A stretch of DNA of 64,000 nucleotides from assembly GCA_013177945.1 (NCBI GenBank), contig JABLXW010000008.1, positions 248,001 to 312,000 of the forward strand, read 5' to 3'. The notes below the pieces were generated by a model. The model worked only from the letters and a program-made list of their open reading frames with translations, was not told the origin of the DNA and searched no databases. Shown in pieces: positions 1 to 64,000 of this stretch (the first letter of the stretch is position 1; the number at the start of each line of letters is the position of its first letter). The DNA comes from Bacillota bacterium. Lineage in GTDB: Bacteria > Bacillota > DSM-12270 > Thermacetogeniales > Thermacetogeniaceae. Made by a program: the position numbers and the translations under genes.

Positions 1-1481
1 AGATAAAGCGCAACTCCCGCCCCTATTCCTGCCCCTACCGCAGCCGCTTGGGAAAGCTTCGAAACCGTACCGAGGATCTCCTCCAGGCGCCCCACCAGCA
101 GCCAGGCCGCTCCCCCCATTGCCAGAGCCGAAACCAGGGCGCCGGCGCCGGAAAGGAGGATCCGCCTCCCGTCGACATGCCCGATCTTAACCCGCAGGAG
201 CAGGATCAGGACAACCATGTTGACGATTCCCACAACCGAGTAGGCGAGGGCGAGCCCGCCATGCCCCAAGACCCTCACCAGCAGAAGATTCAAAATCAGG
301 TTCAGAAAAACCGTGGCAACCCCCACAAGGACCGGGGTCCTCGTATCCTTCAGGGCATAATAGACCCTGTTTAAAATCAGGGCGCCGGAGTACCCGACGA
401 TCCCGAAAGAATAGTAGAACAGGGCGGTTGCGGTAGCCTGCGTGTTTTCCGGCGTAAATTTTCCGGCTTCGAAAAGGAGCCGGATGACAGGCAGGCCGAG
501 CGCAATCAAACCGGCAGCCGCAGGGATCGTCAAAAAATTGACGGTCCTGATCCCGAGGGAGGCGGTGCGGCGGAATTGCGCCCACTCCCGGCGCGCCGCC
601 TGTCCTGTTAAGGTGGGGAAGATTGCCGTTCCGATTGCTGCCGCAAAAATCCCCAGGGGCAGCTGCATGAGGCGCTGGGCGGTCTTGAGGGCCGCGAGGA
701 GCCCGCCCGGCAGCCCGGAGGCCAGGTTCTGGCTGACAAAGAGGTTGAACTGGGAGACCGAGAGCCCGACCAGGACGGGAACGACAAGAGCCCCGATCTG
801 CCTGACCCCGGGGTGTTTCAGCTCAAGCACAGGACGGTAGCGGAGGCCGAGCCTGAAGAGGGGGGGAAGCTGAACAGCAAAGTTCAGGACCGCTCCCAGG
901 ACGACCCCAAGAGAATACGCCGCAATTCCCAGGTAGGGGGCCAGCGTCCAGCCCACCAGGACTACGGCCAGGTTGTAGAGAACCGAGCCCAGGGCGGGTG
1001 TCGCAAAATGCTTGTAAGAATTCAGAATCCCAACCGTAACCCCGCTCAAACCCATGAAAAAGGTCTGGAAGAGCATGATCCTGGTGAGGCGCACGGTAAG
1101 GCCGATTTCTCCGGCATCGAAGCCGGGCACCAGGATGCGGACGAGTTGGGGAGTGAAAACAAGACCCAGGGCGATCCCCAGCAGGAGCAGCAGGATCACC
1201 AGATTGGCCAGGCTGCTCGCAACGCGCCACCCCTCCTCCTCCCGCCCGGTGGCCACATAGCCCCCGAAAACAGGGATAAAGGCGGAACTCAAGGCCCCTC
1301 CCACCAGGATCATATAGAGAAAATCGGGAATTGAAAAGGCCGCGTTGTAGGCATCGGTGATTCTGTTTTGCCCAAACTGGGCGTAGAGTGCGAGGTCCCG
1401 AACGTAACCGAGGACCCGGGAGAGAATCATGGCTACAGTGATGATCCCCGCAGCCCGGGCGACCTGCTCGCGTTCCGACAT
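1..1481 (-). CDS. murJ: Lipid II flippase MurJ (MviN), C-terminus beyond window
   Basis: The minus-strand frame opens at ATG 1481 and stays open to the window edge (493 codons visible). It starts MSEREQVARAAGIITVAMIL and continues through hydrophobic helices typical of the MOP-exporter family MviN/MurJ, including an early GYVRD segment. The family member flips lipid II across the cytoplasmic membrane for peptidoglycan synthesis. Family proteins are usually about 510-530 residues with 14 membrane helices, so only a short C-terminal piece is missing. An AGGAGAG-like ribosome site lies just upstream of the start. It is separated from the next upstream gene by a strong terminator at 1502-1548, so it probably has its own promoter. 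Family membership is confident; lipid II as substrate is inferred from the family. Confidence 0.9.
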   Translation of the reverse strand, partial: MSEREQVARAAGIITVAMILSRVLGYVRDLALYAQFGQNRITDAYNAAFSIPDFLYMILVGGALSSAFIPVFGGYVATGREEEGWRVASSLANLVILLLLLGIALGLVFTPQLVRILVPGFDAGEIGLTVRLTRIMLFQTFFMGLSGVTVGILNSYKHFATPALGSVLYNLAVVLVGWTLAPYLGIAAYSLGVVLGAVLNFAVQLPPLFRLGLRYRPVLELKHPGVRQIGALVVPVLVGLSVSQFNLFVSQNLASGLPGGLLAALKTAQRLMQLPLGIFAAAIGTAIFPTLTGQAARREWAQFRRTASLGIRTVNFLTIPAAAGLIALGLPVIRLLFEAGKFTPENTQATATALFYYSFGIVGYSGALILNRVYYALKDTRTPVLVGVATVFLNLILNLLLVRVLGHGGLALAYSVVGIVNMVVLILLLRVKIGHVDGRRILLSGAGALVSALAMGGAAWLLVGRLEEILGTVSKLSQAAAVGAGIGAGVALY

Positions 1482-1501
1482 TGCTCTCCTCTCTTCCTGT
1501 T

Positions 1502-1548
1502 AAAAAAAATTCAGGGCACCTAAAGTAGATATTACCACTTTGTGCCCT
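1502..1548 (-). terminator. Rho-independent terminator after the small membrane protein gene
   Basis: On the minus strand, AGGGCAC pairs with GTGCCCT and the inner AAAGT with ACTTT, around an AT-rich loop. The stem is followed by GAATTTTTTTT. It ends the spoIIP/small-protein unit before murJ. Confidence 0.85.
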
Positions 1549-1570
1549 TTAAAAAAAGCCCCGGCTGCGG

Positions 1571-1816
1571 CTACTTCAGTTCGGGGAGAGGGACCGCCTC
1601 CAGCAGGCGGGCAAGGCTGCTTCTCCCCCGGTCCAGCAGCGCCCCGACCCGGTAAGGATGCCCGAAGACCACGATCTCCCGTTTTTTCAGGTCGAGGGCA
1701 AGGAACTTCTTTTCCCCGCCCTCGACCTGCTGGATCGCGCGCGCCGTAAGGTTGAGCCCACCCACCAGCAGCAAAGCGAGGGCGAGGACCACCGTCAGGC
1801 GCTGCAACCTCTCCAA
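1571..1816 (-). CDS. Small single-pass membrane protein, unknown function
   Basis: An 81-residue protein with one hydrophobic segment at about residues 6-24 (TVVLALALLLVGGLNL), followed by a charged, probably extracytoplasmic domain. I chose TTG 1816 because AGGAGG (1830-1825) lies 8 bases before it; the in-frame GTG at 1825 overlaps that ribosome site and is unlikely. It follows spoIIP after a short gap and ends at a strong terminator, so it is probably the last gene of the spoIIP unit. I do not recognise the family. A sporulation role is suggested only by the neighbour. Confidence 0.6.
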   Translation of the reverse strand: MERLQRLTVVLALALLLVGGLNLTARAIQQVEGGEKKFLALDLKKREIVVFGHPYRVGALLDRGRSSLARLLEAVPLPELK

Positions 1817-1842
1817 TTCAACCACCTCCTGTGCTTTTTTAA

Positions 1843-2865
1843 CTAAGATTCCCCCTCTGCACCGAAGTATTCACCGGCCCTGTCTTCCCGGATCAGTTCT
1901 GCAAGAACGGCGGCAAAACAGCGGGCCGCCCCCAGGGCCTCCTCCAGCGTATTCCGGTCGCTCCCCACTTCCACGAGAAGGGCCCTCGGGGAAAGGTGCT
2001 GGTTGTAGCGCCCCGGCTTAAGCCTCACCCCCTTCAAGATGCCGGGGTATTTTTCCTCAAGCCGGTGGGCAATCTCCTGGGCAAAAGCGTAATTCTCCCG
2101 CCAGTGCGGGTTCGGCAGCCGCTCCCCGTTCCCTACAATCAGCAGAATCCGGGCAACTTCCCGGCCCCCAACGCTGACGGTCTCCTTTTTGCTCAGCCCC
2201 GCATCCCGGTGCACATCCACGAGGGCCTTCAGGGCAGGGTTTTCCCGCACCAGGCGCCGGGCCGTCGCTTCAGACTTGATGTAGGAGGTGGGAAAGTCGG
2301 GGTGGTCGTGAACGGTCAGGTCGTGGATCGACCTGATCCCCGCCTCCTCTAAAACCTTTGCCATTTCCCCGGCAACCAGGCTCACCCCTCCGTTTTCTCC
2401 CTGGAGCTTGCTCTTGCCGTGGAGCGGAAGATAGGTTTCTGCGTTGTGGGTGTGATAGAAGGCAGCTTCCACAGGCCGGTTTGCGAAATCTACGGGGTTC
2501 CCGGCAGACTCCTCATCCTGGAGCGGGTGTTCCCCCTCCCGGCCGGCGGTGCCTCCGGCAAAGGCAGGAGCGGTTCCGGCCTCTTTTGCAGGCACGGCAG
2601 GAAGCCCCTTTTCCAGGATTCCCGGCAGGTACCCGGGGTTCACCCCGGTTATGGAAAACACAGCCGAGAGTGCCGCCTGCTCCCAAACCTGGCCCGGGTG
2701 ATTTCCCAGCCCCCGGGCCAGCAGGACGGCGCAGGGGAGGTTCGGCTTTAAAAACCCCCAGAAGACCCCTGCCGCCCCCCACCCGAACAGGAAGAGGAGG
2801 AAAACCAGGAAAAATTTCAGCCTCCGGCCCGGGGCCTCCCGGGCAACCGAAAACTGCTCCAGCAT
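1843..2865 (-). CDS. spoIIP: Stage II sporulation protein P (SpoIIP)
   Basis: A 340-residue protein with an N-terminal membrane anchor at about residues 17-40, a low-complexity linker and a C-terminal amidase/endopeptidase domain. The SpoIIP signature HTHNAETY begins near residue 138, and DVHRDAG follows further on. SpoIIP works with SpoIID and SpoIIM in peptidoglycan degradation during engulfment of the forespore. ATG 2865 is preferred because GGGGAGG (2879-2873) lies 7 bases upstream; the earlier in-frame GTG at 2886 lies upstream of that ribosome site. In many Firmicutes spoIIP follows the spore protease gene gpr; here the next gene upstream is an unrelated holin-like membrane protein and no gpr is seen. 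Its own sigma factor promoter could not be identified by eye. Confidence 0.93.
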   Translation of the reverse strand: MLEQFSVAREAPGRRLKFFLVFLLFLFGWGAAGVFWGFLKPNLPCAVLLARGLGNHPGQVWEQAALSAVFSITGVNPGYLPGILEKGLPAVPAKEAGTAPAFAGGTAGREGEHPLQDEESAGNPVDFANRPVEAAFYHTHNAETYLPLHGKSKLQGENGGVSLVAGEMAKVLEEAGIRSIHDLTVHDHPDFPTSYIKSEATARRLVRENPALKALVDVHRDAGLSKKETVSVGGREVARILLIVGNGERLPNPHWRENYAFAQEIAHRLEEKYPGILKGVRLKPGRYNQHLSPRALLVEVGSDRNTLEEALGAARCFAAVLAELIREDRAGEYFGAEGES

Positions 2866-2929
2866 CTTTCTGCCTCCCCGTCCCACCTGCTCCCAACGAT
2901 CTTATTCCAGCTTGTGGCAAAATATGCAC

Positions 2930-2956
2930 AAAAAAGCTCCACCCCTCACGGTGGAG
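2930..2956 (-). terminator. Terminator after the holin-like gene
   Basis: On the minus strand CTCCACC and GGTGGAG form a 7-bp stem around GTGAGG, followed directly by CTTTTTTG. It separates the holin-like gene from spoIIP. Confidence 0.85.
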
Positions 2957-2980
2957 AAAGAAAAGATTTCGGGCCCGTTT

Positions 2981-3319
2981 TCAAGGGGAGCGGAGCGGAG
3001 TGGGGACAAAAACATCGAGCACCCCGATCACCACGGCAGCCAGAAGCGCTCCCAAAACCGAAACCGTAAGGTAATGGGGGATGATAAACTGGGCAAAATA
3101 GATAACCGCCGCCGAGACGAAAAAACCGACGATCCCCCGGTTGCGGTGAGAAATTCTTCTTCCCAAAACAGCTTCCACCGCATACCCCAGCACCGCGATG
3201 ATCAATGCCGCCACCAGCGCCCCCCGGAATCCCGCCACGGAAAAACCGGGCAGGAGCCAGCTCACCAGGAGAAGGACAAGCGCCGCAACAATAAAACGGA
3301 CAACCGCGCCAACGATCAT
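2981..3319 (-). CDS. Phage-holin-like four-helix membrane protein (YvlD-type)
   Basis: A 112-residue, very hydrophobic protein with four predicted membrane spans (about residues 5-24, 30-50, 62-80 and 85-107). Basic loops such as GRRISHRNRG lie between them. Length and layout match the four-helix family annotated as phage holin superfamily IV, which includes Bacillus YvlD. No lysis genes are near, so a phage role is unlikely; envelope-stress roles known for YvlD are only an analogy. AAGGGGGG lies 6 bases before ATG 3319. The gene is divergent from rpsT across about 160 bp and ends at its own terminator. Confidence 0.75.
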   Translation of the reverse strand: MIVGAVVRFIVAALVLLLVSWLLPGFSVAGFRGALVAALIIAVLGYAVEAVLGRRISHRNRGIVGFFVSAAVIYFAQFIIPHYLTVSVLGALLAAVVIGVLDVFVPTPLRSP

Positions 3320-3407
3320 GTAATACCCCCCTTAAAGATTTCGTCCCTGATTTACTTTGCCTGATCCCGGAGGCAATTATACATGGCCGCCGGAAGGGAA
3401 AGAATGC

Positions 3408-3436
3408 TTGCAATTTTGACGCGGCCATGTTAGGAT
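3408..3436 (+). promoter_or_regulatory. Candidate sigma-A promoter for rpsT
   Basis: TTGCAA (3408-3413) and TAGGAT (3431-3436) are separated by 17 bases and lie about 50 bases before the S20 start. Each hexamer matches consensus at four of six positions. Confidence 0.45.
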
Positions 3437-3483
3437 TAATGGTGCTCGGGCAAGTTCAACCCTGGGATGAAGGAGGTGAAACG

Positions 3484-3774
3484 GTGGCAAAAAACCGCTC
3501 TGCAATGAAGAAAGCCCGGATCGCCAGGATCCGCACGCTCCGGAATGCCTCCCGAAAATCGGCCATGAAAACCGCCATTAAAAGGTTCGAAGAGGCGCTC
3601 GCATCAGGAGAAGAGACCAGAGTCGAAGCTGCTTTCAAAAATGCGATCCGCCTGATCGACAAGACCGCATCCAAGGGGATCATTCACCCCAACCTGAGGG
3701 ACCGCAAAAAGGCGCAGCTTGCAAGAAAATTAAAGGCCTTTTTCCGGCAGGGTGAAAGGGAAATGCCGGCCTAA
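3484..3774 (+). CDS. rpsT: 30S ribosomal protein S20
   Basis: A 96-residue basic helical protein beginning with AKNRSAMKKARIARIRTLRN after the start, the typical S20 N-terminus. It binds 16S rRNA early in 30S assembly. GTG 3484 is chosen over the earlier in-frame ATG 3427 because AAGGAGGTGAA (3470-3480) precedes it directly and the result has normal S20 length. It is one of the few plus-strand genes. It converges with holA, and its terminator lies inside the 3' end of holA. The rpsT/holA pairing is conserved across Firmicutes. Confidence 0.97.
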   Translation: MAKNRSAMKKARIARIRTLRNASRKSAMKTAIKRFEEALASGEETRVEAAFKNAIRLIDKTASKGIIHPNLRDRKKAQLARKLKAFFRQGEREMPA

Positions 3775-3784
3775 GCCCTCAAAA

Positions 3785-4792
3785 TTACCTCTTGCGCCCC
3801 AGGGCAAGGGGTTTTTTCATGCAGATTTCGCCCAACCCTGCCTCCAGCAGCAGCCGGGGGGCGCCCCTTCCCTCCTTAATTGCCCGGTCGAGAAGGAGGA
3901 GGGAGGCAAGGATCTCTTCGATCTCCTCGATCCGGTAGTAATTAGCCTGCTTCAGCAGCTTCTTTGCGGCGTAGGGGTGAATCTCCATGACCTCCGGGAT
4001 CCGGGAGGGAGGAACCCCCTCCTTCTGAAGACAGGCCGCCTCCAGAAGCTGCAGGAAGTGGCGAGACAAAAGGGAAACCAGGAGCGCCGGGGGATGCCCC
4101 TGGCCCAAAAGATCGGCGAGCACCTCCCTGGCTGCTTCCGCCTTGCGCTCTGCAAGGGAATCAACCAGTTCAAAAACGCTTCGCCCTGCAGTGCGGCTCC
4201 CAACCTTTTCGAGCACAGCAACAGTAATTGCCCTTCGTCCGGGGCCGAGGAAAAGGGAGGCTTTTTCAATTTCCTGGCGGATCTGCGCCAGGTTGTCCCC
4301 GCACAAGAAGCGCAGGTACTCCCCGGCGGCAGGGGGAAGCTCTTTGCCGCGGGAGCGGGCCTCCTCCTGCATCCACCGCAGCAGCTCTTTTCCCCGGAGC
4401 GGAGCACACTCCACAACCCAGCCCTTCTCCTCCCCAATACGGTAAACCTGCTCGGCCGGCTTAATCTTTGTTTTAAAAAGCAAAACCAGAACCAGAGAGG
4501 GATTGCTTGCCTCTAAATAGCGTGCTATTACGGAAAGAGGGGGATCTCCGGCCACCACAAGGCGCCTGGTATGACCAAAGGAAGGGGTTGCGAGAGCTGC
4601 AGCAAGCTCCCTTTCTCCCGCCTCCCCCTCCCACTCCAGCCAGTCAAGGGACTCCCCCTGGGCTTCAAGCCGGGCCCGGAGCCTCCAGATCAGTTCCCGT
4701 GCCAGGAACTCCTCCCCGTGCAGCAGGAGAAGGTGGGGGAAATCCCCCCGCGCCAGCCTTTCCCCGGCCTCCTGATAAGATAAAACGGGCAT
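3785..4792 (-). CDS. holA: DNA polymerase III delta subunit
   Basis: A 335-residue clamp-loader subunit. The N-terminus (HLLLLHGEEFLARELIWRLRA) is the degenerate AAA+ nucleotide fold of HolA, and a C-terminal helical collar domain follows (about residues 210-325). In the replisome, delta opens the beta clamp. The upstream DUF89 gene ends 4 bases before the start, and the GGGGGATGAAGGA ribosome site overlaps that gene's end, so the two are translationally linked. The 3' end converges with rpsT. Confidence 0.93.
   Translation of the reverse strand: MPVLSYQEAGERLARGDFPHLLLLHGEEFLARELIWRLRARLEAQGESLDWLEWEGEAGERELAAALATPSFGHTRRLVVAGDPPLSVIARYLEASNPSLVLVLLFKTKIKPAEQVYRIGEEKGWVVECAPLRGKELLRWMQEEARSRGKELPPAAGEYLRFLCGDNLAQIRQEIEKASLFLGPGRRAITVAVLEKVGSRTAGRSVFELVDSLAERKAEAAREVLADLLGQGHPPALLVSLLSRHFLQLLEAACLQKEGVPPSRIPEVMEIHPYAAKKLLKQANYYRIEEIEEILASLLLLDRAIKEGRGAPRLLLEAGLGEICMKKPLALGRKR
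3788..3817 (+). terminator. rpsT terminator located inside the holA 3' end
   Basis: CCTCTTGC pairs with GCAAGGGG (8 pairs including one G-U), followed by six T. The hairpin lies within the last codons of the convergent holA gene. Confidence 0.8.
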
Positions 4793-4796
4793 TCCT

Positions 4797-5672
4797 TCAT
4801 CCCCCTTCCCGGACCCGGTTCTGGACGAGGACCGATTCTCCCAGCTTTACACCCAGGCAACCGGCAACAACAGGGCACTTCGCCCGGAGCAGAAAGAAGG
4901 TCTTCGTTCCGGCAAAAGAGGTCCCCTCCAGGGTTTCGTAGTTGGCCTGTCCTTTCGAAAGGACAAGATGCGCCCTTCTTACCAGGGAAACAAAATCATC
5001 ACTGCACAGCTCCGGAATGATCCCCAGGTAGTTGTTTCCGGTCGGAACCACCCGGGCCAGCAGCGGTATCCCCGCCTCTTCGGCATCGGCAAGGGTGGCG
5101 TCATTGAGGATGGGGCCGCCTTTTACAACGTAGTAGAGATCCTTCGTAAACTCCCGGAGCCGGGCAAGAAGCAGATAGTCAAAATAGATTTCCCCGCTGT
5201 TATCCCCGATCACGACCAGGGTGCCCCCTTCCTGGAGAGAAGCGCGCAAAAGGCCGTAATCGCAGCGGCTGAAACTGCGGGCAAGCTCCTCCTCAATGCT
5301 CGCTCCCACATCAAAACCGGGCATGATCCCCATATCGATCACGTTTCCGGCAACGGCCACCCTGCAGGCGGTGAGGAGCGGGTCCTCGCTGAAGCCGATA
5401 ACCCGCTCCAGGGCGGGAAGGAAGCTGCGGGCGAGCCGGTTCGAAGCAGCTTTCGCTTCTGAAAAAGGGTCGCTTTCTCCCAGGAGGCGGTAGGCTTCAA
5501 ACAAAACAAGAGAAGAGTTTTCCGCCGGGCTCTTCTCCGGATCAAGCCGCGAAATTAAAGGAAACAGGGAGTAGAGAATCCGGCGCTGCTCGGATTCGTT
5601 GGCCCCGGCGGCTCTCAAAGTAGAGAGCACCTGTTTTAAATAGCACGGAATGCAGTCTGGTGCAGCCTTCAT
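4797..5672 (-). CDS. DUF89 / ARMT1-family metal-dependent phosphatase
   Basis: A 291-residue protein of the DUF89 (ARMT1-like) family. It has the N-terminal CIPC cysteine pair (residues 7-10), the AGNVID motif near residue 110 and GDNSGEIYFD around residues 156-165, where the Asp and Asn bind the metal. Family members are described as damage-control phosphatases acting on reactive phosphometabolites such as fructose 1-phosphate; the substrate here is unknown. ATG 5672 is preferred because GGAG lies a suitable distance upstream; the in-frame GTG at 5684 overlaps that site. It is translationally linked to holA and sits one gene from pfkA, so a sugar-phosphate substrate is possible but not shown. 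Confidence 0.8.
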   Translation of the reverse strand: MKAAPDCIPCYLKQVLSTLRAAGANESEQRRILYSLFPLISRLDPEKSPAENSSLVLFEAYRLLGESDPFSEAKAASNRLARSFLPALERVIGFSEDPLLTACRVAVAGNVIDMGIMPGFDVGASIEEELARSFSRCDYGLLRASLQEGGTLVVIGDNSGEIYFDYLLLARLREFTKDLYYVVKGGPILNDATLADAEEAGIPLLARVVPTGNNYLGIIPELCSDDFVSLVRRAHLVLSKGQANYETLEGTSFAGTKTFFLLRAKCPVVAGCLGVKLGESVLVQNRVREGG

Positions 5673-5762
5673 TAAAATGCCCACTCCTTTTTTATTTTAA
5701 GTCCCTCCAAATGGAACCCCTTCCCAACCTGCTTCATATATTAGAAAAGCAGGTGGAGCTTC

Positions 5763-6023
5763 TTGATTCCCGACAGGAAGGGAGCTCTCAAACGGCACAG
5801 GTGGATTGTCTTCCTCTTGATCATTATCATTGTACCAATCTTTCTCCTCTTCTTCACCATCGCCGTTGAGAGCAGGCTTGAAAAAAGGTTCAGAAAGGGA
5901 GGGTTACCGTATGCCAAAAATGGAAAGTCCGGATCCCGGTTTCTTCTGGTGGATCATCCTGATCATCATTATCATCTTCTTCTTTTTCTTTCTCTTCTTC
6001 TTGTTTTAAGTAAGCCCATTTAA
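5763..6023 (+). CDS. Possible small membrane protein overlapping the next gene
   Basis: A TTG-started frame of 86 codons with AGGTGGAG just upstream. It encodes a basic N-terminus, one hydrophobic helix (IVFLLIIIIVPIFLLFF) and an ESRLEKRFRKG stretch. The 3' part runs in another frame straight through the clearer gene at 5911-6009, and its residues there are rich in Leu and His. Only the first 45 or so residues look protein-like, so it may be a real gene with an altered 3' end or chance coding. Confidence 0.3.
   Translation: MIPDRKGALKRHRWIVFLLIIIIVPIFLLFFTIAVESRLEKRFRKGGLPYAKNGKSGSRFLLVDHPDHHYHLLLFLSLLLVLSKPI
5911..6009 (+). CDS. Tiny membrane protein with PDPGFFWW motif, copy 1
   Basis: A 32-residue protein starting MPKMESPDPGFFWWI, followed by a tail of only Ile, Leu and Phe that would form one membrane helix. 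AGGGAGGG precedes the ATG. It is a paralogue of the gene at 6040-6168: the ESPDPGFFWW block is identical and the hydrophobic tails are alike. Size and hydrophobicity recall small sporulation membrane proteins such as the YjcZ type, but the motif differs and I do not assign a family. Confidence 0.65.
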   Translation: MPKMESPDPGFFWWIILIIIIIFFFFFLFFLF

Positions 6024-6039
6024 AAAGGAGGTCTCCCTT

Positions 6040-6168
6040 ATGGCGAAATTTGAAAGCCCGGATCCCGGTTTCTTCTGGTGGATTATCATCATTATTATTA
6101 TCATTATCATCTTCTTCTGCTGCTTCTGCTTCTTCCCCATCAGGGCATCGACTCCTGCCGAAGCATAA
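6040..6168 (+). CDS. Tiny membrane protein with PDPGFFWW motif, copy 2
   Basis: A 42-residue protein starting MAKFESPDPGFFWWI, then a run of isoleucines, an FFCCFCFF segment with three cysteines and a polar tail ending PAEA. A near-perfect AAGGAGG lies 7 bases before the ATG, the best ribosome site in this small cluster. It repeats the motif of the gene 31 bases upstream, so the pair arose by tandem duplication. Function unknown; a membrane or spore-coat structural role is a guess. Confidence 0.7.
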   Translation: MAKFESPDPGFFWWIIIIIIIIIIFFCCFCFFPIRASTPAEA

Positions 6169-6236
6169 TGGTGGCCCCAAAGAAGAAACACAAAAAGGCC
6201 CTGGCGTTTGCCAGGGCCGCATATCTTTATTCGGCT

Positions 6237-6578
6237 TTATTCGGCAGGCCCTTTCCAATGTTCGAGGAACTCCGCAAGATCCTGAGGGAGTTCCTCGCAT
6301 CCCAGCTGCTGGAGAGTCTGCTCGACAACCTGAGACATTTGCCGGCGCGTTTCACCGCTCAAACCGGCTGTCATCCGGTTGATTAAAGAAATGATGTTTT
6401 TCTTCTCCTGAATTTCCTGCTCGCCGAGACCCGCCTGTTCCAGCAGTTTTTTGGCCGCTTCCGGATTCTCCGGAGAAACTCCCATGCCGCGGAGAAACTC
6501 TCCGATATGAGAGGCATCCGGCGGCAACCCGGAGGCCTGAAGCTGCCGGAACATTTCCGCGAAATTGATTTTGCCCAA
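6237..6578 (-). CDS. Conserved-looking helical protein, unknown function
   Basis: A 113-residue soluble, mostly helical protein containing EFLRGMGVSPENPEAAKKLL and an amphipathic C-terminal half ending EFLEHWKGPAE. TTG 6578 is chosen because GGAGGGGATGAG lies immediately upstream; extending further adds a Pro/Gly-rich, non-protein-like stretch. It is divergent from pfkA and convergent with the PDPGFFWW genes. I do not recognise the family and no catalytic motif is visible. Confidence 0.5.
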   Translation of the reverse strand: MGKINFAEMFRQLQASGLPPDASHIGEFLRGMGVSPENPEAAKKLLEQAGLGEQEIQEKKNIISLINRMTAGLSGETRRQMSQVVEQTLQQLGCEELPQDLAEFLEHWKGPAE

Positions 6579-6717
6579 CTCATCCCCTCCCTGCAACCAG
6601 ACTGGTGGGGCCAGCGGCCCCCTTCCTGCACCTCCCTTTAACTTATGCCTTTCCCCTCTAAATTGGAACCGGCCAGGGTGCGGGAGGAGGAAAGGCAATT
6701 ATTTCCGCCTGATGTGG

Positions 6718-6723
6718 TATAAT
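6718..6723 (+). promoter_or_regulatory. Candidate -10 element of pfkA
   Basis: TATAAT lies 39 bases before the pfkA start. No good -35 hexamer is present at 16-18 bases upstream, so only the -10 is proposed. Confidence 0.35.
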
Positions 6724-6761
6724 TGAATCCCAGGAAAAATGCAGCTTCAGGAGGATGATCG

Positions 6762-7841
6762 ATGCGGGTCGGAATTTTAACAGGCGGGGGAGACTGCCCG
6801 GGGCTCAATGCCGTGATCCGGGCTGCAGCCAAAACCCTGCTGGCGCGGGGTGTAGAGGTAATCGGCTTTAAGGACGGCTACCGGGGAGTCATCAGGCGGG
6901 ACTGGATCCCCCTGGAAAGGGCCGCGATTTCCGGCCTTCTGCACCGGGGGGGAACGATCCTGGGCACCAACAACAGGGACAACCCCTTTCGCTACCCCGT
7001 CGCGACTTCCGGGGGAAAAACCACCTACCGGGATGCAACCCCAACCCTGCTGGAAAACCTGCGGTCGCTGAACCTGGACGCGGTCATCGTGATCGGCGGA
7101 GACGGCACCCTTTCCATCGCCCGGGAACTGACGGAAAAGGGGGCTCCTCTTGTCGGGGTCCCCAAGACCATCGACAACGACCTTGCCGCAACCGACCGGA
7201 CCTTCGGCTTTGACACCGCCGTCGCGACCGCCACCGAGGCCCTGGACAGGCTCCACACAACAGCAGAGTCGCACCACCGGGTAATGGTGCTGGAGGTGAT
7301 GGGGCGCTACGCCGGCTGGATCGCCCTGTGGAGCGGGATCGCCGGCGGGGCGGATGTGATTCTCATCCCCGAAATCCCCTGGCGCCTGGAGAAAATCGTC
7401 GCCAAGATCAAAGAGAGGCAGGAGGAGGGGAAAATGTTCAGCATCATCGTGGTTGCCGAGGGCACCCCTGCCCCCGGCGGCCGGCGCGTGGTGCGGGAGA
7501 GAATCAAAGGGAGTGGAGATCCCGTGCGCCTGGGCGGGATCGGGCAGGTGGTGGGGGAAATGATCGAAAGGGAAACGGGGATCGAAACCAGGGTGACGGT
7601 TTTGGGCCACATCCAGCGGGGGGGTTCACCCTCCCCCCTCGACCGGGTGCTTGCCACCCGCTTCGGTGTTGCCGCAGCAGAGCTTGCCCTGGAAAGGCGC
7701 ACCGGCTTCATGGTGGCCCTGAAGGGGGAGGAGATCGCCGCCGTACCCCTTGCGGAAGCCACCAGGCAGCTCCGGCGCGTCCCCCCGGAGAGCCAGCTGG
7801 TCCAGGCGGCGCGGGCCATCGGAATCAGCTTCGGCGACTGA
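6762..7841 (+). CDS. pfkA: 6-phosphofructokinase, group III (mixed ATP/PPi signature)
   Basis: A 359-residue phosphofructokinase that commits fructose 6-phosphate to glycolysis. Visible motifs are the N-terminal GILTGGGDCPGLNAVIR, GGDGT at residues 112-116, PKTIDND at 134-140 with the catalytic Asp, and MGRYAGW. At the donor-selecting positions (E. coli numbering 104 and 124) it has Gly and Lys. Gly104 is the ATP-type residue, while Lys124 is typical of PPi enzymes and of group III ATP enzymes. ATP is therefore the better guess, but PPi is not excluded. An AGGAGG-type site precedes the ATG. The 3' end overlaps the antisense comEC frame by about 216 bp. Confidence 0.93.
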   Translation: MRVGILTGGGDCPGLNAVIRAAAKTLLARGVEVIGFKDGYRGVIRRDWIPLERAAISGLLHRGGTILGTNNRDNPFRYPVATSGGKTTYRDATPTLLENLRSLNLDAVIVIGGDGTLSIARELTEKGAPLVGVPKTIDNDLAATDRTFGFDTAVATATEALDRLHTTAESHHRVMVLEVMGRYAGWIALWSGIAGGADVILIPEIPWRLEKIVAKIKERQEEGKMFSIIVVAEGTPAPGGRRVVRERIKGSGDPVRLGGIGQVVGEMIERETGIETRVTVLGHIQRGGSPSPLDRVLATRFGVAAAELALERRTGFMVALKGEEIAAVPLAEATRQLRRVPPESQLVQAARAIGISFGD

Positions 7842-10313
7842 TTGCCGGGGCGAAAAACCGGCCCGAAAAAGAAGCCTCTTTCCGTCTGTCTCAAAGGTGA
7901 GCGCGCCGTGAAGGTCGGTGCGCATCACCTTTGCTTTTTGCTTCTCCCAGAACCTTAAGGCTTCGGGTGCAGGGTGGCCGAAGGGGTTGGGGCCCACGCA
8001 GACCACCACCACCTCCGGCCTGACGAGGCCGGCAAACTCCTGGGAGATACTGGTGGCGCTCCCGTGGTGGGGGGCCTTCAGGACCACGGCCTGAAGGAGC
8101 TCCCGGTTCAGAGAGCCGCGCCGCACCGCCTCCTCAAGGGCTGCCATCCCCTCCTGCTCAATATCCCCCGGCAGTAAAAAGGCAATGCTCCCGTATTTAA
8201 CGTGCAGAACAAGAGAGTTGTTGTTCAGGTCGCTCCGCGTCCCCGCAAGAAGCCGGGAGGGGGGATGGATGACGGCGATTTCTACTCTCGGGTCGAGATG
8301 GAAAACTGCTCCCGCCCTCACCCGGTGCAGGGGGATCTGCTTCTCTTCCAGCAGGGCCTCGAATTCCAACCATAAAGGAGTGGGATGGGCGACGGGGGGA
8401 GCAGCCGCCTCCTTCACCTGAAGATTTTCAAGAACCGCCAGCAGGCCCCCCAGGTGGTCCTCGTGAGGGTGGGAGTTAACCACAAGGTCAAGCCGGCGGA
8501 TCCCCTGCCTGGTGAGGTAGGGAACGACAACATGCCGCCCCGGGTCGAAAGAGGACCGGCTGAAGGCCGGCTTCCCCCCGCCGTCCACCAGCAGCCTGCG
8601 CCCGTTGGGCATCTCCAGCAGGACGGCGTCCCCCTGCCCGACATTTATAAAGGTAACCCGGAGCCGGCCCGGGGCGCCGCCCAGGCCCGGCCCCCAGTAC
8701 AGCCAGAACGCCGTCAGGACAAGCCCCAGCAGGGAGAGAGGCAGCCAGCGGCGCGCAGGAGAACGGAAGCGGAAATGGGGGAAGGAGACCTCGCTCCCGG
8801 CGCGGAGGCTCCAGCCGAAAAGCGCCAGCAGGGCAAACCAGGCAGCCGTAAGGCACCAGGGGGGAGCCGGGACGGCCAGGGCTCCCCCGGGGGCGCCGGC
8901 AAGAACTCCAAGCAGGCCCTGCACGGGGAGGGCAAGGGCGCCGGCGGCGGTAAAAAAGGGGCCTCCCAAAGACCCGTGAAGGAGGGAGAGGAGCATCCCG
9001 GCCAGCCCCAGGTTGACCACGAGGCCGGCAAGGGGAACCACCAGGATATTCGCCACCAACCCTAATAAGGAAATTTGCTGGAAATAGAAGGCCGTCAGGG
9101 GAAGCACCGCCAGCTGGGCCGCCAGGGGAATGGCAACAGCCTCTTTCCACCCCCGGGGAAGGGGAAGAAACGCACCCAGGGGCGCGGTGAGCGAAAATAT
9201 TCCCCAGGTCGCGGCAAAGGAGAGCTGGAAACCGGGGTCGAGGAGCGCCCCGGGATTGCAGAGCAAAATAACGAAGGCGGCGAGGGCAAGGGAGGCCAGC
9301 ATGTCTTTGCGCCGGTGCCACAGGTGGGCCGCCGTTCCGGTGAGGCCCATCACCGCCGCCCTGTTCACCGAGGAGGGAAATCCCACCAGAGCGGCATAAC
9401 CCAAAAGTCCAGAAGCCGTTAAGAGAAAGGTGAAGCCGCGCCCGAGACGCAGCAGCCCGGCCAGGGCGAGGAAAAAGAAGAGGACGAAACCTAAATGGAG
9501 CCCCGAAACGGCAAAGAGGTGCATCACCCCGGTGCGCCGGTAAACCTCCTGGTCTTCAGGTGTGATCTCCTCCTTCGCCCCGAGCAGCACCCCCTTCAAG
9601 AACGAGGCCTGGCCGTCCGGCAGCCCTTCCTCGATTCCCCTCTCAATCCGGAGGCGGGCCCGGGCGGCAAGACGGAGCAGAAGACACCTGAAATCCTTCT
9701 CCCCCGACCCGAGGACGAGCGGCAAATCCCGGGCCTCCAGCCGGCAAAGAACGCCGCGGCGCGCCAGGTATTCCCGGTAATCGAAATCCCCCGGGTTTGC
9801 CGCCCCGGCAGGGAAATCGAGCCGTCCCCGGAACATCACCCTGTCCCCCGGCAGCAGCTTTTTGGCCAGGCTTGCGGGGCGCGCCGCCTCCGGCGTCCCT
9901 TCCCTGCCGGAGGAAGCAGGAGGGTAAAAAACGGCCTGAATTTTTATCGGGGGCCGCCGGACCTCCCCGCCGAGTTCGACAACCGGGTCCCGGAGGATGA
10001 AGACCGCCCGGTCCGGGTAAACTACAGGCCTCCCTGCAACGGTCCCTTGGAGTTCGACATAGTGGCCCAGGAAGGATTTCAGATCGGGGGGAAGAACAAC
10101 CCGGTTGAGCTCCGCCCAGGCGCAGCCTGCAGAACAGAAGCAGCAGAGAAGAAAAAGCGGAGTTTCCCGCCTTCCCCGCCAGAAGCTCCAGGCCGCGGCG
10201 ATTAAAAAGAAGAAGCTTCCCCCCAGCGCAACCGGGCGGGGAATACCGGCCCCGGCATAAGCGAGGGCAATCCCTGCCCCCCAAGCCAGGGTTATCAAAA
10301 CAAGCGGAGGCAC
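7626..10313 (-). CDS. comEC: ComEC/Rec2 DNA-uptake channel protein
   Basis: An 895-residue polytopic protein: an N-terminal DUF4131-like region, the competence membrane domain (AVSGLHLG near residues 268-275, many helices to about 540) and a C-terminal metallo-beta-lactamase domain with FINVGQGD (555-562) and HPHEDH (615-620). ComEC forms the inner-membrane channel for transforming single-stranded DNA, and its lactamase domain may degrade the other strand. The native-looking protein ends near residue 820; the last 70 or so residues lie antisense to pfkA, contain no conserved features and probably result from loss of the original stop. Its usual partner comEA is 12 kb away at 22605. Confidence 0.9.
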   Translation of the reverse strand: MPPLVLITLAWGAGIALAYAGAGIPRPVALGGSFFFLIAAAWSFWRGRRETPLFLLCCFCSAGCAWAELNRVVLPPDLKSFLGHYVELQGTVAGRPVVYPDRAVFILRDPVVELGGEVRRPPIKIQAVFYPPASSGREGTPEAARPASLAKKLLPGDRVMFRGRLDFPAGAANPGDFDYREYLARRGVLCRLEARDLPLVLGSGEKDFRCLLLRLAARARLRIERGIEEGLPDGQASFLKGVLLGAKEEITPEDQEVYRRTGVMHLFAVSGLHLGFVLFFFLALAGLLRLGRGFTFLLTASGLLGYAALVGFPSSVNRAAVMGLTGTAAHLWHRRKDMLASLALAAFVILLCNPGALLDPGFQLSFAATWGIFSLTAPLGAFLPLPRGWKEAVAIPLAAQLAVLPLTAFYFQQISLLGLVANILVVPLAGLVVNLGLAGMLLSLLHGSLGGPFFTAAGALALPVQGLLGVLAGAPGGALAVPAPPWCLTAAWFALLALFGWSLRAGSEVSFPHFRFRSPARRWLPLSLLGLVLTAFWLYWGPGLGGAPGRLRVTFINVGQGDAVLLEMPNGRRLLVDGGGKPAFSRSSFDPGRHVVVPYLTRQGIRRLDLVVNSHPHEDHLGGLLAVLENLQVKEAAAPPVAHPTPLWLEFEALLEEKQIPLHRVRAGAVFHLDPRVEIAVIHPPSRLLAGTRSDLNNNSLVLHVKYGSIAFLLPGDIEQEGMAALEEAVRRGSLNRELLQAVVLKAPHHGSATSISQEFAGLVRPEVVVVCVGPNPFGHPAPEALRFWEKQKAKVMRTDLHGALTFETDGKRLLFRAGFSPRQSVAEADSDGPRRLDQLALRGDAPELPGGFRKGYGGDLLPLQGHHEAGAPFQGKLCCGNTEAGGKHPVEGGG

Positions 10314-10351
10314 CGGCCTTCCCTCCGGCTTAATATTTCTCTTTCTCCGTT

Positions 10352-10389
10352 AAAAAGAAAGGCCCGGGCTTGCTCTGAAGAGCCGGGCA
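10352..10389 (-). terminator. Terminator after the HtrA gene
   Basis: On the minus strand GCCCGG pairs with CCGGGC around a 14-base loop, followed by CTTTCTTTTT. It separates the HtrA/TatA unit from comEC. Confidence 0.75.
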
Positions 10390-10415
10390 GGAAGGGTGAA
10401 GACAGGGAAACCGGA

Positions 10416-11576
10416 TCAGCGTTCCCCCAGGACAGCCGAAACCTGAACGGTGCGGCGGTCGCGCCAGACCGTGATCTGGACCTTTTTGCCCGGCCCTGCC
10501 CGGTAGATTTTTTCGAGCAGGTCATCGGTATTCTTTACCTTTTCTCCGTTCCAGGCGATGATAATGTCTCCCCGGCGGATGCCGGCCTGAGCCGCCGGCC
10601 CCCCAGAAACAACGTTCCTGACAAAAACCCCCTCCGGAAGGGGCAAACCGAAGTACTCGGCGATTGCCGGAGTTACCTCCTGGATCTCGACGCCCAGCCA
10701 GCCCCTGCTGATCTTTCCCTTCTTGATCAGGTCATCCAGCACCGACTGCACCGTGTTGCTGGGAATGGCAAAACCGATCCCCTGGGCCTGGGCGCTGACT
10801 GCGGTGTTGATCCCGATCACCTCTCCCTGGAGGTTCAAAAGGGGCCCCCCGCTGTTCCCCGGGTTGATCGAGGCATCGGTCTGGAGGAGGTTCCGGTAGC
10901 TGCGGTCCTCAACCGTGATAGGGCGCCCCTTGGCGCTGATCACACCCACCGTAACGGTGTGGTCAAGGCCATAGGGGTTGCCGATGGCAATCACCCAGTT
11001 CCCCACCGCAATCCGGTCGGAGTTTCCCAGCTTCAAAGTGGGTAAATTCGAACCTGCATCAACCTTCAGGACCGCGAGATCAAGCTCCCGGTCTGACCCA
11101 ACAATCCGCGCCTGAACCGGCTTCGATCTTCCGGTAATCGTCACCATGATCTGCTGAGCGCCGCTGACCACGTGCTCGTTGGTCAGGATGTAGCCGTCGC
11201 GGGAAATGATAAAACCCGAGCCCAGCCCCTGCCGGACCCTGGTTTCGGGCAAAAGAAACTGGCGCCCGAAGAACTCCCGGAAGAAGGGATCGTTAAAAAA
11301 CGGGTCGAACTCCCGGGTAGAAGCAACGGTTTCGATCATCACAACCGCAGGCCCCGCCCTGGCAACGATCTCGGCGATGGCATTCGGCCCCACCCCGGGC
11401 AGGCTCACCCCCTGGTTTTCTCCGGAGCCGCCTTCCAGGGGGGCTTTCAGGGCCGCCCCGACCGGGTTCAACCAGAGCTTGCCTGAAGCAAACAGGATCC
11501 CTCCGGTGAAGGCAATGCCGGCGACAAAAGCCAGCAGAATCACGCCTACCAGCAGCCGGTTGCGTTTCAGGTTCAT
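10416..11576 (-). CDS. HtrA/DegP-family membrane-anchored serine protease
   Basis: A 387-residue trypsin-like protease with one N-terminal membrane anchor (about residues 9-30), a protease domain and a single C-terminal PDZ domain (about 285-385). The catalytic triad is visible as His135 (TNEHV), Asp166 (ELDLAVL) and Ser242 (GNSGGP). Family members degrade or chaperone misfolded envelope proteins outside the membrane. ATG 11576 is used because GGAGGGAAGAGG precedes it; an open frame continues upstream but there it is only the shadow of tatA. It follows tatA closely, so secretion and quality control genes may be co-transcribed. Which of HtrA, HtrB or HtrC it equals is not decidable. Confidence 0.92.
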   Translation of the reverse strand: MNLKRNRLLVGVILLAFVAGIAFTGGILFASGKLWLNPVGAALKAPLEGGSGENQGVSLPGVGPNAIAEIVARAGPAVVMIETVASTREFDPFFNDPFFREFFGRQFLLPETRVRQGLGSGFIISRDGYILTNEHVVSGAQQIMVTITGRSKPVQARIVGSDRELDLAVLKVDAGSNLPTLKLGNSDRIAVGNWVIAIGNPYGLDHTVTVGVISAKGRPITVEDRSYRNLLQTDASINPGNSGGPLLNLQGEVIGINTAVSAQAQGIGFAIPSNTVQSVLDDLIKKGKISRGWLGVEIQEVTPAIAEYFGLPLPEGVFVRNVVSGGPAAQAGIRRGDIIIAWNGEKVKNTDDLLEKIYRAGPGKKVQITVWRDRRTVQVSAVLGER

Positions 11577-11607
11577 CCTCTTCCCTCCAAAGTCATTGTT
11601 CTTTGCA

Positions 11608-11883
11608 TCAAGAGGCCTTTTCTCCCGGGGCGCCTCCCGCCTCGCCCCCCTCCTCCGCGCCGGTTTGCGCAGCCTGCGAGGGCGCTGCAGGGGCCTGGGG
11701 TTTGACCTGGGAGGCTTCCCGGGCGACCTCGTCCCAAACCCGCTGGACGCTTGAGGACGCCTTCCGGAACTCGCTGACCGCCTTTCCCAGGGAGCGCGCC
11801 ACTTCAGGCAGGCGGCCGGGGCCAAACACAATGAGAACAACCACCAGAATTAATATCAGTTCCCACGGCCCGATATTGAACAT
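11608..11883 (-). CDS. tatA: Sec-independent translocase subunit TatA
   Basis: A 91-residue protein with the TatA layout: a short periplasmic start (MFNIGPWEL), one membrane helix, the hinge FGPGRLPEVARSLG, an amphipathic helix and a disordered acidic Ala/Pro/Gln tail. TatA oligomers form the pore for export of folded twin-arginine proteins. No tatC is in the window. GGGGGTGA lies before the ATG and a promoter is proposed directly upstream. Confidence 0.92.
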   Translation of the reverse strand: MFNIGPWELILILVVVLIVFGPGRLPEVARSLGKAVSEFRKASSSVQRVWDEVAREASQVKPQAPAAPSQAAQTGAEEGGEAGGAPGEKAS

Positions 11884-11899
11884 TTAATCACCCCCACTA

Positions 11900-11928
11900 A
11901 TTATACTCCTTATCCTTTTCCCGGACAA
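11900..11928 (-). promoter_or_regulatory. Candidate sigma-A promoter for tatA-htrA
   Basis: On the minus strand TTGTCC (11928-11923) and a perfect TATAAT (11905-11900) are 17 bases apart. The leader before the tatA ATG would be only about 10 bases. Confidence 0.5.
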
Positions 11929-12058
11929 CAGCCCGCGCGATCGCTCATTTAAAATTCTTGCTTAAAGGGAAATGGCTCACTCACGGATAACGTGGGGTAG
12001 GATAGGGGCAGTTGCCGTTAGAGGGCAATTATTATGTACCAAACAAATGCTCTAATGG

Positions 12059-12064
12059 TATAAT
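12059..12064 (+). promoter_or_regulatory. Candidate -10 element for the 12131 gene
   Basis: A perfect TATAAT lies about 65 bases before the small plus-strand gene. No clear -35 is seen. Confidence 0.3.
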
Positions 12065-12130
12065 TAGGCCATGGTAGGGAAAACAAAACGAGGTTCACGC
12101 TTTTCATTATGTATTAAGGAGGGAAAGTTT

Positions 12131-12268
12131 ATGTCCATTGAGCGTTTGGCCGATGAGATAAAAAAATTTTCGCCAAATGAAAGAAAGCAGCTTTTCAAAT
12201 TGCTGGGTATTACATTGCCAGAGAAAGATCAGCTACGGGGAGGACCAGATGATCCTCTTGAAAATTAA
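12131..12268 (+). CDS. Small antitoxin-like protein
   Basis: A 45-residue protein, MSIERLADEIKKFSPNERKQ followed by a short Leu/Gly and Pro/Asp tail. AAGGAGGG stands 7 bases before the ATG. The N-terminal ADEIKKFSPNERKQLFKLL helix resembles the start of small antitoxins that pair with PIN-domain toxins; this is a similarity of style, not an identified family. Fifty-seven bases downstream lies what looks like the first 15 codons of a PIN toxin (12326-12370). The base composition is more AT-rich than the neighbours, suggesting transfer. Confidence 0.5.
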   Translation: MSIERLADEIKKFSPNERKQLFKLLGITLPEKDQLRGGPDDPLEN

Positions 12269-12325
12269 TTGGAATGGTTAAAAACGGACCTTCAGAAGGC
12301 TCCCGGAAATATGAGGAGGATCTGT

Positions 12326-12370
12326 ATGGAGGCGAAAGACCTCTCTAGACTATTCATTGATACGGGTGCC
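12326..12370 (+). pseudogene. Truncated PIN-domain toxin start (remnant)
   Basis: A strong GAGGAGGATCTGT ribosome site leads into ATG 12326 and the peptide MEAKDLSRLFIDTGA. The RLFIDTGA run is how PIN nuclease domains often begin, with the first catalytic Asp. After 15 codons the similarity stops and the frame becomes antisense to perR. Only the start of the gene is left, next to a possible antitoxin gene. The identification rests on a very short segment. Confidence 0.4.
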
Positions 12371-12766
12371 TCTCTCCTGGCGGGCGCAGGCCGCGCACCT
12401 GCCGTAGAATTCCAGGCGGTGGGCATCCACCTCGGCCCCCTCCATGGCGGCAGCAGCCTCGGCCTCCAGGCTTTCCTTGAGGGGAAGGGGGACGTCGAAG
12501 ACGCGGCCGCATTCCAGGCAGCTGAAATGGTAGTGGTTCAGGGGGTTTCCGTCAAAACGGCTGTAGGTGCTGCCGTAGTCCAGCTCCATGATTTCTCCCA
12601 TTTCCTTTAGGACCTTGAGGTTCCGGTAAACCGTTCCCAGGCTAATATTGGGAATCTGCCGCTTCGCCTGCTCGTAGATCCAGTCTGCGGTAGGATGTGT
12701 TTTCGTGCTTCTCAAAATGTCCAGGATCAGCCTCTTCTGTCTGGTCATTCTTGTTTGTTTCTCCAT
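12350..12766 (-). CDS. perR: Peroxide-responsive Fur-family repressor PerR
   Basis: A 138-residue Fur-family regulator with an N-terminal winged helix and a C-terminal dimerisation domain. All five regulatory-metal ligands of Bacillus PerR are present at a constant offset of 13: His24, Asp72, His78, His80 and Asp91 (PerR His37, Asp85, His91, His93, Asp104). The structural zinc cysteines are Cys83/Cys86 and Cys124/Cys127. The aspartates favour PerR over Fur or Zur. It would repress oxidative-stress genes until peroxide oxidises its iron-bound histidines. The last codons overlap the PIN-toxin remnant on the other strand. A palindromic PerR-like box lies 134 bases upstream. Confidence 0.85.
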   Translation of the reverse strand: MEKQTRMTRQKRLILDILRSTKTHPTADWIYEQAKRQIPNISLGTVYRNLKVLKEMGEIMELDYGSTYSRFDGNPLNHYHFSCLECGRVFDVPLPLKESLEAEAAAAMEGAEVDAHRLEFYGRCAACARQERGTRINE

Positions 12767-12899
12767 TTCTTACACCGCCCGCCCTTTTGAAATCCCAAGT
12801 TTAGATCCAGGGAGCCTGAACTTTTCCTCTTCGGTTAAAAGGTATCTCTGCAGCTTACTTATAAATATAAACCATCACAAAAATCCCTGTCAAATTTTA

Positions 12900-12910
12900 A
12901 TAATAATTAT
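12900..12910. promoter_or_regulatory. Candidate PerR/Fur box upstream of perR
   Basis: ATAATAATTAT is a perfect 5-1-5 inverted repeat matching the core (ATAAT-N-ATTAT) of the Bacillus PerR box. The outer two bases on each side do not match. The position fits autoregulation of perR. Confidence 0.4.
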
Positions 12911-12941
12911 CTTTCTTTTTGGAGCTCTTTCTGCCGGATGC

Positions 12942-15030
12942 ATCGAGTAGGGCAGCGCTAGGTAATCAGTCTAGCGCTGTCCCTCTCACAGAACCGTGCG
13001 TACGGGCCACGTACACGGCTCCTGGCAAACCTCAGTCGTTAGCTTTCATAATAACGATGCAAGATGCAACCTCATATCTCTCGAGGTTAACTAAACCGAT
13101 TTCGTCAAACCAGGTGTTTGGAAGAGCCATCGAAACGAGAGGACTGGCTGAGTTTCTCCATCTTCGCATGGATATCTTCTCAAATTCCCCTTTGTAACCT
13201 CGACGGCGAAGGGCTTTATGAAACGCCTTCCAGGTCTTCCACTCCAGCATCTTCTTCATTCGGAGCCGTCGACGTATCCATCCCATGAGCTCGCGAAGTA
13301 CTCTCTTGCAGTTCGCTATGCGGAAGTAGTTAATCCACCCCCGCAGGATGGGGTTAAGCCTCCTGACCATTTCCTCCACATTCATGCCATGGTTCCGGGG
13401 CGTCAGCTGGCGGATAGCCTCTTTGAAGGCCTTTATTTTCTTGGGGTGAATGCCCACATTCTTGGGGTAGATGATAAACCCAAGATAGGCTACACCCTCA
13501 TAGACGCTGGTTATACGCGTCTTTTCCTTGTTGACAACGAGTTTGAGCTCGCCTTCAAGGATTTCATAGGCAGTCTTCATGTACCTTTCCGCCTGCCGGG
13601 GTGTCCTGGCAAAGATGAGAATATCGTCCGCATAGCGAACTATGCGAATACCCCTCTCTTTCATCGCCCGGTCAAAATAGTCCAGATAGATGTTGGTGAG
13701 AAGGGGTGATATTACACCACCTTGTGGACTCCCTACTTCAGTCCCTTCAAAGACCCCGTCCCTCATGACGCCAGCCTCCAGGAACAACCGGATTAATCGC
13801 AGCACAGAACCATCGCTGACTTTCCGGTTCACTCCCTGAAGAATTAGGTCATGGTCAAGACGGTCAAAGCACTTGGAGAGGTCCATGTCTACTACATGTG
13901 TAAGTCCATACCGGTTCATGAACCTCTCGGCTTTGGCTACTGCCTGCTGGCAGGAACGCCCCGGTCGGTATCCATAGCTTGACGGGTGAAAGTCTTGGTC
14001 AAAGATTGGCTGAAGTACGTTTAACAGTGCTTGCTGGACTACCCTGTCCCTAACGGTAGGTATCCCAAGCAGCCTCTTCCCTCCATCCGGCTTGGGTATC
14101 TCCACCCTCAGGACTGGGCTTGGTCTGTACGTCCCGGTCTTGAGTTCAAGATGAAGTTTGGCTATTTCATCGTCTAGATTCTCGCCGAAGGCTCGCACGG
14201 TCTCCCCGTCTACCCCGGGAGCACCATTGTTCGCCTTGACGGCACCGTATGCCTTCTTCAGGTTCTCAATACGGTATACTTTGTCTATTAGGCTGTAGTA
14301 CTTCATCTCTTCTCCCGCATCTCGCCGTACTCCCTGCGTCTCTCCCTCGCATGGTTGCAGTTCCTTCTCAAAGTTCGCACGGCGTCTCTAGCTCTAAGGC
14401 AATCTACCGCGCTCTGCTCCGATAATCTGCTGAGCGGACGAAAGCTCCAGCCGGCTCGTCACCCCCGGATGCCCCGTTCCCCTTGGCATCTCAGCCTCAG
14501 TTGTCTTCTCCCATGTTCGTTCGATCCGCGGTCGCACGCTTTGGTTTGCCTTCGTCCCTTCGCAACCAGAGGAACTTTTGGCTCCTTTGGCCCAGCATCT
14601 CTCGGATGCTGTCCCTTCAGTTTTACCCTCCAGTCCGTTACCGGCTTTCATTGGCTGAAGGTTCATCACTACTACGGACTCATCTGCCACCCTGCACCAC
14701 TTCTTCTCTCCCTTGCCTCCCGGCTTGTTCGAGCTTACCAGGTCTGGCCTGGATGATACAGGGCTTCCCCAATTAAGCCTGCCTGCCTGAACATGAACCC
14801 GTCCGTCCAAACTCCTCAGGTCATCCAGCCTTCGGGCTTTCCCACTTTTCGCAAGGTTACCCACCTGAGAAGCCAACCCCGGTTCGCTTGCGCTACGTTC
14901 CATGTTCTTCCTTCGGCTTCCTTCAGATCCCGCCGTTACCGGCGACACCCTTGCCTACGGATTGTCTTCCCGCTGGTTAGGCGACAGGGTTTCTTTCAAC
15001 CCATCGGCTCAGCAGACATGTTGGGCGAAC
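12942..15030 (-). mobile_element. Group II intron, copy 1 (of two in tandem)
   Basis: A complete 2,089-bp intron on the minus strand. Its 5' end reads GTTCGCCCAA (at 15030), a long structured domain I-III lies upstream of the reverse transcriptase gene, domain V is at 13021-12991 (GAGCCGTG...CACGGTTC) and domain VI runs to the 3' end CTACTCGAT at 12942. The boundaries are set by comparison with copy 2: identity starts and stops exactly here. Its 5' flank is the last base of copy 2's surroundings (one T at 15031), so it sits directly after copy 2. The two copies differ by two single-base indels that I can see (near 13067 and near 14903). Confidence 0.9.
13032..14306 (-). CDS. Group II intron reverse transcriptase/maturase, copy 1
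   Basis: A 424-residue intron-encoded protein. It has a reverse transcriptase domain (GIPTVRDRVVQQALL, SSYGYRPGRSCQQA, catalytic RYADD near residue 233) and a maturase domain X (NPILRGWINYFRIANC). No HNH endonuclease follows, so mobility would rely on unprotected DNA ends or replication-fork strands. GGGAGAAGAG precedes the ATG. A missing base near 13067, relative to copy 2, changes the last residues to ASCIVIMKAND. The conserved domains are unaffected, so activity may be retained. Confidence 0.92.
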   Translation of the reverse strand: MKYYSLIDKVYRIENLKKAYGAVKANNGAPGVDGETVRAFGENLDDEIAKLHLELKTGTYRPSPVLRVEIPKPDGGKRLLGIPTVRDRVVQQALLNVLQPIFDQDFHPSSYGYRPGRSCQQAVAKAERFMNRYGLTHVVDMDLSKCFDRLDHDLILQGVNRKVSDGSVLRLIRLFLEAGVMRDGVFEGTEVGSPQGGVISPLLTNIYLDYFDRAMKERGIRIVRYADDILIFARTPRQAERYMKTAYEILEGELKLVVNKEKTRITSVYEGVAYLGFIIYPKNVGIHPKKIKAFKEAIRQLTPRNHGMNVEEMVRRLNPILRGWINYFRIANCKRVLRELMGWIRRRLRMKKMLEWKTWKAFHKALRRRGYKGEFEKISMRRWRNSASPLVSMALPNTWFDEIGLVNLERYEVASCIVIMKAND

Positions 15031-15031
15031 A

Positions 15032-17120
15032 ATCGAGTAGGGCAGCGCTAGGTAATCAGTCTAGCGCTGTCCCTCTCACAGAACCGTGCGTACGGGCCAC
15101 GTACACGGCTCCTGGCAAACCTCAGTCGTTAGCTTTCATAATAACGATGCAAGATGCCAACCTCATATCTCTCGAGGTTAACTAAACCGATTTCGTCAAA
15201 CCAGGTGTTTGGAAGAGCCATCGAAACGAGAGGACTGGCTGAGTTTCTCCATCTTCGCATGGATATCTTCTCAAATTCCCCTTTGTAACCTCGACGGCGA
15301 AGGGCTTTATGAAACGCCTTCCAGGTCTTCCACTCCAGCATCTTCTTCATTCGGAGCCGTCGACGTATCCATCCCATGAGCTCGCGAAGTACTCTCTTGC
15401 AGTTCGCTATGCGGAAGTAGTTAATCCACCCCCGCAGGATGGGGTTAAGCCTCCTGACCATTTCCTCCACATTCATGCCATGGTTCCGGGGCGTCAGCTG
15501 GCGGATAGCCTCTTTGAAGGCCTTTATTTTCTTGGGGTGAATGCCCACATTCTTGGGGTAGATGATAAACCCAAGATAGGCTACACCCTCATAGACGCTG
15601 GTTATACGCGTCTTTTCCTTGTTGACAACGAGTTTGAGCTCGCCTTCAAGGATTTCATAGGCAGTCTTCATGTACCTTTCCGCCTGCCGGGGTGTCCTGG
15701 CAAAGATGAGAATATCGTCCGCATAGCGAACTATGCGAATACCCCTCTCTTTCATCGCCCGGTCAAAATAGTCCAGATAGATGTTGGTGAGAAGGGGTGA
15801 TATTACACCACCTTGTGGACTCCCTACTTCAGTCCCTTCAAAGACCCCGTCCCTCATGACGCCAGCCTCCAGGAACAACCGGATTAATCGCAGCACAGAA
15901 CCATCGCTGACTTTCCGGTTCACTCCCTGAAGAATTAGGTCATGGTCAAGACGGTCAAAGCACTTGGAGAGGTCCATGTCTACTACATGTGTAAGTCCAT
16001 ACCGGTTCATGAACCTCTCGGCTTTGGCTACTGCCTGCTGGCAGGAACGCCCCGGTCGGTATCCATAGCTTGACGGGTGAAAGTCTTGGTCAAAGATTGG
16101 CTGAAGTACGTTTAACAGTGCTTGCTGGACTACCCTGTCCCTAACGGTAGGTATCCCAAGCAGCCTCTTCCCTCCATCCGGCTTGGGTATCTCCACCCTC
16201 AGGACTGGGCTTGGTCTGTACGTCCCGGTCTTGAGTTCAAGATGAAGTTTGGCTATTTCATCGTCTAGATTCTCGCCGAAGGCTCGCACGGTCTCCCCGT
16301 CTACCCCGGGAGCACCATTGTTCGCCTTGACGGCACCGTATGCCTTCTTCAGGTTCTCAATACGGTATACTTTGTCTATTAGGCTGTAGTACTTCATCTC
16401 TTCTCCCGCATCTCGCCGTACTCCCTGCGTCTCTCCCTCGCATGGTTGCAGTTCCTTCTCAAAGTTCGCACGGCGTCTCTAGCTCTAAGGCAATCTACCG
16501 CGCTCTGCTCCGATAATCTGCTGAGCGGACGAAAGCTCCAGCCGGCTCGTCACCCCCGGATGCCCCGTTCCCCTTGGCATCTCAGCCTCAGTTGTCTTCT
16601 CCCATGTTCGTTCGATCCGCGGTCGCACGCTTTGGTTTGCCTTCGTCCCTTCGCAACCAGAGGAACTTTTGGCTCCTTTGGCCCAGCATCTCTCGGATGC
16701 TGTCCCTTCAGTTTTACCCTCCAGTCCGTTACCGGCTTTCATTGGCTGAAGGTTCATCACTACTACGGACTCATCTGCCACCCTGCACCACTTCTTCTCT
16801 CCCTTGCCTCCCGGCTTGTTCGAGCTTACCAGGTCTGGCCTGGATGATACAGGGCTTCCCCAATTAAGCCTGCCTGCCTGAACATGAACCCGTCCGTCCA
16901 AACTCCTCAGGTCATCCAGCCTTCGGGCTTTCCCACTTTTCGCAAGGTTACCCACCTGAGAAGCCAACCCCGGTTCGCTTGCGCTACGTTCCATTTCTTC
17001 CTTCGGCTTCCTTCAGATCCCGCCGTTACCGGCGACACCCTTGCCTACGGATTGTCTTCCCGCTGGTTAGGCGACAGGGTTTCTTTCAACCCATCGGCTC
17101 AGCAGACATGTTGGGCGAAC
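15032..17120 (-). mobile_element. Group II intron, copy 2 (next to the ech terminator)
   Basis: A 2,089-bp intron on the minus strand with the same ends as copy 1: GTTCGCCC at 17120, domain V at 15111-15081 and 3' end CTACTCGAT at 15032. Its 5' exon is the T-run of a strong Rho-independent terminator (17121-17153), so it inserted immediately behind the terminator of the hydrogenase operon. Insertion behind terminators is the known habit of bacterial class C introns, but the class is not settled from the RNA here. Confidence 0.9.
15129..16397 (-). CDS. Group II intron reverse transcriptase/maturase, copy 2
   Basis: A 422-residue protein identical to the copy at 13032-14306 except for its C-terminus, which reads GILHRYYES after LERYEV because of one extra base. 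The reverse transcriptase motifs including RYADD and the maturase domain are intact. No endonuclease domain is present. As the two introns are adjacent and nearly identical, duplication or re-insertion must be recent. Confidence 0.92.
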   Translation of the reverse strand: MKYYSLIDKVYRIENLKKAYGAVKANNGAPGVDGETVRAFGENLDDEIAKLHLELKTGTYRPSPVLRVEIPKPDGGKRLLGIPTVRDRVVQQALLNVLQPIFDQDFHPSSYGYRPGRSCQQAVAKAERFMNRYGLTHVVDMDLSKCFDRLDHDLILQGVNRKVSDGSVLRLIRLFLEAGVMRDGVFEGTEVGSPQGGVISPLLTNIYLDYFDRAMKERGIRIVRYADDILIFARTPRQAERYMKTAYEILEGELKLVVNKEKTRITSVYEGVAYLGFIIYPKNVGIHPKKIKAFKEAIRQLTPRNHGMNVEEMVRRLNPILRGWINYFRIANCKRVLRELMGWIRRRLRMKKMLEWKTWKAFHKALRRRGYKGEFEKISMRRWRNSASPLVSMALPNTWFDEIGLVNLERYEVGILHRYYES

Positions 17121-17153
17121 GAAAAAGTGGGCCCCTTTTCACAGGGGCCCACT
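17121..17153 (-). terminator. Terminator of the ech operon and intron target site
   Basis: On the minus strand AGTGGGCCCC pairs with GGGGCCCACT (10 bp) around TGTGAAAA, followed by TTTTC. The group II intron begins at the very next base. Confidence 0.92.
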
Positions 17154-17184
17154 CTCCTCTTCCCGGGAAGCAACCTGGTTTCTG

Positions 17185-17535
17185 CTACGACGCCTTCTCT
17201 TTCCCCTTCGGCTGGTGCACCTCAACGGGCTTGGTGTAGAAAGGGCTCCGCCACTTCGCTTCCACGGTGATGGCATCTTTGTTGCAGGCCTCGGCGCAAA
17301 CCTCGCAGATAATGCAGCGGGCCGGGTAGAAGATCAGCTCCTTTTTCTCCTTGTTGATCTCGATTGCTGCAGCCGGGCAGCGCCGGGCGCAGTTGCCGCA
17401 CAAAATGCACTTGTTGTCGTCAAACACGATATGCCCCCGCGCCCGGGTGAAAGGCTCCCTCACCTGGAAGGGGTAAAGCCTGGTGGCAGGCCCCCCCAGA
17501 AGGTTGCGTACAACAGTCGGCAGCATCAACGGCAT
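17185..17535 (-). CDS. echF: Ech hydrogenase subunit F, two [4Fe-4S] clusters
   Basis: A 116-residue ferredoxin-like protein with two four-cysteine cluster motifs, CILCGNCARRCP and CIICEVCAEACN, homologous to NuoI. It passes electrons between ferredoxin and the small subunit EchC. It is the last gene of the six-gene operon, 33 bases after echE, and is followed by the strong terminator at 17121-17153. An AAGGAGGTGGA site precedes the ATG. Confidence 0.92.
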   Translation of the reverse strand: MPLMLPTVVRNLLGGPATRLYPFQVREPFTRARGHIVFDDNKCILCGNCARRCPAAAIEINKEKKELIFYPARCIICEVCAEACNKDAITVEAKWRSPFYTKPVEVHQPKGKEKAS

Positions 17536-17568
17536 TGTGCTCCACCTCCTTTGAGATTCGCCCTTTTC

Positions 17569-18651
17569 CTAGCGCTCAGTGCAGCTGATGCACGGGTCAA
17601 TGGAGAGAACGATCACTGGTACGTCCGCGAGCTCGCATCCGGGCAACATGACAAGCAGGGACGGAATGTTGGCATAGGTCGGTGTCCGCACACGCAGGCG
17701 CTCCAGGTTCCGGGTGCCGTTCCCTTTTGCGTAATAGAAGACTTCGCCCCGCGGCTGTTCGCTTCTGAAAATTGCCTCGTTTGCCGGCGGGTTCCCCTTC
17801 GGCCTGACGCTGATCTCGCCTTCAGGCATCTTGCCAAGAGCCTCCAGCTGCAGGTCGATGGCCTGGAGCGTTTCCCTTGCCCTCACCATCGCCCGGGCGT
17901 AGCTGTCGCCGCCGGTTTCCACAATGGGCTCGAATTCCAGTTCACCGTAAGCCTGGTACTTCTGCATCCGGCAGTCCTCCGCCACACCGCTGCCGCGCAG
18001 CGTCGGGCCGGCACAACCTAAAGCAATGGCTTGCTCTTTCGAGAGCACGCCCTTTCCGACAGTGCGCGCCTTCACGGTATAATCGTTGGCCAGAACGTTG
18101 ATGAGGGCCTCCGCTTCTTTTCGCACCTCTTTCAAGACTTCGATGCACTTCTTCTTCTGGTCGTCGTTGATGTCCCGGCGCACGCCGCCGACAACGGAAA
18201 CGGACTGCGTCACACGCTGCCCTGTTGTCATCTCCAGAAGATCGAGAACCTTTTCCCGGATCCGCCAGAACTGCATGAACATGCTCTCAAACCCGAAGGC
18301 ATCGGCCAGGAGTCCGAGCCACAGGAGGTGGCTGTGGGTCCGGCTCATCTCCGACCAGATGGTGCGCAGGTACCTGGCGCGGGGCGGGATCTCCAGGGGC
18401 CACAGCCTCTCTACTACCTCGCAGTAGGTAATGCCGTGAATGCAGCTGCAAATCCCGCAAATCCGCTCGCAGAGGTAAATGTTTTTGGGATATTCGTTCA
18501 GCTCGCACGCCTTTTCAATTCCCCGGTGCCCGTACCCGATGGCGGGAACAACCTCAACCACTTTTTCATCTTCACAGGTGATTTTCAACTGCACAGGTTC
18601 CGGGAGAACCGGGTGCTGCGGGCCAAACGGCGCTATTGTACGCGGTGCCAT
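17569..18651 (-). CDS. echE: Ech [NiFe]-hydrogenase large (catalytic) subunit E
   Basis: A 360-residue homologue of NuoD and of the [NiFe]-hydrogenase large subunit. All four nickel-ligand cysteines are present: CGIC at residues 65-68 and CISC at 354-357. It is therefore a hydrogenase and not a complex I subunit that lost nickel. The protein ends three residues after the last cysteine, so there is no C-terminal extension of the kind removed by a maturation protease. It reduces protons or oxidises H2 in exchange with ferredoxin, coupled to ion movement through EchA and EchB. It starts directly after the echD stop. Confidence 0.94.
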   Translation of the reverse strand: MAPRTIAPFGPQHPVLPEPVQLKITCEDEKVVEVVPAIGYGHRGIEKACELNEYPKNIYLCERICGICSCIHGITYCEVVERLWPLEIPPRARYLRTIWSEMSRTHSHLLWLGLLADAFGFESMFMQFWRIREKVLDLLEMTTGQRVTQSVSVVGGVRRDINDDQKKKCIEVLKEVRKEAEALINVLANDYTVKARTVGKGVLSKEQAIALGCAGPTLRGSGVAEDCRMQKYQAYGELEFEPIVETGGDSYARAMVRARETLQAIDLQLEALGKMPEGEISVRPKGNPPANEAIFRSEQPRGEVFYYAKGNGTRNLERLRVRTPTYANIPSLLVMLPGCELADVPVIVLSIDPCISCTER

Positions 18652-19035
18652 TTATTCCCCCCCCTTCCCGCCGGCGGCCTCTTTTCCGGTTTTCAGCATG
18701 GGCAGGACCGGGCTGTCCTGGGCGAGCAGCATGTGGCCGCCGAAGTCAATGGCGATGTCCTTCACTTTGAGGCCAAACAACTCTTTCATCTCGTTTTCGA
18801 TCAAAACTGCAGTCAGGTAAATGCCGGTAATGCTGGGCACTTCTTCATCCTTCCCGACAGTGATCCGCAGAGAACTCATCTCCATGCCCGGGCTGTAGTT
18901 GAAGCAGTAGGTGACCTCCAGCCTGTCGCCCAGGTCGTTGCAGACCGCCGTCACGAACCTTGCCTTCGCATCTGCGAACTTTTTAACTTCGGAAAGCAGC
19001 TGGTCTTTTTTAATCTCCTTCAAATTCTCGATCAT
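18652..19035 (-). CDS. echD: Ech hydrogenase subunit D (NuoC-like)
   Basis: A 127-residue soluble subunit of the NuoC/30-kDa family, with VTYCFNYSPGMEMSSLRITV in the middle and FGLKVKDIAIDFGGHMLL near the end. It joins the catalytic module to the membrane arm and binds no cofactor. It overlaps echC by 4 bases (ATGA), which suggests coupled translation. Confidence 0.88.
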   Translation of the reverse strand: MIENLKEIKKDQLLSEVKKFADAKARFVTAVCNDLGDRLEVTYCFNYSPGMEMSSLRITVGKDEEVPSITGIYLTAVLIENEMKELFGLKVKDIAIDFGGHMLLAQDSPVLPMLKTGKEAAGGKGGE

Positions 19036-19469
19036 TTCGCCACCCCCTGCGCCTTCGCAAGTTTTTGCAGGGCCAGTACAACACCGTCAATAATCGCCTC
19101 GGGGCGGGCGGCGCAACCCGGCACGTAGACGTCAACCGGAACCACCTTATCAACGCCGCCCAGGATGTTGTAGCAGTTGTGGAAAACCCCGCCGCTGCAG
19201 GCACAGGTGCCGACAGCGATCACCATCTTGGGGTCGGGAACCTGGGCATAGAGATTTTTCAAAACCCGGGCCGTCCGGTAGTTCACAGGTCCTGTGATGA
19301 CAAGCACGTCGGCGTGTTTCGGGTTCCCCATGTTCACAATCCCGAAGCGCTCCACATCATAGAGGGGTGTTAAACAGGCCAGAACCTCGATGTCGCAGCC
19401 GTTGCAGGAGCTGTTGTCAAAATGCATAATCCACGGCGATTTAATCCGGGAAGTATGGATAATTCCCAT
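19032..19469 (-). CDS. echC: Ech hydrogenase small subunit C (NuoB-like)
   Basis: A 145-residue NuoB/hydrogenase small-subunit homologue that carries the proximal [4Fe-4S] cluster. Candidate cluster cysteines are seen in SSCNGCDIE (22, 25), GTCACSGG and VPGCAARPE. It lies between EchF and the nickel site in the electron path. Its ATG follows the echB stop directly, and it overlaps echD by four bases. Confidence 0.93.
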   Translation of the reverse strand: MGIIHTSRIKSPWIMHFDNSSCNGCDIEVLACLTPLYDVERFGIVNMGNPKHADVLVITGPVNYRTARVLKNLYAQVPDPKMVIAVGTCACSGGVFHNCYNILGGVDKVVPVDVYVPGCAARPEAIIDGVVLALQKLAKAQGVAK

Positions 19470-20330
19470 TTAGGACACCCCCTTCATCAGGTAAAGGTAA
19501 GCGATGTTCAAGATGCACAGCACCAGACCGATCGCCCAGCTGAACCGCACCATCCAGCCCGCGGTCATACGGGCGGCGATGTTGTCGATGAAAAGCTCGA
19601 GGACAAATGCCGCAAGGGCGATCAGAATTCCCACCCAGAGCGGATTTGCCCAGAACAGAGCGATGATTCCGAGCAGGAGCACGATCTCGTACCACTCGGT
19701 AAGCTGGATCAGGGCGTAGTACGGGCCCGAGTACTCGGTCATGATTCCCTTGACCAGCTCCTGGTGGGCATGGTGCGAAGTCGAAATGTCAAAGGGAGAC
19801 TTCCGCAGCTTAATCGTCAGGATCACCAGCAGGGCGATGAAGATCGGCCACAGGGAAGCAAGCAGGGGTTCGGGACGGTTGAAAATCTCGCTGATCATGA
19901 AGCTTCCGTTCTGGGCGTAAATCCCCAGGGCCGTCAGCAGCAGAACCGGCTCGTAGGAAAGCATCTGCAAAAGCTCGCGGTTTGCCCCGAAGTGGCTGTA
20001 GGGAGACTTGCAGCTGAAGCCGCCCAGCACGAAGCAGACCCCCGCAAACCCGAGCAGGAAGACAAGCAGCAGAATGTCCAGCTTCAAAACCAGGAAGACG
20101 AGACAGGTAATCATGAAAACAAGGTAACCGTAAATCCATACCAGCTGCATCCTGCTTGTCGCGATCCTGCTCTTCCCGAACAGCTTAAAGAGATCGTAGA
20201 ACGGCTGGATGATCGGAGGGCCCCACCGCCCCTGGAGCCGGGCCGTAATCTTCCGGTCGATTCCGGCCAGGAGCCCACCGATGATCGGAGCCACGATAAT
20301 GGCGATCACAGCAATCCAGAACTGGTTCAT
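19470..20330 (-). CDS. echB: Ech hydrogenase membrane subunit B (NuoH-like)
   Basis: A 286-residue integral membrane protein of the NuoH/HycD family, with about eight helices and the charged loop motifs GRWGPPIIQPFYDLFKLFGK and KLRKSPFDIS. It forms the contact between the catalytic module and the ion-pumping arm. ATG 20330 overlaps the echA stop as ATGA; upstream codons of the open frame are only the echA shadow. The order echA to echF is the standard Ech order. Confidence 0.93.
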   Translation of the reverse strand: MNQFWIAVIAIIVAPIIGGLLAGIDRKITARLQGRWGPPIIQPFYDLFKLFGKSRIATSRMQLVWIYGYLVFMITCLVFLVLKLDILLLVFLLGFAGVCFVLGGFSCKSPYSHFGANRELLQMLSYEPVLLLTALGIYAQNGSFMISEIFNRPEPLLASLWPIFIALLVILTIKLRKSPFDISTSHHAHQELVKGIMTEYSGPYYALIQLTEWYEIVLLLGIIALFWANPLWVGILIALAAFVLELFIDNIAARMTAGWMVRFSWAIGLVLCILNIAYLYLMKGVS

Positions 20331-22297
20331 TTTAAGACCACCCCCAATACAACGCCGAAGAGGATCAGGAGGAGGGCAATGGCAATGGTGTTCACCCAGG
20401 GATTCAATGCCGCTTCTCCCAGTACGTTCTGGAAGTAGTAGCCTCCCAGCTGGATCTTTGCCTTCTGGTCGGCTGCAGTCAGCCACTCATCGGTATCGGT
20501 GTCTCCCACCTGCTCCCCGCACATGTAAACAGGGCGCAGCTCATGGGGCTTCAAGGCCAGGAAGAGGAAGGGAAGCAAAAGCGCCACCGCAAATACGATG
20601 AAAAGCGGCCAGACCGGGTAGGCGCCAGCTGCAGGAGCAGGAGCAGCCGTTACGGCAGAGACGCCGGGCACCAGGATGTTCCATCCCTCGGCAAACACCT
20701 TTTCGGCGGCGACGACGTTGTTCACGGCAAAGTGGACGAACTTCTGGTAAACCGGAGCAACCCCGATCCCGATGACGAAAATCCCGATCACAAGCAGCCA
20801 CAGGGGCACGGAGTAGCTGAAGGAAAGGGACTCAAGCTTCCGCCCCAACCGCGGCAGGACCTGAAGCAGCCGGCCGAGCCACTTCGCCCAGAAGACAATG
20901 GTAGCAGCGCTGGCCAAGATAAAAAGAAACGCCGCCAGAGGAATAACGTAGGCTGCTTCGAGGGCCATCCACTTCGCGAGGAGCATTCCGAAGGGCGGCA
21001 GGAACATGGAAAGGATCCCGATTGCCGTAATGAAAGTAGTAACCGGAGCCTTCTCGGCAAGAGCCTCCATGTCCTCGATCTCCCGGCTCCAGATGATGTG
21101 CTCAATGGTGCCGGCACAGAGAAAGAGGAGGCCCTTCGAAATGGCGTGGAAGATAATGAGGAGGATCGAAGCGGCAATCGCCAGCGGTGTGTTGATTCCC
21201 GCACACGCAATAATCAGGCCGAGGTTTGCAATCGTAGAGTAAGCCAGCACACGCTTTCCTGTGGTCTGGCTGATGGCCAACCCTGAGGCCCCCAGGAAGG
21301 TAAAGGCTCCCACAAGCGCAACCATAATGCCGAGGTAGGTCTCGGAGAAGGCGGGCGCCAGCCGGACTACCAGGTAGACCCCGGCCTTCACCATCGTACT
21401 GGAGTGGAGCAGAGCGGAAACCGGCGTCGGCGCCACCATTGCTCCCAGCAGCCAGCTCTGGAAGGGAAGCTGGGCTGCCTTAGTGAATCCTGTGAAGCAG
21501 AGAAGAGCTACAGGCAGCAAGGCGGCGGCCTGAGAAATGCCTCCTCCGATGATGTTCTGGACGGAGAGGGCGTCTGCTCCCCCGTGGTTCACGTAAAGGT
21601 AGATCATTGCGAGGACGAAAGCAGTGCCACCCAGCGAGTTCATCCAGAGGGCGCGGGCGGCGTTGTTGATCGCCTCTTTGGTCAGGTCGTGGGCGATCAA
21701 CTGGAAGCAGCAAAGGGTAGTCACTTCCCAGAAGAAGTAGAGCCAGTAGAGGTTGTTCGCGAAAACGAGCCCGTTCATCGCGCCGAGGAACATCACCAGC
21801 CAGAAGAGGAACCGCGACTGCCGCGATTTCTCCAGGTGCAGGTGGTGTTCGTGGTCGTACATGTAGCGGATGGCGTAAACACAGATAAGCGATCCGATGA
21901 TGGAGATGATCAGGGTCATTACGACGGCAAGATGGTCAACAACAAAGGCAGGCTCCAGTTCGACGTGTGCTCCCATTCCGAATTCCCAGTAAGCAAGCGG
22001 GACGATCTGGGTGAGAGCAAAGATCAGGACGAGCCAGTTGCGTAAACTGAGACCTGCGTAGATATAAAACAAAAGAATAACATAATCAAGCACCGTAATG
22101 GCAAGACCCCAGTTGAAGCCTTCGGGTGTATACTCAAAGGGGCCCCGCTTTAAGAACAGGATGGAGTTGATGATCAGTGCGATTGCCGTCAGTACTACGA
22201 TCAGGCCGCGGATCTGGTACTGGCGAATGAGGAAGACCAGGATTCCGGATATGAGCGGAAGCAGAACCGCAACTGCCATCATCCAGTTGAGATCCAT
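20327..22297 (-). CDS. echA: Ech hydrogenase membrane subunit A (NuoL-like antiporter)
   Basis: A 656-residue polytopic protein of the NuoL/MrpA antiporter family with 14 or more helices. The proton-antiporter core contains FWEVTTLCCFQLIAHD and SALLHSSTMVKAGVYLVVRL, where Lys and His residues form the ion path. It is taken to pump H+ or Na+ when the hydrogenase turns over. It is the first gene of the operon, with GGGGGG before the ATG and a roughly 300-bp untranslated leader that holds a hairpin. Confidence 0.93.
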   Translation of the reverse strand: MDLNWMMAVAVLLPLISGILVFLIRQYQIRGLIVVLTAIALIINSILFLKRGPFEYTPEGFNWGLAITVLDYVILLFYIYAGLSLRNWLVLIFALTQIVPLAYWEFGMGAHVELEPAFVVDHLAVVMTLIISIIGSLICVYAIRYMYDHEHHLHLEKSRQSRFLFWLVMFLGAMNGLVFANNLYWLYFFWEVTTLCCFQLIAHDLTKEAINNAARALWMNSLGGTAFVLAMIYLYVNHGGADALSVQNIIGGGISQAAALLPVALLCFTGFTKAAQLPFQSWLLGAMVAPTPVSALLHSSTMVKAGVYLVVRLAPAFSETYLGIMVALVGAFTFLGASGLAISQTTGKRVLAYSTIANLGLIIACAGINTPLAIAASILLIIFHAISKGLLFLCAGTIEHIIWSREIEDMEALAEKAPVTTFITAIGILSMFLPPFGMLLAKWMALEAAYVIPLAAFLFILASAATIVFWAKWLGRLLQVLPRLGRKLESLSFSYSVPLWLLVIGIFVIGIGVAPVYQKFVHFAVNNVVAAEKVFAEGWNILVPGVSAVTAAPAPAAGAYPVWPLFIVFAVALLLPFLFLALKPHELRPVYMCGEQVGDTDTDEWLTAADQKAKIQLGGYYFQNVLGEAALNPWVNTIAIALLLILFGVVLGVVLK

Positions 22298-22604
22298 AAT
22301 TGTTTGTCCCCCCTTAAGACATTAATTGACAGGACTCACGACACAACCTGAGCTTGTCTCCGGCCGCTTTTTCTTTCCTCTGATTCGAAGCCCTTTTCGA
22401 CCGGCATTTCAGCAGAATTTCCCGGCCTCGAAAAGGCCCGACCTCATCTCACCCCCCCGCATTGAACTCCAAAAACAACCTGTCTCCCCTTCTGATGAAG
22501 GGTCCCCCCCGAAGGCATGAAACAAAACAAATTCCAGTAAAATACTATTCTAGGTTTTCGGCAAAATTCCTGCCGGTCCCCATAAAAATTCCTGGCCCCC
22601 CGGT
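22298..22604 (-). promoter_or_regulatory. ech operon leader region with hairpin
   Basis: There is no gene in these 307 bases. On the minus strand a 9-bp perfect stem (CCTTTTCGA at 22436-22428 with TCGAAAAGG at 22400-22392) encloses a further CCGG/CCGG pairing, and a shorter CCCTTC/GAAGGG hairpin lies upstream. I see no convincing -35/-10 pair and no known riboswitch. The region probably holds the ech promoter and a structured 5' leader. Confidence 0.35.
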
Positions 22605-23222
22605 TCAGATCGTCACAAGATCTTTAATTTGCTCGAAACGACGCGGGCCGATTCCGGAAACGTTCTGGAGGTCTTCAATGGAGCGGAAGGGGCCGTGGCT
22701 GGCGCGGTAGTCAACGATGCGCTGGGCGAGGGTGGGACCGATTCCCGGAAGGCGGGCATCCAGTTCTGCAGCGGAGGCCGTATTGAGATTAACCTTGCCC
22801 TGCGGCCCGGAGGTGCCGCCGGAGCCGGCAAATCCCGCTTGAGAGGGAGGAGGCATTTCTCCCTGGCGCGGGACATAAATCTGCTCTCCATCGGCCAGGA
22901 GGCGCGCCAGATTCAGGCTGTTGAGATCGGCCTGCGGCAGGGGCCCCGCTTTCTCAACAGCAGCAACAACCCGCGTCCCCCGGGGAAAATAATAGACACC
23001 AGGCTTGCCGACCGCACCCGTTACATGAACCCCGACCTGCTCGGGCGGGGATTCCGTCGCTCCCCCGGAATTTTCGCCTGCCTCCTTTTTTTCGTCAATC
23101 AAGACGGCACTGCCCGGAGAATGAGCAGCCTGCCACCGCGCGTACTTTACACCTCCGGCAAAAATCAGAGCAGCCGCCAGGATTACGAGCAGCCCCTGCA
23201 CCCTGCGATCCCAAGACCACAC
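22605..23222 (-). CDS. comEA: Competence DNA receptor ComEA
   Basis: A 205-residue protein with an N-terminal membrane anchor (about residues 9-29), a SLBB domain (VGVHVTGAVGKPGVYYFP, about 62-120), a Gly/Pro linker and a C-terminal double helix-hairpin-helix DNA-binding domain (NLNTASAAELDARLPGIGP and VSGIGPRRFEQIKDL). It captures transforming DNA at the cell surface and hands it to ComEC. In relatives comEA usually precedes comEC directly; here the ech operon, introns and other genes separate them. It lies 6 bases after the ogt gene. Confidence 0.92.
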   Translation of the reverse strand: MWSWDRRVQGLLVILAAALIFAGGVKYARWQAAHSPGSAVLIDEKKEAGENSGGATESPPEQVGVHVTGAVGKPGVYYFPRGTRVVAAVEKAGPLPQADLNSLNLARLLADGEQIYVPRQGEMPPPSQAGFAGSGGTSGPQGKVNLNTASAAELDARLPGIGPTLAQRIVDYRASHGPFRSIEDLQNVSGIGPRRFEQIKDLVTI

Positions 23223-23228
23223 TCCACC

Positions 23229-23777
23229 TCACCCCCTTTCCCTCCGTTCTAAGGAAAGAAGGCATTCTTTCAGACCCGGCCCCCCGCACCCGTAGCCGCC
23301 AAGACGTCCGTCTCCGTAAACAACCCGGTGGCAGGGGATGAAAAGAGGAAGAGGATTGGCGGCAAGAGCCTGTCCAACGGCGCGGGCGCCCCCGGGCTTT
23401 CCGCACTCCTCCGCAACCCGACCGTAGGAGCGGGTTTCCCCTGGAGGAATGGCGCGCACGACACCGTACACCCTTCTCTGCCAGGGCGTAAAGCGCCCGG
23501 CCTCAAGGGGAACCTCCTCCAGCTGCTGCGGAAAGCCCTGAAAAAAAGCAAGCAGTGCTTCCGCTGCCTGCTCGAGAATCCGGTTCTTTTCAAAGCCCGG
23601 GCTGCAGGGTCCGTTTTTTAAGGCGCGTTCGAGGCCGGCAGCAGCCTCCTCCCTGCTTCCCCAGGGCCAGCTGAAGGCCCAGAGCCCCCGGGGAGAGGCA
23701 AGAAGCCACCCCCAGCCCCAGGGTGTAAAAACATAACGGGCATTGAGGCGCTCCGGGGTGAAAGGCCTCCGGCTCAC
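23229..23777 (-). CDS. ogt: Methylated-DNA-protein-cysteine methyltransferase
   Basis: A 182-residue suicidal DNA repair protein that takes the methyl group from O6-methylguanine. The active site PCHRVV contains Cys149, and [30 protein letters not shown] carries the DNA-binding helix and arginine finger. The N-terminal domain is degenerate, as is normal. GTG 23777 overlaps the leuS stop (GTGA), so it is translated as part of the leuS operon. Confidence 0.92.
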
Positions 23778-26284
23778 TTAACCTTCCCCGCCGCCTTCTC
23801 GCGCACCACGAGGTTAACCAGCTTGCCGGGCACGGAAATCACCCGGAGGAGCTCTTTGTCCTGGATCAGGGCGCGAACCCTCGGCTGGGCAAGGACGATC
23901 TCCTCCATTTCCCGGAGACTCACGCCAGCCGGAACCCGAAGCCGGTCCCGGACGCGCCCGTTGACCTGGACAACGATCGTAATTTCTTCCTCGGCCAGGG
24001 CCTGAGGATCAAAAGCGGGCCACCTCTCCCTGTGCACGCTCCCGGAGTTTCCTACAACCTCCCACAGCTCTTCGGCAAGGTGGGGTGTGAAGGGAGCCAG
24101 GAGTAAGATGAGATTCACGATGCTCTCCCTCAAAACCCCTCTGTTTCTCCGCTCCGGCGGAACCTGATCTACGTAGTGATAGAGGGCATTTACGAGCTCC
24201 ATCAAAGCGCTCACTGCAGTATTGAAATTGAAACGCGTCCTGATGTCCTCGGTGACTTTCTGGATTGTCCGGTGGGTGGCCCGCCGCAGGTCCCGGTCCG
24301 CGGGGCTCAACTCCGCGCCCTCAAAGTTTGAACCGCCCGCGCCCCTGATTTCCGGCGCGGCACCGGTCACCAGCCGCCAGACCCTGTTGATGAACCGGAA
24401 GGATCCTTCAACCCCCTGGTCGCTCCAGTCCAGGTCCCGCTCCGGGGGCGCCGCGAAAAGGATGAAGAGGCGGGCGGTGTCGGCGCCGTAAGCCTCGATG
24501 ATCTCTTCAGGGCTCACCACATTCCCCCGCGACTTGGACATCTTCGCCCCGTCCTTTAAAACCATCCCCTGGGTGAGGAGGTTGGTAAAGGGTTCGTCAA
24601 CCGGAACAAGCCCCAGGTCGTAAAGCACCTTGGTGAAGAAGCGGGCGTACATGAGGTGCAGAATGGCGTGCTCCACCCCGCCGATGTACTGGTCCACCGG
24701 CATCCAGTAGCGCAGCTTTTCCGGATCAAATGCCCTTTCCCTTTCATGGGGGCTGCAGTAGCGCAAAAAATACCAGGAGGAGCAGACAAAGGTATCCATC
24801 GTATCGGTTTCCCGCCTGGCAGGCCCCCCGCAGGCCGGGCAGGTGGCGCGGAGGAATTCCGGCGCCTTCAGGAGCGGCGACTCCCCGGTCGGCTCAAATT
24901 CCACGTCGAGGGGGAGGAGCACAGGAAGATCTTTTTCGGGAACGGGAACAGTTCCGCACTCCTCGCAGTAGATGATCGGAATCGGCGCCCCCCAGTAGCG
25001 CTGCCGGGAAATAAGCCAGTCCCGCAGCCGGTAGTTGACCTGCTCCCGGCCGTATCCCTTTTCTTCAATAAAGGCGGTGATCTTCAGCCTGGCAACCTCG
25101 CTGTCGATGCCGCTGAAGGGCCCGGAGTTAACCATCAGGCCCGGCTCGACATAAGCCTCTTCCATCGTCTGGGGATCCAGGTTGCGCCCCAGGGGCTGGA
25201 TCACGACCTTCACCGGCAGCCCGTACTTCCGGGCAAATTCGAGGTCGCGCTGGTCGTGGGCGGGAACGCCCATCACCGCCCCGGTCCCGTACTCCATCAG
25301 AACGTAGTTCGCAATCCAGATGGGGACCCGCTCGCCGCTCAGAGGGTTGTATGCGCAGGCTCCGGTAAAGATCCCCTCTTTTTCCGTCTCGGCCGAGGTC
25401 CTGTCGATTTCGCTCTGCAGCCGCACCCTTTCGATGAAATTCCTGATCCGGCCGGCCTCGGGCCGGCCTTTCACGAGCTCCTCCACCAGGGGGTGCTCCG
25501 GCGCAAGGACAAGGTAGGTTACGCCGTAAATCGTATCGGGCCTGGTTGTGAAAACGGGGATTTCGCTCCCGTTCTCGGCCCGGAACCTGATTTCGACTCC
25601 CCTGCTCTTCCCGATCCAGTTTTCCTGCATCGTTTTAACCTTTTCGGGCCATCCCGCGAGCTTCTCCAGGTCCTGCAAAAGGCGCTCTGCATAGGCCGTA
25701 ATCCTGAAAAACCACTGCTCCAGGTCCTTCTTTACAACACCGGTTTCGCACCGCTCGCACCTGCCGCCAACCACCTGCTCGTTGGCCAGAACTGTTGCGC
25801 AGGCAGGGCACCAGTTGACGGCAGCCTTCTTCCGGTACGCCAGCCCTTTGTGATAGAGCTGCAAAAAGAGCCACTGCGTCCAGCGGTAGTAGTCGGGGTG
25901 GCAGGTGGCAACCTCCCGCGACCAGTCGTAGCTCACACCGAGAGACTTCAGCTGGCGGCGCATGTTGTTGATGTTGTCCCAGGTCCACCTGGCAGGATGA
26001 ATACCGTGCTTGATTGCGGCATTTTCCGCCGGGAGGCCGAAGGCATCCCAGCCCATCGGATGCAGGACCCGGTAGCCCTGCATTGTATAAAAGCGCGCCA
26101 CCACGTCTCCGATGGCGTAATTGCGCACATGGCCCATGTGCAGGTTTCCCGAAGGGTAGGGGAACATCTCCAGGCAGTAAAATTTCGGAGCAGAAGGGTC
26201 TTCGGCCACGCGAAAGGCGTCTTCCTGCTCCCAGCGCTCCTGCCATTTCTTTTCAACGAAGCGGAAATTGTACCTGCCTTCCAC
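23774..26284 (-). CDS. leuS: Leucyl-tRNA synthetase
   Basis: An 836-residue class I synthetase that charges tRNA-Leu. HMGH (in [12 protein letters not shown]) and KMSKS (in [10 protein letters not shown]) form the ATP site, and a CP1 editing domain with a TTRPDT motif lies between. A zinc-like CPAC motif is present. I chose GTG 26284 because GGAGG lies 7 bases before it; the open frame extends upstream only through the leader and tRNA. Expression is expected to be controlled by the leucine T-box leader immediately upstream. ogt is translationally coupled downstream. Confidence 0.95.
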
Positions 26285-26321
26285 AACCAATCCTCCTGTA
26301 GATGCTGACGCTTCTATAAAA

Positions 26322-26357
26322 ATTAAGCTCTCCCGCCCCCTGAAGGGACGGGAGAGA
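26322..26357 (-). terminator. Regulated terminator of the leuS T-box
   Basis: On the minus strand CTCTCCCG and CGGGAGAG pair, with CCC and GGG inside and a short loop, followed by CTTAATTTTT. It is the alternative fold to the T-box antiterminator. Confidence 0.85.
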
Positions 26358-26675
26358 GAACTTCCCGCGGTACCACCCAGCTTGGTAAATAAACTGGTGG
26401 AGCTGGCGGGAGTCGAACCCGCGACCTCTTCCATGCCAAGGAAGCGCGCTCCCACTGCGCCACAGCCCCACGTATTTACCCACTTTCGCGAGTTAACGCC
26501 GTCTTACGTTGCCGGCTCGCCGCCGGCACTGCTCCCGGGCGAGTTCGGCCCCCGGCAGGCCCCCGGCTCGCACCCCGTCACACCGGTTCTCTGAAGGCTC
26601 CGGGTTGACCTACTACTCCCGTTCCTTGCATTTATCGAAAGCCGCAGCTTATTTGAACCTTTCCAAACCGACTCT
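26325..26675 (-). promoter_or_regulatory. Leucine T-box riboswitch controlling leuS, with inserted tRNA
   Basis: The leader shows the T-box landmarks in order: GGGAGTAGTA in lower stem I, AGAGAACCGG and GGTGCGAGCC of distal stem I, the specifier segment GAACTCGCC with CTC (Leu), GCGTTAACTCGCGAAAGTGG, and the 14-base T-box GGGTGGTACCGCGG at 26377-26364. The terminator follows. The specifier CTC agrees with leuS downstream. Uncharged tRNA-Leu would stabilise the antiterminator through UGGU pairing with its ACCA end. Unlike normal leaders, stem III (GGTAAATA at 26480-26473 with TATTTACC at 26391-26384) is not closed by a short loop but contains a whole tRNA-Ala. Confidence 0.85.
26395..26469 (-). 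tRNA. tRNA-Ala (anticodon GGC), nested in the leuS T-box
   Basis: A 75-base tRNA with encoded CCA. The acceptor stem GGGGCTG/CAGCTCC carries the G3-U70 pair that marks alanine identity. The D stem is GCGC/GCGC, the anticodon stem CTTCC/GGAAG holds loop TTGGCAT (anticodon GGC), and the T stem is GCGGG/CCCGC with loop TTCGACT. All arms are complete, so it looks functional. It has no promoter of its own close by and would be made from the leuS leader transcript. Confidence 0.95.
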
Positions 26676-26705
26676 ATTATACGTGATCCTCCGCCCGCCT
26701 GTCAA
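26676..26705 (-). promoter_or_regulatory. Sigma-A promoter of the leuS leader and tRNA-Ala
   Basis: On the minus strand a perfect TTGACA (26705-26700) and a perfect TATAAT (26681-26676) are 18 bases apart. The transcript would start about 50 bases before T-box stem I. Confidence 0.85.
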
Positions 26706-26724
26706 CAGTTGAAAATACCTCAAA

Positions 26725-26901
26725 TCATTTCTCCGCGTCCCGGAGCTTCTCTTCCAGAGCAAGCCTTTGCCGCGCCAGGGTCTCGCTCGCCTGGCGGCAG
26801 AAATCGGCAAGCGCCGGATCCTCTTCGCCGAGAATCTCGACAATGCGCTCCAGCTCTTTCTGGAGTTCGGCGCGCCTTTTTTTGCTCTGCTTCTCCTCCA
26901 T
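26725..26901 (-). CDS. Small charged helical protein, unknown
   Basis: A 58-residue protein starting MEEKQSKKRRAELQKELERI and ending LEEKLRDAEK, almost entirely charged helix with a single Cys. GGGGAGGAGAAGC is an excellent ribosome site before ATG 26901. It lies between the HD-GYP gene and the leuS promoter, on the same strand. It superficially recalls small Spo0E-type helical hairpins, but their SQELD signature is missing, so I leave it unassigned. Confidence 0.6.
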   Translation of the reverse strand: MEEKQSKKRRAELQKELERIVEILGEEDPALADFCRQASETLARQRLALEEKLRDAEK

Positions 26902-27035
26902 GCTTCTCCTCCCCGCTTTCTTTTATAGAGACCCCGGTTGCTCGCTGCCACATGGTTCTCGCTTCTCCCCGGATATTGCGGGACCGAAAGCCAGACTCCG
27001 ACAGACTGCCTGGTGAAGCTGCCAGGCAGAACCCG

Positions 27036-28103
27036 TTAATGAACGAGCCTAGAGGAAGGTGGAGGCGAAAAAAACGGAACGGACTGCAGCTGAAGCTTTG
27101 GGCGAGGCTTTTTCTTAAGTATTTCCAGAAAAAGGTCTACAAGAAAGGGGTCGAACTGGGTGCCGGTGCACCGCTTCAGCTCGGCAATGGCGTCGGCCTG
27201 GGAAAAGGCGGGACGGTAAGGCCGGTCCGAGGTCATGGCATCATATGCATCGGCAATCGCAATAATCCGGGCGCCCAAAGGAATTTCCTCCCGCGCCAGC
27301 CCCATCGGGTAACCCGTTCCATCATAGCGCTCGTGGTGGTGCAGGATCAGGGGGAGCAAATTTTTCGTAAAGGTCAAAGACTGCAGGATTCCGGTTCCGA
27401 TCTCGGGGTGCCTGCGAATCTCGGCGTACTCCTCGCGGGTGAGCCTGTCCGGCTTGTTCAAGATGACCTCGGAAATTCCAATCTTCCCGAGATCGTGGAG
27501 CACCGAGGCGTAATAAATCTCGGTCAGCTCTTCTGAAGAGAGTCCAAGTTCCCGACCCAGGGCAACCGCGTAGGAGGCCACCCGTTCGAGATGCCCGAGC
27601 GAACCCTCATCCCGCGCCTCCAGGGTTGCCGCAAGAGAATTAACTGCCGCAAAATAAAGCTCTCTGAGCTCATCCTTTGAGTTCTCAAAATTCTGCAGGA
27701 TCTCGCGGTACTCCATCCACAGGGACCGGTACTGGCCTTTCAGGCTGCGGATCTGGCAACATCCCCACCCGAGAAACAGACAGACAACAAGAAAAACGCC
27801 CTGGACCAGGACGTTTGCAATTGAAGCAGGAACCACCGAAGCAGGAATTAAGAGGCCCCCCGGCCGAACTCCTAAACTGAAAAGCCACCCCAGCCCGGCA
27901 AAAGCCAGGCCGGACCAGAAGGCTCCCTTCATCCCCGCCGCAAAGGCAAGAACTGCATAGAGAACAAGAAAAATCTGCTGCCAGATTTCCGCGGTCTGGT
28001 ATCTGAGAAAGGTCAGCAGGCCAAAAGCCAGCCATAAAACTACAAAGTCCTGGTTCCGGGAAAATTTTAAGAACGGCTTCTGCGAAAAATCCGGCAAATT
28101 CAT
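27036..28103 (-). CDS. Membrane-bound HD-GYP domain protein
   Basis: A 355-residue protein with six or so membrane helices (residues 20-115), a short coiled linker and an HD-GYP domain (about 145-335). It contains HDLGKIG and HHERYDGTGYP, the metal and GYP motifs, so it is likely a cyclic-di-GMP phosphodiesterase or a related signalling hydrolase. The sensing membrane domain is not a family I can name. It is encoded downstream of rsfS in the same direction. A CTGCCTGG/CCAGGCAG inverted repeat without a T-run lies just after its stop. Confidence 0.85.
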   Translation of the reverse strand: MNLPDFSQKPFLKFSRNQDFVVLWLAFGLLTFLRYQTAEIWQQIFLVLYAVLAFAAGMKGAFWSGLAFAGLGWLFSLGVRPGGLLIPASVVPASIANVLVQGVFLVVCLFLGWGCCQIRSLKGQYRSLWMEYREILQNFENSKDELRELYFAAVNSLAATLEARDEGSLGHLERVASYAVALGRELGLSSEELTEIYYASVLHDLGKIGISEVILNKPDRLTREEYAEIRRHPEIGTGILQSLTFTKNLLPLILHHHERYDGTGYPMGLAREEIPLGARIIAIADAYDAMTSDRPYRPAFSQADAIAELKRCTGTQFDPFLVDLFLEILKKKPRPKLQLQSVPFFSPPPSSRLVH

Positions 28104-28172
28104 CCCGCCTTCAATCTGGCAGATTGCCTGGCTTTATTTCGACATAAAATCCAGTTTTTCCTGCCGAATTTT

Positions 28173-28532
28173 TTAAGAATTGTTTAAGAATTTTGACGAA
28201 ATTTCAGGGGCGTCGCCCCACAAACGTTCCAGGGCGTAGAAGGCGCGGGCCTCCCCGCTGAAAATATGAACAACAACGTCCCCGTAATCCAGCAGCACCC
28301 ACTCCGATTCCGGAGTTCCCTGACGCCGGAAAAACCGGTGCCCCAGCTTCCCCAGGCGGTCCTGGATCTCCTGGGCGATCGCGGCAATCTGGGTCGCGCT
28401 CCGCCCGCTGCAGATTACAAAATAGTCGGCAACCGGAAAAATACCCCGCAGGTCGAGAATCCGGATGTCGCTCGCCTTTTTCTCTGCAGCTGCCTTTGCC
28501 GCGCAGATGGCCACTTCCCGGCCGCTAAGCAA
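28173..28532 (-). CDS. rsfS: Ribosomal silencing factor RsfS
   Basis: A 119-residue protein of the RsfS/Iojap family, with KASDIRILDLRGIFPVADYFVICSG and LDYGDVVVHIF, both typical. It binds ribosomal protein L14 and blocks subunit joining when nutrients are short. TTG 28532 is chosen because GGGGAGGG lies 8 bases before it and the length then matches the family. It overlaps the yqeK end by 8 bases. The nadD-yqeK-rsfS order is conserved in Firmicutes. Confidence 0.92.
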   Translation of the reverse strand: MLSGREVAICAAKAAAEKKASDIRILDLRGIFPVADYFVICSGRSATQIAAIAQEIQDRLGKLGHRFFRRQGTPESEWVLLDYGDVVVHIFSGEARAFYALERLWGDAPEISSKFLNNS

Positions 28533-29118
28533 AATCTGCTTCCCTCCCCTCTCGCACAAGGAAAAAATTCCACGCCGCAATGGTTTGCGGGTGGATTAAC
28601 CTCTCCCTTTCCAAACAGTAGCGGATTGAAAAGGCAAATCCCAGCAGGAGCGCCCGATCGAGATCCCTTTCTGCAAGCTCCCGCAGGCAATCGACCCCGG
28701 GATAGCTTCTTCCCGGGGCTATTAAATCGGCAACATAAATAACTTTCTCGAGGAGGCCCATCCCCGGCGCGCCGAGGGTGTGATTGGAAATCGCACGCAG
28801 AACTTCCGGGTTATCGATCCCCAGCTCCTCCCGGACGAGGAGGGCCCCCACAGGGCCGTGCAGCAAAACCGGAACGCGGCGTTCAACCTCGTTCCTGACC
28901 AGCCCCCGCTCCACTCCGAGGCGCAGCAGTTCTTCTTCAGGAAGATCCCGCGCGTAGTCGTGCAGCAGTCCGGCCAGTTCGGCCTCCTCACGCGATCCCC
29001 CATTTTTTTCCGCAAGCTTTCCGGCGCAGTCGCGCACCGCGCAGACGTGCAGAAACCTGGCAGGCGTTAAACGAGCGCGCACCAGACCTTCGTAAACCCT
29101 TAATTTTCTTTCTCCCAT
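28525..29118 (-). CDS. yqeK: HD-domain Ap4A hydrolase YqeK
   Basis: A 197-residue HD-domain protein with HVCAVRDCAGKLA, LLHDYARD, HGPVGALLV and NHTLGAPGM, the metal-binding set of the YqeK family. Family members split diadenosine tetraphosphate symmetrically to ADP. ATG 29118 shares its A with the stop of the RRM gene upstream, indicating translational coupling. It lies directly before rsfS. Confidence 0.9.
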   Translation of the reverse strand: MGERKLRVYEGLVRARLTPARFLHVCAVRDCAGKLAEKNGGSREEAELAGLLHDYARDLPEEELLRLGVERGLVRNEVERRVPVLLHGPVGALLVREELGIDNPEVLRAISNHTLGAPGMGLLEKVIYVADLIAPGRSYPGVDCLRELAERDLDRALLLGFAFSIRYCLERERLIHPQTIAAWNFFLVREGREADFA

Positions 29119-29405
29119 CAATCCTGTTCCCGGCTGCTCTTCCCTTCCCCGCGAGGTCTCGCCTCGTTGACCGTGAGAATCCGCCCCTGAAATTCGACCC
29201 CGTTGAGAGCCTTGATCATTTTCGGGGCATCCTCATCACTTACCTCCACAAAACCGAACCCGCGGGAGCGTCCTGTCTCCCGGTCGACGATCACGCGGCT
29301 CCCGATCACTTCCCCGTAATTGCTGAAAAAGGAAGCCAGTTCCTCAGCCTTCGTCCGCCACGGAAGATTTCCCACATAGAGAGTTCGCACCACAGGCCCC
29401 GCCAC
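29118..29405 (-). CDS. RNA-recognition-motif (RRM) protein
   Basis: A 95-residue protein consisting of a single RRM. RNP2 is LYVGNL and RNP1 is RGFGFVEV, with the expected beta-alpha-beta order and a short charged tail. It should bind single-stranded RNA. RRMs are less common in Firmicutes than in cyanobacteria; a role as cold-shock or mRNA-binding chaperone is inferred only. The start is uncertain: GTG 29405 is given, but a GTG at about 29390 would also leave the RRM whole. It lies between nadD and yqeK, interrupting a conserved pair. Confidence 0.85.
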   Translation of the reverse strand: MAGPVVRTLYVGNLPWRTKAEELASFFSNYGEVIGSRVIVDRETGRSRGFGFVEVSDEDAPKMIKALNGVEFQGRILTVNEARPRGEGKSSREQD

Positions 29406-29460
29406 CCCCGAAAATTTTGTTCCGAAGGGTAGTATGCGGTGACGGCGCGCGGAATATACT

Positions 29461-30084
29461 TCACAACCCCTGCTGGCGCTTCTCCCGGTAAAGCCCGTTT
29501 TGGAAGATGTAAAACTCCACGGGTTCGGGCACCAGGTATTTGATGGAAAGCCCCGTTTTTACCCGGCGCCGGAGATCGCTCGAAGAAATGCTCAACATCG
29601 GGATCTCGAGCACCGAAACCGCGCCCTGGTAGAATTCCCCCAGCAGGCTGTTCAACTGCCGGAGGTCATAGCCGGGCCTTGTTGCCGCAATAAACCGGCA
29701 CATGGCAAGAAGCTCTTCAGGCTGTTTCCAGGTCAAAATCTCGAGAATCGCGTCCGCTCCCGTAATAAAAAACAGTTCCGTGCCCGCCCCGTAGAGCCGG
29801 CGAAATTCACGCACCGTATCAATCGTATAGGTAACCCCACCCCGGTCGTATTCCATCCGCGAAACCTCAAAGTAGGGATTTGAAACAACTGCAAGCAGCA
29901 CCATCAGGTACCGGTGCCAGAAATCTGTTACCTCCCGCGCATCCTTGTGGGGGGGGTGTCCTGAAGGAACAAAAATCACGCGCTCAAGCCCGTATTTTTC
30001 CCTGGCCGCCTCGGCAGTCACCAGGTGGCCGTAATGAATGGGATCGAACGTCCCCCCCATGATCCCTATGCGTTGTCCCTTCAC
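29461..30084 (-). CDS. nadD: Nicotinate-nucleotide adenylyltransferase
   Basis: A 207-residue nucleotidyltransferase of NAD synthesis, joining nicotinate mononucleotide and ATP. The HxGH signature is in GGTFDPIHYGH near the N-terminus and ISSSDLRRRV near the C-terminus. GTG 30084 is used; the open frame continues further upstream, but without protein-like sequence. It begins the nadD-RRM-yqeK-rsfS run and is divergent from the permease gene, across about 110 bases. Confidence 0.92.
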   Translation of the reverse strand: MKGQRIGIMGGTFDPIHYGHLVTAEAAREKYGLERVIFVPSGHPPHKDAREVTDFWHRYLMVLLAVVSNPYFEVSRMEYDRGGVTYTIDTVREFRRLYGAGTELFFITGADAILEILTWKQPEELLAMCRFIAATRPGYDLRQLNSLLGEFYQGAVSVLEIPMLSISSSDLRRRVKTGLSIKYLVPEPVEFYIFQNGLYREKRQQGL

Positions 30085-30193
30085 TAAAGATGCTTCTGCT
30101 CCTTTCTTCACTATTCGGGTTTTTTTCTTAAAACCCTGCTCTGATAAACCCGGAAACTCCCGGGCAAAATAAATCAAAAAGGTTGAAGAAAGA

Positions 30194-31639
30194 ATGGATG
30201 AGGCAAAAAGAATTTTTCGGACGAAACTTCCCGCGCGGGCGCTTGGGGAGCAGCCTTCCGGCGGTTTGAAAAGAGTGCTGGGTGCAAAGGACCTCGTTGC
30301 CCTGGGGCTCGGCGCCATCATCGGCACAGGCATCTTTGTCCTGAGCGGCGTGGCTGCAGCCCGCTACGCGGGCCCCGGGATCGTCATCTCCTTTTTAGTT
30401 GCCGGGATTGCCAGCGCCCTCGCCGCCCTTGTCTATGCGGAACTGGCTGCCATGTTCCCCGCTGCAGGAAGCGCTTATACCTATACGTATGCCGCCCTGG
30501 GTGAAATCGCCGCCTGGTTCATCGGGTGGAACCTGATCCTCGAGTACACGGTTGCCTCGGCTGCCGTGGCTCTGGGCTGGAGCGGCTACTTCCTCGATCT
30601 GCTCCGCCCTCTGGGGTTGCAGCTTCCCGCCTCCTTTACAACCTCCCCCTTTGCCGGCGGAATCATCAACCTCCCCCCTGTCATTATCGTCGGAATCATT
30701 GCTTGCCTTATCAGCACGGGAACAAAAGAAAGCAGCCAGGTGAACAAAATCGTCGTTGCCCTCAAACTGGGTGCAATTCTCCTCTTCCTGGCCCTGGGAT
30801 TATCCAGGTTTGACCCTGCCAACTGGCGGCCCTTTCTCCCTTTCGGGGTGCAGGGAATTTTGCGGGGGGCAGGCATCATCTTTTTTGCGTACATCGGGTT
30901 CGACGCGGTCGCCACCGCCGCCGAGGAGGTCAGGAACCCCCAGCGCAACCTCCCGCTTGGCATCATCGGAGCCCTGCTGATCTCGACCGTCCTCTATCTC
31001 GGGGTGGCAGCAGCCCTCACAGGGATGGTTAAATATGCGATTTTAGACACCCCTTCTCCGGTAAGCACTGCCCTCCTGCGCCGGGGGCTTACCTGGGCCG
31101 TGGCCTTCGTCTCGGCAGGGGCGCTGGCAGGACTGACAAGCGTTCTCCTGGTGAACTTCTTCGCCCAGAGCCGGATCCTTTTTGCCATGTCCCGTGACGG
31201 CCTTCTGCCGCCGGTTTTCGCCCGGCTTCACCCCCGCTTCGGGACGCCTGCCTTCAGCATCATGACAACCGGGGTGACCGCAGCTGCTTTGAGCAGCCTT
31301 CTCCCCATCCACCTGATTGCCGAACTCGCCAATATCGGCACCCTCTCTGCCTTCGCAGTCGTCTCGCTTGGTGTGATCATCCTCCGCTACACCCGGCCGC
31401 AGCAGCACCGCCCCTTCCGGGTTCCTCTGGCGCCCTACCTCCCCCTCCTGAGCCTCGCCGCATCCCTCTACCTCATCTTCAACCTGCCGGTCCTCACCTG
31501 GTACCGCTTCTTCGGGTGGCTCGCCCTGGGGCTCCTGATCTACTTTGCCTACGGCATCCACCACAGCACGGCGGGACCGGAGAAGGAAAACCTACCCCTC
31601 CCCCAGCCTGCAGCAAAGCCGGAGAAAAGGAAGCCCTAG
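30194..31639 (+). CDS. APC-superfamily amino acid permease (cationic-type)
   Basis: A 481-residue transporter with 12 predicted helices. The first helix carries GAIIGTGIFVLSG, the consensus substrate-binding bend of the APC fold. Similarity in style is closest to the cationic amino acid transporter (CAT/YfnA) branch, though the substrate cannot be read from the sequence. Its stop overlaps the convergent proA stop by four bases. It is a lone plus-strand gene between proA and nadD, so it probably entered later than its neighbours. Confidence 0.9.
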   Translation: MDEAKRIFRTKLPARALGEQPSGGLKRVLGAKDLVALGLGAIIGTGIFVLSGVAAARYAGPGIVISFLVAGIASALAALVYAELAAMFPAAGSAYTYTYAALGEIAAWFIGWNLILEYTVASAAVALGWSGYFLDLLRPLGLQLPASFTTSPFAGGIINLPPVIIVGIIACLISTGTKESSQVNKIVVALKLGAILLFLALGLSRFDPANWRPFLPFGVQGILRGAGIIFFAYIGFDAVATAAEEVRNPQRNLPLGIIGALLISTVLYLGVAAALTGMVKYAILDTPSPVSTALLRRGLTWAVAFVSAGALAGLTSVLLVNFFAQSRILFAMSRDGLLPPVFARLHPRFGTPAFSIMTTGVTAAALSSLLPIHLIAELANIGTLSAFAVVSLGVIILRYTRPQQHRPFRVPLAPYLPLLSLAASLYLIFNLPVLTWYRFFGWLALGLLIYFAYGIHHSTAGPEKENLPLPQPAAKPEKRKP

Positions 31640-32889
31640 GTCCGGATCTGGCCGTCCCCAAAAACAATGTACTTGACCGAGGTGAGCTCCTCCAGGCCCA
31701 TGGGGCCCCGGGCGTGAAGCTTCTGCGTGCTGATCCCGATTTCCGCCCCAAAGCCGAACTGGTAGCCGTCAGTAAAGCGGGTGGAGGCATTGACAAAAAC
31801 GGCGGCGGCATCCACCCTCTGCAAGAACTGCCGTGCCTTCTGGTAACTGCTTGTAACAATCGCCTCTGTGTGCTTTGTGCCGTAGGTGTTGATGTGCTCC
31901 AAAGCCTCCTCCAGATCGCCCACCACCTTGACGGCAAGAATAAGGTCCAGGTACTCCGTCTTCCAGTCCTCTTCAGTGGCAGGGATGCAGTCGGGCAGGA
32001 TCTCCCGGGTTCGCGGGCAACCCCGCAGTTCCACACCTTTCGCCCGCAGCGCTTCGGCGACCGCAGGCAAAAAGGCAGGCGCCACCTTCTCGTGCACGAG
32101 AAGCGTCTCCATCGCATTGCAGACACCGGGGCGCTGGGTTTTGGCGTTCACCACAATGCGCTGGGCCATCTCCAGATCGGCGTCCTCCTCCACATAGACG
32201 TGGCAGTTGCCAACCCCCGTCTCGAGAACGGGAACCGTGGCATTCTGGACAACGGTCTGGATCAGCCCGGCGCCCCCGCGGGGAATCAGGACGTCAATGT
32301 AGGCGTTCATCTTCATCATGATGTTGACGGCTTCCCGGTCTGTTGTTTCCACGAGCTGAATCGCCCCGGCAGGGATTCCGGCGCTGGCCGCGGCGGCGCT
32401 GATCACCTGAGTGATGGCGCGGTTGGAATTAATTGCCTCGGAACCTCCCCGCAGGATGACGGCATTCCCCGCCTTGAGGCAGAGGCCCGCCGCGTCTACG
32501 GTTACGTTGGGGCGGGCTTCGTAGATGATTCCGACCACCCCCAGGGGCACCCGCATTTTCCCGATCTGGAGGCCGTTCGGCCTCGTCCACATTCTGATCA
32601 CTTCCCCGACCGGATCAGGAAGAGCAATAAGGGCGCGCAAACCTTCGGCCATTTCCCGAATCCGATCTGGCGTAAGCAGCAAACGGTCGAGCAGAGCCTT
32701 GCTGAGCCCTTTCGCCCGCCCCGCCTCCATGTCAACCTCATTGGCAGCCAGGATCATTTCGGCCCGCTCTTCCAGGGCCCTCGCCATCACCTGCAGGGCG
32801 TCGTTTTTCGTCTTTGTGGAAAGCCCGGCGAGTTTATAGGCCGCCTCCTTCGCCCTTCTTCCCATTGCTTCCAACTCTGCCTGATACAT
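31636..32889 (-). CDS. proA: Gamma-glutamyl phosphate reductase
   Basis: A 417-residue NADPH-dependent reductase, second step of proline synthesis. The active-site cysteine is in RPGVCNAMETLLVH, in the aldehyde-dehydrogenase-like fold. ATG 32889 is preferred because GGGGAAGG lies shortly upstream and the length is then normal. proB is 30 bases upstream, so proBA form an operon. ProB-ProA form a channel that passes the unstable glutamyl phosphate. Confidence 0.94.
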   Translation of the reverse strand: MYQAELEAMGRRAKEAAYKLAGLSTKTKNDALQVMARALEERAEMILAANEVDMEAGRAKGLSKALLDRLLLTPDRIREMAEGLRALIALPDPVGEVIRMWTRPNGLQIGKMRVPLGVVGIIYEARPNVTVDAAGLCLKAGNAVILRGGSEAINSNRAITQVISAAAASAGIPAGAIQLVETTDREAVNIMMKMNAYIDVLIPRGGAGLIQTVVQNATVPVLETGVGNCHVYVEEDADLEMAQRIVVNAKTQRPGVCNAMETLLVHEKVAPAFLPAVAEALRAKGVELRGCPRTREILPDCIPATEEDWKTEYLDLILAVKVVGDLEEALEHINTYGTKHTEAIVTSSYQKARQFLQRVDAAAVFVNASTRFTDGYQFGFGAEIGISTQKLHARGPMGLEELTSVKYIVFGDGQIRT

Positions 32890-32918
32890 GAAACCTTCCC
32901 CAACCTCCTCAAATTTCG

Positions 32919-34076
32919 TTAAACTTCTGGGCAACATCCCGTCCCCGAAATAACGGTCAGGTTATCCCGGTGAATCACCTCGTCGTAATCTTTGTATCCC
33001 AGAATCCCTTCGATCTCCCCGGTGTTCCTCCCTTTGATTAAATCCACAGCCTTTGAAGAGTAGTTGCTGATCCCCCGCGCCAGCTCCTTACCCTCAGGAT
33101 CAACCACACTCACCACACTGCCCGCCTCAAAGGAGCCCTCCACCCTGAGAATGCCGCTGGGCAAAAGGCTTTTTCCTTTTTTAACGAGGGCATTCACCGC
33201 ACCCCGGTCGACGTAAACCTTTCCCTGGATGAGGGAACCGTAAGCAATCCAGCGCTTCCGGGCCTGCATCCGGTCCTCGCGGGGAACAAAAAAAGTCCCC
33301 ACCTTTTCGCCGGCAACGATCCTCTTTAAAGTGCCGGCGCGCATCCCGTTGCCGATGACAAGGGGGATCCCTGCGCCCATGGTGATCTTTGCCGCCTGGA
33401 GCTTCGTTTCCATGCCTCCCGTTGTGAAGGCAGAACCCCTTCCCCCGGCCAGGGTCTCGACCTCCGGGGTGATTTCGGAGATCTCCGGGATCAGCTCCCC
33501 CGCCCCCTCCCTGTGGGGATCGGCTGTATACAACCCGTCAAGGTCTGTCAGCAGGACCAGCAGGTCGGCGTCAACAAGGCAGGCCACCAGCGCTGCAAGC
33601 GTGTCGTTGTCACCAAAGCGGATCTCTTCCACGGCAACCGTGTCATTCTCGTTCACGATGGGAATCACCCGGTACTGAAGAAGGGTTTGAAAGGTGTGCC
33701 GGGCATTGAGGTACCGCTCCCGGTTCTTGATGTCATCCCTGGTCAAAAGCACCTGCGCCACGATGATTCCTCTGGGTGTAAAAAAATTTTCGTAGAGGTG
33801 CATTAAAACTCCCTGGCCGACGGCAGCGGCCGCCTGCTTCTCGGGAAGGGTGCGGGGAAGGCGCGTAAAACCCAGTCTTCCCAAGCCGGCTCCAATCGCA
33901 CCTGAACTCACCACAATGATCTCGCGGCTTTCCTGCCACAAACCGGCCAGATCGTGGACCAGATTCTCCATTCTTTTGAGATTAAGCTGGCCCTTTTTAT
34001 TGCAGAGGAGGCTCGTTCCTATTTTTACCACAATCCGCCGCGCGCGCGGCAGCATCTCTCGCGCTGAACCGTTCAT
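32919..34076 (-). CDS. proB: Glutamate 5-kinase with PUA domain
   Basis: A 385-residue protein: an amino acid kinase domain (VVKIGTSLL at about residues 16-24, VSSGAIGAGL, NENDTVAVEEIRFGDND) and a C-terminal PUA domain from about residue 285. It phosphorylates glutamate, the committed step of proline synthesis, usually under proline feedback. The gene starts just upstream of proA and follows the yhbY gene by 24 bases. Confidence 0.94.
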   Translation of the reverse strand: MNGSAREMLPRARRIVVKIGTSLLCNKKGQLNLKRMENLVHDLAGLWQESREIIVVSSGAIGAGLGRLGFTRLPRTLPEKQAAAAVGQGVLMHLYENFFTPRGIIVAQVLLTRDDIKNRERYLNARHTFQTLLQYRVIPIVNENDTVAVEEIRFGDNDTLAALVACLVDADLLVLLTDLDGLYTADPHREGAGELIPEISEITPEVETLAGGRGSAFTTGGMETKLQAAKITMGAGIPLVIGNGMRAGTLKRIVAGEKVGTFFVPREDRMQARKRWIAYGSLIQGKVYVDRGAVNALVKKGKSLLPSGILRVEGSFEAGSVVSVVDPEGKELARGISNYSSKAVDLIKGRNTGEIEGILGYKDYDEVIHRDNLTVISGTGCCPEV

Positions 34077-34100
34077 CCCAAGTCGCGCATCCCTCCTGAG

Positions 34101-34388
34101 CTAGGGTAACTGGATCACTCCCTTCTCCCCCTGCCGGTAGAGAACCAGGTTGTGACCGATAATCTGGACGATTTCGGCACCGGTTTTTTCTTTGAGCGAC
34201 CGGGCAACCTCCCTCACATCCTCAGGAGACTGGGAAAGCACACGGAGCTTGATCAGCTCGCGCGCTTTGAGAGCTTCTTCTACCTGGTGCACCAGATTTT
34301 CGCTCACTCCACCCTTCCCGATCTGAAAAAGAGGATCAAGGCTTGTTGCAAAGGCCCGGAGGAGTCTTTTCTGCTTTCCTGTCAGCAT
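34101..34388 (-). CDS. yhbY: CRS1/YhbY-type RNA-binding protein
   Basis: A 95-residue protein that is one CRM (YhbY) domain, with GKGGVSENLVHQVEEALKARELIKLRVL in the middle and GAEIVQIIGHNLVLYRQ near the end. It binds pre-50S ribosomes. ATG 34388 follows a GGTGGAGGG site; the upstream ATG at 34406 is disfavoured by the same reasoning. It lies between obgE and proB. Confidence 0.88.
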   Translation of the reverse strand: MLTGKQKRLLRAFATSLDPLFQIGKGGVSENLVHQVEEALKARELIKLRVLSQSPEDVREVARSLKEKTGAEIVQIIGHNLVLYRQGEKGVIQLP

Positions 34389-34420
34389 CCCTCCACCCCA
34401 CTTCACCGGCCAAAAAGTGG

Positions 34421-34612
34421 CTAGCCCGTTTTTTCTTCCCGGCTCCGGCGGCGCCGCGATTCATAGTGAGGATTTCCCTTTTTCCACCCCCGCTCCCGCC
34501 TTTCCCTTTCCCTCACAAGCTGGCCCTCTCTGATTACAAATTCGTTGCGCGCCGTGCAGTAGTAAGTGGCCGTCCCCTGCCGGCAATTTCCGCAATCAAG
34601 GCATTCCACCAT
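34421..34612 (-). CDS. Small Cys-rich basic protein
   Basis: A 63-residue protein with an N-terminal CLDCGNC and a later C at YYCTA, followed by a highly basic ER/RR tail. The four cysteines could hold a zinc ion, so nucleic-acid binding is plausible. It sits between obgE and yhbY in the ribosome-maturation cluster. The family is not recognised. Confidence 0.65.
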   Translation of the reverse strand: MVECLDCGNCRQGTATYYCTARNEFVIREGQLVRERERRERGWKKGNPHYESRRRRSREEKTG

Positions 34613-34654
34613 AAACCCTGCCTCTGACCTCCCAAGAATTTCTAAACCCTGACC

Positions 34655-35941
<1,287 letters not shown>

Positions 35942-35979
35942 TCATAACCAGACCTGAAACCGGCCTAAATGACAACAAA

Positions 35980-35999
35980 CCCTGGTCCTTGGACCAGGG
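35980..35999. terminator. Perfect palindrome between rpmA and obgE
   Basis: CCCTGGTCC and GGACCAGGG form a 9-bp stem with a 2-base loop. The minus-strand T-run is weak (TTTGTTGT), so it may be an attenuator or an mRNA-stability hairpin. On the plus strand it is followed by seven T, but no plus-strand gene ends here. Confidence 0.45.
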
Positions 36000-36010
36000 A
36001 AGTTTTTTTC

Positions 36011-36301
36011 TTACATGACCGCGGCTTCCGGGTAAACGCTTACCTGCTTTCGGTTTTTTCCTTTTGCCTCAAACCGCACGTACCCATCGATCAAAGCAAA
36101 AAGAGTGTCGTCCTTCCCGCGGCCGACGTTCCAGCCAGGATGGATCTTCGTTCCCCGCTGGCGGACGATGATGTTGCCCGCGTTCACGTACTGGCCCGCA
36201 TACTTTTTCACTCCAAGCCGTTTTGCCTCGCTGTCCCGGCCGTTCCGGGAGCTGCCCACACCTTTTTTATGGGCAAACAACTGCAAATCAAACCTCATCA
36301 T
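36011..36301 (-). CDS. rpmA: 50S ribosomal protein L27 with Prp-cleaved leader
   Basis: A 96-residue L27. The N-terminus [14 protein letters not shown] contains the Firmicute leader that the protease Prp removes at the LQLF/AHKKG junction. The rest ([20 protein letters not shown]) is standard; the N-terminus reaches the peptidyl transferase site. An AAGGAGG site precedes two consecutive ATGs (36301 and 36298). It overlaps the end of the prp gene. Confidence 0.95.
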
Positions 36302-36716
36302 GACCACGACACCTCCTTACCTCAACATACTTGCGGTATCCAAGCGCAATCCCTCGCAGTCCCATTTCGAGGGTTTCCAGAATGATCTTCGCCGCCTCCC
36401 GGTCCCTTTCCCCTAGAGAGTCGGGAAGCATCACCTTTAAAAAAACATTCCCTCCTTTTCCCCGGGGGGACTTCGGAGCAATCTTCGGGGCCCTGCTTTT
36501 TCCGGTTTTGAAGAGAAGGTTTGCCTCTTCTGGCCCCGCCTCCACCTGGGGCGGCCGGGTGAGAAACTCCCTCAAACCCAGAACCGCCGCCTGCACCAGG
36601 GCCGAAACTCCTGCACAGACAATATCCTGACCTCTGGGGGCATAACCCGCGTGCCCCTCCACCAGAAACCCCTTGATTTCTCCTGCTTCATTCTCAAAAA
36701 TTCTGATGCGGATCAT
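36288..36716 (-). CDS. prp: Ribosomal-processing cysteine protease Prp
   Basis: A 142-residue Prp (YsxB-type) protease that cuts the L27 leader. The catalytic pair is His22 ([10 protein letters not shown]) and Cys34 ([12 protein letters not shown]). Most Prp proteins are about 105-115 residues; this one has an inserted Pro/Lys-rich segment ([14 protein letters not shown]) in the middle. It overlaps rplU by 4 bases (ATGA) and rpmA at the other end, the canonical rplU-prp-rpmA order. Confidence 0.92.
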
Positions 36717-37051
36717 GAGCCCGGCGCCTGCTGCGGTCCCGGTGCTGTAATTTCATCTATTACCAGTTCTGTGTAAAGCTGGCGGTGGCCCCTTTTCCTC
36801 CGGTAATTCTTCTTCGGCTTGTACTTGAAGACGACGATTTTTCTGGCCTTCCCCTGGCTTCGAACGGTTGCCGCAACCTGAGCCCCTGGTACAAGGGGAT
36901 TTCCTACCAGCAGCTCTCCATCGCGGGAAACAGCCAGAACACGGTCGAGAACCACCTTCTCCCCGGGGGAGAGATCCAGCTTTTCGACCCGGATGACATC
37001 CCCCGCCTGAACCCTGTACTGCTTGCCTCCGGTCTCAACGATTGCGTACAC
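36713..37051 (-). CDS. rplU: 50S ribosomal protein L21
   Basis: A 112-residue L21 starting [15 protein letters not shown], with [18 protein letters not shown] near the C-terminus. It binds 23S rRNA. GTG 37051 follows AAGGAGGAAGG and starts the conserved core, while the open frame before it is not L21. It heads the rplU-prp-rpmA-obgE operon, with a strong promoter about 100 bases upstream. Confidence 0.95.
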
Positions 37052-37143
37052 TTGCCTTCCTCCTTCCGCCGGAGCCCGGGCGGCACCGCCCTCCGGTGCG
37101 CTTGAACCCGCCCCGCGCGCTCGAAAGATGCTGCTACAAGCGC

Positions 37144-37172
37144 ATTTTAGCACCTCTCCTCCTTCCTGTCAA
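37144..37172 (-). promoter_or_regulatory. Sigma-A promoter of the rplU operon
   Basis: On the minus strand TTGACA (37172-37167) and TAAAAT (37149-37144) are 17 bases apart. The untranslated leader would be about 90 bases, in which an L21 leader element could lie, but I could not fold one with confidence. Confidence 0.8.
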
Positions 37173-37204
37173 GCAAAGCAAAGAGCTAAAAGCCGGTTCC
37201 TTGA

Positions 37205-37233
37205 TTGCCTTTCCCATCTTTTGGTGTTATAAT
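37205..37233 (+). promoter_or_regulatory. Sigma-A promoter of the coiled-coil repeat gene
   Basis: TTGCCT (37205-37210) and a perfect TATAAT (37228-37233) are 17 bases apart, 28 bases before the start codon. It faces away from the rplU promoter. Confidence 0.7.
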
Positions 37234-37261
37234 GGGAGCGGAGGGGAAAGAGGTGAGCGCC

Positions 37262-37900
37262 ATGCCTGAAGAAATCGCCAGGGAAACCGCCGCAGGAAGC
37301 GAGCAGCCGCCCCGCGGCCTGGCTTCTCCTGAATTTTTCTTCCTGCTTCAGCGTATCGACCGGCTCGACGAGAAATTGAGCGCCCGGATTGACCACCTGG
37401 AAGAGAAGCTGGACCGGGAAGTGAAGGCGCTGAGCGGGGAGATAAGGGCCCTGGACGAAAAGCTGTGCGGGGAAACAAAGGCTCTGGATGAAAAGCTGAG
37501 CGGGGAGATAAGGGCACTCAGAGGAGAAACAAAGGCTCTGGATGAAAAGCTGAGCGGGGAGATAAGGGCGCTCAGAGGAGAAACAAAGGCTCTGGATGAA
37601 AAGCTGAGCGGGGAGATAAGGGCGCTCAGAGGAGAAACAAAGGCTCTGGATGAAAAGCTGAGCGGGGAGATAAGGGCGCTCAGAGGAGAAACAAAGGCTC
37701 TGGATGAAAAGCTGAGCGGGGAGATAAGGGCGCTCAGAGGAGAAACAAAGGCTCTGGATGAAAAGCTGAGCGGGGAGATAAGGGCGCTGAGCGAAAAAGT
37801 AAACTCCCGGATCGGGAGTTTAATGCTCTGGGTGGTCGGTGCGGTAATCACCCTGATTGCCGGATTTGCCGGGGTGATCGTGACGCTGGCGATAAAGTAG
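37262..37900 (+). CDS. Coiled-coil repeat protein with C-terminal membrane anchor
   Basis: A 212-residue protein. The N-terminal 30 residues are polar; then a long coiled coil built mostly of six copies of GETKALDEKLSGEIRALR, and a C-terminal hydrophobic helix (LMLWVVGAVITLIAGF). The repeat is a heptad-compatible 18-residue unit, nearly identical between copies, so the array arose recently. The anchor would place a rod on the membrane. AGAGGTGAG precedes ATG 37262. It has its own promoter and terminator. The function is unknown; structural or scaffold roles are possible. Confidence 0.75.
   Translation: MPEEIARETAAGSEQPPRGLASPEFFFLLQRIDRLDEKLSARIDHLEEKLDREVKALSGEIRALDEKLCGETKALDEKLSGEIRALRGETKALDEKLSGEIRALRGETKALDEKLSGEIRALRGETKALDEKLSGEIRALRGETKALDEKLSGEIRALRGETKALDEKLSGEIRALSEKVNSRIGSLMLWVVGAVITLIAGFAGVIVTLAIK
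37472..37795 (+). repeat. Six 54-bp tandem repeats (18-residue units)
   Basis: Units start at 37472, 37526, 37580, 37634, 37688 and 37742, each beginning GAAACAAAGGCTCTGGATG. The only changes I see are in the first and last copies (for example GGCACT for GGCGCT). The array is in frame and adds 18 residues per copy. Confidence 0.95.
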
Positions 37901-37924
37901 AGATAAAGCAGACCTGTAGAGCAG

Positions 37925-37957
37925 GGCGGAGGGAGAAAACCTCCGCCTCGCATTTTT
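37925..37957 (+). terminator. Terminator of the coiled-coil gene
   Basis: GGCGGAGG pairs with CCTCCGCC around GAGAAAA, followed by TCGCATTTTT. Confidence 0.8.
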
Positions 37958-38065
37958 CACAGGGCCAGCTTTCGGCCCCCTCTCCCGGATTTCCGATGAC
38001 AGGTCGCCGGGGCATGTTATCATTCAGGTAAGGGCCGGGTTCTCGCGGGCCTGATGGAAAAGCTC

Positions 38066-38100
38066 AAAAAAGCGGGCACTTCCTCAGATGAGGAAGTGCT
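38066..38100 (-). terminator. Terminator of the rng operon
   Basis: On the minus strand GCACTTCCTC and GAGGAAGTGC form a 10-bp stem around ATCT, followed by CCGCTTTTTT. Confidence 0.9.
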
Positions 38101-38134
38101 CCCAGCTCTGCTTTTTCAAAAAGTTTCCCCCCGG

Positions 38135-39841
38135 CTAGCGGGACCGGTTCCCGGGGTTCCGCAAAATCCGCGCCCTGGCATAGGTGCGGAAGACCTTGAC
38201 GATTTCCAGGAAAGCCTCCTCCCCCACCAAGTCCCGCCCCTCCTCCACATCGATAATATACCCGTCGAGCCGGGCAATCCCGTCCCTGGGGTTTGTGGCG
38301 TGGGGCTCCTCAATCCTGGCCTCGAGAATCTGGCCGACCTTTACAGGCGCAGAAAGGAGGGCCGCCTCCCGCCGGTTTGCAATGCTCTTGATATGGGTTT
38401 CTTCGAGATGGAGGGACTCCACCCCCTTGACAACGATCTGCTTGCCCGTTTCTTTTTCCAGCTCCCGCAGGCGGCTTCCCCCTCCCCCGATGAGAAAGGC
38501 GGCTACACTGGGGTGCACCTCTACCAAAAAGGCGGGATCCGGGCTTTTCTGCGCAAGCATCCTCAGTTCTTTCGCGGCCTTCAAACTTACCGTTTCCTCG
38601 GAGAGCACCCTCCCCTTTCCCTCGCAGTAGGGGCAGGGCTTTTCCAGCAGGCTGCTCAGGCTTGGCCTGACCTTTTGCCTGGTCAGCTCAACCAGCCCCA
38701 GCTGGGTCAGCCCCAAAACGTAGGTGCGGGTTTTATCTTTTTTCAGCTCCTCCTCGAGCCGCCTGAGAACCTCCGCCTGGTGCTCCGGAGACTCCATGTC
38801 GATGAAATCGATGATGACGATGCCCCCCAGGTTCCGGAGGCGCAGCTGGCGGACAATTTCCTGGACCGCCTCCAGATTCGTCCGGAAAACGGTCTCCGCA
38901 AAGCTCCGGCTCCCCGTATACTTCCCGGTATTGACATCGATCACCGTGAGCGCCTCGGCCTCGTCAATCACCAGGTAGCCTCCGCTCCGCAGCCAGACCT
39001 TGGGGCGCAGGGCGCGCGTAATCTCCTGCTCCAGCCCGTACTCCTCCCAGAGGTCCGTTTCCACCAAAAAAACCCTGCTCCGGAGGTGGGGAGCGACCAC
39101 CTCGAGCAGCTCCAGGACCTTTTCGTAAGCCTCCTGCTCGTTGATGAGCAGCCGGTCCACATCGTCGCCGAAGAGGTCCCGCAGGACCCAGGAGACGAGT
39201 TCAAGCTCCTGGTGAATCAGGGCAGGAGCCGGGCTCCGGCGGGCCTTTTCCTGAATCCGGTTCCAGAGTTCGTACAGGGCGAGCACATCCCCCTGCAGTT
39301 CTTCCCTGCTGATTCCATCGGCAACCGTGCGGACAATCAGCCCCATCCCGGGGGGGCAAACCTTTTCCGCCAGGGCCTTGAGGCGCTCCCGCTCGCGCTC
39401 CGTACCGATCCGCCGGGAAACCCCGATGCACTCCATGCCGGGGAGGAGGACCACGTAGCGGCCCGGCAGGGTCAGCTGGGTGGTGACCCGCGCTCCCTTC
39501 GTCCCAAAAGGCTCCTTGACCACCTGCACCAGAAGCTCCTGACCCTCCTGAAGGAGGTTTTCGATGGCGAGGGAGCGCGCGCCCTTCTCGGGGGCCAGTT
39601 CCGGGGCGCCCGGGACATGCTGGACATCTTCCACGTAGAGAAAAGCATTGCGCTCCAGACCGATGTTCACAAAGGCGGCCTGCATCCCGGGGAGAACATT
39701 TTCAACCCTCCCCTTGTAAATGTTCCCCGCCAGCCGCATTTGAAAGGAGCGCTCCAGATAAACCTCCACAAGCCGCCTGTTTTCCAAAACGCCGACCTTT
39801 GTTTCTTCTTTTGTAACGTCAATCAAAATCTCCTTTAACAT
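38135..39841 (-). CDS. rng: Ribonuclease E/G family endoribonuclease
   Basis: A 568-residue RNase G-type enzyme. It has an S1 domain (NIYKGRVENVLPGMQAAFV), an RNase H-like core with DVNTG carrying catalytic aspartates, the zinc-link CPYC and a C-terminal TRAM-like segment. It processes rRNA and turns over mRNA. ATG 39841 is preferred for its AGGAAA site and MLKEILIDV start. It overlaps the upstream gene by 23 bases. The rng/TIGR03936/TIGR03960 run is conserved in clostridia. Confidence 0.93.
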   Translation of the reverse strand: MLKEILIDVTKEETKVGVLENRRLVEVYLERSFQMRLAGNIYKGRVENVLPGMQAAFVNIGLERNAFLYVEDVQHVPGAPELAPEKGARSLAIENLLQEGQELLVQVVKEPFGTKGARVTTQLTLPGRYVVLLPGMECIGVSRRIGTERERERLKALAEKVCPPGMGLIVRTVADGISREELQGDVLALYELWNRIQEKARRSPAPALIHQELELVSWVLRDLFGDDVDRLLINEQEAYEKVLELLEVVAPHLRSRVFLVETDLWEEYGLEQEITRALRPKVWLRSGGYLVIDEAEALTVIDVNTGKYTGSRSFAETVFRTNLEAVQEIVRQLRLRNLGGIVIIDFIDMESPEHQAEVLRRLEEELKKDKTRTYVLGLTQLGLVELTRQKVRPSLSSLLEKPCPYCEGKGRVLSEETVSLKAAKELRMLAQKSPDPAFLVEVHPSVAAFLIGGGGSRLRELEKETGKQIVVKGVESLHLEETHIKSIANRREAALLSAPVKVGQILEARIEEPHATNPRDGIARLDGYIIDVEEGRDLVGEEAFLEIVKVFRTYARARILRNPGNRSR

Positions 39842-40571
39842 TTTCCTGCACTTTCTCCTTTTCCTGATCAAACTGCAAAACTTCGCCCAGGGGGGTGACC
39901 AGAGCCCCGCGCTGCTGCCGGAAAAGCCCGACCCGCGTTAACTGGGTGGAGAGCGGGGGGCCGGGAACAGCGGCCTTTTCCCAGAGAACCTCCAGCACCT
40001 CTCTGAGCGGAATCTCGCGGGGGCCGAGGTGCACCAGCAGGTGGAGGCAGGGATTTTCCCCGAAGACGAGCCTTCCCCCTTTCACCCCGGCCTTGACATC
40101 AACAATCCTTTCCTTTCCGGCCCGCCTGTACAGCCAGGGCCTGGGGTCCTCCGTCAGGTCACGAACTGCCTGCCCCCAGGCCCCCGGCTCCGCCTGGCAA
40201 GGAGAAAGGACAATCTGGTACCAGGCGCAGTCCAGCAGCCTGCCCAGCCCGGGCGCCCCCGGCGGAAGCGCCGCGATCTGCCGCGCCGCGAGACCTGCGG
40301 GAAGCTCCCGGGCAAGGCGCGAAAAGATCTCCCGCAGCGGAAGCTCCTGCTCCAGCTCAAAGTCGAGGTACTCCCGAAGCCCCGCCACCCCGACGGCCAG
40401 AGGGGGGCCGAAGGAGACCCGCGGGCGGGGGTGAAAACCCCCGGTGTAGGCCAGCGGCAAACCGGAGCGCCTGAAGGCCCGGTTGAAGCTGCGGAGCAGT
40501 TCCAGGTGGGAAAGAAACCTTGCGAAATCCCGTTTTGCGTACTCAAGCCGGTACTTCGGCACCACCCTCAT
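39819..40571 (-). CDS. TIGR03936-family radical-SAM-linked protein
   Basis: A 250-residue protein of the DUF2344/TIGR03936 family, with RFLSHLELLRSFNRAFRRSGLPLAYTGGFHPRP near the N-terminus. The family is always found with, or fused to, a TIGR03960 radical SAM protein, and it is here too, overlapping that gene by four bases. It may act on RNA, but no activity is established. ATG 40571 is preferred over earlier codons because of the GGAAG-type site and overlap. Confidence 0.85.
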   Translation of the reverse strand: MRVVPKYRLEYAKRDFARFLSHLELLRSFNRAFRRSGLPLAYTGGFHPRPRVSFGPPLAVGVAGLREYLDFELEQELPLREIFSRLARELPAGLAARQIAALPPGAPGLGRLLDCAWYQIVLSPCQAEPGAWGQAVRDLTEDPRPWLYRRAGKERIVDVKAGVKGGRLVFGENPCLHLLVHLGPREIPLREVLEVLWEKAAVPGPPLSTQLTRVGLFRQQRGALVTPLGEVLQFDQEKEKVQENVKGDFD

Positions 40572-42469
40572 CCCCTGTCTTCCGTTCCTGCCTCCCGGGC
40601 TTCGACTCGCCCGGTTCTTCCTGTCAAAACAGGAGCCACGCCAAACGCAAAGCAAACCCCGCACCCTGCACAGGCGTCGTCACGGCAGTCCGGGGTCGGG
40701 AGCCCGGCAAGCGCCCGCCTGTGCTCCCGCACCAGAAAATCCTTTTCAATTCCGGAGTCGATTAAATCCCAGGGGAGGGTTTCATCGTAGGCGATCCGGC
40801 GTCCGGCGTAGAATTCGGGATCGAGGCCAACCGCCCGGAAGCTTTCCTCCCACAGCGGGAAGCGGAAGTTTTCCGTCCACCCGTCAAACCTGCAGCCCCG
40901 GCGCCACGCCTCCACCAGAACCGGGGCGAGCCTGCGGTCCCCCCGCGCGAAAACGGCTTCCAGGAAGCTCATTTCGATCTGGTGCCAGTGGTAGACGGCC
41001 CCGCTCTTCCGGACGAGGCTTCGCAGGAACCGGTGCCTTTCCTCTAAAGCGGCGCGGGGCAGCTGCCCCTCCCACTGAAAGGGGGTATGGGCTTTCGGCA
41101 CAAAGGATGAGGCGCTGACCGCAAGCCGAACCTTTTTCCTCCCCCTAAAGACCTCCTGCGCGATCCGGCGCGTCTTTCGAACAAGATCCCCGATCCCTTC
41201 AAGGTCCGCCTGCTCCTCGGTGGGGAGGCCCACCATAAAATAGAGCTTGACCGCGGACCACCCGGCCTCAAAAGCGGTTCTCACCGCCTCCAGAAAATCG
41301 GCCTCGGTAACCCCTTTGTTGATCACGTTTCTGAGCCGCTGGGTCCCCGCCTCCGGGGCAAAAGTCAGACTCTTCCTTCTCTCTCCCGGAAGGCCGCGGG
41401 CAACCCCCACACTGAAAGAGTCTACCCGGAGCGAGGGCAGGGAAATCCCCGTGCGGGACGGGCCGCACTTCTCCCGCAAAAGGGGCAGAAAATCTCCTAA
41501 ACCACTGTAATCAAGGGTGCTTAAAGAAACAAGAGAAATTTCCTCGTAGCCGGTGTTCTTCAAGATCTCCCCCGCCTGGCGGAGCAGGGCCTCCGGGGTC
41601 CGCTCCCTCACAGGGCGGTAAATCATCCCGGCCTGGCAAAAGCGGCACCCCCTTGTGCACCCCCGGAAAACTTCGAGCATGCCCCGCTCGTGCACCGCCT
41701 CCGCGAGGGGAACCACGGGTGCGGCCGGGTAGTAGGCGGCGTCCAGGTCCCGCAAAAGGCGCCGCCTGACGCGGGGGGGCGCCTTGGGGTGCACCGGCTC
41801 AAGCCTGGAAACCCTCCCCTCCGGCGTGTACTCAACCCTGTAGAAACCGGGTACGTAGACGCCCGGGACCTCCGCGAGCTTCTCTAAAAGGGCCTCCCGC
41901 TTCTCCGTGAAACCGCCTTCTTTGGCCCTCTTCACCACCTCCAGGACCTCCAGGAGGGCCTCTTCCCCTTCTCCGATCACCAGGGCGTCGAAAAACGGGG
42001 CAACCGGCTCCGGATTGAAGGCAACAGGCCCCCCTCCGATCACCAGCGGGTGGAAGCCGGTGCGCTCACCTGCAAGCAGGGGAATGCCTGCAAGGTCCAG
42101 CATATTCAAAAAGTTGGTGAAGGTCAGTTCGTACTGCAGGGTAAAACCAATTACATCAAAGTCTGCCAGGGGGCGGTGGGACTCCAGGCTGAACAGGGGG
42201 AGGCCGCGCCGTCTTAATTCCTCCTCCAGGTCTCGCGCCGGCGCAAAGACCCGTTCCATCAGGTAGTCCGGCTGCGCATTAACCAGTCCGTACAGAATGT
42301 GAAGCCCTAAATGGGACATCCCCACCTCGTACAGGTCCGGAAAGGCAAAGGCCATTTTTACCGCGACCTCGTTCCAGTTCTTTTTCACCGCATTCCACTC
42401 CGTCCCCAAATAGCGGGCAGGCTTCTTGAGGCGGGGGAAGACCTCGCCTGTCAGGATCTGTTCCAGCAT
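40568..42469 (-). CDS. TIGR03960-family B12-binding radical SAM protein
   Basis: A 633-residue protein: an N-terminal region of the B12-binding type (about residues 20-170), a radical SAM domain with the three cluster cysteines in CTRGCRFC (Cys271, Cys275, Cys278), and a C-terminal cysteine cluster CAGCGVC at about 600 that may bind a further Fe-S centre. The substrate is unknown. Its operon partners (TIGR03936 and rng) suggest RNA modification or processing. ATG 42469 follows CAGGAGGTAGG. Confidence 0.88.
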   Translation of the reverse strand: MLEQILTGEVFPRLKKPARYLGTEWNAVKKNWNEVAVKMAFAFPDLYEVGMSHLGLHILYGLVNAQPDYLMERVFAPARDLEEELRRRGLPLFSLESHRPLADFDVIGFTLQYELTFTNFLNMLDLAGIPLLAGERTGFHPLVIGGGPVAFNPEPVAPFFDALVIGEGEEALLEVLEVVKRAKEGGFTEKREALLEKLAEVPGVYVPGFYRVEYTPEGRVSRLEPVHPKAPPRVRRRLLRDLDAAYYPAAPVVPLAEAVHERGMLEVFRGCTRGCRFCQAGMIYRPVRERTPEALLRQAGEILKNTGYEEISLVSLSTLDYSGLGDFLPLLREKCGPSRTGISLPSLRVDSFSVGVARGLPGERRKSLTFAPEAGTQRLRNVINKGVTEADFLEAVRTAFEAGWSAVKLYFMVGLPTEEQADLEGIGDLVRKTRRIAQEVFRGRKKVRLAVSASSFVPKAHTPFQWEGQLPRAALEERHRFLRSLVRKSGAVYHWHQIEMSFLEAVFARGDRRLAPVLVEAWRRGCRFDGWTENFRFPLWEESFRAVGLDPEFYAGRRIAYDETLPWDLIDSGIEKDFLVREHRRALAGLPTPDCRDDACAGCGVCFAFGVAPVLTGRTGRVEAREAGTEDRG

Positions 42470-42491
42470 TTTGGCCCTACCTCCTGAACCT

Positions 42492-42551
42492 ATTTTACCT
42501 TATTTTAACCAAAGCCAGTGCTTTTTTCTGTCAAATTAAATTTTCTGTCAA
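42492..42551 (-). promoter_or_regulatory. Possible promoter region with duplicated -35 motif
   Basis: Two TTGACA hexamers (42551-42546 and 42534-42529) lie 17 bases apart within a short direct repeat, and two TAAAAT hexamers (42507-42502 and 42497-42492) lie closer to the gene. No pairing gives the ideal 17-base spacing; the nearest is 21. Confidence 0.35.
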
Positions 42552-42621
42552 ATTAAAAAGGAAAGGCCGCCTCAGCAGGCAAGCCGCAAAAAGCTGCCTT
42601 ACTTTCTCCGGCCCCTGTCGG

Positions 42622-43281
42622 CTACGGCCGGTGCTGGAGCTGGAGGATCGGGTCCACCAGCCGGTTTCCCTGCCGCAGTTCAAAGCGAAAAAGGGTGCCT
42701 CCTGCAGTGCCGATCACCTGGCCCTGCACCACTTCCTGCCCGAGGCGCACCCCGATCCTGCCGAGCCTTCCGTAAAGACCGGAGATCCCGCCCTCGTGCT
42801 CGATAATCACCACTTTCCCCAACCCTTCCACCTCCGCGACCCGGATCACCCGGCCGGGCAGGACGGCTCGCACAAGAGCCTCCTTCGGAACCGCCAGCTC
42901 GACCCCCTCGTGAAACCGCGGCCAGCCGCTTCTGTCTTCCTGCCAGCCGAATCCCCGGACAAGGCGCCCCGTAACCGGAAGATCAGGCAGCCGCGCCGGA
43001 CTCCCGCTCACCGGGCGCGGCTCAGAAACCTGGACTTCCAGGCCCCGGCGCAACCAGGCCGCCCTGGCGCGGGCCGCAAGGGTGGAAAAATCATGATTCT
43101 TTGTGAAGTCCTCCGTCAGGAGATATTCCACCCCCTGCCGGACGAGGCGGGCAGGGCTCCCCTTCCCCTGGGCAAGCCCCCAGATCAGCCCGCAGATCAG
43201 CAGGGCGAAAAGGCTCCGGCAAAAAAAGCTTTTGACTCTCCTCACGGAGAAAATCCCGCGCGGGCAACCCCCTCCTCTCAT
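42622..43281 (-). CDS. spoIVFA: SpoIVFA-like membrane-anchored LytM protein
   Basis: A 219-residue protein with an N-terminal membrane helix (about residues 18-36) and a C-terminal M23/LytM domain (GRLVRGFGWQ, HEGVELAV, VIIEHEGGISGLYGRL). The zinc motif is altered (HEGVE where active enzymes have HxGxD), so it is likely non-catalytic. Its position after the min/rod genes matches spoIVFA, which tethers and inhibits the protease SpoIVFB in the sigma-K pathway. The partner gene spoIVFB, expected immediately downstream, is not there. Confidence 0.75.
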   Translation of the reverse strand: MRGGGCPRGIFSVRRVKSFFCRSLFALLICGLIWGLAQGKGSPARLVRQGVEYLLTEDFTKNHDFSTLAARARAAWLRRGLEVQVSEPRPVSGSPARLPDLPVTGRLVRGFGWQEDRSGWPRFHEGVELAVPKEALVRAVLPGRVIRVAEVEGLGKVVIIEHEGGISGLYGRLGRIGVRLGQEVVQGQVIGTAGGTLFRFELRQGNRLVDPILQLQHRP

Positions 43282-43341
43282 CCACGACCACTCCCCTCAC
43301 AGTCCTATAGGTTATATATGGCCGCGGCTGGAGGAATATAA

Positions 43342-44472
43342 CTAAAAAAGGATTTTCTCCCTTCTCATGTGAACGTTGAGAATCAGTCCCAGCGCAATCA
43401 TATTCGTCAGCATAAAGCTGCCGCCGTAGCTCAGGAAAGGCAGGGGGATCCCGGTGATCGGCATCAGGCCGATGGTCATCCCGATATTTTCCAAGATATG
43501 GAACAACCACATCGAAACGATCCCTCCCGCAAGTAGCCTTCCGAAAAGGTCGCGGGACTGAAAGGCAACCTGAAGCGTCCGGTTGAGGAGGTTGAAGTAA
43601 AGAAAAAGCAGGAAGCTCGCCCCCACAAAACCGAGTTCTTCTCCGACAACGGAAAAAATAAAGTCTGTGTGGTGTTCCGGTAAGAAATTCAGCTGCACCT
43701 GGGAGCCCCGGTACAAACCCTTTCCCCAGGGCCCGCCGGAACCGATCGCCACCAGGGACTGAATGATGTGGTAGCCCGCCCCCTGCGGGTCCCGGTAAGG
43801 GTTAATGAAAACGACAAGGCGCGCGATCTGATATTCCTTTAAAGGAAGGGGAAGATGGAGAGGAGAAAAGTGAAGGGCAAGGGCGAGCGCAAACGCGGCC
43901 AAACCCCCGCCCAGCAGACCGAAAAGCAGAAGCGGCCGCGCTCCCGCAAGAAAAAGCATTCCGAACAGAATGGCGACAAAAACCAGTCCCGTCCCCAGGT
44001 CGGGCTGGGCAAGCACCAGCAGCAGGGGCGCCGAAAAATAGAGAAAGCAGGGAAGGAGATCCCGGAAGCGCTGGAGTTCCCCCTGGCGCCTGACAAGATA
44101 AGAAGCAAAACAAACTACCATCAGGATTTTGCCGAATTCTGAGGGCTGCAGGAGAAAGGGGCCCAGGGAGATCCACTGCCGCGCCCCGCGCGAAGCATGC
44201 CCGATGAAGAGGACGGCAGCCAGGGAAACGATCACAAGTCCGTAAATAACGCGCTCAAAGCGCAAAAGTTTCGCGTAATCAAAAGAAAGCATCACGAACA
44301 CCGCAACCAGGCCCAGGCCGATCCACAGGATCTGCTTCTTGACGTAAAAAAGGGGATCGGTCCCGATGTTCGCGGTGGCACTGCTTAAAATTAAAAGGCT
44401 CAGCCCCAGGATCAGGAGGACTACAAAAAGAAAGGTGTAATCAAGGCTCTTAAGCAGGCGCCGGTTCAGCAT
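43342..44472 (-). CDS. rodA: Rod-shape SEDS protein RodA
   Basis: A 376-residue polytopic SEDS glycosyltransferase with ten helices. LQPSEFGKI, the loop with QPDLGTGLVF and the C-terminal ITGIPLPFLSYGG are family landmarks. RodA polymerises lipid II and works with its transpeptidase partner MrdA (46746) in the elongasome. It follows minE in the same direction and has a candidate promoter. Confidence 0.93.
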   Translation of the reverse strand: MLNRRLLKSLDYTFLFVVLLILGLSLLILSSATANIGTDPLFYVKKQILWIGLGLVAVFVMLSFDYAKLLRFERVIYGLVIVSLAAVLFIGHASRGARQWISLGPFLLQPSEFGKILMVVCFASYLVRRQGELQRFRDLLPCFLYFSAPLLLVLAQPDLGTGLVFVAILFGMLFLAGARPLLLFGLLGGGLAAFALALALHFSPLHLPLPLKEYQIARLVVFINPYRDPQGAGYHIIQSLVAIGSGGPWGKGLYRGSQVQLNFLPEHHTDFIFSVVGEELGFVGASFLLFLYFNLLNRTLQVAFQSRDLFGRLLAGGIVSMWLFHILENIGMTIGLMPITGIPLPFLSYGGSFMLTNMIALGLILNVHMRREKILF

Positions 44473-44504
44473 GAAAATGCCTCTCTCTCTTCAGCCTGGC
44501 CCCT

Positions 44505-44533
44505 ATTATAAATCATCGCCAGGGTTTCGTCCA
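44505..44533 (-). promoter_or_regulatory. Candidate sigma-A promoter of rodA
   Basis: On the minus strand TGGACG (44533-44528) and TATAAT (44510-44505) are 17 bases apart, in the minE-rodA gap. Confidence 0.6.
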
Positions 44534-44567
44534 TCCCGGCAGGGCTGGAAAGAAGAGAGAAAAAACT

Positions 44568-44849
44568 TCAATGCTGCTGGGGAGGGAGCCGCTTCATCTT
44601 GAGGACCGGGATATTTGCAACCAGAGCAACGCTCCCCTGGCCGCGGTGGAGGCTGATTTCCGTTGCCGCTTCATCAATTACCAGGTATTCTGTGACAACT
44701 TTCAGGAGGTCGGCGCGCAGGTGCTCCAGCAGCTGAGGAGAAACATCCAGGCGGTCGTGCATGAGCACAAGGCGAAGCCGCTCCTTTGCAAGATGCTTGC
44801 TCGGCCGGGAGGCCTCCCTCCCGAACACCCGCTGCAAAAGCTCCAGCAT
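44568..44849 (-). CDS. minE: Cell division topological factor MinE
   Basis: A 93-residue MinE. The N-terminal MLELLQRVFGR is the amphipathic membrane and MinD-binding helix, and the family region AKERLRLVLMHDR follows. It stimulates MinD ATPase and positions the Z-ring. Bacillus uses DivIVA instead, but many clostridia, like this one, have MinE. The gene follows minD by 18 bases. Confidence 0.92.
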   Translation of the reverse strand: MLELLQRVFGREASRPSKHLAKERLRLVLMHDRLDVSPQLLEHLRADLLKVVTEYLVIDEAATEISLHRGQGSVALVANIPVLKMKRLPPQQH

Positions 44850-44867
44850 TGAAATCCCTCCCCGCTC

Positions 44868-45668
44868 TCAACCGGTTCGGAGCCCAAGGATCCGCTTCAA
44901 CCGGTCCATGAAACTCCCATCCGCCTCTAAATCCATAAACGGCACCTCCTCACCGGCGATCCGGCGCGAGATGTTGCGGTAGGCTGCTCCCGCCCGGGAA
45001 TTAACGTTGAGCACCGCCGGTTCGCCCCGGTTCGTGGAGATGATAATCGTTTCATCCTCAGGCACGATCCCCAAGAGGTCGATCGCCAGATGCTCGATAA
45101 TGTCTTCGATATCCAGCATATCCCCCCGCTTTACCATCCGGGGCCGGATGCGGTTGATGATCAGGAGGGGGTCCCTCAATTCAGAGGCTTCCAGGAGGCC
45201 GATGATCCTGTCCGCATCCCTTACTGCCGCGACTTCAGGGGTCGTCACCACAATCGCTTTGTGCGCGCCTGCAATGGCGTTGCGGAACCCCTGCTCAATT
45301 CCGGCAGGGCAATCTACAATCACGTAATCACTTTCCCTCTCAAGTTCCTGGCAGAGTTCCCGGACCTGCTCGGGAGTCACGGCAGTCTTGTCCTTGGTCT
45401 GGGCAGCAGGCAAAAGAAAGAGGCTTTCGAAGCGCCGGTCCCGGATTAAAGCCTGCCTCAAACGACAGCGGCCGTGGGCAACGTCAACAAGGTCGTAGAC
45501 AATCCGGTTTTCCAGCCCCATGACAACATCGAGGTTCCGCAGTCCGATGTCGGCATCCACTAAGACAACCCGGTAGCCCATCATTGCCAGAGATGTACCG
45601 ATGTTCGCGGCCGTTGTCGTTTTCCCTACCCCACCCTTACCTGACGTGATAACCAAGACATCCCCCAT
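44868..45668 (-). CDS. minD: Septum-site ATPase MinD
   Basis: A 266-residue deviant Walker A ATPase (GKGGVGKTTTAANIG) with ADIGLRNLDVVMG and, at the C-terminus, an amphipathic membrane-targeting helix (SFMDRLKRILGL). It recruits MinC to the membrane. It starts at the base after the minC stop and is followed by minE, so minCDE form one operon. Confidence 0.95.
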   Translation of the reverse strand: MGDVLVITSGKGGVGKTTTAANIGTSLAMMGYRVVLVDADIGLRNLDVVMGLENRIVYDLVDVAHGRCRLRQALIRDRRFESLFLLPAAQTKDKTAVTPEQVRELCQELERESDYVIVDCPAGIEQGFRNAIAGAHKAIVVTTPEVAAVRDADRIIGLLEASELRDPLLIINRIRPRMVKRGDMLDIEDIIEHLAIDLLGIVPEDETIIISTNRGEPAVLNVNSRAGAAYRNISRRIAGEEVPFMDLEADGSFMDRLKRILGLRTG

Positions 45669-46553
45669 TTAAGATCCCCCTTTACCTTGTTCCCTTGAAT
45701 ACCGATCATAACCGGGCTGGTACTGCTCGATGATTACAATTCCGTCCTGAACGCGGGCAATCTCGGGTTGATGGGGCGGCATTGAAAAATCACCCTCAGG
45801 GGCGCGTGTGATATAACCTGCGATCCGGAGCTGGGAAGGTTCGAGTCGAAGGGCCGCAACCACCGCTTTCTCGTCCCCCAGCGCTCCGGCGTGGGCAATC
45901 CCCCGGAAGGTGCCCATGACAATAATGTTTCCTCCCGCGATCACCTCTGCCCCGGGGTTCACGTCGCCGAGCACCACGATATTTCCCGGGTAATACACCC
46001 GCTGCCCGGAACGGATCGTCCGCTGGACGAGTATTGTCTGCTCCTCCGAAACGATGTCGGCACGGGGACCCCGGGGTGCCGCCCGGTAGCAGGCTACAGG
46101 GATGTCATCCTTTGCGGCCTGGTTTGCCTCTGCGCCCCCTCCCGGGCCCTCTTCACCCCCTCCCTTTTGCTCGCAGCTTTCAGGCATCCTTTCTCCCAGG
46201 TAAGGATGCCGCTTGCTGTGCTTTTTTTTCTTTTTCCGGCCCTGCCGCGCTTCCTCTCCCACCCTTTTCACCTCCCGCTCACGCACCGGCACCTCTTCCT
46301 TTCGTGCGGGCCCTGTAATAATTCTCCGCAGCTGCAGGTTGTTCAGGGCAAAAACCTCTTGCAAACGCTCCAGCTGCTCTGACTGAAGATCCCGGGCGCC
46401 GAGGTCCACGCTCACCGCAGACCCGGCAAGAAAGCCGTCTGCCGCCGCGAGCTTCTCCATTAATTCCTTTAAAACAGCCTGAAAATTGCCTTCGGAATTA
46501 AGGACAACCGTGAGACCGTCACGGTTCCCCCTGAACTTCACCAGCTCTCTCAT
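45669..46553 (-). CDS. minC: Septum-site inhibitor MinC
   Basis: A 294-residue MinC. The N-terminal FtsZ-inhibiting domain (about 1-90) and the C-terminal beta-helix domain (VYYPGNIVVLGDVNPGAEVIAGGNIIVMG, GIAHAG) are both clear. They are joined by an unusually long linker (about 95-150) with a lysine cluster RKKKKKH and Gly/Glu stretches. The linker could bind RNA or DNA, but there is no evidence. It begins the minCDE operon. Confidence 0.92.
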   Translation of the reverse strand: MRELVKFRGNRDGLTVVLNSEGNFQAVLKELMEKLAAADGFLAGSAVSVDLGARDLQSEQLERLQEVFALNNLQLRRIITGPARKEEVPVREREVKRVGEEARQGRKKKKKHSKRHPYLGERMPESCEQKGGGEEGPGGGAEANQAAKDDIPVACYRAAPRGPRADIVSEEQTILVQRTIRSGQRVYYPGNIVVLGDVNPGAEVIAGGNIIVMGTFRGIAHAGALGDEKAVVAALRLEPSQLRIAGYITRAPEGDFSMPPHQPEIARVQDGIVIIEQYQPGYDRYSREQGKGGS

Positions 46554-46635
46554 TCCCGGCCAGCTGCCCCTCCAGTCCTTTCTTTCGAGACCATAATTTC
46601 TACCTCCTTCCTTTTGATTCCTGCTGTAAAGAAGA

Positions 46636-46664
46636 AAAAACGAGGCAAAAAATTCCTCGTTTTT
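46636..46664. terminator. Hairpin terminator between mrdA and minC
   Basis: AAAAACGAGG and CCTCGTTTTT form a 10-bp stem around CAAAAAATT, with T on one side and A on the other, so it could stop transcription from either direction. Confidence 0.7.
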
Positions 46665-46745
46665 CTAGCTTTTTTTGCCCTCCTTTGACAAATTCCGGAT
46701 AAAACACCCGCCTTTCGTGCCGCCGGAAGCCCTCAGGAAGGCACC

Positions 46746-49031
46746 CTATCCGGGCGGATTCGGGGGCGCGCTGCCATCGGGCGGCTGATCCTGGCTCCCG
46801 GCGCTCCCGTCAGGCGGTGCAATCCCGCCAGATTCTCCAGGCTGCTCCCCGGATCCAGAAGGCTGCTGCTCCGCAGGAGGCGGTTCGCCGGGTCCGGGAG
46901 AGGGCTCGCCCCCCGCAGGGGGCGGCGCAGGAGTCCTTTCGCCGGGAGCCGCCTGGTAAGCCGGAGGAGCAGAGCGCCGGGGCTGCACAGCCGGCGGCGC
47001 TGCTTCCCTTTCTTCACCTGTACCTGCCTCCTGTTCCTTGAGGCCGAAATACTCCGTGAAAACATCCTTTGCCACGATACCCGCCGATTCCGAACCGTGG
47101 TACCCGTACTCGATGACCCCCGCAAAAGCGATCTCCGGCTCCTCCGCAGGGGCAAAGGCAACAAAAACACCGTGGTAGAGCTCGCGCCCGCCAAGCTTCC
47201 TGCCGGACTGGGCAGTCCCTGTCTTGGCCGCAACCTTCACGGGGAAATCGGAAAAAAGCCAGGAGGCGGTGCCCCCGGGTGCGGTGACCCGCGTCATCGC
47301 CTCCCTGACGGTTTCCATCGTTTGCCTGGAAACGCTCACCCTGTGCACGACGTGTGGCCCGAACCGGGCGACGACCCTCCCCTGGCGGTCCTCGATCCGC
47401 TGCACCAGGTAGGGGCGCATCCGCTTCCCGTCGTTGGCGAGGGCCGCCACGTAGCTCGCCAGCTCCAGCGGCGTAAACTCGCTTTCCCCCTGTCCAATGG
47501 CCATATTGAAGGTCTCGAAGGGCTGCCAGTTCACATAAAAGCCTTTCATCTGGTAAAGGTCGCGCAGCTGCCGCTCTTCGTCCCGCTTCCGGGCAAGAAT
47601 CCGCTCCCTTTCTGCGGAAGTTTCCGCCCCGGCAAGCAGGCCCTGATACTTCTCTTCCAGCCTGGCCTGCTCCTCCCGGTACCACCTCTCCCTTTTCGGC
47701 CAGTTTTCGGCGCGTTTCTTTGCAGGGCTCGGCAAATTGCCCGCCACCTCTCCGGGAAGATCGACTCCGGTGGGCGCGTCCAGGCCGAATTCGCGGGCGA
47801 CCCTTGCCATCAGCTCGGCACCCGCCCGGCGCCCCGCCTCGATGAAGAAAACGTTGCAGGAAACGGCCATCGCCCGGAAAAAGTTCACCGGGCCGTGAAC
47901 CTGCCAGCACCCCGTAAAAGGCTTCAGCCAGTAAGAACCCTTGCAGGTAACCAGCTCCTGGAGCGAAATCTTTCCCGCTTCCAGGGCCGCCATCCCGGTG
48001 ATGGGCTTGAAGGTCGAACCGGGGGGGTACCGGCTGCTGATCGCCCGGTTGACCATCGTCGGCTCCTCACCCGGAGGGGGGTTGAGGTACTCCCGCACGG
48101 CGGAAACCGAAACCGGGGGAACAAGCCTGTTGGGATCGAAGCCAGGCCGGCTCGCCATTGCCAGAACCGCACCGGAGCGGACGTCCAGAACGACCGCAGC
48201 CCCCGCCTTTGCAGGGTGCCCCTTCTTGCGCAGTTCGGCAAGCACCCTGTCCATGCTCGCCTCAAGGGTTTTCTGGAGGTCATAATCAATGGTCAGGACG
48301 AGGCGGTTCCCCTGCTTGGGAGGGACCGTAATCAGGTCTTTATGGGGGATCGGCCTCCCCCGCACGTCCACCTCCACCTGCTGAAATCCGTCCTGGCCCC
48401 TCAGGTACTTTTCGTACCGGGCTTCCAGGCCAAACTTCCCGATCAGGTCCCCCAATTTGTATTTCTCTTCCCGCAGCCTTTCCAGCTCTGAAGCGCTGAT
48501 CTCCCCCACGTAGCCCAGGACGTGGCTGGCCAGTGCCCCCTCAGGGTAAAAACGTACGATCTCTTTCCCGATGACAACTCCCGGGAGTTCCGCCCGCCTT
48601 TCTTCCAGCCGCGAAACCACTTCCATCGGGATGTCCCGCTTGATCACAACCGGCTCGTAGGGGCGCCCTTTGTGCTCCGCAAGAAGCCTTCTGATGTAGG
48701 CGGCGTCGATCTCGGGGTAGGTATCGCTTAAAACAGCCGCCAGGCTGGAAATCGTCTGCTCCAGCTCCCGAGAGTCGCTCTGCTGCCGGACCAGGGAAAC
48801 TGTGTTGACGATTTTGCTCCCCGCCAGAACCTTGCCGTTCCGGTCCACAATATCCCCGCGGGGAGCGCGGATGGGCAAAAAGCGAAACTGGTTAAGTTCC
48901 GCCTTGGTCCTGTAAACAGGGGCTTCCAGCAGCTGGAGGGCCGCCAGGCGCAGGCCCAAAACTGCAAAGACGGCGATAATCAGCCCCCTGAAAAACCTGT
49001 ACTTCCCCTCAAGCCGGCGGTCCACCATCAC
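46746..49031 (-). CDS. mrdA: Penicillin-binding protein 2, elongation transpeptidase
   Basis: A 761-residue class B PBP with an N-terminal membrane anchor (14-33), a pedestal domain and a transpeptidase domain containing Ser339-Lys342 (STFK), Ser391-Cys-Asn393 and Lys603-Thr-Gly. It crosslinks peptidoglycan with RodA. Two features are unusual: a charged insert at about 436-500, between SxN and KTG, and a roughly 95-residue Pro/Gly/Ser/Gln-rich C-terminal tail. It follows mreD by 6 bases. Confidence 0.94.
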   Translation of the reverse strand: MMVDRRLEGKYRFFRGLIIAVFAVLGLRLAALQLLEAPVYRTKAELNQFRFLPIRAPRGDIVDRNGKVLAGSKIVNTVSLVRQQSDSRELEQTISSLAAVLSDTYPEIDAAYIRRLLAEHKGRPYEPVVIKRDIPMEVVSRLEERRAELPGVVIGKEIVRFYPEGALASHVLGYVGEISASELERLREEKYKLGDLIGKFGLEARYEKYLRGQDGFQQVEVDVRGRPIPHKDLITVPPKQGNRLVLTIDYDLQKTLEASMDRVLAELRKKGHPAKAGAAVVLDVRSGAVLAMASRPGFDPNRLVPPVSVSAVREYLNPPPGEEPTMVNRAISSRYPPGSTFKPITGMAALEAGKISLQELVTCKGSYWLKPFTGCWQVHGPVNFFRAMAVSCNVFFIEAGRRAGAELMARVAREFGLDAPTGVDLPGEVAGNLPSPAKKRAENWPKRERWYREEQARLEEKYQGLLAGAETSAERERILARKRDEERQLRDLYQMKGFYVNWQPFETFNMAIGQGESEFTPLELASYVAALANDGKRMRPYLVQRIEDRQGRVVARFGPHVVHRVSVSRQTMETVREAMTRVTAPGGTASWLFSDFPVKVAAKTGTAQSGRKLGGRELYHGVFVAFAPAEEPEIAFAGVIEYGYHGSESAGIVAKDVFTEYFGLKEQEAGTGEEREAAPPAVQPRRSAPPAYQAAPGERTPAPPPAGGEPSPGPGEPPPAEQQPSGSGEQPGESGGIAPPDGSAGSQDQPPDGSAPPNPPG

Positions 49032-49037
49032 CGGTGC

Positions 49038-49577
49038 TCACCCCCGGTAATCCAGAAACAGCCGCACGGGGTCCACCCCGGGAGGGGCCGGAGGGGCTGC
49101 CAGCCGGGTGAAGGGGCGAAAGAGAAAAACCGCAAGGAGGGTGTTGTAAAGGCCCCCCAGAATCAAATCACGCCAGACCAGAGAGAGCGAAAAGAAGGAG
49201 TGGCCGGTTATGCCCCGTCCTACGAGAAAAATCAGGCCGGAGAGCAGGCTCCCTGAAAAAACGAGAAAAAGAGAAACCAGCGGGTTTTCTTTGAAAACCT
49301 TTCCCTCCAGACAACCAACGGCATAACCAGCAACAAATCCGCTGAGCGCCTGGAGGCCGTAGCACCGGCCCACCAGGAGATCCCGGGCAAACCCAACCGC
49401 AAAACCAGCCGCCCCCCCGGCCCCGGCTCCGTAAAAGAGAGCAGTAAAAACAATCAAGACCAGGAGCAGATCGGGAACAACCCCTCTTAACTGAAAGAAA
49501 GGAATGATGGTGGTCTGAAAAATCAATGAAAGAAAAAAAGCAAGAAACAAGAGGAGAAGCCGTACTTCTTTCTTCAT
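49038..49577 (-). CDS. mreD: Rod-shape protein MreD
   Basis: A 179-residue membrane protein with about five or six helices, in the standard place after mreC, overlapping it by four bases. Family conservation is low, so assignment rests on size, hydrophobicity and gene order. It is thought to regulate the elongasome together with MreC. Confidence 0.88.
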   Translation of the reverse strand: MKKEVRLLLLFLAFFLSLIFQTTIIPFFQLRGVVPDLLLVLIVFTALFYGAGAGGAAGFAVGFARDLLVGRCYGLQALSGFVAGYAVGCLEGKVFKENPLVSLFLVFSGSLLSGLIFLVGRGITGHSFFSLSLVWRDLILGGLYNTLLAVFLFRPFTRLAAPPAPPGVDPVRLFLDYRG

Positions 49578-50500
49578 GTTTCCCCCCGTAAATCCTCACG
49601 GCCTTCGGAGCGGTGTACAGTCTGCCGGGGTCCTGCCGCGTTTTCCTCCTGCAGGACCGGCTCCGGAACACTGCGGATTTCAGTAATGATGAAAAGCTCT
49701 TCAAGGCGGTTAAAATCCACATAGGGGCGCACGAGGGCGTATTTGTCAAGCTCGCTTCCCTCGTCCTCCACCCGGAGGATCTCTCCGATGGGTATGCCCG
49801 GGGGGAAGACCCCTCCCAGTCCTGAAGTGATGACAACCTGCCCCTTTCTTAATTTTACATCATAGGGGAGGTGGACCATCCTCAGGAGGCCCGGCTCGTC
49901 TTTGCTCCCCTCGACAACACCTACGGTGCGGTTTTCCTGTACCATCGCACCAACCGCCCCCTCCAGGTCGAGGATCAGGAGCACCCGGGCGGTGTGGGAA
50001 GAGACGGAGGCGACCCTCCCCACAAGGCCGGCATCGGAAACAACCACCTGATTCTCCCGAACCCCGTCAGTGCTTCCCCTGTCCACCACCAGGGTGCTGT
50101 ACCAGGTGCTCGGAGAGCGGCTGATCACCCGCGCCCCCAAAAGGGTGAACTGCCGGGCGTTCCGTTCTTTGAAATCGAGGAGCCGCAGCAGCCTCCGGTT
50201 CTCGTAGACGTATTCCCGCAGGCGGTTATTTTCCCAGGTCAGCTCCCGCACCCGCTGCCTCAAAAGGGAATTTTCCTCCTGCAGGCGGCGCGCCCGCGCC
50301 AAAAAATCGAAAAGGGAACCCGCCCCGCTCCAGACGCGCATCACTCCGCTTTGAAGCGGTGCCAGAATCTCCTGAAGGAGATCGGCCGCCGGCCCCCCGG
50401 AAAAATTTGCTGTAAAGCGGGCAAGGCCCAGGCAGAGGACGATGATGCTGGCAAGAATGACGATCTCCTTGCGTAAGGGCAGCCGGTGCAAAGGAACCAC
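49574..50500 (-). CDS. mreC: Rod-shape protein MreC
   Basis: A 308-residue protein with an N-terminal membrane anchor (about 12-30), a coiled coil (RARRLQEENSLLRQRVRELT) and the MreC beta domains (VISRSPSTWYSTLVVDRGSTDGVR, ITSGLGGVFPPGIPIGEI). It links MreB inside with PBP2 outside. It is three bases after mreB and overlaps mreD. Confidence 0.94.
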   Translation of the reverse strand: MVPLHRLPLRKEIVILASIIVLCLGLARFTANFSGGPAADLLQEILAPLQSGVMRVWSGAGSLFDFLARARRLQEENSLLRQRVRELTWENNRLREYVYENRRLLRLLDFKERNARQFTLLGARVISRSPSTWYSTLVVDRGSTDGVRENQVVVSDAGLVGRVASVSSHTARVLLILDLEGAVGAMVQENRTVGVVEGSKDEPGLLRMVHLPYDVKLRKGQVVITSGLGGVFPPGIPIGEILRVEDEGSELDKYALVRPYVDFNRLEELFIITEIRSVPEPVLQEENAAGPRQTVHRSEGREDLRGET

Positions 50501-50503
50501 ACC

Positions 50504-51529
50504 CTAACTACTCAACCTTTTGGAGGGCAAAAGAATGCGCCGCAAAACTTCGATGTTTTCCAGAACCTTCCCGGTGCCCAGGGCAACCGCGTACAAAGGC
50601 TCCTCGGCCAGAAAAACAGGGATTCCCGTCTCCTCGCTGACCAGGGTGTCCAGGTGCTGCAGGAGAGATCCTCCCCCGGCAAGCACGATCCCCCGGTCCA
50701 TGATATCTGCCGCCAGCTCGGGTGGAGTCTTTTCGAGGCAGACTTTAATTGCCTCAATGATGCTTGCCACGGTCTCGGACAGAGCCTTGTAAACCTCTTC
50801 GGCCGTAATCGTTACCGTTTTGGGCAGCCCTGTTATCAGATCCCGCCCCCGCACCTCGTAGGTTCGCTGGTCCCCGTTCCAGACTGCCGACCCGATTTTG
50901 ATCTTGATATCCTCAGCGGTTCTTTCCCCGATCATCAGGTTGTATGTGCGCTTGATGTGCTGGACAATTGCTTCATCCATCTCGTCCCCTGCCACCCGGA
51001 TCGACCTGCTGGTGACAATCCCCCCGAGGGAAATCACCGCAACCTCAGTTGTTCCCCCTCCGATGTCCACAATCATGTTCCCGGTGGGGTCGTAGACAGG
51101 AAGGCCGGCCCCGATTGCTGCAGCCATCGGCTCCTCGATCAGAAAGGCCTCCTTCGCCCCGGCCTGCAAGGCCGCCTCCCTGACGGCCCGCTCCTCAACA
51201 GCCGTCACCCCCGTCGGCACTGCAATCACCACCCTGGGGCGCACGAAAAAGGTGCGCCTCTGCAGAGCACGGCTGATGAAATAACGGAGCATGCTCTGGG
51301 TGATATCGAAATCCGCAATCACACCATCTTTCAGGGGCCTGATGGCAACGATGTTGCCCGGCGTGCGCCCGATCATTTGCCTTGCCTCTTCACCAACGGC
51401 CAGGATCTCGCCTGTATCCCGCTGAATTGCCACAACAGAAGGCTCCATGAGTACGATTCCTTTTCCCCTTACGTGAACAAGCGTGTTTGCGGTTCCCAAA
51501 TCAATTCCGAGATCCCTTGCAAAGAACAC
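50504..51529 (-). CDS. mreB: Actin-like cell shape protein MreB
   Basis: A 341-residue actin-family ATPase with the phosphate loops [11 protein letters not shown] and [17 protein letters not shown], and the adenosine motif [11 protein letters not shown]. It forms membrane filaments that position RodA/PBP2. GTG 51529 follows AAGGAGTAAAGAACG. It is the first gene of mreBCD-mrdA and lies 20 bases after radC. Confidence 0.95.
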
Positions 51530-51549
51530 CGTTCTTTACTCCTTCCAGG

Positions 51550-52245
51550 TTAAATTAAGGCTTTTTCCTTGAAACTGCAAAAAGCGTGATCCCCGATAAT
51601 AATATGGTCGAGAACTTCGATTCCGAGCAGCCTGCCGGCTTCCGCCAGGCGGCGCGTGATCTCGAGATCCTCGGAGCTGGGCGTCGGGTCCCCGCTGGGA
51701 TGGTTGTGCACCAAAATCACCGCTGCCGCGCTGCACTGGATCGCCTTCTTAAAAACCTCCCGGGGGTGCACAAGAGAAGAATTCAGACTGCCAATGGAAA
51801 TGGTATCAATGGCAAGAACCTGGTTTTTCGTGTTCAGCAAAATTACCCGGAAATGCTCGCGATCCAGGTAGCACATTTCCTCCATGACAAGGGTGGACAC
51901 CTCCTGGGGGCTCCGCACAACAGGTCTTGCGCTGGGGCCCAGGCAGGCGAGCCGCTTTCCAAGTTCTACTGCGGCTTTAATCTGGGCGGCCTTGGCAAGA
52001 CCGATCCCTTTCAGCCTGCACAGTTCTTCAAGGGAAACCTCTGCCAGAAAGCGCAGCCCGCGGGGCTCAAGCAGGAGGCGGTGGGCAAGCTCCAGAGCGG
52101 ACTCCTCCCGGGAGCCCGTCCCCAGGATGATGGCAAGGAGTTCGGCAGACGATAAAGCACCCGGACCGGAAATCTGCATCCGCTCCCGGGGCCGGAGTTC
52201 CCTGGGTAAACTTTTCATCGTCAGGTGATACTCGGGCACCGGCAA
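51550..52245 (-). CDS. radC: RadC-family JAMM protein
   Basis: A 231-residue protein with an N-terminal helix-hairpin-helix (LKGIGLAKAAQIKAAVELGKRL) and a JAB1/MPN domain with the metal motif HNHPSGDPTPS. The family is named for DNA repair, but its activity is unproven. It overlaps maf by 25 bases, and the start could also be the ATG near 52218. The maf-radC-mreB order is conserved. Confidence 0.9.
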   Translation of the reverse strand: MPVPEYHLTMKSLPRELRPRERMQISGPGALSSAELLAIILGTGSREESALELAHRLLLEPRGLRFLAEVSLEELCRLKGIGLAKAAQIKAAVELGKRLACLGPSARPVVRSPQEVSTLVMEEMCYLDREHFRVILLNTKNQVLAIDTISIGSLNSSLVHPREVFKKAIQCSAAAVILVHNHPSGDPTPSSEDLEITRRLAEAGRLLGIEVLDHIIIGDHAFCSFKEKALI

Positions 52246-52826
52246 AGCAAATCAACTCCGAACTCTTTAAGCATTACTCCCAGCTTCGCCAGGGGAAGGC
52301 CCACCACATTGAAGTAGCACCCTTCTATTTTTTCGATCAGCAGAGCACCGTAACCCTGAATTCCGTACCCCCCCGCTTTATCAAAAGACTCCCCGGTTGC
52401 AAGGTAGCCCTGGATTTCTTTCTCGCTCAAAACCCGAAAGAAAACCTTCGTCGTGACCACTTCTTCCCGCATCCGTCCCGTGCTCTCCTGAATCAGGGCA
52501 AGGCCGGTGCTTACCTCATGGGAGCGTCCGGAGAGCAGCCGCAGCATCCGGAGCGCCTCCTGGTAGTCCCGGGGCTTTCCCAAAATCTCCCCTTCACAGC
52601 AGACAACGGTATCGGCGCCCAGAACAATCGCCTCCGGATATTTGCAGGCAACGGCACGCGCTTTTTGCCCCGCCTGCCTCAGGGCAAGTTCCGGAGCCGG
52701 AAGGGATGGATTCATGTCCTCTTCAATTTGACTTGGCACCACCCGGAAGGAAACACCCAGGCTTCTGAGCAGGCTGATCCGCCGGGGTGAGGCTGAAGCC
52801 AGAATGATTTCCTGCATGTCTCTCAT
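52221..52826 (-). CDS. maf: Maf-family nucleotide pyrophosphatase
   Basis: A 201-residue Maf protein with ILASASPRRISLLRSLGV near the N-terminus and GADTVVCCEGEILGKPRD in the middle. Family members hydrolyse dTTP/UTP or modified nucleotides and affect septum formation and cell-cycle arrest. It begins in or near the end of the DUF4321 gene and overlaps radC. Confidence 0.92.
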   Translation of the reverse strand: MRDMQEIILASASPRRISLLRSLGVSFRVVPSQIEEDMNPSLPAPELALRQAGQKARAVACKYPEAIVLGADTVVCCEGEILGKPRDYQEALRMLRLLSGRSHEVSTGLALIQESTGRMREEVVTTKVFFRVLSEKEIQGYLATGESFDKAGGYGIQGYGALLIEKIEGCYFNVVGLPLAKLGVMLKEFGVDLLCRCPSIT

Positions 52827-52829
52827 TCC

Positions 52830-53093
52830 CTAGAGATGCCGGTAGACGAAAAAAGCAGCAATGAATCCGAGCAGGCTGATCAAATTCACTTTAATGGTGA
52901 ACCCCAGGGTAAGAGCCAGAACTTCGAGATCCAGGGTATTCACCGGCAGGCCGATCGACCGCCCTTCACGCAAGATGGCGAGCGCAGGGATCGCGCCCAG
53001 CGCCTCCCCGATCAGGCTCCCGAAAATCCCTCCCAGAATCAACAAAATCACCAGCAGCCAGGGACTCCGATAGTTTCCGTATCCCCTCATCAA
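52830..53093 (-). CDS. DUF4321 membrane protein
   Basis: An 87-residue protein with two or three hydrophobic helices and the segments LILGGIFGSLIGEALG and LDLEVLALTLGFTIKVNL. Size and gene position (just before maf) match the DUF4321 family of clostridia. Function unknown. Confidence 0.75.
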   Translation of the reverse strand: MMRGYGNYRSPWLLVILLILGGIFGSLIGEALGAIPALAILREGRSIGLPVNTLDLEVLALTLGFTIKVNLISLLGFIAAFFVYRHL

Positions 53094-53219
53094 CTTCTGC
53101 TCCTTTTATCTTTATCTTGTTTTTTAGTCTAACACTTTCGATTCAACCTGACAAGGACGCGTGCTTTCCCGAAAAATGTTCGTGAATTCACAAATCTTTC
53201 CATAAAAAAATAATCTTTT

Positions 53220-53861
53220 TTAAGAAATCTTATGATTGACGAGTCCCAGATTAAAAGTCAACACCTCCAGGTTGACCGAAAAATCCACATTCCGGACCAC
53301 AACCTGGCCTGGAACATTCAAAACCCGGGGAGAAAAGTTGAGGATCGCCTTGATCCCGGCCTTCACCAGAAGTTCGGCTACCTCCTGGGCTGCCGCCGCA
53401 GGTACGGTGATAATCCCGATTTCCACGCCGTTCTTCCGAACCACTTCCTCCAGCTGCGAAACCGGAAGAACTTCGGTCTCGTTGAGCTTGCGGCCGAACT
53501 GGCTGGGATCGTTGTCAAACACCCCGATAATCCGGAAGCCCCGGCCTGGAAATCCCTGGTAGAGGGCGAGGGCCGACCCGAGCTTCCCGGCTCCCACCAG
53601 CACCACCGGCCACTCCCGGTTCAGCCCCAGAATCCGCCTGATGTGCTGGTAGAGTTCGCTCACGTTGTACCCTACACCCCGGGTTCCGAACTCTCCGAAA
53701 TAGGCCAGGTCCTTGCGAACCTGGGCGGGGCTGACCCCTACTCCCTCGGCAATGTCACCGGAGGACACGGTGACGACTCCATGATGGTCGGCCTGCTCCA
53801 GAAACCGCGAGTAAACAGAAAGACGCATCACGGTAGCTTCAGGAATTTTGAGGGTTTTCAA
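53220..53861 (-). CDS. rex: Redox-sensing repressor Rex
   Basis: A 213-residue Rex with an N-terminal winged helix ([25 protein letters not shown]) and a Rossmann NAD(H)-binding domain ([16 protein letters not shown]). It represses fermentation and hydrogen genes until NADH is high. TTG 53861 is preferred because GGAGG stands 8 bases before it and the length then matches Rex. It lies between folC and the DUF4321 gene. Confidence 0.94.
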
Positions 53862-53905
53862 GGTCCTTACCTCCTTCACCAACTCGTCCTCAAACTATCT
53901 GCCTT

Positions 53906-55231
53906 TTAATCCGGCCTGCCGACCGGAATGCTGAACTGGCTCCGCAAAAAGGCCCTTGCCTCGGCAACCATATAAAAAGAACCGGTGATGCACACCAGAT
54001 CTCCGGCAGCAGCTTCGTCAAGAGCAGCCTCAACAGCCTCAGGGATCTCTTCGATCACACGCACCCGCGGCACAAAGTGGCGCGCCTCTTCCGCCAGCCT
54101 TTCCCAATCACCAGCGCGGGGGCTGTTCGGCTTCGTCACAATAACCGTGGCAGCCAGGGGGGCCAGTTCCCGGATGACCTTCTCCCGTTCTTTATCCCCG
54201 AGCATTCCGATCACCAGGATGAGCCTCCTGTAATCATAGATTTCCTGCAGCGCCTCTCTTAAGGCGCGTGCCCCGTCATGGTTATGGGTGACATCCACCA
54301 GCACCCCAGGGTTCACCGCCAGCAGTTCCAGGCGCGCCGGCCAGTAAACCCGGGAAAAGCCCGCCCGGATCTGCTCCGGGGCAACTTTAACCCGATAGAC
54401 ATGCCGGAGAATCTCGATCACCCCTAAAGCCGTGGCAGCATTAACAACCTGGTACTTTCCCGCAAGGGGTATAAACAGATCAAAATAGTTTCCGTAAGGT
54501 GAGTGCAGATTAAAAGTGGTTCCCTGTGGAGTTGCGGTTTTGATCTCCCAGGTGAGATCCTTTCCCACCTGCAGGAGGGCAGCACCCTCAGCCTTACACT
54601 TTGCCTCGATCACTTCCAGCGCCTCGGGATCTCCGGCGGCGGTCACCACATGGCCGTGCCTCTTGATAATTCCTGCCTTCACCTCGGCGATTTCCCTGAT
54701 GGTTGTACCCAGATACTCCATGTGATCAAAGGCAACGTTTGTGATCACCGAAACCAGAGGACAGGGAACAACGTTGGTGGAATCAATCGCCCCTCCCAGG
54801 CCCACTTCGAGGACGAGGAAGTCGACTTTTTCTTCGGCAAAATAGAGGAAAGCAAGAGCGGTGCAGACTTCGAATTCCGTCGGGTGCTCCCGGCCCTCCT
54901 CCACCATCTGCTCCAGGAGCGGCCTGAGCCGCTCCATAAGCGCGGCAAACCTTGCCTCGGAGATGGGAACGCGGTTGATCAGGTAGCGCTCTGTATAACT
55001 GTGGAGATGAGGAGAAGTGAAAAGCCCCACCCTCGCCCCGGCGGTTTCCAGAATGCGGGCCACCATCATGGCGGTCGTTCCCTTGCCGTTCGTTCCTCCA
55101 ATGTGAATGACGCGCAGGGCATGATGGGGGTTGCCCAGCAGGTTGAGGAGGTGCTCGATCCGGCCGAGCCCTAAATTAACCCCGAACTTCGTCAAGCTGG
55201 CAAGAAAATCGAGCGCTTCATCGTAATTCAC
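53906..55231 (-). CDS. folC: Folylpolyglutamate / dihydrofolate synthase
   Basis: A 441-residue Mur-ligase-like enzyme with P-loop HIGGTNGKGTTAMMVARIL, TSPHLHSYTER and the C-terminal domain LVDVTHNHDGARAL. It adds glutamates to folates (and may make dihydrofolate). It precedes rex and starts with GTG 55231 behind GAGGGGGAAA. Confidence 0.93.
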   Translation of the reverse strand: MNYDEALDFLASLTKFGVNLGLGRIEHLLNLLGNPHHALRVIHIGGTNGKGTTAMMVARILETAGARVGLFTSPHLHSYTERYLINRVPISEARFAALMERLRPLLEQMVEEGREHPTEFEVCTALAFLYFAEEKVDFLVLEVGLGGAIDSTNVVPCPLVSVITNVAFDHMEYLGTTIREIAEVKAGIIKRHGHVVTAAGDPEALEVIEAKCKAEGAALLQVGKDLTWEIKTATPQGTTFNLHSPYGNYFDLFIPLAGKYQVVNAATALGVIEILRHVYRVKVAPEQIRAGFSRVYWPARLELLAVNPGVLVDVTHNHDGARALREALQEIYDYRRLILVIGMLGDKEREKVIRELAPLAATVIVTKPNSPRAGDWERLAEEARHFVPRVRVIEEIPEAVEAALDEAAAGDLVCITGSFYMVAEARAFLRSQFSIPVGRPD

Positions 55232-55249
55232 ACTCTTTTCCCCCTCGCA

Positions 55250-55909
55250 TCAAACGTTGAGGTCTTTCCGCGCTCCGGTGACCATGTAGTAAACCCACTC
55301 TCCGATATTCGTAGCGTGGTCTGCAATCCTTTCCAGGTGCTGGGCCGCGAAGAGAAGCTGGGTGGCCTGCCGGATCGTCCGGGGGTCCTCCATCATAAAG
55401 GTCAGGAGTTCCCGGAAAACCTGGCAGTACAGCCCATCCACCTCATGGTCGCAGTCGATCAGCTGCATCACCTGATCGGCATCATGCCTGACGTAGGCAT
55501 CAAGGCTTTCCCGGACCATCTTCTGGGTAATTTCCGCCATGCGGGGAATGTCGATCAACGGTTTGATGAGGGGCTGGCCGGAGAGCCGGATTGTAACCTT
55601 CGCAATATCCACCGCGTGGTCGGCCATTCTCTCCAGATCGGTTACGATCTTCATGGCGGTGCTGATGACCCTCAGGTCGCTCGCCATCGGCTGCTGGAGG
55701 GCAAGGAGCTTCACGCAGAGATCCTCGATCTTAACCTGGTACTCGTCGATCAAATCATCACCGTCAATGACCTGCTGCGCCAGCCCTTCATCCCGCTCTT
55801 TGAGGGACTTGACCGCGTTGAAAATGGCCTGCTCAACAAGCGTGCCCATTTTCAGGACTTCCTGCTGCAGCTCCTCCAGCTGCTCATGAAAAGACTTCCG
55901 CGCCGCCAA
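55250..55909 (-). CDS. phoU: Phosphate signalling protein PhoU
   Basis: A 219-residue all-helical PhoU with the repeated ExxxD metal motifs in both three-helix halves. It restrains the Pst transporter and the PhoR kinase. TTG 55909 fits the GGAGAGGAA site and normal length better than the upstream codons. It lies after pstB, but pstSCA are absent between pstB and phoR. Confidence 0.9.
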   Translation of the reverse strand: MAARKSFHEQLEELQQEVLKMGTLVEQAIFNAVKSLKERDEGLAQQVIDGDDLIDEYQVKIEDLCVKLLALQQPMASDLRVISTAMKIVTDLERMADHAVDIAKVTIRLSGQPLIKPLIDIPRMAEITQKMVRESLDAYVRHDADQVMQLIDCDHEVDGLYCQVFRELLTFMMEDPRTIRQATQLLFAAQHLERIADHATNIGEWVYYMVTGARKDLNV

Positions 55910-55949
55910 TTCCTCTCCCTCCTCCCTCAACCCGGGGGCGTCCAGCTTT

Positions 55950-56717
55950 TTAACCGAACCGGCCCGTAATGTAGTCCTCCGTTTCCTTTCTTTCGGGATT
56001 TGTAAAAAGCTTCTCCGTCCGCCCGAACTCGATCAGCTCACCGTTGAGAAGGAAGGCCGTGTACTGGGAAACCCTTGCTGCCTGCTGCATGTTGTGGGTG
56101 ACGATCACAATGGTATACTCCCTCTTCAGCTCATCGATCAAATCCTCAATTTTTGCGGTGGAAATGGGATCGAGGGCAGAGCAGGGTTCGTCCATCAGCA
56201 AAACCTCCGGCTCAACGGCCAGGGCGCGGGCAATGCAGACCCGCTGCTGCTGGCCTCCCGAAAGCTGGAGGGCAGATTTATGGAGCCGGTCCTTGACCTC
56301 ATCCCAAAGGGCGGCCTTCCTCAAACTTTCCTCCACAATTTCGGCAAGACGGCGTCTGTCTCTTATGCCGTGACGGCGCGGCCCATAGGCCACGTTCTCA
56401 AAAACAGACTTCGGGAAGGGATTCGGGCGCTGAAACACCATCCCCACCCTTTTGCGCAAGTTTACCACATCCACGTGAGCATTGTAAATATCCTCACCAT
56501 CTAAAAGGACCTTTCCCCTGATCGTGACCCCGGGAATCAGATCGTTCATCCTGTTCAACGTCCGCAGCAGGGTTGATTTCCCGCATCCGGAAGGGCCGAT
56601 GAGGGCCGTAACCTGGCGGGAGCCAATCTCCAGCTGGATGTTTTTCAAAACGTGGTTCGTTCCGTAGAAAAAATCCAGGTTCTGAATCTCGATTTTGATC
56701 TCCCTGGGAGCCATCAT
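55950..56717 (-). CDS. pstB: Phosphate ABC transporter ATP-binding protein PstB
   Basis: A 255-residue ABC ATPase with Walker [12 protein letters not shown], the Q-loop, the signature [15 protein letters not shown] and Walker B VLLMDEP. The full sequence type fits PstB. ATG 56717 is preferred for the GGAAGG site 7 bases before it. The permease genes pstA and pstC and the binding protein gene pstS are not adjacent. Confidence 0.92.
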
Positions 56718-56785
56718 CACGACACCTTCCTTCTGATCCAGCACTTCCTCTTGTTTTACTACAGCCGGCATTTCTTTTGCACTCC

Positions 56786-58561
56786 TCAGGCAGTTGTTTT
56801 TTCCTCGTTCCCTTTTATTTCTTTAGGCAGGGAAAAGTAAAACGTGGAGCCTTTGCCCGCTTCGCTCTCCACCCAAACACGCCCCCGGTGCGCCTCAACA
56901 ATATGTTTGACAATGGCAAGGCCCAAGCCGGTCCCTCCCAGCTTGCGGCTCCTTGCCTTGTCCACCCGATAGAAGCGCTCGAAAATCCTGGGGAGATCCT
57001 CCTGGGGAATCCCGATCCCGGTGTCTTTAACCCCCACAACGACTTCGTGATCCTCCTCCCTCGCCAGCACCTCCACCTGGCCGCCCCGGGGCGTGTACTT
57101 CAGGCTGTTGTCCAAAAGGTTTAACAAAACCTGCTCCAGCCGGTCGCGGTCCGCCTCGACTAAAACGGCCCGGGAGGGAAGATCGACGCCCAGCGCCAGC
57201 TCCTTTTTCTGAAACTGGGGCTTCAGTTTGCTGACAATCCGCTTGATTTCCGACCCCAGGTCGAGGGGTTCGATCTGCATTCTGACCTCCCTGGATTCGA
57301 TCCTTGAAAGCTCCAAAAGATCGTGGATCAACCGGCTCAGGCGCTCGGCCTCTTCGTAGATGATGTGCACAAACTCCTCGGCCGCCCGGTAGTTGTAAAG
57401 AGCACCCGAAAGAAGCGTTTCCGCAAACCCCTTCACCGCCGTAATCGGGGTCTTGAGTTCGTGGGAAACGTTTGCCACAAATTCGGCGCGCACCCTTTCA
57501 AGGCGCCTGATTTCACTGACGTCGTGGAGCACCACCGCAACCCCGCGCGGGTCCCGGCCCTCCCCGAAAACAGGAGCGGCGTGGGCCTCGAGAATCCGCT
57601 CCTTGGGAAAAATTAAAGAGATCTCTTCTCTCTTCGGCTGCCGGTTCCTGCGCACCTCATCGATGAGGAAACTCAAAGGATAGTTCTTCACGACCTCTAC
57701 ATGAGACCTGCCGAGAACCTCTTCTTCCCGGATGCCGAGCAGTTCCCCGGCGGCCCGGTTGACCAGGCTGATCCGCCCTACCTGGTCCACCAGAACAACC
57801 CCGCTCTCCATGTTCGCCAGAACCGCTTCCAGCAGCCTTTTGCTTTCGGCCAGTTCCTGAACCTTTTCCCTCAGGGTTCGGGACATCGCGTTCACCGCTG
57901 CCGCCAGCTCCCCGACCTCGTCCTGAGTCAGGGGCCGCACCTCTTCCCATTCCCCCCGCGCAATCCGGCGCGCAACTGCCGCGATCTCCGACAGGGGACG
58001 GGTCAGGCCTGCCGCAAGCCGGGTGCTCAGGAACCCGCCCCCAGCAAGGACGACCAGAAGCGCCTCCAGCAAGATCTGCCACATTTTCCAGATCGAGGCA
58101 TCGACCCGGGACAGAGAAACAGAGAGGCGCAGAACCCCCGCCGCCCCGGGGCGTTCACCCGGAACGGCTGTGGCAACAAAAAGAAAATAATCCCCTCCCT
58201 CCTTTCTGATGCTGGAGCCGCGTCCGGACTGCAGGGCCGCCTTCACTTCAGGGGCACCGGCCTGATTCGGGAGAAGCCGGGGATCGTAATCGGAGTCTGC
58301 CAGAACCTCCCCTGCCGGGTCGATCAGGGTCACCCGTGCGCCCGCAGCCCCCCGGAGCCTCTGAAGCTCCCCGGGTCCGGCCAGGGCATCCAGGCCCCGG
58401 GCGGTTTTGAGAAGCTCTGCCTTCCGCTCCAGCTCCGATCGGAGGAAGTCCACCTGGCGGTCCCAGAAAAAACGGGAAAGAACTCCCCCCAGCACAAGAA
58501 AGGAACAGCAAAAAAGGAGAATATAACCCAGGGTTATCCGCGTTTTGATCCTGCCCGGCAT
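56786..58561 (-). CDS. phoR: Sensor histidine kinase PhoR
   Basis: A 591-residue kinase with two membrane helices around an extracytoplasmic domain (about 10-165), HAMP (about 185-235), PAS (about 245-345), HisKA with [11 protein letters not shown] carrying the phospho-accepting His, and HATPase with [18 protein letters not shown] and [18 protein letters not shown] 58561 starts one base after the phoP stop, so the two are coupled. It most likely responds to phosphate through PhoU/Pst; pstB and phoU follow. Confidence 0.9.
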
Positions 58562-58562
58562 T

Positions 58563-59267
58563 CTACTCCTTTCCTTTCTGGGGTTCCTGGAACTTGTAGC
58601 CGACGCCGCGGACCGTCTTGATGTAGCGCGGATGCCCGGGATCCTCCTCAATCTTTTCCCGCAGGTGGCTGATGTGCACGTCCACCACCCTGGTGTCTCC
58701 GTAAAAGTCGTAGCCCCAGAGCTTTTGGAGAATGTACTCCCTGCTCAGAACCAGGCCTGCGCTCCGGCTCAGCATCAGGAGCAGTTCAAATTCCTTCGGA
58801 GTAAGGGAAAGAAGCTCTCCCTTGAGCCTCACCTCGTACCTGCCGGGGAAAATCGTGAGGTCCCCGAACTCAAGCTTCTCTTCGAAGCTCTGCTCCCTTT
58901 CTCCGGTGCGGCGCAAGATCGCCCTCACCCTGGCCACCAGCTCCCGGGGGCTGAACGGCTTTGTTAAGTAGTCATCTGCTCCGATCTCCAGACCCAGGAC
59001 CTTGTCGATTTCTTCATCCTTGGCGGTGAGCATCAGAATCGGCGTCTTGATCCCTTCCTGGCGGAGCAGGCGGCAGAGAGAGAAGCCGTCCATTTCGGGA
59101 AGCATCACATCCAGCACAATGAGATCTGGTTTTTCCCTTTGCACGGCCTCCCAGGCCTCCCGGCCGTCGGCGGCGCTGACTGTTTGAAATCCTTCCTTTT
59201 TTAAGTTAAAAGAAACGAGTTTGACAATCGATTCCTCGTCATCAACCACAAGAATTTTTGAAGCCAC
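58563..59267 (-). CDS. phoP: OmpR-family response regulator PhoP
   Basis: A 234-residue regulator with a receiver domain (VDDEES, phospho-accepting Asp in LIVLDVMLP, Lys in TKPF) and a winged-helix DNA-binding domain (SLTPKEFELLLMLS, TRVVDVHISHLREKIE). It pairs with phoR downstream. GTG 59267 follows GGGAGG at 8 bases. Confidence 0.93.
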   Translation of the reverse strand: MASKILVVDDEESIVKLVSFNLKKEGFQTVSAADGREAWEAVQREKPDLIVLDVMLPEMDGFSLCRLLRQEGIKTPILMLTAKDEEIDKVLGLEIGADDYLTKPFSPRELVARVRAILRRTGEREQSFEEKLEFGDLTIFPGRYEVRLKGELLSLTPKEFELLLMLSRSAGLVLSREYILQKLWGYDFYGDTRVVDVHISHLREKIEEDPGHPRYIKTVRGVGYKFQEPQKGKE

Positions 59268-59351
59268 TCCCTTTGCCTCCCTTCAACCCCCGCCCCGGGC
59301 CCAAAGAAGGATATTCGACAAAAAACGCCCTGCTTCCTTTTTGCCGCAAAT

Positions 59352-59387
59352 AAAAAAACCGCCCTGTCTGCTAACCTCGCAGGACGG
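59352..59387 (-). terminator. Terminator at the end of valS
   Basis: On the minus strand CCGTCCTG and CAGGGCGG pair (8 pairs, one G-U), followed by TTTTTTTA. The first arm overlaps the last valS codons. Confidence 0.75.
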
Positions 59388-62019
59388 CAAGGCGGTGGGA
59401 AATCTTCAGCTGCTTCTGTTCCAGTTCTTCTTCCTTTGCCCGTTCCTTTTCGATTACTTCCGGGGGTGCCTTGGCAAGGAAGTCCCGGTTGGCAAGCTTT
59501 GCCCGCACCCGCTTCAGATCCCGGGCGACGGCGCCTGCTTCTTTTTCCAGCCTTTCAATCTCTTTCTCCAAATCAATGACCCCCACCAGAGGAAGGTATA
59601 TTTCCGTACCCCGGACGACAGCGCTCAAAGCGCGGGTTGGCTTTTCATCCCCAGGGCTTCTGATTTCCAGGGGATCAACCCCTGCCAGCTGCCGGACATA
59701 CCCACCGTATTTCCGGAGCAGGAGGGCTTCCGCCCCGGTGCCGGTGACCAGGATGCACCTGATGGTGCGCCCCGGATGGATGTTCAGCTCTCCCCTGAGG
59801 TTCCGGACCGCCCGGATCACTTCCATCAGGAACTCCATTTCCGCCTCCTCGTCCGGGGCGTCCAGCTCCTCCCTGAAACGCGGCCAGGGCGCAACCGCAA
59901 TGCTCCTCCCCTCGTGAGGGAGGTGCTGCCAGATCTCCTCGGTCAGGAAGGGCATAAAGGGATGGAGCAGCTCGAGGGTGTGCAGGAGAACGTACCAGAG
60001 AACGTACTGGGCGGCGTACCTGCTTTCCGGCGTCTCCCTGCCATAGAGGCGGGGCTTCACCAGCTCAATGTACCAGTCGCAGAACTCGTTCCAGATGAAC
60101 TCGTACAGGGTGCGCGCAGCTTCCCCCAGTTCGTAAGCCTCCAGGTACCGGGTCACGTCCCGGACGGCCTTGTTGTGCCTGCTCAGAATCCACCGGTCGG
60201 CCAGCGTCAGCTCCTCCGGCCAGGAGCCGGGCTGAAAGTCTTTTAAATTGAGCAGGGCGAAACGGGAGGCGTTCCAGACCTTATTCGCAAAGTTCCGGGT
60301 TCCCTCCACACGCTCCCAGTGGAAGCGGAGATCGTTTCCCGGTGTGTTCCCCGTAACCAGCATGAAGCGCAGGGTATCGGCGCCATAGCGCTCGATCACC
60401 TCAAGGGGATCCACGCCGTTCCCCAGGGACTTGCTCATTTTCCGGCCCTGCGCGTCCAGCACGAGGCCATGGATGAGGACCTCCCGGAAGGGCACCTCCT
60501 GCATAAACTCCAGAGCCATGAAGATCATCCGGGCCACCCAGAAAAAGATGATGTCCCGCCCTGTTACCAGCACCGAAGTCGGGTAAAAGCAGGCAAGCTC
60601 CGGGGTCTGCTCCGGCCAGCCCAGGGTGGAGAAGGGCCAGAGCGCCGAGCTGAACCAGGTATCGAGGACATCGGGGTCCTGTTCCAGGTCGGTTCCCGCG
60701 CACTTCGGGCAGCGCTCAGGATCCTCTTCGGGGCAGATCACTTCCCCGCAGTTCCGGCAGTACCAGACGGGAATCCGGTGCCCCCACCAGAGCTGGCGGG
60801 AGATGCACCAGTCCCGAATGTTTTCCAGCCAGTTCAGGTAGATCTTCGTGAAACGCTCGGGCACAAACCGGATCCGCCCCTCTTTCACCGCCGCCAGGGC
60901 CGGCCCGGCCAGGGGCTTCATCCGGACAAACCACTGCTCGGAAACGAGGGGCTCGATTACGGTATCGCAGCGGTAGCACTGACCGACGGCATGGGCATGA
61001 TCCTCGACCTTAACCAGCAGCCCGGCTTCGGCCAGGTCCCGGACGACTTTTTCCCGCGCCTCTTCCCGCGTCAGGCCGGCATATCTTCCGGCCGCCTCCG
61101 TCATCCTCCCGTCCTTCCCGATCACCACCACCTCGGGAAGCCGGTGGCGCCGCCCGATCTCAAAATCGACCGGGTCGTGGGCCGGCGTCACCTTCACCGC
61201 CCCGGTTCCGAACTCCGGGTCCACCGCCTCATCGGCAACAACAGGGATCTCCCTGTTCAGCAGGGGCAGGATCACCCTTTTCCCGACGAGACCCCTGTAC
61301 CGGTCGTCTTCGGGGTGGACGGCAACCCCCGTATCGCCGAGCATCGTCTCCGGCCTTGTGGTCGCCACAACAACCCCGGGGCCGCCGTCTGAAGCGGGGT
61401 AGCGGAGGTAGTAGAGCTTTCCTTCCCGCTCGACGTGGTCAACCTCGATATCGGAAATGGTCGTCTGGCAGCGGGGGCACCAGTTGATGATGTAATGATC
61501 CCGGTAGATCAACCCCTTTGCAAAAAGGCGCCGGAAGACTTCTCTGACGGCGCGGGAGCAGCCTTCATCCATTGTAAAGCGCTCCCGCTCCCAGTCGCAG
61601 GAGGCGCCCAGGCGCTTGAGCTGCCTGATGATTTCCCCTCCGTAGGTTTCCTTCCAGGCCCAGACGCGCTCCAGAAACTTTTCGCGCCCCAGATCGTACT
61701 TGCTGATGCCTTCACCGGCCAGCTGCTCTTCCACCCGGGCCTGGGTCGCGATCCCGGCATGGTCGGTGCCGGGAAGCCACAGGGTGTTGTATCCCTGCAT
61801 CCTGCGCCAGCGCACGAGAATATCCTGGATGATGTTGTTCAGGGCGTGGCCCAGGTGAAGGCTTCCCGTGACATTGGGAGGAGGGATCACAATGCAGAAG
61901 GGGGTGCGGGACCAGTCCACCCCGGCGTGAAAGAAGCGCCCCTCCAGCCAGAACCGGTACCACTTTTCTTCCACCTGATGGGGATCGTAAACTGTGGGGA
62001 TCACCTGTCCGTCTCTCAT
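59371..62019 (-). CDS. valS: Valyl-tRNA synthetase
   Basis: An 882-residue class I synthetase with HLGH in [14 protein letters not shown] and KMSKS in [14 protein letters not shown], a CP1 editing domain and a C-terminal coiled coil ending [20 protein letters not shown]. It charges tRNA-Val. AGGAGGC precedes the ATG. Unlike leuS there is no T-box; a sigma-A promoter lies 110 bases upstream. Confidence 0.95.
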
Positions 62020-62393
62020 TTCCGCCTCCTGATACCCAGCAGTTATGGGTTCTCTCCCGGTTTTTTACAAAAGTTTCCCTGCTTTATCCTGAGAGACGAA
62101 AAAAAGCCGCAAATCCTTGTTTCCCTAACATTTTACGGTTTTTCGACAACCTTTGTCAACCAAAACGCAACTGCCCGACACCCCGCCTGATCAGGCATTC
62201 CCAGGCCGTTTTTCCGGGCACCCGAGAGATGTCATCAGGATGTAATTAGGAAAATGGCTAAATATCCAATTGAATTTCACACTTGCTTAACAAGAATGCA
62301 ACCAATCCTTCCTGGACGTGAACGCCAGGAAGATTTCCCGGATATTGGCGGCTGGATTCTTAACTGATCGAGAACACGGGGTTCGATGGAAGA
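62020..62393. other. Intergenic gap between valS and the LysR gene
   Basis: The 374 bases hold the valS promoter and leader in the first 140. The rest is AT-richer with no open frame, hairpin or repeat I can support. Confidence 0.5.
62130..62159 (-). promoter_or_regulatory. Sigma-A promoter of valS
   Basis: On the minus strand TTGACA (62159-62154) and TAAAAT (62135-62130) are 18 bases apart. Confidence 0.7.
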
Positions 62394-63293
62394 TCACAAT
62401 CCTGCGGAACCATCCAGCAAAATGTTGATGAAGGCTTTTTTAAACGAGTCAAGAACCTTGTCCTTTCTCATTACCACCGCTATGTAGCCGGGCTTAAAGA
62501 TATGACTTAAAGAAATAAACTCCAGCTTTCTTTGCTTAAGTCCCGGCAGGTCTTTTACGATAGTAGCGAAGGAGATGCCCAGGCCTGCTTCCACATAAAG
62601 GGAGCTTAATTCAACGTTCGAAGACTCCATGATGATGTGATAATTAACCCCCAACTCCTGGAAAAGCTTCTCCAGACTCATACGACTGGTGTATTCACTG
62701 GTTTTAGGAGGCAAAATGAGGGGGTACTGCGCGATCTGCCTGACCGTAACCCGTTTTGCCCCGGCCAAAGGGTGTCCTGGAGGTGTTAGCAAAACAGGCT
62801 CCACCTTTTTCCAGCGGATTTTCGCGAGGTCTTTCGGAACAAAGGACTCAAGCGCTATGCCGAAATCAACCTCGCCATTTTTTACCAGCTCAATCACGCT
62901 TTGCTGCGAGCGGTCAAGTATGGTCAACTCGACCAAGGGAAATTGTTTAACATATTCCTTCAACACCTCCGGGAGAAGATGAAAAAGCGTCGTAAAAGGC
63001 GCGGCTATGCTCAGCCTCCCTTTTTGGAGGCCTTTAAGTTCAGTCAGTTCTTCCATAAGAGAGTCGTATTTATCTATGATCTGCTCCGCAAAGGCAAGGA
63101 ACTTTTCGCCCGCCGCAGTAAGCTTCAATTTTCTTTTCCCTATCCTCTCAAACAGCAGGCAGTCTAGCTCCTCTTCCAGGGCCTTGATCTGTTGAGTCAG
63201 AGCGGACTGGGTTCTAAAAGTAACGCTGGCGGCTCTGGTAAAACTCCCCAGCCTGGCCACATGATAAAAACTTATAATCTGCCTCCACTCCAT
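62394..63293 (-). CDS. LysR-family transcriptional regulator
   Basis: A 299-residue regulator with an N-terminal winged helix (FYHVARLGSFTRAASVTFRTQSALTQQIKALEEEL) and a periplasmic-binding-protein-like effector domain (about 90-290). It is divergent from the FlK-like gene across 232 bases, the usual layout for a LysR regulator and its target. The effector is unknown; an acyl-CoA or acid is a guess from the neighbour. Confidence 0.92.
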   Translation of the reverse strand: MEWRQIISFYHVARLGSFTRAASVTFRTQSALTQQIKALEEELDCLLFERIGKRKLKLTAAGEKFLAFAEQIIDKYDSLMEELTELKGLQKGRLSIAAPFTTLFHLLPEVLKEYVKQFPLVELTILDRSQQSVIELVKNGEVDFGIALESFVPKDLAKIRWKKVEPVLLTPPGHPLAGAKRVTVRQIAQYPLILPPKTSEYTSRMSLEKLFQELGVNYHIIMESSNVELSSLYVEAGLGISFATIVKDLPGLKQRKLEFISLSHIFKPGYIAVVMRKDKVLDSFKKAFINILLDGSAGL

Positions 63294-63411
63294 TTTAGTT
63301 CAGCCCTTTAATTAATAAATGTACCGGTCAAAAGTTTTGTTCAAAGCAATCAGACCCAACAGGGATTTTAAAAGAGCAAGGCTTGTACTGCTTTTTTTTG
63401 CAAGTGGACTC

Positions 63412-63454
63412 AATCAATATATCAGAATTACTAATCAATTATATCATAATAATT
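63412..63454. promoter_or_regulatory. Candidate LysR binding region, 21-bp direct repeat
   Basis: AATCAATATATCAGAATTAC (63412) and AATCAATTATATCATAATAA (63433) are imperfect direct repeats spaced by 21 bases, two helical turns. They lie just upstream of the proposed -10. Confidence 0.4.
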
Positions 63455-63463
63455 AATTTGTCT

Positions 63464-63469
63464 TATAAT
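63464..63469 (+). promoter_or_regulatory. -10 element of the FlK-like gene
   Basis: A perfect TATAAT lies 57 bases before the ATG. No good -35 is present (ATATCA at 17 bases), which fits a promoter needing an activator. Confidence 0.5.
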
Positions 63470-63525
63470 AAAAACCTATGTTAAATTCGTCCTAACAAGA
63501 TGCTGCTGAAGGGAGGTGAATCTGT

Positions 63526-63966
63526 ATGAAAGATGCTTTGCGGCCTGGCCTCACTTACGAATTCAAATTTAAGGTCCCGGAAAATAAAACCGTACCCTAC
63601 CTTTATCCTGAATCGCCAGAATTCCAGGCCATGCCTAAAGTTCTGGCTACAGGGTTTATGGTTGGCCTGTTCGAATGGGCCTGTATCCAGGCCATCAACC
63701 CCCACATCGACTGGCCTGTTGAGCAAACAGTGGGTACTCATGTCAACTTAAGCCACGTGGCTGCCACTCCGCCAGGCCTGACCGTTACTGTAAAAGTTAA
63801 GCTCGAGAAAGTAGAAGGGAGAAGGCTCACTTTTTCCATCGTCGCCGAGGATGATGTTGACAGGATTTCCGAGGGCACCCACGAAAGATTTATCATTAAC
63901 GCGGCCAAATTTAACGCCAAGGCAGAGGCCAAAGCTGCCCGCATACTTCAAGGCCAGGTGTTTTAG
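63526..63966 (+). CDS. FlK-like hot-dog acyl-CoA thioesterase
   Basis: A 146-residue single hot-dog protein. From memory of the fluoroacetyl-CoA thioesterase FlK of Streptomyces cattleya, similarity is high over the whole length (LYPESPEF, TGFMVGLFEWAC, TAATPPGLTV-like AATPPGLTV, GTHERFII, KFNAK). The catalytic Thr42 and Glu50 align exactly, and His77 matches FlK His76. The lid residue Phe36 of FlK is Met36 here, so specificity for fluoroacetyl-CoA is doubtful; a short-chain acyl-CoA is more likely. GGGAGGTGA lies 8 bases upstream. It probably answers to the divergent LysR protein. Confidence 0.85.
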   Translation: MKDALRPGLTYEFKFKVPENKTVPYLYPESPEFQAMPKVLATGFMVGLFEWACIQAINPHIDWPVEQTVGTHVNLSHVAATPPGLTVTVKVKLEKVEGRRLTFSIVAEDDVDRISEGTHERFIINAAKFNAKAEAKAARILQGQVF

Positions 63967-64000
63967 TGCCTCAGATATCCCTGTTTCTGGATCTAGTTCC

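Follow-up and report, generated by a model that had tools for sequence, protein, structure and literature searches.

The leader of leuS, the leucyl-tRNA synthetase gene, is in a Bacillota bacterium (GCA_013177945.1) a T-box riboswitch whose stem III encloses a complete tRNA-Ala(GGC) gene. When about 85,000 species genomes were scanned, at least 96 loci with a tRNA abutting a T-box motif in the same way were found among the 120 matches listed. Judging from sequence, we propose with a probability of about 0.78 that this leader responds to leucine and is at the same time the unit from which tRNA-Ala(GGC) is transcribed.

Anatomy of the leuS leader

The anatomy of the nested leader, its conservation and its shared promoter can be read from the sequence itself. 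The features in the present genome are collected in Table 1, with positions given in the window, that is, the whole stretch of 64,000 nt that was analysed. The sequence-only reading of this DNA had placed a complete tRNA-Ala(GGC) inside stem III of the leuS T-box, and this is borne out: the Rfam T-box model spans the intact tRNA, ARAGORN agrees, and the CTC specifier, the T-box sequence, the terminator, the 8-bp enclosing stem, the G3-U70 pair and the encoded CCA were all located. The RF00230 match at 26635-26341 covers model positions 1-219 of 219 (gathering score 93, E-value 7e-20), and the strands GGTAAATA and TATTTACC, which form 8 bp around the tRNA, are the stem III pairs of the Rfam model itself. 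The tRNA model RF00005 matches within it at 26469-26398 on the minus strand with 68.9 bits. The minimum-energy fold of the whole leader including the terminator gave no T-box fold and so lends no support; note that such folds often miss for long GC-rich leaders.

Table 1. Elements of the nested leuS leader, in window coordinates
Feature	Coordinates	Strand	Basis or remark
Sigma-A promoter TTGACA-18-TATAAT of leuS leader	26676..26705	-	12/12 consensus
T-box leader RF00230, tRNA interrupting stem III	26341..26635	-	Rfam, 96.2 bits
Stem I with AGTAGTA, AGAGA and GGTG motifs	26531..26629 (boundaries approximate)	-	Rfam alignment and sequence
Specifier codon CTC (Leu), GAA just before	26541..26543	-	Alignment, sequence
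Stem II region, hairpin TGCCGGC/GCCGGCA	26509..26529 (approximate)	-	Rfam alignment
Purine motif AAGTG, preceding stem III 5' strand	26485-26481	-	
Stem III 5' strand GGTAAATA	26473..26480	-	Rfam alignment, sequence
tRNA-Ala(GGC), 75 nt, encoded CCA, G3-U70	26395..26469	-	ARAGORN
Stem III 3' strand TATTTACC	26384..26391	-	Rfam alignment, sequence
AA directly after stem III 3' strand	26383-26382	-	
T-box sequence GGGTGGTACCGCGG	26365..26378	-	Rfam, sequence; TGGT pairs with tRNA NCCA end
Intrinsic terminator, 13-bp stem then CTTAATTTTT	26328..26356	-	
leuS, leucyl-tRNA synthetase (P0001)	23774..26287, start 26287	-	Pfam LeuS editing domain

The promoter in Table 1 is the only promoter-like site found on the minus strand within the leader region, with none adjoining the tRNA. 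The genome has 11 T-boxes, among which only that of leuS holds a tRNA. Equally strong promoters stand at several of the other T-box leaders, and it seems that an ordinary T-box promoter drives the nested tRNA.

Two side observations concern the same genome. The group II intron model RF02001 matches the minus strand of the window twice, at 14777-14945 and 16868-17035; the two matches closely resemble each other and are separated by about 2 kb. Two further T-box leaders, L004 (contig C16) and L005 (contig C25), have equal scores, an identical promoter sequence and matching tRNA runs nearby, which may reflect either duplication or assembly redundancy.

Recurrence across genomes

Is the nested tRNA a peculiarity of one genome? 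The scan of species genomes looked for a tRNA T-arm followed by GGTGGNACCGCG within 15-45 nt, and with at least 96 other loci a single-genome accident or an assembly error is ruled out. Among the matches listed, the nested tRNA is tRNA-Ala(GGC) in 96/96 loci and LeuS is encoded downstream in 93 of them, the sequences of the remaining three ending too early. A bias of the pattern towards alanine tRNAs is also ruled out, since its T-arm part fits 45 of the 46 other tRNAs of the present genome. By record labels, the nested loci among the matches listed comprise 49 from Bacillota, 28 from Chloroflexota, 8 from Thermomicrobiota and 3 from Armatimonadota, with a few further ones from Coprothermobacterota, Actinomycetota and Caldisericota; the single records labelled Pseudomonadota and Desulfovibrio may be mislabelled. 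Cultured bacteria with the nested form include Syntrophomonas wolfei, Thermosyntropha lipolytica and a Desulfofundulus. The other 24 of the 120 matches listed are non-nested, 20 with no tRNA found and 4 with a non-Ala tRNA. Only one of these 24, L025, is a convincing leuS leader, and its tRNA is cut by the sequence end.

A looser pattern was applied to 299 evenly drawn genomes of the same phylum. It matched 68 of them, about 63 being real by inspection, and the matches fell in 22 of 122 families, often in every sampled member (9/9 in f16, 8/8 in f22). The pattern written backwards gave 5 matches in the same sample against the 68, so chance matches as the source of the roughly 70 are ruled out. 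Of 121 genomes from the phylum to which one Anaerolineae locus belongs, 17 matched, and about 14 of the matches are real. Within the class of the present genome, 16 of 20 genomes carry the nested form, as seen at leuS or by pattern. A DNA similarity search of a plasmid collection returned tRNA-sized matches only. At two loci, L022 (2294-2368) and L030 (2203-2277), the nested tRNA was labelled by Rfam in E-value mode as a 75-nt 'tmRNA', below the gathering score, which is probably a model artefact.

Conservation of the T-box and its promoter

The full T-box model spans the tRNA elsewhere too, as the covariance analysis of eight chosen loci from various lineages in several phyla shows (E-values 3e-13 to 3e-26, with the gathering score exceeded at three loci). 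Stem III strands pair much better with their own partners than with strands taken from elsewhere (anchored scores 6.1 vs 3.8, P about 2e-26). When stem III was aligned by its flanking motifs alone, 6/6 positions were paired above the shuffle mean, and at 5/6 none of 2000 shuffles did better; the pairs exchange between GC, AT, TA and CG types. The flanks of stem III in the nested loci read RAGNG...AA, and RRRNG...AA is the motif of ordinary T-boxes (PMC7778990). The specifier is CTC in 65 and CTG in 1 of the 66 loci resolved by pattern; in most of the 27 nested loci beyond these, GAACTC or something close to it can be recognised on visual inspection. Terminator-like stems follow downstream in 55-78% of nested loci, depending on the group, and in 0% of shuffles. 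The tRNAs of the relatives end in GGG at the 5' side and TCC at the 3' side.

Do the tRNA and the T-box share one transcript? The earlier reading had held that the same RNA would be both a tRNA precursor and a tRNA-sensing riboswitch, and that a T-box and a tRNA always on separate transcripts in related genomes, with an extra promoter between the two, would speak against this. Among 81 nested loci, a promoter scoring at least 9/12 lies upstream of stem I in 77%, 44 of them scoring 11 or 12, while a match in the 110 nt before the tRNA was found in 6%, with a mean score equal to that of shuffled sequence. Together with the T-box model running across the tRNA, the shared promoter before stem I supports a putative common transcript.

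It might still be supposed that two independent units overlap here, a tRNA with its own promoter and a T-box that is separate or dead. One relative, G016 (L146), seems to fit: its T-box sequence is decayed and its specifier region altered, and the tRNA-Ala(GGC) and terminator remain before leuS. We take this locus as a natural loss of the T-box. The lack of promoter-like sites adjoining the tRNA, the covariation of stem III across it and the specifier and T-box sequences kept across phyla all argue against independent units, which we regard as highly improbable. A further relative, L144, looked like a T-box without a tRNA and was set aside, as it resembles a mis-assembled contig end.

Source of tRNA-Ala(GGC)

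In the genomes that allow a check, most or all tRNA-Ala(GGC) appears to come from the nested gene. No second Ala(GGC) was found among the 46 other typed tRNAs of the present genome, where the sole other alanine tRNA is CGC; this genome is a 55-contig draft lacking tRNA-Ile(GAU) and tRNA-Ala(UGC), so an unassembled second Ala(GGC) copy is possible. The two missing tRNAs probably sit in an unassembled rRNA operon. In the closed genomes G019, G034, G040 and G066, no Ala(GGC) beyond the nested gene was found at the BLAST cut-off, the further matches being Ala(CGC) or Pro. This single-copy check used one BLAST query, which failed to pick up some known nested genes elsewhere; its outcome is supportive and not exhaustive.

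These observations bear on the possibility that the tRNA is retained as a structural element of stem III, for instance as a scaffold, or as a mimic or decoy that would engage the T-box bulge in cis, the mature tRNA being incidental. Its precise placement in the stem III loop and the conserved flanks would agree with such a role. However, the features of an alanine tRNA are kept, and neither the present genome nor the four closed ones yielded a further alanine tRNA with GGC. The unpaired linkers between stem III and the tRNA vary from 0 to 18 nt, which disfavours a rigid scaffold, and only 71 of 97 nested tRNAs have an encoded CCA, a lack of conservation that speaks against an in-cis CCA decoy. 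Retention for structure alone is thus very unlikely.

Proposed mechanism

How would such a leader work? A strong constitutive promoter would produce the leader RNA. T-box leaders in general are constitutively made and mostly terminated. On the nascent RNA, stem I and stem II would fold, and stem III would close on the whole tRNA and not on a short loop, its base and its purine and AA flanks staying available to the T-box core. In known T-box structures stem III contacts the core by its base and flanks only, and because nothing else of it touches the core, its loop would tolerate the insert. The leucine decision would depend on uncharged tRNA-Leu bound to the CTC specifier and the TGGT bulge, and would be made in the approximately 70 nt downstream of the tRNA. 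With plentiful leucine, transcription would stop at the terminator, leaving a short RNA that would be no more than a tRNA precursor, extended by a long leader at its 5' end; with scarce leucine, RNA polymerase would continue into leuS. Since the tRNA precedes the terminator, it would be made whichever way the switch goes, one tRNA-Ala(GGC) per transcript in both outcomes, excisable by RNase P and 3' processing enzymes, and the T-box terminator would serve as the terminator of the tRNA gene as well. We infer the excision of the tRNA, the leucine responsiveness, and a decision that either precedes excision or tolerates it.

There is a further question of concern, what excision does to the switch. 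The sequence-only reading had pointed out that RNase P cutting would separate the sensor from the antiterminator, which follows from chemistry; how much this severing weighs would turn on which comes first, the antitermination decision or the cleavage. If RNase P and 3' processing cut the leader about as fast as the decision is made, they would part stem I and its bound tRNA-Leu from the antiterminator, and excision would itself be a regulatory input, with leuS read-through set by the processing rate together with tRNA-Leu charging. In every nested case the tRNA does lie exactly between sensor and effector, and after excision stem III, with a median of 6 bp, would persist as a gapped duplex. 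On the other hand, stem III has the same median of 6 bp in nested and ordinary leaders, so that it is not lengthened and gives no sign of a stabilised splint. The decision region is about 70 nt, and with so little left to transcribe the decision would probably be complete before excision. Moreover, 13 of 30 sampled genomes of the phylum without the pattern run a tRNA-less T-box at leuS in which a short loop closes the same stem III; the remaining 17 have no T-box motif at leuS. We therefore consider excision as an input improbable. A related idea, that the leader is an ancient composite RNA in which excision of tRNA-Ala(GGC) sets or resets the leucine switch and so couples alanine tRNA supply to LeuS expression, also seems unlikely to us. 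The reading that we prefer is the dual use of one leader as leucine switch and tRNA transcription unit.

Evolution of the nested form

In three genomes with a tRNA-less leuS T-box (G049, G052 and G039), a solitary tRNA-Ala(GGC) with promoter-like sequence upstream was found. On a LeuS tree built with FastTree, at least 9 changes are needed between nested and tRNA-less T-boxes, and deep branches of Chloroflexota as well as of Bacillota carry the nested form. The tree fits gain, loss or transfer alike; our preferred reading is an ancient origin with repeated loss.

The gene order between leader and leuS also varies. An aminotransferase class IV (ilvE-like) gene is interposed in Armatimonadota and some Chloroflexota loci, and a gene for an AMP-binding enzyme in Desulfotomaculum relatives. 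One or the other of these genes follows the nested leader at L054, L088, L037, L099, L109, L022, L040 and L094. The interposed ilvE-like gene would keep the link to leucine. In the closed relative G019 (L278, G019:C1:2161000-2168200), nested leader and leuS are separated at about 3555-6463 by direct repeats (period 662 bp, about four copies), which possibly uncouple the T-box from leuS.

Relation to known systems and significance

The nested leader shares with the leucine T-box (RF00230) at leuS the stem I with GAA-CTC, stem II, stem III with RRRNG...AA, the TGGN T-box, the antiterminator, the terminator and the synthetase gene downstream. It differs in having a complete tRNA gene as the loop of stem III, so the leader would be a tRNA precursor too. 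The tRNA is identical to that of solitary tRNA-Ala(GGC) units (L279, L281, L282), which stand alone with promoter-like sequence upstream, whereas the promoter and terminator of the nested form are those of the leuS leader. Some large noncoding RNAs, GOLLD among them, have been reported to carry tRNAs, and GOLLD is not known to be a riboswitch. In both GOLLD and the nested leader a tRNA lies within a structured noncoding RNA, while the host of the nested one is a defined tRNA synthetase regulator. The T-box leader of B. subtilis thrS is processed, with cleavage near the antiterminator; this likeness of a T-box mRNA leader cut near its antiterminator goes only so far, as the thrS cleavage is not a tRNA excision. 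No earlier description of a nested tRNA was found in the open literature, most subscription papers being outside the search, and a 2008 survey of T-boxes leaves tRNA genes unmentioned. With moderate uncertainty about prior notice, we suggest that the nested T-box and tRNA is a new form of T-box leader.

What does the arrangement mean? Leaders are assumed to be either regulators or tRNA precursors, and a tRNA-sensing riboswitch with a tRNA gene inside it goes against this assumption. Annotating the tRNA or the T-box alone conceals the other. The pairing of tRNA and synthetase is constant across phyla, always tRNA-Ala(GGC) with leuS among the matches listed. The arrangement also raises a testable question, namely whether antitermination or cleavage by RNase P comes first on the nascent RNA. 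If the proposed dual use holds, the attenuated leader, usually viewed as waste, would become a product.
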